Shown piece after piece: positions 1 through 21,050 of a stretch of DNA of 21,050 nt. Where the stretch lies: positions 1 through 21,050 of the IMG/VR virus record IMGVR_UViG_3300028666_000603, one strand, 5' to 3'. Numbering within the stretch: the stretch's first letter is position 1; every line of letters starts with the position of its first letter. Both the position numbers and the translations under genes were made by a program. The notes below the pieces were generated by a model. The model searched no databases, was not told the DNA's origin, and worked only from the letters and a program-made list of their open reading frames with translations. Source of the DNA: a virus.

Positions 1-1
1 T

Positions 2-790
2 CCTTCCATAACTAACACAGGCGTGCTTTCCATAGGCGGACTTACAGGCGCAGTCGCTACTTCATCCCTCGGGCTTGTCAGCTACGGCTACGCCTCATCT
101 ACCTACTACCTCGCTACCAACCCGAACGGCTACACGACGAACACTGGAACGGTCACCTCAATCACTCTCGGCTCTCCAAACTCTACGATGTCACTCAGCG
201 GTACGAACCCTATTACGACATCAGGAACCGTTAACTTCGACCTTAACTTGGCCCACTCCAATTCGTGGACTGCTAACCAATCTTTCACCTCTGCATCCTC
301 CTCATACCTCACTGTCGGAAACCTCATAGCGACGAGCACCATATCGCTTCCAAGCGGCTCGGTCACGAACGCCTTCCTTGCGAACTCGACCATCTCATCC
401 ATCGCTCTCGGCAACAACCTCGCCAACCTCACAGCGACCGATGGAACCTTGACCTTCTCCGGAACCTACAATGGCAGTACAGCCAGAACGATAGGGCTCA
501 ACCTTGGAAACACGAACGCATGGACGACTACAGGCACGACGACCTTCGCAGGCGGCCTCTCTGTCGGCGGCACAGTCTCAAGCTCGACCCTCACGGTGAA
601 TGGCACGACGATGCTCATAGGAACGACGACGGTTGGCACTTTGGCAGCCACCACGACATCAGCCTTCGCAGTCGGCCCATCGGGCAACACTTACTTCTAT
701 TCGTCCCTCGACAACTCCTACCATTATCCAATCTTCACCGCAGGCACGGCAGCTCCTACCTCATGGGCCACTTCCTCATCACCAAACTAA
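2..790 (+). CDS. Tail-fibre-like Ser/Thr-rich protein, C-terminal part (5' end outside window)
   Basis: The frame is open to the left edge, so this is the C-terminal 262 residues of a longer protein; the GTG at 23 is just an internal codon. The sequence is almost all Ser, Thr, Gly, Asn and Ala with very few charged residues. It repeats short beta-strand-like units of the type TGTVTSITLG and GTTTFAGGLSVGGTVSSSTL, as seen in long phage side-tail fibres and in surface proteins of Patescibacteria. No chaperone or peptidase domain is visible at the C-terminus, which ends in an aromatic-rich stretch (YFYSSLDNSYHYP). Its TAA stop overlaps by one base the ATG of the next gene (TAATG), so the two are probably translated together. 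A receptor-binding or host-adhesion role is inferred from composition and position upstream of tail genes. A host-type adhesin cannot be excluded. Confidence 0.65.
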   Translation, partial: PSITNTGVLSIGGLTGAVATSSLGLVSYGYASSTYYLATNPNGYTTNTGTVTSITLGSPNSTMSLSGTNPITTSGTVNFDLNLAHSNSWTANQSFTSASSSYLTVGNLIATSTISLPSGSVTNAFLANSTISSIALGNNLANLTATDGTLTFSGTYNGSTARTIGLNLGNTNAWTTTGTTTFAGGLSVGGTVSSSTLTVNGTTMLIGTTTVGTLAATTTSAFAVGPSGNTYFYSSLDNSYHYPIFTAGTAAPTSWATSSSPN

Positions 791-1566
791 TGAAAAAATA
801 CCTCGCCTCAACTATCATAGCTCTCTCGCTCCTTGTGCCCTGCTTTGCACAGGCTGACATCACGACTGGATTGCAAGGCTGGTGGAAATTCGATGAAGGC
901 AGCGGCACTATCTCTAACGATTCATCGGGAAACGGACACACAGGAACGAACATCGGAACCTCTACCTACCTCACAGGGAAAATCGGCCCGTATGCCATAA
1001 ACTTCAATGGAACCTCACAAACGGTCGCTACGACGTTCCAGACAAGCTACAACGATTTCAGCGCCTGCGCATGGTACAACGCTCAAGGAACGCAAGGCCA
1101 CACGAACGTCCGCATCTTTGATACCAATTACCAATTGGGATATTGGGTGGGCAGCAACGGGGCAAACACATGGGGCGGCGGCGTCTTGAAGTCATCTGCT
1201 CCGTACGGAATATTCGTCACTCTTTCCGACGGTTCTTGGCACCACATTTGCGAAGTGAGGGCCGGGACGCTAGAGACGATATACGGCGATGGCGGAGCGG
1301 TCAAGGCGACGAGCACCGTTTCAGCCAGCCAAATCGGTACCTACCAATTGGGCATCGGCTGCGAGAGCCAGAACGTCTCTTGCGTCAGCTACTTCAAAGG
1401 CTACCTAGACGACGCGAGGATATACAATCGTGCGCTATCGGCAGCGGATGTATCCGAACTCTACGCCTACACGGGCCTCACAAGTGGCAACGTGTGGATG
1501 GCCTTTCAAGTGCTCAAAACATCCTTCTTCCGGGTGTTGAAAGGGTCAGTATTAAAAATCCAATAA
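790..1566 (+). CDS. LamG/concanavalin-like lectin protein with signal peptide
   Basis: The protein has 258 residues. I chose the ATG at 790 because it follows the previous stop by a one-base overlap and gives a textbook signal peptide: MKK, a hydrophobic core around residues 5-17, then a likely signal peptidase I site after AQA. The mature part starts with GLQGWWKFDEGSG and runs to GYLDDARIYNRALSAADV. These are the first and last hallmark strands of the LamG/concanavalin-like jelly roll, with DSSGNGHTGT between them. Such domains bind glycans. The last 30 residues are hydrophobic and basic and fall outside the domain. A Sec signal peptide is unusual in a virion protein. The product may be exported by the infected host, or the gene may be a host-derived cargo gene. 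The fold is fairly sure; the role is inference. Confidence 0.72.
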   Translation: MKKYLASTIIALSLLVPCFAQADITTGLQGWWKFDEGSGTISNDSSGNGHTGTNIGTSTYLTGKIGPYAINFNGTSQTVATTFQTSYNDFSACAWYNAQGTQGHTNVRIFDTNYQLGYWVGSNGANTWGGGVLKSSAPYGIFVTLSDGSWHHICEVRAGTLETIYGDGGAVKATSTVSASQIGTYQLGIGCESQNVSCVSYFKGYLDDARIYNRALSAADVSELYAYTGLTSGNVWMAFQVLKTSFFRVLKGSVLKIQ

Positions 1567-1574
1567 ACAAAACC

Positions 1575-1949
1575 ATGTCAATCGTAGACACAACAATAAC
1601 CAACACAGCGACACCTGCACAGGCCGCGCACGACAGGATTATCGAGATTAACACCGCGCTCTACCAGACCTGCGTATCGAGCCTAGCCGAGATAGTGACC
1701 ATCTTAGGAGGTGGAGACGGATATGCTCCGCAAGACGTCCTTGACACCTTTGGCACGGACGCTGCATCGCTCTACAAAGACGCCTACCTCCTCATCCAGC
1801 TCATCCTTTCGAGCAACCCGTCATACGTTCCGCCGCCTTCCATGTTCGCCTATACCATAAACGATGATGGAACGGTGACGGTAACTCCGCCTGTAGAAGT
1901 GCAACCAGATCCAGTGCAATCCGACCCAGTCGACCAAACACAATCATGA
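1575..1949 (+). CDS. Hypothetical protein, helical N-terminus and acidic Pro-rich tail
   Basis: The 124-residue protein starts at the ATG at 1575, behind an A-rich leader (aataaacaaaacc) with no Shine-Dalgarno site. Residues 1-80 look mainly alpha-helical and mildly hydrophobic. The C-terminus (VTVTPPVEVQPDPVQSDPVDQ) is acidic and proline-rich and probably disordered. The stop overlaps the ATG of the next gene as ATGA, which points to translational coupling. I do not recognise a family. Position between fibre genes and adaptor gene suggests a small structural or assembly protein, but nothing in the sequence proves it. Confidence 0.6.
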   Translation: MSIVDTTITNTATPAQAAHDRIIEINTALYQTCVSSLAEIVTILGGGDGYAPQDVLDTFGTDAASLYKDAYLLIQLILSSNPSYVPPPSMFAYTINDDGTVTVTPPVEVQPDPVQSDPVDQTQS

Positions 1950-2140
1950 ACACAGGCGCGCTCATACTTTTGATAATCTCCGCCATCTTTGCCATCGACG
2001 CTCTCGTGGATTTGAAATTCGGCTCCAATTCCACCATAAGCGGCTGGATGCATAAGTGGCTGTGGAACTCATGGAAAGCATGGGCGGTGTACTTCATGGG
2101 ATTTATTTTATTAACGGTTCACTTCATATTTTTCAAATGA
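1946..2140 (+). CDS. Small two-helix membrane protein
   Basis: The 64-residue protein begins in an ATGA overlap with the previous gene and ends in another ATGA overlap with the next one. It has two hydrophobic segments: residues 4-20 (GALILLIISAIFAIDAL) and residues 46-63 (AWAVYFMGFILLTVHFIF). A Trp-rich loop (HKWLWNSWKAW) joins them. The size and layout fit a holin or another small phage membrane protein. A second holin candidate lies beside the endolysin at 16098, so the role here is open. Confidence 0.6.
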   Translation: MNTGALILLIISAIFAIDALVDLKFGSNSTISGWMHKWLWNSWKAWAVYFMGFILLTVHFIFFK

Positions 2141-2280
2141 ACAAAGAAGAGCTAAAAGAAATAATGAAAGAGGTGCTGTTTGATAGCCATTCTGCTACAG
2201 ATACAGGCACTGCCAGCGAGGATGGTAGCTGTCGATACCATCGCACCTGGAGATACAACGATAATCAATTAATAGTATAA
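2137..2280 (+). CDS. Small hypothetical protein, 47 residues
   Basis: The ATG at 2137 overlaps the stop of the membrane protein gene as ATGA, which is the main support for this start. The N-terminus (MNKEELKEIMKEVLFD) is an amphipathic helix. The rest (SHSATDTGTASEDG, then a basic, aromatic stretch) has no recognised fold. The second half reads more like ordinary protein in another frame: from 2220 that frame gives MVAVDTIAPGDTTIIN and a stop. A frameshift, programmed or mutational, may therefore join the two parts. No family recognised. Confidence 0.4.
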   Translation: MNKEELKEIMKEVLFDSHSATDTGTASEDGSCRYHRTWRYNDNQLIV

Positions 2281-2290
2281 ATATAACAAT

Positions 2291-3754
2291 ATGTCATCAA
2301 TACTTTACGAAATACCAAGCGGAACGATAGACGGAGTCAATAAAGTCTTCACTGTTCTGAATTCTCCTAGTTTCATCACTTTGAATGGCCCTGTACAAGC
2401 TCCAGGAGGCGTTGATTACACGTTGAATGTATATACGATCACGTTTAACACAGCGCCTCCGGTCTCTTCAGTCTTGCTCTCATTCTATCTGTATCAATCT
2501 TCCAATCCTATATTACAGGTGCCTTCGACTGCGGGCTATTTTGTGACGATCGCGCAATTGAAGAATGATATCGAACGCATGATGAAAGGCACGTCCATCA
2601 AAGAAGTCGGAGACTTTTACGGCACTGCTGCCGGCGCAGCGAATAGGATGCTGGCGCGCATCGATACCGAAGAGACGAGAAGGACTGCAACCGCTCTCAC
2701 TCCGTTCTATGACAACGTGCAGGACTACGCGCTGCCAAGCGACTATAAGCGCATGATCGATATACGTCCGCAGGCGAATCGATATAATATGCCCGGACGG
2801 TCTAATTTTAGCGAGACTGCTGCAAAGCAATTCAATATGAATTTGGATGCGAATTCATTCTCGATCCGATGGAATAACATGATCCGCACCCTTAGAGCTC
2901 AACAGCTTCCTATCGGCAATGTATTGCAGATGGATTCATTTGATGGAGCCAATTCAAACGGCTTATGGATTGGTGAAGGCGATGCGTCGGGCCTCTATCA
3001 GGAGACATTGAACTTTGTCGAAGGCAACGGATCTCTCGGTTTCAATCTTTCAGGATATAGCGGGGCGGCTGATATCGTGAATACGACGGCTTCCGTCACT
3101 GACATGTCTGCCCTCAGAAAGAACGATGCATCGATATATAGCATTTATATCCCTATCGGCTATAGCTCCCGTTTTAACAGCCTCACTCTCCGTCGTGGCT
3201 CTGATGCGAACAATTATCTTGAAGCGACGACGATTTCAAAGATCGACGGCACCATATTTAACGACGGTTGGAACTTGGTCAAATTCGACTGGATCAGCGC
3301 GCGCGTCAATGGAACGCCTAACGATACGAAGAATACATATCGAAGGCTTGGATTCCAGTATACGATTGGCACCGCGATCAATGGCGTTCTCGTGGATAAT
3401 TGGACCGATGCTCTCGGAAATCTTTATGAGCTCGAGTACTATTCGAACTATCTTTTCGTGACTCAAACGGGCCAATGGGAATCTATCCCAACATCCGATA
3501 CCGATCTCGTTTGTGTCAGTCAGTCATCGTATGAGATATTGAAAGTCGAGATGATGGTCGATATCACCAAAGAGATCCGTACCGGTGCCGTTCAACAGAC
3601 TGAAGTAACGGATTGGCGCTTGATGCTGAATGGGCAGCCGCAGTCGCGTTACGTCAAGGATCCTCCGTATCATGGATTATATGCTGATTACCTTCGTATG
3701 TATCCTGCAAGCGCTATTCCGACGATCACTCGGACATATGCATTTGATTGTTAA
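2291..3754 (+). CDS. Podovirus head-to-tail adaptor-like protein with fibre-type N-terminus and jelly-roll insert
   Basis: The 487-residue protein starts after an A/T-rich leader without a Shine-Dalgarno site. Residues 1-75 (IPSGTIDGVNKVFTVLNSP, then APGGVDYTLNVYTITFNTAPP) match a small beta domain found at the start of many phage fibre and tail proteins. Residues about 85-170 look like a podovirus adaptor or connector: a helical run with RMMKGTSIKEVGDFYGTA and RMLARIDTEETRRTA, then FYDNVQDYALPSDYKRM with the typical YxLPxD. Residues about 220-390 look like an inserted beta-sandwich that may bind carbohydrate. The remainder probably completes the adaptor. In podoviruses this protein sits under the portal and carries the nozzle, and a nozzle-like gene follows seven bases downstream. 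Adaptor identity is by motif memory, not alignment. Confidence 0.58.
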   Translation: MSSILYEIPSGTIDGVNKVFTVLNSPSFITLNGPVQAPGGVDYTLNVYTITFNTAPPVSSVLLSFYLYQSSNPILQVPSTAGYFVTIAQLKNDIERMMKGTSIKEVGDFYGTAAGAANRMLARIDTEETRRTATALTPFYDNVQDYALPSDYKRMIDIRPQANRYNMPGRSNFSETAAKQFNMNLDANSFSIRWNNMIRTLRAQQLPIGNVLQMDSFDGANSNGLWIGEGDASGLYQETLNFVEGNGSLGFNLSGYSGAADIVNTTASVTDMSALRKNDASIYSIYIPIGYSSRFNSLTLRRGSDANNYLEATTISKIDGTIFNDGWNLVKFDWISARVNGTPNDTKNTYRRLGFQYTIGTAINGVLVDNWTDALGNLYELEYYSNYLFVTQTGQWESIPTSDTDLVCVSQSSYEILKVEMMVDITKEIRTGAVQQTEVTDWRLMLNGQPQSRYVKDPPYHGLYADYLRMYPASAIPTITRTYAFDC

Positions 3755-3760
3755 AAAATT

Positions 3761-5869
3761 ATGGCAACACAAAAATACAACGTACAGATGCAGGAAGACA
3801 GCTTTGCAGTGACGCAAGGCTTTCAATCATATGTCTCGAAGCCAGAGATCACCGCGCTTTCTCCTAACTATCTTGTGAAGGGTTCAAAGAACGTTTTGAT
3901 CGACTATGCCGCGCGCGTCATATCGAGGAACGGATATAAGCTCTATAATCAAGCCAACACTGGTTCAGGTGCCATCAAAGGATCATATGACTGGAACACA
4001 TCCACGGGAAAGTTTTTCAATCTCCGTTCATACGACAAGAATCTTGAATTCGACTGGAATGGAACATATAACAATCTTGTTTCAAACCTCACTAATCCAT
4101 ATCTTGAATTTTGTCAGGTTAATGACTCTACCGAGCAGACGGATGTCATGTTATTCGTTCAGGGCGATCAAAACTATTACCGATGGTCTGGTGGGGTGAG
4201 TAAGGTTTGGAAATCTACGTCAACAACTCTCACTAAACAGGGCGTCCTTACTGCTGTAACGACCATCGCTTTCGTTGCGGGAACCGCTGGTACTGTTGCT
4301 CCAACCATCACTGATTCTGCAAATAACTTTCTAAACGCTGGCTTTGCCGCTGGGGATACACTTTATGTGACTGGTTCAACTGCAAATAGCTTTCAATTTA
4401 CGATCGGCTCAGTGACTGCTGGTACGATCACGCTCGTTATGAGCAATGTTTTGACAAGCGAGGCTGCCGGTCAAACGATTACTATCCATAACGGAGAACC
4501 GACATGGAAGGCTTCTCGTTTCTTCGCTTCTGTCACTGGTCGTGCAATCATGTACAAAGGTATTGCCTATACCTATACAGGAGGTGAGACGACGGACACA
4601 TTGACTGGTTTGACAGCATTCCCGACTGTTGCGGTAGGCGATGCAGTATGGCAACAGGTTGTAAAGACTGCTCTGCCATCTGCCATTCTTTCTGCTTATC
4701 CAAACTTTGCCCCTGATTTGATCAATTGTCAGCTGAATCAAATCATTTTAGCCAGTACAAAGAGTTCCGTTATTTGCGGCTCATCAGCTACTGATTATAC
4801 CAATTATACCCTAACCTCCCCGCGCGCGCCTGCTGATCCTTTTCAAGCTGTCCTTACATCAGGCCCGGCAAAGTGTATCATTCCTATCGATACGATGAAG
4901 AACGTCTTCAATATACAAAGCAGCTTTGTCATCGGTTCTGGCAATAGCGTTTTTGATAGCATGGATTTCCATATGGATTCGACGAATGCTTATGAGCTTG
5001 TTCGAATGGTTATGTATCGCGTGTCGCAAAGCTCCGGCATCGCGTCAAAGAGCGCGTATTGCTCGGTCAAGGAAGCTACCGCTTATATCTCAAAAGAACC
5101 GGCATTGGACACGCTTGGTAATGTTGAAGCACCTGATGGAAAAAAGAATACACCTCTTTCCGATCTTATCAAGAATGATTTTGACGGATATGATTTCACC
5201 GGTTCGCATATTGTTTACTGGAAGCGCGCGATATACATATCGGTGCCGACGGCAGGAATAGTGTTGATATATGACTTGCAACGTTCGCTTTGGCAACCGC
5301 CTCAAACAATCCCTGTAGGTCGTTTTTCAATCATCAATGGATGGCTCTACGGACACTCATCGATCACCAATGAAACGTATCAGTTGTTCGTCGGAACGAC
5401 TGACAATGGCAATTTCATACCGCAGGCAGTACGTTTTGCATACAACAATGGAGGACGGAGGGATAGGATAAAAAGCATGACTGGATATTGGAGCGATGGT
5501 TACATCACTCCGAACGGCATTCTCAATATGAACATGAATTTTGGCTTTGATGGCATCTCCGGCAAGAAGACAATGACCATTTCAGGGGGCGATAAAACCA
5601 TTATAAATCCCGTAGATGGCTCGCCATTGGGCGATGCGCCGCTCGGCGAGAATCCGCTCGGCGGCTCGCCTTTTGATCCCATTAGCGGGCTTCCAGGGGC
5701 GGGAGTGCCATTGGTAAGGTTCTGGCAAGACGATAGCATGAAGAGCGTTGATTTTGTCGAGCATTTCGTAGAATACACCATGAATACGTTGGGCGGTCAA
5801 TTCGCTCTTGTAGCGCATGGATCGAATATGTTCGACGCCCAGACTGCGCCGATATCGCATAAGAAGTAG
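3761..5869 (+). CDS. Tail nozzle / stabilisation-like protein (podovirus tail tubular B type)
   Basis: The 702-residue protein starts seven bases after the adaptor-like gene with the leader ttaaaaaatt and no Shine-Dalgarno site. The N-terminus (SPNYLVKGSKNVLIDYAARVISRNGY) is the opening of podovirus nozzle or stabilisation proteins: a list of residues that anchor to the adaptor, then repeated strands (YDWNTSTGKFFNL, YNNLVSNLTNPYLEF, DVMLFVQGDQNYYRW) of a beta propeller. Residues about 160-250 interrupt the propeller with an extra beta domain (NNFLNAGFAAGDTLYVTGS) that looks inserted. The propeller resumes at NCQLNQIILAS and ends near YGHSSITNETYQLFVG. Residues about 620-645 hold the repeat PLGDAPLGENPLGGSP, a motif common near the end of phage tail proteins. 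It should form the distal tube of a short tail. Family is likely; exact subfamily is not resolved. Confidence 0.65.
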   Translation: MATQKYNVQMQEDSFAVTQGFQSYVSKPEITALSPNYLVKGSKNVLIDYAARVISRNGYKLYNQANTGSGAIKGSYDWNTSTGKFFNLRSYDKNLEFDWNGTYNNLVSNLTNPYLEFCQVNDSTEQTDVMLFVQGDQNYYRWSGGVSKVWKSTSTTLTKQGVLTAVTTIAFVAGTAGTVAPTITDSANNFLNAGFAAGDTLYVTGSTANSFQFTIGSVTAGTITLVMSNVLTSEAAGQTITIHNGEPTWKASRFFASVTGRAIMYKGIAYTYTGGETTDTLTGLTAFPTVAVGDAVWQQVVKTALPSAILSAYPNFAPDLINCQLNQIILASTKSSVICGSSATDYTNYTLTSPRAPADPFQAVLTSGPAKCIIPIDTMKNVFNIQSSFVIGSGNSVFDSMDFHMDSTNAYELVRMVMYRVSQSSGIASKSAYCSVKEATAYISKEPALDTLGNVEAPDGKKNTPLSDLIKNDFDGYDFTGSHIVYWKRAIYISVPTAGIVLIYDLQRSLWQPPQTIPVGRFSIINGWLYGHSSITNETYQLFVGTTDNGNFIPQAVRFAYNNGGRRDRIKSMTGYWSDGYITPNGILNMNMNFGFDGISGKKTMTISGGDKTIINPVDGSPLGDAPLGENPLGGSPFDPISGLPGAGVPLVRFWQDDSMKSVDFVEHFVEYTMNTLGGQFALVAHGSNMFDAQTAPISHKK

Positions 5870-5901
5870 TTATGCACATTTAATAAATTAAAAAAGTATT
5901 G

Positions 5902-5907
5902 TATAAT
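5902..5907 (+). promoter_or_regulatory. Possible -10 box (TATAAT) before the collar-domain fibre gene
   Basis: A perfect TATAAT lies 12 bases before the ATG at 5919, in an A/T-rich spacer. The matching -35 region (TTTAAT at 5879-5884, spacer 17) is weak. If used, the transcript would begin about five bases before the start codon. In such A/T-rich DNA the match could be chance. Confidence 0.33.
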
Positions 5908-5918
5908 AAAAAATAACC

Positions 5919-7079
5919 ATGAGCTTAAAATATGTTCAAACTCCCGCAATCGCTCTCTATACCGGCATCGGAATCTCCGACACCTCTTGCAGAGTTACTC
6001 CTTATCCAACAGATCTTGATGGAAACAAACTAGTATTTTCTGACTTCGGAGATGTGGCAGTGTTTACAATCGATCCAAAGATTTCCGGTTATGAAGAGAT
6101 AGTCAGCTTCACTGGCATCACTGATAATGGCGACGGCACTGCAACCTTGACAGGCCTCACCCGCAACCTCATGGGAAAGTCCCCATACACAGCTTCCGCA
6201 TCTGGTGGAAAGACTCATGGCTCCTCCGCGGTAGTTGTCTTCTCGGATAATCCGCAGGTCTACAATGGCATCGTGGCATTCTTTACGGGGGCGATTATAG
6301 CAGGTGGCATACCGGCTACGACAACTGTTCTGGGGATTTCTAAACTATCGGTTGCACCGGTTTCTGCACCCTCCCCTATCGCTGTCGGAGATAATGACCC
6401 TCGTCTAGTGGCGGCAACTTTGGCAACTACTGTCGGTAATCTTCTTTTCCCTATTGGTTCTATTTATACGGCTACTGTTTCGACCAATCCAAACACGCTT
6501 CTGGGTTTTGGCACTTGGTCAGCCTATGGTGCAGGTCGTGTAATGATTGGTGCTGGCACTGGAACAAAAGTAGCAACATTTGCATCTCGTTCTTCAAACG
6601 TAATTACAGTCACGGGACTGACAAACGCTGCAAACAACGAATTTCAGACTGGTCAGGCGGTAGTATATTCAGCTCCAAGTGGTGCAATGACAGGACTGAC
6701 TTCAACCAATACATATTATGTCATTCGTACGGGAAATCTTACATTCTCACTTGCTTCATCTTTGGCTAACGCACAAAACGGTACAGCAATCTCACTTTCA
6801 TCTGACGGAACAGGTACACAAACATTTACCTTAACTCTTACTGCACGAACAGCTGGAGATACTGGTGGTGAAGAAAATCACGCAATGAGTGCTACAGAAT
6901 TGTTGGCACATGCACATACTTCACCAGCAAACAATTCGGGTGGATCCTCATCTGGTACTGTTGTACAGGGTTCGTCAGTAAATAATAGTGCGGCAACAAC
7001 CAACTCAACTGGTGGCAATGCCGCAATGAATACAATGCAACCATTTATCACGGTCTATATGTGGAATCGTACCGCTTAA
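5919..7079 (+). CDS. Tail-collar-domain fibre protein
   Basis: The 386-residue protein begins behind aaaaaataacc without a Shine-Dalgarno site. Residues about 170-205 (FPIGSIYTATVSTNPNTLLG, then FGTWSAYGAGRVMIGAG) are the signature of the phage tail-collar domain. The C-terminus (NTMQPFITVYMWNRTA) is the matching end of that domain, preceded by HAHTSP and Gly/Ser/Asn-rich linkers. Between these, residues about 225-305 (SNVITVTGLTNAANNEFQTG, LTSTNTYYVIRTG) form an extra beta domain of a type inserted into many phage fibres. The N-terminal 120 residues (DGDVAVFTIDP-like strands, GDGTATLTGLTRNLMG) are a separate beta module that probably anchors the fibre to the tail. The role is host recognition at the tail tip. 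Confidence 0.8.
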   Translation: MSLKYVQTPAIALYTGIGISDTSCRVTPYPTDLDGNKLVFSDFGDVAVFTIDPKISGYEEIVSFTGITDNGDGTATLTGLTRNLMGKSPYTASASGGKTHGSSAVVVFSDNPQVYNGIVAFFTGAIIAGGIPATTTVLGISKLSVAPVSAPSPIAVGDNDPRLVAATLATTVGNLLFPIGSIYTATVSTNPNTLLGFGTWSAYGAGRVMIGAGTGTKVATFASRSSNVITVTGLTNAANNEFQTGQAVVYSAPSGAMTGLTSTNTYYVIRTGNLTFSLASSLANAQNGTAISLSSDGTGTQTFTLTLTARTAGDTGGEENHAMSATELLAHAHTSPANNSGGSSSGTVVQGSSVNNSAATTNSTGGNAAMNTMQPFITVYMWNRTA

Positions 7080-7117
7080 CATCTTTCCCAGAGAAATATC
7101 ATTAAATAAATAAAACC

Positions 7118-8563
7118 ATGAGCACATCAGCACCAGCAGCAGCACCAGTCGCCCAAGCTTCCTACTCAGGAGGTCAGGCTCTTCCTGCAGTCGGATCGGC
7201 TGCATATACAGCGGCGCAAGGAATGGCGGCAGCCGCTGCTGCACCTGCTTCCCCTCTCATAACCACTTCCAGCGCGTCTCGAACCAATACCGCGAACAAC
7301 GTCAGCACGTTGAATACGGCGACGAGCAATCTTTCATCAGGACAATTGACGAAGAATGGCGTCATAGCCACTCCAAGCTCCACTGCTACGGCTCAAAACA
7401 TCGCAGATGCCAAAGCAGCCGGATGGGTACCGGTTACTACAACAACGCCTATTGCAGGAGGTGCAGCATCGCCGGCAGGCGGCTCGAGCACCTCAATAAA
7501 CGGTTCAGGGAGCGGTGCATCGCCTGCGGGAGGTTCGAGCACCTCGATAGTCGATTCCAATGGCAACACCATCGATACGACAGGCATGGATCCTGGGCTT
7601 GTTAAATCGTATACGGACACTATGACTGAACTCGATAGTCAGATCACTTCCGCAAAAGCCACTCTTGCTTCAGCTTCCGCAACATTAGCCAATGATCCTG
7701 CCGCCTCTGCTGCAGTGGCCAATATTCAAGATAGCTATGAACAACAGATAGAGCTTCAGAAAAAGAAGAATGCACAAATGCTCGGCCGCAGTTCGATGGC
7801 CGTTGCGGCCTTTGGCGGCCTCGGCCAGATGTCTTCCGATTTTCTTACGACAGAGCAGCAAAATGCTTCTGACAATATCGCAACCATAACTACCAAAGAA
7901 ACGAGCGCGGTTCTTGCCGCCCAGCAAGCCTATCAAAAGGGTGACCTTGCCGCTTTCAATACCGCTTCCGACAATCTTACAAAACTGACCCAGGATAAAC
8001 TATCGGCCATTGACAAGCTTATGACTGCTTCAGCCGCGGCTGTAAAGGATTTGCAAGCCCAGCAGAAGATCGATGCAGCCAATACCAAAGCCCAGCAAGC
8101 CTCCGACATCAAGCTCTCCACCTCTGTGGCCAATTCTATCGCACAGACGATCAAGGAAGAGGGACTAAAAGACCCGGCGACTATAAAGGCTTACATCGAT
8201 GGCGTGGCACAAGCTCAGGGTATCACTGATCCAACGATACTTGAATCGGCGGTTACAACCGCTCAAGGCACCTTGGCAAAAACTGCAAGTTCCATTGCAA
8301 ACACAAATAGCGAAATTAATGCAAGGAATAATCCAAAGCCAAAGACTCCGGCAAAACCAACTGGTACTGCCGATTACTCCAAATTCACCGTAAAGCCCTC
8401 TACGGCCGAGATAACCAAGGTCAATGCCTATCTCCAGTCGATTGGAGCGAATCAAGCGGGCATCGATGCCGCCAACGCCGACGAGACGACATTTTATAAA
8501 GTGTTGAATGCGGTGCCGAAGACTGGTACAGCATCGAGTACGGCGTCGACATACGCGGCATAA
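7118..8563 (+). CDS. Ala/Ser-rich helical virion protein, probable internal or ejected protein
   Basis: The 481-residue protein starts at the ATG after attaaataaataaaacc. Residues 1-100 are low-complexity Ala/Ser/Thr (SAPAAAPVAQASYSGGQALP). Residues about 112-150 carry a duplicated unit (ASPAGGSSTSI, twice) that is also visible as a DNA repeat. Residues about 160-395 are long Ala/Gln/Lys-rich helices, with SYEQQIELQKKKNAQML and QDKLSAIDKLMTASAAAVKD looking coiled-coil. The C-terminal 60 residues (YSKFTVKPSTAEITKVNAYL) form a small separate region. The composition and position directly before the giant polyvalent gene fit a protein packed inside the head or ejected with the DNA. No enzyme motif is seen and I do not recognise a named family. 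Confidence 0.6.
   Translation: MSTSAPAAAPVAQASYSGGQALPAVGSAAYTAAQGMAAAAAAPASPLITTSSASRTNTANNVSTLNTATSNLSSGQLTKNGVIATPSSTATAQNIADAKAAGWVPVTTTTPIAGGAASPAGGSSTSINGSGSGASPAGGSSTSIVDSNGNTIDTTGMDPGLVKSYTDTMTELDSQITSAKATLASASATLANDPAASAAVANIQDSYEQQIELQKKKNAQMLGRSSMAVAAFGGLGQMSSDFLTTEQQNASDNIATITTKETSAVLAAQQAYQKGDLAAFNTASDNLTKLTQDKLSAIDKLMTASAAAVKDLQAQQKIDAANTKAQQASDIKLSTSVANSIAQTIKEEGLKDPATIKAYIDGVAQAQGITDPTILESAVTTAQGTLAKTASSIANTNSEINARNNPKPKTPAKPTGTADYSKFTVKPSTAEITKVNAYLQSIGANQAGIDAANADETTFYKVLNAVPKTGTASSTASTYAA
7456..7551 (+). repeat. Direct repeat inside the Ala/Ser-rich virion gene
   Basis: Two in-frame copies encode ASPAGGSSTSI. One begins near 7464 and the other near 7518; both contain ggcgagcacctc-like sequence (ggctcgagcacctcaata and ggttcgagcacctcgata). 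The copies differ mainly at third codon positions, so the repeat is old enough to have drifted but the peptide is kept. Confidence 0.6.
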
Positions 8564-8570
8564 AAACAAT

Positions 8571-11500
8571 ATGGACTACGGAAGCTCTGCAGCAAATGCT
8601 TTGTTAGGAGGGGTAGCGAGTGCTCCGGGCACTTCGGCTACACCAGCAAAGACCTCTACAACCGATTATGGAAGCGCGGCGGCCAATACGCTACTCGGCG
8701 GCAAGAGTGCTGCCACGACTACATCAAACTATGGCAGTCCTGCGGCGAATACATTGCTGGGTTCATCTTCATCCACTATTCCAACCGTTCCAAACAAACC
8801 CCTTGACCTGTCTACTTTAATTACGAAGACTCAGCCAACGGACTTGAGCGGCATCTTCAATGGATTTTTGAAACAGAATAGTTTCTCGTTGCCAAGTTCG
8901 GTGCAACAGGCTCCGATAGCATCTGCAAGTACGCCGGCGATGCCGAGTGCACCGGGTACAGATATCGTCAATGATACAATGGCAGGATTGCCAGCGGCCG
9001 CTTCAACCGTTTCAAAATCTATTTATGATAAAGTAATCGGCGGACCTGCTGAACTTCTTTCAAATACCACTGCGGACACTCGTGCGGCCGCGGCACTAAA
9101 CAATGGCAATAAATTCTCTCAAGCAGGTCAAGAAGGATTGCAACTGGTGTCGCAACTCGGACTTGGTGTCATCAAGGGCCTGACTTTTAACGCAGTTTCA
9201 CCGGATAGTGTTACACAAAAAGAGGGCATAGATTCCAACGCGATATCGAATCAAGTGGCAAGCGGACTGGGAAACATACTCGGTGCCGTCGGAGGTATCT
9301 CTCTTGTGGCAAAGGGTATCGATGCAATTCCCGCTGTCGGCAAGATAGTTCAAACACTAAATACATTTGTCGGCCGGTACCCACTTGTGGCCAAATATAT
9401 CGCACCTTATATCGGCCCCTTGATATCAAATACAGGTGCTCTTGCCATTTCAGGACAACTTGATCCAGCTCTTGCAGACAATTTTAAAGCTCGTGCTACG
9501 ACATTATTAACAGATCTCGGTACAGCACCTCTTTATACGGCTCTTGGCATGATAAAAAACCCTCTATATGCTCTGCCACCGGCATTCGGCCTAGGCTTTG
9601 GTATGGCAAAATTAAGCGGTGCATCGAACAAAGATGCTGTTACTGCAGGTACTTTGTTTGCCTTTTTGCAAGTGTTATTGCCTGGAGAAGCATCGGGTAA
9701 GGCACAAGATGCCGCAGACGTGCTCGAACAGAATCAAAACGAGGCTCTTGATCTTTTGAATACATATTCAGACACCACCCTCACTAAAGATTCGACTCCG
9801 AAAGAAATCAAAGACGCTTATTATAAAGCTGCTCACCAGACGCATCCTGACGTTGGTGGTGCAAAAGAAGACTTCCAAGCCGTTCAAAACGCCTACGATG
9901 TCCTTACAAAAGGTGCTGTATCAAAGAATGGAGGCAAGCCGACTGATGCTGAAACAAGTGTCAAACTCCTTTCAAACGAAGTCAGCGACTCTGTTGAAAA
10001 GAACGGCGCGCCGGCAACGCATCAGGCGCTCATGGATAATCTTGGCGTGGACGAACCGACTGCAACACGTCTCGTAATTGCCGCAACCCGCCCCACCACC
10101 CCCGCCGAGATCAAAGCATCGTCAGATGAGGTGTTGAATACAGTAGCGCCAACAAGAGTAAGCGACACCACTACTTCTGATTCAGTACGTGCGTGGATCA
10201 ATCAAGGCACCCCAATACCTGAACACATAATGACCGGACTTGAGGCAACGCATCCAGGTGTTGATGAATTGACGTTTAATAAAGATAATGAAATCACTCT
10301 TTACCGTGACCAAGAGCCAAAGGCGGGACAGATAGAAAGCTATTCAACCACTCCAAAGGCAGGTCAAGAACCGTATGTTGTCAACAAGAGCGACGTTGTG
10401 GCAAACCTGAGTAGCAATGCAATGAAAGAAACTTTCAGCCGTGCATACCCAGGCAAAGATGTTCAATCTGTGGCAAATAAAGACATGCTGGCGAAGTATT
10501 CCAAACTGGAAGGCGAGGTGCTCGTGAAGAGTAAAGAAAAAGAAAATCCTGAAGAAGTCACCACTTCAAAACAATTTGAAAAGCTGCCGCGTGAAGAGCA
10601 AGAAAAAGTCTTCCCAACCCTCTCGCAAGAGCTTCAGCAGGAGATCACTGGCATGACTAATGAGGACTTGGCAAAAGGTGAGAAGCCCATCATCAGCGAT
10701 ATTCTATCGGGCAAGCAAAAGATACAGATACCTGATTCGATAAAGTCAGAGGTCATGACGCGCGTAGGCAAAGGAAACTACATGAGGATATTCCGCACGG
10801 CACCTGGCTTCTCAACGCTTGATGAGATAGCAAATGACAACGGCTTCAAGAGCGATGAAGACCTGCTCAACGAGATCGAGAGCGGTTTGAACGCAAGGAA
10901 GGCGGCGTTGCAAGGAGGCTTCATCAATCCAGGAAAAGTCTTGAGCGATATCGCTACGAAAGTGAAAGAGGTCACCGACCTTGTCAACAAAGACATCGAA
11001 GCGGCAAAGCTCACCGGCAATGTGAATGAGGCCATTTACCAGCACGAAGGGATGCGCGCGGCGAATCGCCAGAGGCTCATAACGCTCGTCGATCAGATAG
11101 GCAACGAGCTCACTGCAAAGGGATGGGAAGACCTCTACCACTATGACGAGAACAAGAGCGAACCGATAAGCGAGAGCGAGAAGAAGATATACGATGAGGT
11201 CATAACGCCTTTGAAAGACGCTCTTACGGCAGCTCGCGCGCAGTACCGCGAACTTGGCGGGGTCATTACCACGGACCTTCAGAACGAGATGACGCCGCGC
11301 TTTGCCAAAGAAAAAGGCGGTCCTATCGACAGGCTCTTGCAAAAAGGAAAGAACGCCAAGAAGACGCTTTCAAATGGATCGCTTCTCAGCCAGTCAGTCG
11401 GCTCCGGCTCAAAATCCCGTGAATACCACGTAGCGGTCGATGCGAACGGCAAGAGAACCGTCGTCCATATCCCGGGAGCAAAAGGCGAGAATGTCACTGC

Positions 11501-14348
11501 CTTCAATAATGGCGAGCTTACAAACCTTGGTTCGAACAAGAAGGTCATCAGCCCGCGCACGAAAGAATTCTTCGATAAGAATGTCACTCCTGTGCTCGAG
11601 AAGGTAGCCCGCGATCTTGGAGTTGTTCATGAAACAGCCCTCCTCAAAGGAAAGAAGGCTGGCATATCTCTTACGGGCCAAAAGAAGGTCATAACTCATC
11701 CTGGCGCGCCTGAGAGGGTCCTTATACACGAGATAGGCCATCAGGTGGACGAGAAATACGGCATGCAAGCGATATTCTCGAAGGATGATGCACGAAACTA
11801 TGGAAAAGACACCATGAAAGACGAGCAGCGCGCGGTTGCAGACCTACGCATCGGAGACGGGGACGTCAAGCCTTCATTCAAGAGCTACGTCAGAAAAGGC
11901 GAAGAGAAGATGGCAGCCATGTTTGAAGCCTACCTCCACGTTCCGGAACAGTTCCAGGAAGTCGCACCGAACCTCTACGAGAAGTTCGATGAATTCCTTG
12001 GCTCTCATCCTGAGCTCGCGCCGATACGCGACATCGAGAAGTCGCTCGAGCTTGGCATGAAGAAGACTGGCGGCCAGCATATCGGCGGCATCTCTCGCGG
12101 CAACTTCGTCTCAAGCGAAGGAAAGCAATATAAGATAGAGCAAGCGACGACGAAGGAGATCGAAGCCAATACGACGACGCGCTACCACAAGAACGTCCTT
12201 GCGAACTATATCGTCTCATACGATCGAACCTTGAACGCCTTGAATGCCATGAAGCTCCTCGAGCGCATCAAGAATACTCCTGAATTCGGCGAGATAATAA
12301 AAAAGGACGACCCGGACGAAGCGCCGCCGGAGAAGTGGGAATCGGTCGGAGACGTGCTGCCGCAGTTCAGGGGCTACCATATGGAGCCGCGACTTGCAGA
12401 AGCGCTGCAAGACCTTGCAAGCCGTCAAAAAGGCCAGACTCATTTCCCAGTGCTCGATGAAGTGAACAATTTCCTCACCTCGGCGATCGTCTTCAACCCT
12501 ATCATGCACTTGCCGAACGTCATCCAAGGATTCGGAATGACCGAAGCTAACACGGGCGTCATACCGGGTCTCACATCGAAGTCTCGCGCCAATTTCATCA
12601 CGGCTTTGAATGAGGTGAAGAATAAGGGGCCGCTCTACCTCAGCTACATCGAGCATGGAGCGCCTTTCATGGGGCTTAAAGAGACAACGAAGAACTTCTC
12701 TGAAGCGATCCTTACGCAATATACCGATGAGGTTGAAAAGGCTCCGACAGAGTTCGACCAGATCGCAAAGGTCCTCAATTATGCGAATCCGGTTGCATGG
12801 ATAAAAGGAATGGGAAAGATAAACACTGCGATCACCTGGGGCGGCAACGACGTTTTCTTCATGCACGCGTTGCTCGATCATGCAGATGCTACCGGCGGAA
12901 CGATGGAAGACTCGATACGGACCATTTCAAAGAGGATGGCCGATTACCGCATACCGTCCCGCATATTCGTGCCGGGGAAGACCGGCCGCGCGCTCTCAAA
13001 GACGCTTCAGTCGCGCGCATTCATGTTCGCCCGCTACCACTATTCCGGAGTCATCAAGCCGTGGATAGAGACTGTTAAGGACGCGGCGGGAACTAAAAAG
13101 ACGGCTCATGAGCGCATCGCAGGCATCCGTTCACTCGCTTATCTCGCGCTCATGGGCATGATCATATATCCATATATCGACAAGCTCATCAAAGGAATGA
13201 CCGGAAATCAGAACTCATATCTCACGATGTCAGGGCCGGTGAAGATAATACAAAACGCCGAAAATCTCGCTTCGGCAGGAGTGAGCGGCATATCAGGAGC
13301 GGTCCAAGCAACCGCCACCCTTTCTCCTGTGATGACGGCTCTTATCGAGCTTGGATTCAATACGGACATGTACACAAGGAATCCGATATACGGTCCGATG
13401 CCTGCGGAAGGAATGACATCGTTCGGCACGTCGATGGTCGCGCCGCTCTCAAGCGCCGACAGGATGACTCCAAGCGACTTTGCCCTATCGATGTTCGGCA
13501 TCTACTCGCCGAAGAACTCGAGCGGAAAGACAGCGCTCGATGCACAGAAATATGACGAGCTGCCGGTTCTCGAGATACAGGTCAAGAAAGACTTGGCTGC
13601 CGGTCTGACCGATAAAGCGAATGCAGAGATGAAGGACTTCAACGATCGCGCCATAGCGAACTACAACCAAGACATGCTCCAGACAGGAGGTCAACCTCTT
13701 CCAAAGGATGGATCGCAGAACGAGGCATTCTTGAAGCAGTGGGGCATCAAAGCACCGGGTGCAAAAGCTATGGCGAATGCTTCGAAGACCTATGGAGACG
13801 GATCTCTCACGTCAAAATCATCGATTTTGAGCACTATAAGCACGTATGCAAAAGCGATGGCCGTAAGCCCGATTGAGGCATTCCATCTCATGTTCAGCGG
13901 CCAGACGATAAAACAAGTGGACAATTTCAGCCCATTCAGCGGAGACTCGGCAATCATAGTCCAGCGTGCGTCCTTATCGACGACCGAAAAAGTGAAAGGA
14001 GACCAGGCGTCGGCCGATGGCGATACGACTACAAAAGGTCTTCAGCTTGATCATGTGATACCGCTCGAGGCCGGCGGCACGAATGATGCAAGCAATTTGA
14101 ACCTCATCACAACAGAGCAAGACGGCGGCGACCAACAGAAGCTCGAAGACACGCTCGGATCGGCAGTCAAAGCAGGCAAGATCTCTCAGGCGAACGTTCG
14201 AGAATATACCATCCGTTTCAAGGCTACCCAAATGCCAGGAGAGATCCTGCCAGACGCCATGATGCAAGAGTTCAAGGACAAATACGGATCGAAGCCTATG
14301 ACGCTTTCACAGATAAATTTGGCCATATCGAGCGGGGAAGCTAAATAG
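8571..14348 (+). CDS. Giant polyvalent virion protein: J-domain, ART-like region, zinc metallopeptidase, HNH
   Basis: The protein has 1925 residues. I chose the ATG at 8571, eight bases after the previous stop, because it begins the first of three repeats (DYGSxAANxLLG). Residues about 215-385 contain several hydrophobic, Gly/Ala-rich segments that could cross a membrane. Residues about 400-450 are a J-domain with an intact HPD at 425-427. Residues about 575-655 resemble an ADP-ribosyltransferase fold: R579 in LYRD, STT at 592-594 and ExE at 647-649. Residues 1053-1057 are HEIGH, with a likely third zinc ligand E1119 in MAAMFEAYL. Residues about 1290-1640 are a helical module with a hydrophobic stretch near 1520-1540. 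D1827-H1828 begins DHVIPLEAGGTNDASNLNLI, an HNH endonuclease motif. Such domain collections are known as polyvalent proteins, thought to be ejected with phage DNA to protect it or alter the host. J-domain, HExxH and HNH are clear; the ART call is tentative. Confidence 0.78.
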   Translation: MDYGSSAANALLGGVASAPGTSATPAKTSTTDYGSAAANTLLGGKSAATTTSNYGSPAANTLLGSSSSTIPTVPNKPLDLSTLITKTQPTDLSGIFNGFLKQNSFSLPSSVQQAPIASASTPAMPSAPGTDIVNDTMAGLPAAASTVSKSIYDKVIGGPAELLSNTTADTRAAAALNNGNKFSQAGQEGLQLVSQLGLGVIKGLTFNAVSPDSVTQKEGIDSNAISNQVASGLGNILGAVGGISLVAKGIDAIPAVGKIVQTLNTFVGRYPLVAKYIAPYIGPLISNTGALAISGQLDPALADNFKARATTLLTDLGTAPLYTALGMIKNPLYALPPAFGLGFGMAKLSGASNKDAVTAGTLFAFLQVLLPGEASGKAQDAADVLEQNQNEALDLLNTYSDTTLTKDSTPKEIKDAYYKAAHQTHPDVGGAKEDFQAVQNAYDVLTKGAVSKNGGKPTDAETSVKLLSNEVSDSVEKNGAPATHQALMDNLGVDEPTATRLVIAATRPTTPAEIKASSDEVLNTVAPTRVSDTTTSDSVRAWINQGTPIPEHIMTGLEATHPGVDELTFNKDNEITLYRDQEPKAGQIESYSTTPKAGQEPYVVNKSDVVANLSSNAMKETFSRAYPGKDVQSVANKDMLAKYSKLEGEVLVKSKEKENPEEVTTSKQFEKLPREEQEKVFPTLSQELQQEITGMTNEDLAKGEKPIISDILSGKQKIQIPDSIKSEVMTRVGKGNYMRIFRTAPGFSTLDEIANDNGFKSDEDLLNEIESGLNARKAALQGGFINPGKVLSDIATKVKEVTDLVNKDIEAAKLTGNVNEAIYQHEGMRAANRQRLITLVDQIGNELTAKGWEDLYHYDENKSEPISESEKKIYDEVITPLKDALTAARAQYRELGGVITTDLQNEMTPRFAKEKGGPIDRLLQKGKNAKKTLSNGSLLSQSVGSGSKSREYHVAVDANGKRTVVHIPGAKGENVTAFNNGELTNLGSNKKVISPRTKEFFDKNVTPVLEKVARDLGVVHETALLKGKKAGISLTGQKKVITHPGAPERVLIHEIGHQVDEKYGMQAIFSKDDARNYGKDTMKDEQRAVADLRIGDGDVKPSFKSYVRKGEEKMAAMFEAYLHVPEQFQEVAPNLYEKFDEFLGSHPELAPIRDIEKSLELGMKKTGGQHIGGISRGNFVSSEGKQYKIEQATTKEIEANTTTRYHKNVLANYIVSYDRTLNALNAMKLLERIKNTPEFGEIIKKDDPDEAPPEKWESVGDVLPQFRGYHMEPRLAEALQDLASRQKGQTHFPVLDEVNNFLTSAIVFNPIMHLPNVIQGFGMTEANTGVIPGLTSKSRANFITALNEVKNKGPLYLSYIEHGAPFMGLKETTKNFSEAILTQYTDEVEKAPTEFDQIAKVLNYANPVAWIKGMGKINTAITWGGNDVFFMHALLDHADATGGTMEDSIRTISKRMADYRIPSRIFVPGKTGRALSKTLQSRAFMFARYHYSGVIKPWIETVKDAAGTKKTAHERIAGIRSLAYLALMGMIIYPYIDKLIKGMTGNQNSYLTMSGPVKIIQNAENLASAGVSGISGAVQATATLSPVMTALIELGFNTDMYTRNPIYGPMPAEGMTSFGTSMVAPLSSADRMTPSDFALSMFGIYSPKNSSGKTALDAQKYDELPVLEIQVKKDLAAGLTDKANAEMKDFNDRAIANYNQDMLQTGGQPLPKDGSQNEAFLKQWGIKAPGAKAMANASKTYGDGSLTSKSSILSTISTYAKAMAVSPIEAFHLMFSGQTIKQVDNFSPFSGDSAIIVQRASLSTTEKVKGDQASADGDTTTKGLQLDHVIPLEAGGTNDASNLNLITTEQDGGDQQKLEDTLGSAVKAGKISQANVREYTIRFKATQMPGEILPDAMMQEFKDKYGSKPMTLSQINLAISSGEAK
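8574..8765 (+). repeat. Three N-terminal 13-residue repeats (DYGSxAANxLLGG)
   Basis: Copies lie at 8574-8612, 8664-8702 and 8727-8765, at residues 2-14, 32-44 and 53-65 of the polyvalent protein. Ser/Thr/Ala linkers separate them. DNA identity between copies is moderate and concentrated at first and second codon positions, so the peptide is under selection. They may be short docking or processing motifs for packing the protein in the virion; that role is inference. Confidence 0.7.
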
Positions 14349-14355
14349 TTATCCC

Positions 14356-14384
14356 TTGACTTTTAACGTGCGGTAGAATATCGT
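14356..14384 (+). promoter_or_regulatory. Predicted promoter, TTGACT-17-TATCGT
   Basis: TTGACT at 14356-14361 is followed 17 bases later by TATCGT at 14379-14384. The start would fall at or next to the ATG at 14391, giving a leaderless message. A TAGAAT also overlaps (14374-14379) but is only 12 bases from the -35. The stretch acgtgcggt plus tagaata is shared with the helicase promoter near 18467-18494. Confidence 0.45.
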
Positions 14385-14390
14385 ATTAAC

Positions 14391-14474
14391 ATGATAACAA
14401 TTTCACATATATGTCTAGGAATACTATTCGTGTGGTGGACAGGATTCTTCTATTGGCTCGGTTACTCTCGCTAA
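14391..14474 (+). CDS. Possible 27-residue hydrophobic peptide (leaderless)
   Basis: The ORF encodes MITISHICLGILFVWWTGFF and seven more residues ending YSR. It is one hydrophobic, aromatic-rich segment of membrane-spanning length with a short basic end. It has no Shine-Dalgarno site, but the promoter just upstream would place the transcript start at its ATG. It lies between the polyvalent gene and the lysis region, so a small lysis-associated or toxin-like membrane peptide is possible. No homologue is recognised; chance cannot be excluded at this length. Confidence 0.35.
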   Translation: MITISHICLGILFVWWTGFFYWLGYSR

Positions 14475-14527
14475 TCCCCTGTGGACAACTCCACTACCCA
14501 TGAGCGATAAAATAGGCTAGTCTTGAG

Positions 14528-14585
14528 ATATGAATCCAACACTCGTAGAAGGTCAATTAAAAACGTCTTATTCTAAATGGTTGTT
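14528..14585 (+). pseudogene. Duplicated 5' fragment of the endolysin gene
   Basis: ATATGAATCCA at 14528-14538 is repeated exactly at 15069-15079, where it holds the start codon of the endolysin. The reading frame here gives MNP, then LVEGQLKTSYSKWLFK. The endolysin gives MNPLYPI, then LVENQMGHGYLSKFLK. The LVExQ and Y(L)SK positions line up. The fragment lies just before the reverse-strand homing endonuclease, whose last codons overlap it. It is best read as the old 5' end of the endolysin gene, left behind when the mobile gene arrived. Confidence 0.5.
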
Positions 14586-15045
14586 CAAAAATTCTCTTTA
14601 TTTTCCAACCCCTTTCAAATCTTGCATACAATGCTGTCGGTTTTATTTTAAGTATCTCTGCCCATTCAGAAATACAATGAGATTTTCCTTTATAATGCAA
14701 GATTCTATTCCAAGAACTGTTTCGCGCTTGAACTTTAAAAGTAGTCCATTTGCAATTTTCTTTGCAATAGTTTCCATTATTGTCTATTCTCTCTATCGTC
14801 GTCTGTCTCTCTCCGTGGATCTTCTTGTGTTTAAGATAAGAAATATACATATCTTTCTTGAAATCAATAAAATCTTTCCACAAAACTTTTATTCCACGTC
14901 CACCATATCTGTGATACATAACTTGTTTGGGAAGATTACATCTATTATTCATAGAAAGATACCTATTATGAAAAGAGGTATCACTAAGTCCGTGTGTCAA
15001 TCTTTCTTGGTGACCTTTTGTAAACCTGCCTTTTTTATTCCTCAT
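14557..15045 (-). CDS. HNH homing endonuclease with C-terminal NUMOD-like DNA-binding helix
   Basis: The 162-residue protein is encoded against the surrounding genes. Residues 1-13 (KKGRFTKGH) are a basic arm. YHRYGGRGIKVLWKDF at 44-59 and ERIDNNGNYCKENCKWTTFK at 85-104 are signatures of the phage HNH homing family: YGGRGI, then D-x-NG-Y-x-xNC-W. Residues about 117-150 (HYKGKSHCISEWAEILKIKP) form a NUMOD1-like helix-turn-helix for target binding. The gene is clearly richer in A/T than its neighbours and sits in reverse orientation, which are signs of a free-standing mobile gene. It ends inside a fragment copied from the start of the endolysin gene. Its leader (aatttaatttaaaatttaa) has no Shine-Dalgarno site. 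All conserved HNH positions that I know appear intact, so it may be active. Confidence 0.85.
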   Translation of the reverse strand: MRNKKGRFTKGHQERLTHGLSDTSFHNRYLSMNNRCNLPKQVMYHRYGGRGIKVLWKDFIDFKKDMYISYLKHKKIHGERQTTIERIDNNGNYCKENCKWTTFKVQARNSSWNRILHYKGKSHCISEWAEILKIKPTALYARFERGWKIKRIFEQPFRIRRF

Positions 15046-15070
15046 TTAAATTTTAAATTAAATTAATAAT

Positions 15071-16093
15071 ATGAATCCATTATATCCTATATTAGTAGAA
15101 AATCAAATGGGCCACGGCTACCTATCCAAATTTCTCAAGCCAACCGATTGGCACTATAAGAATATCGTTCCAAAAGGAACGCCGCCGGTAGATTGGACAG
15201 TGCCTTACGATGTCGAAAAAGCCATCGGCTTCACGTTGCCGGACAAGAATCAAGGCGTCTCAGGCTCCTGCGGCGGCCAGATGACAAGCTATCTCGCGCA
15301 AGCTATCTTTGGCGACAGCGAACGATCGGCTAAATTCGCCTATGACCCCGTAGCACAACCGGGAGGCGGCTCGTATGCAGGCGACCTCATGGCACGTCTC
15401 AAAAACATCGGCGTCTCGTCCGAAATCCTGTGCCCGTCATACGAGAACGGAAATCCCCCTTCAGAGGCATTCATGGAAGCTCCCGACATCACTGCGGCAG
15501 CCATCAATGACGCTGCCATGAACAAAGACGGAGGCTATTCATTCATCCTTGATTTTAATATAGACGTGCTTGCACAGGCGATAAGAGACAACGTGGCGAT
15601 CGGCGGGGCGCTTCTCGGACAGAACAATGGAACATGGCTCTCGTCGTTTCCGGCCCCTCCGACATCAGCAGAGTGGGGGCATTTCATATTCCTGGGACGA
15701 TACGCGATGATCAACGGGAAAAAATACATAGGATTCAAAAATTCATGGGGACCGACGGTGGGCGACAAAGGATGGCAGTGGATAGGCGAAGACTATATCA
15801 ATTCAGGCTTCTTCGAGCTTGGCATCGTTATTTCAAAAACTGTAGCATCGTATCAATTCAACAAAGACCTCTTCGTCGGCATGACCGACGCAGACGTCTT
15901 CTTTCTCCAAAAGAGACTCAATCAAAATCCTGCAACACAGATAGCGACCTCAGGCCCGGGTAGTCCGGGCAATGAGACATATTATTTCGGCGCTCTAACG
16001 AAAGCGGCAGTGATTCGCTACCAGCAACAGAATGGAATTACTCCTTCAGTCGGGTTCGTTGGATCTATTACAAGGTCTTTCTTAAATAAATAA
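15071..16093 (+). CDS. Endolysin-like papain-family (C1) cysteine peptidase with peptidoglycan-binding domain
   Basis: The 340-residue protein shows a complete papain-type active site: Q61 (oxyanion hole) and C67 in QGVSGSCGG, H204 in WGHFIFLG and N224 in GFKNSWG. The C-H and H-N spacings (137 and 20) suit the family. There is no signal peptide, as expected for a holin-dependent lysin. Residues about 265-340 (LFVGMTDADVFFLQKRLNQ, then YFGALTKAAVIRYQQQNGI and VGFVGSITRSFLNK) form a peptidoglycan-binding type 1 repeat. Its wording is very like repeats common in Patescibacteria cell-wall proteins. It probably cuts peptide cross-bridges of the host wall. A holin-like gene follows after four bases. 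The leader (aattaataat) lacks a Shine-Dalgarno site, and the 5' end borders an HNH insertion. A structural or secreted protease role is less likely. Confidence 0.8.
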   Translation: MNPLYPILVENQMGHGYLSKFLKPTDWHYKNIVPKGTPPVDWTVPYDVEKAIGFTLPDKNQGVSGSCGGQMTSYLAQAIFGDSERSAKFAYDPVAQPGGGSYAGDLMARLKNIGVSSEILCPSYENGNPPSEAFMEAPDITAAAINDAAMNKDGGYSFILDFNIDVLAQAIRDNVAIGGALLGQNNGTWLSSFPAPPTSAEWGHFIFLGRYAMINGKKYIGFKNSWGPTVGDKGWQWIGEDYINSGFFELGIVISKTVASYQFNKDLFVGMTDADVFFLQKRLNQNPATQIATSGPGSPGNETYYFGALTKAAVIRYQQQNGITPSVGFVGSITRSFLNK

Positions 16094-16097
16094 AATC

Positions 16098-16316
16098 ATG
16101 TTTACAAAGTTTGCTATTCAATATCCTCAGATCGCTAGCGCAATCCACACGTTCATCGCGGTATTTATCGTCACCGTAATCGGTGCAGTCGCACTCATTC
16201 CTGCTGACCAGATACTTTCACCTGTTACCTGGACTACTGCAGCCATCGTTTCGCTCGTAACTGCCGGCGTTCGCGCCGGTGTCAAAGCGATCTCTCCGAT
16301 CGCACCAGTTGTGTAA
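16098..16316 (+). CDS. Holin-like small membrane protein
   Basis: The 72-residue protein starts four bases after the endolysin stop, behind aaataaaatc. It has two hydrophobic segments, residues about 17-36 (TFIAVFIVTVIGAVALIPAD) and 46-66 (WTTAAIVSLVTAGVRAGVKA). A short loop joins them and the ends are polar. Size, topology and its place directly after an endolysin fit a class II holin, which would form the membrane lesion that releases the enzyme. No sequence family was recognised, so the call is by context. Confidence 0.62.
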   Translation: MFTKFAIQYPQIASAIHTFIAVFIVTVIGAVALIPADQILSPVTWTTAAIVSLVTAGVRAGVKAISPIAPVV

Positions 16317-16345
16317 AATACAACGCTAGGTATAAAAAATAAAAG

Positions 16346-16371
16346 ACCGCAGGATATCGACTGCGGTTTTT
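16346..16371. terminator. Bidirectional intrinsic terminator between convergent units
   Basis: The stem ACCGCAG (16346-16352) pairs with CTGCGGT (16361-16367) around an eight-base loop. A run of T follows on the plus strand, and on the minus strand the stem leads into cttttattttt. It can therefore end both the lysis operon and the minus-strand helicase cassette, whose last stop codon lies at 16370-16372. Confidence 0.85.
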
Positions 16372-16531
16372 ATTTGTACTCGATGCTCGACTTGCCGAAC
16401 GAGCAGCGGAAGCATTTAAAGATGTTCTCGCCCATGTTGCGCATCTTCGCTCCACAGCGAGGACAGTGGACGATATCTTCGTCCTCCTGTCGCCATACCC
16501 TGATGATGCCCTTCCTTTTTTTTACCTTCAT
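16370..16531 (-). CDS. Small zinc-ribbon protein
   Basis: The 53-residue protein starts at the ATG at 16531, which overlaps the stop of the upstream nuclease gene as ATGA; this decides the start over a longer reading with ATG at 16573. The N-terminus (MKVKKRKG) is basic. CPRCGAKM and CFRCSFGKS supply two C-x2-C knuckles 16 residues apart, a zinc ribbon. It is the last gene of the cassette. A DNA- or protein-binding role next to helicase and nuclease is likely but not shown. Confidence 0.72.
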   Translation of the reverse strand: MKVKKRKGIIRVWRQEDEDIVHCPRCGAKMRNMGENIFKCFRCSFGKSSIEYK

Positions 16532-16908
16532 AGTTCGATGACCTTCGTTGCGATGTCCTTTGCTCGACTGCAAAGGAGGCTTCGACGCTTGCTGCGCTTG
16601 CGTTCGAGTTCAAATGAATCAGGGCTGATGATGCAGAAACAGGAAGGATACTTGATCACGATGTAAGAGGGTTCTCTGCGGACATACATGTAATCTTGTA
16701 AGCCTTCAACACCGGTCATACGGATCATAACTCCTTCATCGCTCTGAAACGCTCGAGCATAGTCTATCTGTGCCTGCTTGACCTCAGAGAATGGAAGCGA
16801 CGACTTGCCATGCGTGTCTTTCATCTCAAGACCGCACGTCATCGGGAGCTTGAATTTCTTGACCCAATGCCTGAAGAGGACCGCCGATTTTGCCTCGTGT
16901 GCGATCAT
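16528..16908 (-). CDS. RecU-like Holliday junction resolvase / PD-(D/E)xK nuclease
   Basis: The 126-residue protein contains GLEMKDTHGKSSLPFSEVKQ at 26-45 and AQIDYARAF after it. This follows the RecU pattern ExK, T-x-x-K-S/T-S-hydrophobic-P, then QIxYL, and so the PD-(D/E)xK nuclease core: E28, K30 and Q47, with E5 a possible extra metal ligand. RecU resolves four-way DNA junctions. The protein is shorter than bacterial RecU, as many phage versions are. A Shine-Dalgarno-like ggaggtg lies about 12 bases before the ATG, inside the coding end of the preceding gene, and the genes overlap as ATGA. The C-terminus is basic (ERKRSKRRSLL). A general phage endonuclease is the alternative. Confidence 0.65.
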   Translation of the reverse strand: MIAHEAKSAVLFRHWVKKFKLPMTCGLEMKDTHGKSSLPFSEVKQAQIDYARAFQSDEGVMIRMTGVEGLQDYMYVRREPSYIVIKYPSCFCIISPDSFELERKRSKRRSLLCSRAKDIATKVIEL

Positions 16909-17192
16909 ATGTATATTTCACCTCCGTCATCGTCCTCTTCTTCGTCTTCCAAGTCGTCGTCATCATCTTCTATTTTCATCTTGCTCAAAAATTCCATATT
17001 TTCCTGCTCGTCATGGACTTTGAATTTAGGCGCATGAGGCTTATAGAGGCTTTGGACTTTTATATCGAATTCTCGCTTGCTGATCTCATAGCCGCAGTTC
17101 TTTCCGTCAGAGCAAAGATAGTAAAGTCCTTTATCGTTGAGAGATTTTTCACAGTGAGGGCACTTGACATCGAGGAGGGCTTTTAGATTCAT
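16905..17192 (-). CDS. Zinc-ribbon protein with acidic tail
   Basis: The 95-residue protein begins in an ATGA overlap with the helicase stop and ends in an ATGA overlap with the nuclease start. Residues 10-33 (CPHCEKSL, then CSDGKNCGYEI) form a zinc ribbon of the topoisomerase C-terminal or primase type, binding one zinc by four cysteines. The last third is very acidic (KIEDDDDDLEDEEEDDDGG), like single-strand-binding-protein tails or DNA-mimic tails. It may recruit the helicase or nuclease to DNA; this is inferred from the operon. Confidence 0.72.
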   Translation of the reverse strand: MNLKALLDVKCPHCEKSLNDKGLYYLCSDGKNCGYEISKREFDIKVQSLYKPHAPKFKVHDEQENMEFLSKMKIEDDDDDLEDEEEDDDGGEIYI

Positions 17193-18460
17193 GATGTTGA
17201 GTACAGTCTTTCATTGAAATCGACTTTGTTCAAGAGGCACTTATCCACTGCCTCGTCAACACCGCCGCGCACGACTAGATTTATGTAAAGATTCTTCTTA
17301 ATGTTGTCCGCGCGCTGGATGCGGCCGATGGACTGGTCGTAATCCACAAAAGAGTACGTCCTCGAGGCGAATACCATCGTAGGATAGCTTGGTAGCTCCC
17401 ACCCGGCGCTTATCTGAGCCTGAGCGATAAATATGCATTCTGAGGCGTTCTTAGCCTCTTGGAGCACCTTCCCGCGCTCCTTTGTGTCGCCAGTGAGCGT
17501 GAGCACCTTATACTTCTTTTCACGCAAGGAAGAAGCTATAGCGTCGATTTGTGCCCTATATTTAGCGAATATGACCATCCTCGGGAACTCTACGGCCAAG
17601 TCGAGGATAGCGTCGATCTTGGCATTGTCATACGTCTCGCCAGAGGAGAACTCATCCCCGGCAAGCACGCCATTCTCTATCTGATGTATCTTGCCTGTCC
17701 TCACTATCGGTTCAGGATACTCGATTGCCATATCCTTAATGCGTTTCTTTTGCACCGCTGTGAGCTCGAGATGAATGGTCTTGTACGTCTGCGCCGGCAC
17801 ATCAAAAAAGTCCTCGAGACGGCCTACGTAGCCGATGCTGCGGACTGCTGCAGCCAGGCGATCCTTTGTCGCACTATCCGACTTAGGCACCCATATCTCA
17901 CGATACCCAGGCAACGGGAGCTTGAAGTAGAATACATCGCGGAATTCATACCAGTTCCAGTCATGGCCGAGTACTGTTGCAGCGCCCCATACGGTCATGG
18001 GCGAACGCATGATCGTCGCGGTGCATAGGTAGAGACGCGCCGGTGGGTTTCGTTTGAGATAATCTTGAAGCGCTTCGAAGAGCTGTGATGTCTTTGGAAT
18101 AGGCTGCTTGTTAACATAACGCATGTTTGGAGTGACGCCGAGGACAGTATGGGCCTCGTCGACGATGATGGTATTGAATCGTTGGAGTTTATCCCAATCT
18201 CGTCTAAAAGTTTCCTTTGAAATAACAGTGATAGGAATCTGTCGAAAATGCTTATCGCTTGATTCAATATATGCAAGACCGTTTTTAACTTGCTCCCTCT
18301 CCCAGTTTTGATCTTCTTTCTGTGTCTTTGGACAGATGACAAGCACTGATCCGCGTGCAAGAGATAAAGCAATAAGTGTTTTTCCAGATCCTGTTCCAAG
18401 GAACAATCCTGCCGTCTTCGGATCTTCCTGGATTATTTTCAACTGATGTTCGAAAAGCAT
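17189..18460 (-). CDS. Superfamily 2 DNA helicase (SNF2/DEAD-like)
   Basis: The 423-residue protein shows the helicase motifs in order: FEHQ near the N-terminus, Walker A GTGSGKT at 22-28, Walker B DEAH at 101-104, TAT as motif III near 170, VIFAKYRAQIDAIASSL in the second RecA-like domain, and QSIGRIQRAD as motif VI. That is a complete, compact SF2 ATPase of the kind phages use for replication, recombination or transcription restart. It heads a cassette with a zinc ribbon, a RecU-like nuclease and another zinc ribbon, all with four-base overlaps. The TTGACA-16-TAGAAT promoter would put the transcript start at or beside the ATG, so the message looks leaderless. No Shine-Dalgarno site is seen. 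Confidence 0.88.
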   Translation of the reverse strand: MLFEHQLKIIQEDPKTAGLFLGTGSGKTLIALSLARGSVLVICPKTQKEDQNWEREQVKNGLAYIESSDKHFRQIPITVISKETFRRDWDKLQRFNTIIVDEAHTVLGVTPNMRYVNKQPIPKTSQLFEALQDYLKRNPPARLYLCTATIMRSPMTVWGAATVLGHDWNWYEFRDVFYFKLPLPGYREIWVPKSDSATKDRLAAAVRSIGYVGRLEDFFDVPAQTYKTIHLELTAVQKKRIKDMAIEYPEPIVRTGKIHQIENGVLAGDEFSSGETYDNAKIDAILDLAVEFPRMVIFAKYRAQIDAIASSLREKKYKVLTLTGDTKERGKVLQEAKNASECIFIAQAQISAGWELPSYPTMVFASRTYSFVDYDQSIGRIQRADNIKKNLYINLVVRGGVDEAVDKCLLNKVDFNERLYSTS

Positions 18461-18466
18461 GTCCCT

Positions 18467-18494
18467 ATTCTAATCCACCGCACGTCATTGTCAA
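18467..18494 (-). promoter_or_regulatory. Strong promoter for the helicase cassette, TTGACA-16-TAGAAT
   Basis: Read on the minus strand, a perfect TTGACA (18494-18489) lies 16 bases before TAGAAT (18472-18467). The expected start is at or beside the A of the helicase ATG at 18460. Between the boxes is acgtgcggt, which also occurs before TAGAATA in the promoter at 14356. A second TTGACA lies about 37 bases upstream on the same strand. Confidence 0.7.
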
Positions 18495-18640
18495 AGCGCC
18501 GAACTGTGCATAACTTTTGTCAAGAAGATGCTAGACTAAACCAACAGAGAGATCTCAACAACAAAATATATGAAATAATTATTGTTGATGGCGATTTTCA
18601 TCGCCTTCATCCACCTGATCAAACACGAAAGGAAATGTAA

Positions 18641-18844
18641 ATGAAAAATACCCCTCGACCTGTCATCTGCATGGATTGCCTGTGTTTTTACACATGCGAC
18701 CTCATGCAGGTGATGAAACAGTGCCCGATACGCAAACTGCCGCGATCGGACGAAATCAAACAGTATCATCGGCAAATGCTTCTCGCCCTTGAAGACATCC
18801 CCTGGGATGGACGGGAGGGAGCCTTTGCAGGAGGTGGCGAATGA
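18641..18844 (+). CDS. Cys-rich small hypothetical protein
   Basis: The 67-residue protein has a Shine-Dalgarno site (aaaggaa) six to seven bases before its ATG. Residues 10-26 (CMDCLCFYTCDLMQVMKQC) contain five cysteines in a C-x2-C-x-C-x3-C-x7-C arrangement, probably a metal site. The remainder is acidic and Gly-rich at the end. Its stop overlaps the start of the small HNH gene as ATGA, with a perfect aggaggt inside its last codons. It is divergent from the helicase across 180 bases that hold promoters. No family recognised. Confidence 0.68.
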   Translation: MKNTPRPVICMDCLCFYTCDLMQVMKQCPIRKLPRSDEIKQYHRQMLLALEDIPWDGREGAFAGGGE

Positions 18845-19098
18845 TACCCGACGTTTGCCCGAAGTGCCGGTGCCCCTGGACACAGGGGCAACATACGAGG
18901 CATCATATTATTCCTCGTAGACTGGGAACAGGCGACCCACAGGTGATATCACTCTGCCGGGCTTGCCATGATAAGTTGGAACGCAGGATTCCAACCGACC
19001 GAATGATGCCACGTAGCTTTTATTTCCTCGTGGTCAACAACTTCTTAGGCTATACAGCCGTAAAGGATGAAAATGAAAGAGTGCTTGCTCATTGTTAA
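18841..19098 (+). CDS. Small HNH-like zinc-finger nuclease
   Basis: The 85-residue protein starts in an ATGA overlap, six bases after AGGAGG. CPKCRCPW at 6-13 and CRACHDKLERRIP at 39-51 frame RHHIIPRRLGTGDPQVISLC. That is the compact HNH layout: paired CxxC knuckles, HHIIPR with the catalytic His, then CxxCH. Small HNH proteins of this kind are frequent in phages. They may nick DNA at packaging or act as stand-alone homing enzymes. The residues beyond 60 are basic, then hydrophobic. The active motif looks whole. Confidence 0.8.
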   Translation: MIPDVCPKCRCPWTQGQHTRHHIIPRRLGTGDPQVISLCRACHDKLERRIPTDRMMPRSFYFLVVNNFLGYTAVKDENERVLAHC

Positions 19099-19267
19099 AA
19101 ACGATTGCGACCAGTTCCATCTCGATGGAATCATGACGATAGGCCAGCGCGACAGACTGCAGGAGATTTGCATAGGCAACGAGCCTATCGCCGCCGAGTT
19201 CGTCGTAGAAAAGGTTGAAGTAAAATTCACCTGCCCCAACGGTTCGATTGTGGTAATACACACTTGA
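19073..19267 (+). CDS. Small hypothetical protein, 64 residues
   Basis: I place the start at the ATG at 19073, because aaagga lies seven bases upstream; the ATG at 19067 would be too close. It overlaps the end of the HNH gene by 26 bases in another frame. The sequence is a mixed alpha/beta protein (CLLIVKNDCDQFHL, QRDRLQEICIGNEP, FVVEKVEVKFTCPNGSIVVI). No family is recognised. An intrinsic terminator follows eight bases after the stop, which supports it as the last gene of this transcript. Confidence 0.62.
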   Translation: MKECLLIVKNDCDQFHLDGIMTIGQRDRLQEICIGNEPIAAEFVVEKVEVKFTCPNGSIVVIHT

Positions 19268-19274
19268 ATCACAG

Positions 19275-19302
19275 AAGCCGCCTTATAATTGGCGGCTTTA
19301 TT
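19275..19302 (+). terminator. Intrinsic terminator after the small HNH operon
   Basis: AAGCCGCC (19275-19282) pairs with GGCGGCTT (19291-19298) around an eight-base A/T loop, followed by tattta. There is no T run on the minus strand, so it acts on plus-strand transcripts. Confidence 0.8.
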
Positions 19303-19382
19303 TATGGGACTTATATACAATACTACCCTAAATCTTAAATCATTGAAATTATGACTTATAAATGTTAGGCTTAATTTAAGGG

Positions 19383-19465
19383 TGCGCCGAACGGGATTCG
19401 AACCCGTACGTCTTGCGGACACCTGCTCACAAAGCAGGCACGGATACCAGTTTCGTCATCGGCGC
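19383..19465 (-). tRNA. Class II (Leu-like) tRNA with UGU anticodon
   Basis: On the minus strand the acceptor arms GCGCCGA and TCGGCGC pair fully. The T arm is ACGGG-TTCGAAT-CCCGT. The anticodon stem CCTGC/GCAGG closes a seven-base loop TTTGTGA. A 14-base variable region (TGTCCGCAAGACGT) can form a small stem, so this is class II, like tRNA-Leu, -Ser or -Tyr. The D arm wording (ACGAAACTGGTAT) and discriminator A are most like tRNA-Leu. Counting the loop normally gives anticodon UGU, which reads Thr ACA and does not match a Leu body. The D stem is short, position 21 is T instead of A, and the 3' end reads ACC then C, so CCA is not fully encoded. It is either an unusual functional tRNA or a decaying one. 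Confidence 0.75.
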
Positions 19466-19494
19466 GGAATCCCCCAAAACGAGGAGGCATTAAC

Positions 19495-19572
19495 ATGTCG
19501 CTCGTACTACAAGTAGTTATCGAAGTCTCGAGGCCTCAAGACACCTTTGCGAGTTTGAATATCAGTTTGTAG
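19495..19572 (+). CDS. Possible 25-residue peptide with strong Shine-Dalgarno site
   Basis: gaggagg at 19481-19487 sits seven bases before this ATG, the best ribosome site in the window after the one at 18841. The peptide begins MSLVLQVVIEVSRPQ and ends SLNISL. It has no recognised family. It could be a leader peptide for the structured region behind it, or a chance match. Confidence 0.3.
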   Translation: MSLVLQVVIEVSRPQDTFASLNISL

Positions 19573-19619
19573 CTGACCCCGCCCGTTTATTGTAGATAGG
19601 CTCACAGAGCAATCACGCT

Positions 19620-19643
19620 AATGCCCCCACCTTCGGGGGCATT
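19620..19643. other. Strong GC-rich hairpin without T run
   Basis: AATGCCCCC (19620-19628) pairs perfectly with GGGGGCATT (19635-19643) around ACCTTC. No T run follows on either strand, so it is a structural RNA element or a processing or transcript-end stabilising hairpin, not a standard terminator. Confidence 0.65.
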
Positions 19644-19783
19644 GTGCTGTAAAGAACTACATATCGTGTTTGGCTATTCAAAGTCAAGGGGTATTATCCG
19701 ATATTGTCTGACAAGTAAAAATGGCCTTAAATAAAGCCATTTTACACGAGGTTCGTCATTGCCGGCTTTATTTATATGGTACT

Positions 19784-19832
19784 ATGACAAGACACACATC
19801 ACTCGATTAACGGATGTGCGTGTCAGTGTCGT
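19784..19832. other. Long imperfect stem-loop
   Basis: GACACACATC (19791-19800) pairs with GATGTGCGTGTC (19813-19824) with a two-base bulge. GACA (19786-19789) pairs further out with TGTC (19827-19830). Two more hairpins follow directly: GCACGT/ACGTTGC (19847-19869) and GAGGGGT/ACCCTC (19870-19888). Confidence 0.5.
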
Positions 19833-19934
19833 ATTGTAAATGGCTAGCACGTCAGCGCTGCCACGTTGCGAGGGGTCATAACACCCTCTATCCAAGGAGA
19901 CGCAGGTTTTACATTCCTATTACAGTGTAACCGT

Positions 19935-19942
19935 GGTATAAT
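19935..19942 (+). promoter_or_regulatory. Extended -10 promoter (TGGTATAAT type)
   Basis: TATAAT at 19937-19942 is preceded by TGG, an extended -10. There is no good -35 at 17 bases. A start near 19949 would give a transcript of about 60 bases ending at the terminator at 19991-20011. Confidence 0.42.
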
Positions 19943-19948
19943 TTATCC

Positions 19949-20011
19949 ATCACTATTTACGACCGCAACCGTAATTAGTTGGACAAGAAAACCGCTACAC
20001 GCGGTCTTTTT
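19949..20011 (+). ncRNA. Candidate small RNA between promoter and terminator
   Basis: The predicted 60-base transcript has no ORF. GCGGTC at 20001-20006 can pair with ACCGC at 19991-19995 (the terminator) or with GACCGC at 19961-19966, so two exclusive folds are possible, as in attenuators. The RNA may be regulatory or only the tail of a longer RNA from the hairpin-rich region. No known family recognised. Confidence 0.3.
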
Positions 20012-20015
20012 GTTT
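19991..20015. terminator. Bidirectional intrinsic terminator
   Basis: ACCGC (19991-19995) and GCGGT (20001-20005) enclose TACAC, followed by ctttttgttt on the plus strand. On the minus strand the stem leads into tttcttg. It can end plus-strand RNA from the hairpin region and the minus-strand genes that finish at 20058. Confidence 0.7.
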
Positions 20016-20057
20016 CATAATTTCTCTTCAAAAGAAGCCTCACTTGCTTTGTATGTT

Positions 20058-20198
20058 TTATATATTGTGTTCATGGTTCATATAATGAAGACACTTAAAA
20101 CAATATCCAGTTGGTAAAATTTCATTATATTCCTGACCACAATGTTTACATTTATTGATTGACGTTAGGTCTGTTATTTCTTCTGATTCTTTTTTCAT
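20058..20198 (-). CDS. 46-residue zinc-ribbon protein
   Basis: The ORF starts MKKESEEITDLTSINKC and carries CKHCGQEY and CFKCLHYMNHEH. These are two C-x2-C knuckles separated by 12 residues, followed by histidines, a clear zinc ribbon. The leader (aataataattaac) lacks a Shine-Dalgarno site, as with other genes of this end. It is the last gene of the minus-strand set and is followed by the terminator at 19991-20011. Function is unknown; small zinc ribbons in phages often bind nucleic acid or host proteins. Confidence 0.65.
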   Translation of the reverse strand: MKKESEEITDLTSINKCKHCGQEYNEILPTGYCFKCLHYMNHEHNI

Positions 20199-20221
20199 GT
20201 TAATTATTATTTAATCTGGCA

Positions 20222-20485
20222 CTAGTAATACGCCGGACACCCCGTGCTGTCTGCGACCTTTTGTGCCTCCTCTTTTGAAGTGGCCTGACCTACAGAACAG
20301 TTTTGAAAGGAGTGTTTAGGGAATACGATTACGATATGGGCTTCGGAAGATATGAACGTCGATTGGTTAGATTGATGAGTAAAAAAGTAATCCGTTGATA
20401 TTATCGCTACCACAAGGGACACGACGTAGAACAATAGTATCAAGCCTATCATCGTGCAGTCGCCTATCATTTCTAATGTTTTCAT
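20222..20485 (-). CDS. Small single-span membrane protein
   Basis: I prefer the ATG at 20485 (MKTLEMIGDC); an ATG five codons upstream at 20500 is also possible. Neither has a Shine-Dalgarno site. A hydrophobic segment (MIGLILLFYVVSLVVAIIST) near residues 12-31 would anchor the protein with the remaining 56 residues outside or inside the cell. The rest (SNQSTFISSEAHIVIVFPKH, SKEEAQKVADSTGCPAYY) has two cysteines that could form a disulphide if exported. No family recognised. An exclusion or surface protein is possible but unproved. Confidence 0.6.
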   Translation of the reverse strand: MKTLEMIGDCTMIGLILLFYVVSLVVAIISTDYFFTHQSNQSTFISSEAHIVIVFPKHSFQNCSVGQATSKEEAQKVADSTGCPAYY

Positions 20486-20510
20486 TTTTAAGTTGAGCAT
20501 GGTGTTTGTT

Positions 20511-20963
20511 TTAATCGACTATCTTGAACCCTAAAGCAGCCAAGAAATCAGGCAATTGCTTTTTGGTCAATTCTTTTGTGCCGCCTATTCCGTAGAATTT
20601 TGCGTTATGTAATTCGGCATCATAGAGGTTGGCACCCCTGAGGTCGGCATCATAGAGGTCGGCACCATTGAGGTTGGTACCATTGAGGTCGGCATAACTG
20701 AGGTTGGCATAACTGAGGTTGGCACCATTGAGGTCGGCATAACTAAGGTCGGCATAACTGAGGTTGGCATAACTGAGGTTGGCATCACCTTTTTCTATGA
20801 TAGCTTCTTTGTACGTTGTCTTTGTGCTTTGGAAGATAATACTACCTGTCAAACGATTTTTGATAGCGATACCTACGACTTTTTCTTCTTTCTTGTTTTC
20901 TATTTCATCAATAAAAGTTTTGATTTGCGAGAGATTGTCTAATACTTGTTGTTTGGTTATCAT
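20511..20963 (-). CDS. Pentapeptide-repeat protein
   Basis: The 150-residue protein has a helical N-terminus (residues 1-28), a short beta region, then 13 pentapeptides at 61-125 of the form A(N/D)LSY, A(D/N)LNG and ADLYD. This is the A(D/N)LxX pattern that folds into a right-handed quadrilateral beta helix. The last 25 residues ([21 protein letters not shown]) form a helical cap. Some pentapeptide proteins mimic DNA and protect or block gyrase; many have no known role. With only 13 units the helix is short, about three turns. The leader is A/T-rich (ataaataaaaat) without a Shine-Dalgarno site. The identity of neighbouring repeats suggests recent expansion. Confidence 0.88.
20589..20783. repeat. 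Tandem 15-base repeats encoding pentapeptides
   Basis: Thirteen units of 15 bases, of the type gaggttggcataact and gaggtcggcaccatt on the plus strand. Several neighbours are identical or differ by one base, including at silent positions, so they look recently copied by slippage or unequal exchange. Confidence 0.85.
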
Positions 20964-20967
20964 ATTT

Positions 20968-21050
20968 TTATTTATTATTTGTTAAGTCTCTAAATTCATT
21001 GGCGAGGGCGTGAATATCTATTTTTAATAAGTTACGATCATCTTCAAATC
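20968..21050 (-). CDS. C-terminal end of another gene (5' end outside window)
   Basis: The frame is open from the right edge to a TAA at 20968-20970 and encodes [20 protein letters not shown] plus a short polar end. It looks like an amphipathic helix. It stops five bases before the pentapeptide gene starts, consistent with one minus-strand operon. Only 26 residues are visible, so no family can be named. Confidence 0.4.

Follow-up and report, generated by a model that had tools for sequence, protein, structure and literature searches.

Ejection proteins of podoviruses include gp14-16 of T7, gp7/16/20 of P22 and the vRNAP of N4, and membrane-anchored J-proteins are exemplified by Pam18/Tim14 and Sec63. 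Phage polyvalent proteins, surveyed in 2017, join biochemically disparate domains within a single long chain (Iyer et al. 2017, PMC5512222). A phage-encoded J-protein, Rki of phage RB43, contains an HPD motif and targets DnaK; it is a stand-alone protein and is expressed early (PMC3486835). No J-domain in an ejected or virion protein was found in the literature searched, which covered few subscription papers.

The window analyzed here, a linear 21-kb virus record (IMGVR_UViG_3300028666_000603; 21,050 nt), contains a gene for a giant protein that was compared with each of these systems. Its position after tail genes, its large size, and its helical and hydrophobic regions are reminiscent of podoviral ejection proteins, but no sequence relation to them was detected. 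As in Pam18/Tim14 and Sec63, a J-domain comes right after a hydrophobic segment; however, homology is limited to the J-domain, and a common role would be by analogy. The giant protein resembles surveyed polyvalent proteins (PMC5512222) by its predicted zincin metallopeptidase, by an ART-PolyVal-like relative, and by a core found beside a methylase and an SNF2 helicase in another phage, but differs from them by its J-domain, a possible R-S-E-type ART motif, and a Patescibacteria-type host. It shares with Rki (PMC3486835) a phage-encoded J-domain with HPD, embedded here in a probable virion protein.

Gene order and host

The window displays the gene order adaptor-tail-fibre-helical-giant-lysin (Table 1). 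The single frame proposed in a sequence-only reading was found intact; the mechanical ORF begins at position 8508, and the start at 8571 sits 7 nt past the stop of the upstream gene. The same order was found around a second J-domain giant (L091) and in a prophage of a Paceibacteria-class genome (G316), and the three giant genes all come right after short-tail genes, with no tape measure between. The gene order in these three genomes suggests that the giant protein is probably a virion/ejection protein. The product of 15071-16093 is probably a lysin, and in the G316 prophage, too, the giant gene is followed downstream by a gene with these two domains.

Table 1. Features of the window and modules of the giant protein.
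Feature	Position	Strand	Remarks
Adaptor-like protein	2291..3754	+	487 aa; weak SU10_adaptor match
Tail protein	3761..5869	+	702 aa; function by gene order
Tail fibre/collar-like protein	5919..7079	+	Gp10 C-terminal domain
Helical ejection-like protein	7118..8563	+	481 aa, directly upstream of giant gene; putative function
Giant polyvalent, ejection-type protein (predicted)	8571..14348	+	1925 aa, uninterrupted frame
Low-charge hydrophobic stretch, membrane-like	9168..9692	+	aa 200-374; putative membrane insertion
J-domain	9726..9926	+	aa 386-452; HPD 9843-9851 (aa 425-427)
Small helical block	9948..10145	+	aa 460-525, common to giant protein and P0002
ART-like slot	10191..10610	+	aa 541-680; R-S-ExE-like motif only
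Helical core A	10866..11522	+	aa 766-984
Zincin-type metallopeptidase (predicted)	11523..12095	+	aa 985-1175; HEIGH 11727-11741, Glu1112 11904-11906
Core B	12105..13676	+	aa 1179-1702; hydrophobic helix near 1516-1540
Cys-less HNH-type module	13968..14255	+	aa 1800-1895
Papain-like peptidase + peptidoglycan-binding domain	15071-16093	+	downstream of giant gene

The helical protein encoded upstream of the giant gene showed 50% identity over 155 aa to its counterpart in a 45.9 kb phage (G001). Two distant relatives have counterparts (L016 13763-16006 and L017 13362-15665) whose final stretch looks, by eye, lysozyme- or CHAP-like, a frequent trait of ejection proteins. If the ends of the 45,929-bp G001 record were joined (L007/L008), its helical gene and giant gene would be fused in frame, but this fusion is not claimed, because no repeat is present at the ends of the record and the homology does not continue across the junction.

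On the opposite strand, a 162-aa frame (14557-15045, minus strand) occupies the interval that separates the giant gene from the lysin gene and, judged by eye, resembles a homing-endonuclease-type protein of phages; the corresponding interval in G001 spans only ~190 nt, and the frame is thus a probable insertion. The record also carries a tRNA-Thr (TGT) gene (19381-19465, minus strand) and a gene for a pentapeptide-repeat protein of 150 aa (20511-20963, minus strand). The N-terminal region of the giant protein (8577-8759, plus strand; aa 3-63) shows the motif YGSxAANxLLG three times, possibly as a packaging or docking signal.

Relatives of the fibre protein were found in four MAGs, all of Paceibacteria/Parcubacteria type, and the G316 prophage contains a tail gene, a helical gene, the giant gene, a lysin gene and an integrase gene, followed by a Mur ligase gene. 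From this one prophage and the fibre relatives, the virus is likely a podovirus of the tiny Patescibacteria (class Paceibacteria). DnaK was found in all four of the Paceibacteria-type MAGs tested.

Modules of the giant protein

The HPD and HEIGH motifs were found at residues 425-427 and 1053-1057, as previously proposed, and the LDHV motif at 1826. When the giant protein was shuffled, HPD arose by chance in 8% of cases, HExxH in 2% and both in 0.12%; the motifs by themselves are only moderately unlikely, and it is the profile evidence that decides.

The Pfam DnaJ profile matched residues 404-447 with E=1.5e-9 in the whole protein and E=2e-11 in the segment alone, whose score of 44.3 bits is above the curated cut-off of 27.8. 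With an HMM derived from 55 viral J-domains, this domain scored 60.8 bits, and none of 200 shuffles was reported. AF2 predicted three helices around HPD with a pLDDT of 90-96; its input alignment was shallow and combined viral J-domains with peptidase homologues, so that other J-domains were included. An earlier run without alignment (pLDDT 46) was set aside. In a Foldseek comparison, the J helices superposed on Tim14 (2guz), the closest solved fold, at 0.9 A over 60 columns with a probability of 1.00, the E-value being only 0.72 because the J-domain is a small part of the 796-residue query. HPD is kept in the sequence, as are the basic positions of helix II, which we take to be Lys414 and Lys419 by numbering against E. 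coli DnaJ. The predicted J-domain is thus genuine by profile and predicted fold, in agreement with the sequence-only reading, and stimulation of an Hsp70 ATPase is its putative activity. That reading had also described a J-domain as an unusual member of a polyvalent protein, and the text of the 2017 survey contains zero mentions of DnaJ, J domain or DnaK (PMC5512222). The domain begins ~12 residues past the last hydrophobic segment of aa 200-374, a stretch that ranks with the least charged and the most hydrophobic portions of the giant protein.

A zinc peptidase had been proposed around HEIGH, and the predicted fold supports this. Identity in the HEIGH block was 66% with G001 and 41% with the 3980-aa polyvalent protein of an 83-kb phage (L014), and H1053, E1054, H1057 and E1112 are invariant in the three proteins. 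The core, predicted with a pLDDT mostly of 82-91, is zincin-like (a helix, short strands, the HExxH helix and a helix bearing the Glu) and matches solved zincins weakly by Foldseek. E1119 was rejected as the third zinc ligand, since it is replaced by Met in L014; E1112 fits. With Pfam peptidase family M90, the segment scored 25.5 bits (E=1.2e-5), just below the cut-off of 26.2, and we therefore label aa 985-1175 a predicted zincin-type metallopeptidase, M90-like. It resembles MtfA and the M90 family by HExxH, a downstream Glu in a second helix and a similar tail, but, apart from this score, differs in being embedded in a giant protein.

The HNH profile matched the giant protein weakly, below the cut-off; the block is nonetheless conserved in relatives. 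Residues 1800-1895 fall into a group that lacks Cys and has the pattern DHxIxLELGGSNDxSNL...K/D..EN.L, in which DH and N are kept and the third catalytic residue is not evident. Of the HNH domain proposed earlier, a conserved HNH-type module is thus retained, as a putative nuclease, but not a catalytically complete set. Stand-alone HNH-type proteins in Paceibacteria-class genomes (L110, L111, L112 and L117) closely resemble the module carried by the phage giants, and most of them start with an apparent signal peptide.

The ART-like region proposed at residues 570-660 is the weakest module and only a lead at present. An R-S-ExE-like motif could be traced by eye (LYR 577-579, SYST 590-593, EGE 647-649), but ART support for this slot was found neither by profile, nor by sequence, nor by fold, the structure model being of low confidence. 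A search of viral contigs with the ART segment gave no match, and Erwinia phage matches were judged to be due to chance, as the segment aligned with a repeat-rich, motif-less protein. In the relative P0002, the same slot matched ART-PolyVal (PF18760, E=4e-5, below the cut-off).

Relatives and recurrence of the J-domain

G001 encodes the core, the peptidase, the HNH-type module and ART, with no J-domain in the part present; its record breaks off within the giant gene, at a point 185 residues before the conserved block that starts at aa 460 in the window protein. The G316 protein contains an HNH-type module, N-terminal instead of C-terminal, a hydrophobic region and the core; another stretch replaces the peptidase, and there is no J-domain. 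In L014, a methylase and an SNF2 helicase accompany the core and the peptidase. The part common to homologues is core A plus core B, while J, ART, peptidase and HNH-type modules vary, and because two relatives (G001 and G316) contain no J-domain, this domain is not needed in this protein family in general. A search for more core homologues in Patescibacteria returned only G316, and a single-protein search of viral contigs with P0001 gave no match.

In the viral fold library BFVD, a best match was a 'Large polyvalent protein associated domain' protein. Together with the J-domain, zincin and HNH-type module in one polypeptide and the core shared with L014, this match argues, as previously suggested, that the giant protein is a polyvalent protein, and gene position suggests that it would be delivered with DNA. 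Phages of Patescibacteria, which are little studied, would thereby be linked to a giant protein whose modules are exchanged around a defined core.

Among the best 80 of 127 viral loci matching the J-domain profile, nearly all were stand-alone proteins of ~210-345 aa. Stand-alone DnaJ-like proteins of ~260 and 305 aa (L025-L104) are common in uncultivated phages. Matches in phage records (Alteromonas, Klebsiella and others) came from other phages, and the two that were looked up, R7M (219 aa) and L011 (305 aa), are stand-alone DnaJ-like proteins. In a host, a J match in a frame of 1005 aa proved to be DnaK adjoining DnaJ, read through a stop.

The 1665-aa L091 protein contains a DnaJ match above the cut-off (E=8.4e-9, aa 294-333), and its gene follows those of an SU10-type adaptor, a tail protein, a LamG fibre and a small helical protein. 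Outside the J-domain, no significant pairwise match was found between L091 and the window protein. Since the domain is at the same genomic place in an otherwise dissimilar giant, this arrangement occurs at least twice, and further J-domain giants may exist beyond the best 80 of the 127 loci. In L091, the stretch before the J-domain is rich in small residues and only mildly hydrophobic, and one basic residue is missing from helix II.

Possible roles of the J-domain

The sequence-only reading had raised two putative roles, help with unfolding for ejection and steering of host DnaK during infection. What was computed here comprises the folds, the gene order, the conservation of the core and the recurrence of a J-domain giant; from virion location and entry to membrane insertion and DnaK recruitment, the steps below are those that we infer. 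Because aa 200-374 are hydrophobic and the J-domain follows so closely, we tentatively favor, at somewhat less than an even chance, a giant ejection-type protein with a membrane-proximal DnaK-recruitment site that draws in and refolds the ejected chain. As suggested by its gene position and class, the protein would be packaged in the virion and enter the cell at about the same time as the DNA, and the low-charge hydrophobic stretch would lie in or across the inner membrane. The J-domain would face the cytosol and stimulate host DnaK at that place, by analogy with Pam18/Tim14 and Sec63, which recruit Hsp70 at membrane channels. DnaK might then clamp the emerging chain, help pull it inward and refold the downstream modules, after which the zincin domain may cleave either a host target or the giant protein itself; host targets may also be acted on by the ART-like and HNH-type modules. 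A built-in import motor of some podoviruses, with the J-domain placed at the inner face of the membrane and DnaK ratcheting the giant protein inward, perhaps together with the leading part of the DNA, would be a rather unlikely form of such a role, proposed by analogy with Pam18 and Sec63 in organelles.

A J-domain in a probable virion protein would mean that the phage brings its own cochaperone, as opposed to expressing one after infection; some phages may thus draw on the host chaperone as soon as infection starts. The passage of giant ejection proteins through the membrane, and their refolding, would become directly testable through one HPD point mutation.

The J-domain is accessory, since it is absent from G001 and G316, and for the same reason a role like that of Rki, although somewhat improbable in itself, is nearly as likely as a membrane-proximal site. 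According to this main rival, the J-domain would bind DnaK after entry and redirect or inhibit it, affecting the stress response or defence sensing through DnaJ/DnaK, and its place after a hydrophobic region would be incidental. The domain indeed lies in the module zone exchanged between relatives, the other modules look effector-like, and Rki is a precedent for a phage J-protein that targets DnaK (PMC3486835). However, Rki is stand-alone and made early after infection rather than being a virion protein, and the J-domain of L091, where the other modules are missing, has a matching location with respect to the N-terminus.

The J-domain could also act before release, with DnaK of the producing cell maintaining the 200-kDa protein in a soluble, packaging-ready state. 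A large multidomain protein with a hydrophobic stretch might need such help, and DnaJ proteins of jumbo phages were predicted to aid folding and assembly (PMC7824862), but relatives of similar size and hydrophobicity contain no J-domain, and we consider this role distinctly unlikely. That the domain is a degenerate remnant without function is very improbable: only two J-domain giants were present among the loci fetched (the best 80 of 127), but the window protein retains HPD and the charges of helix II, the domain scores well, and it is found in two dissimilar proteins.
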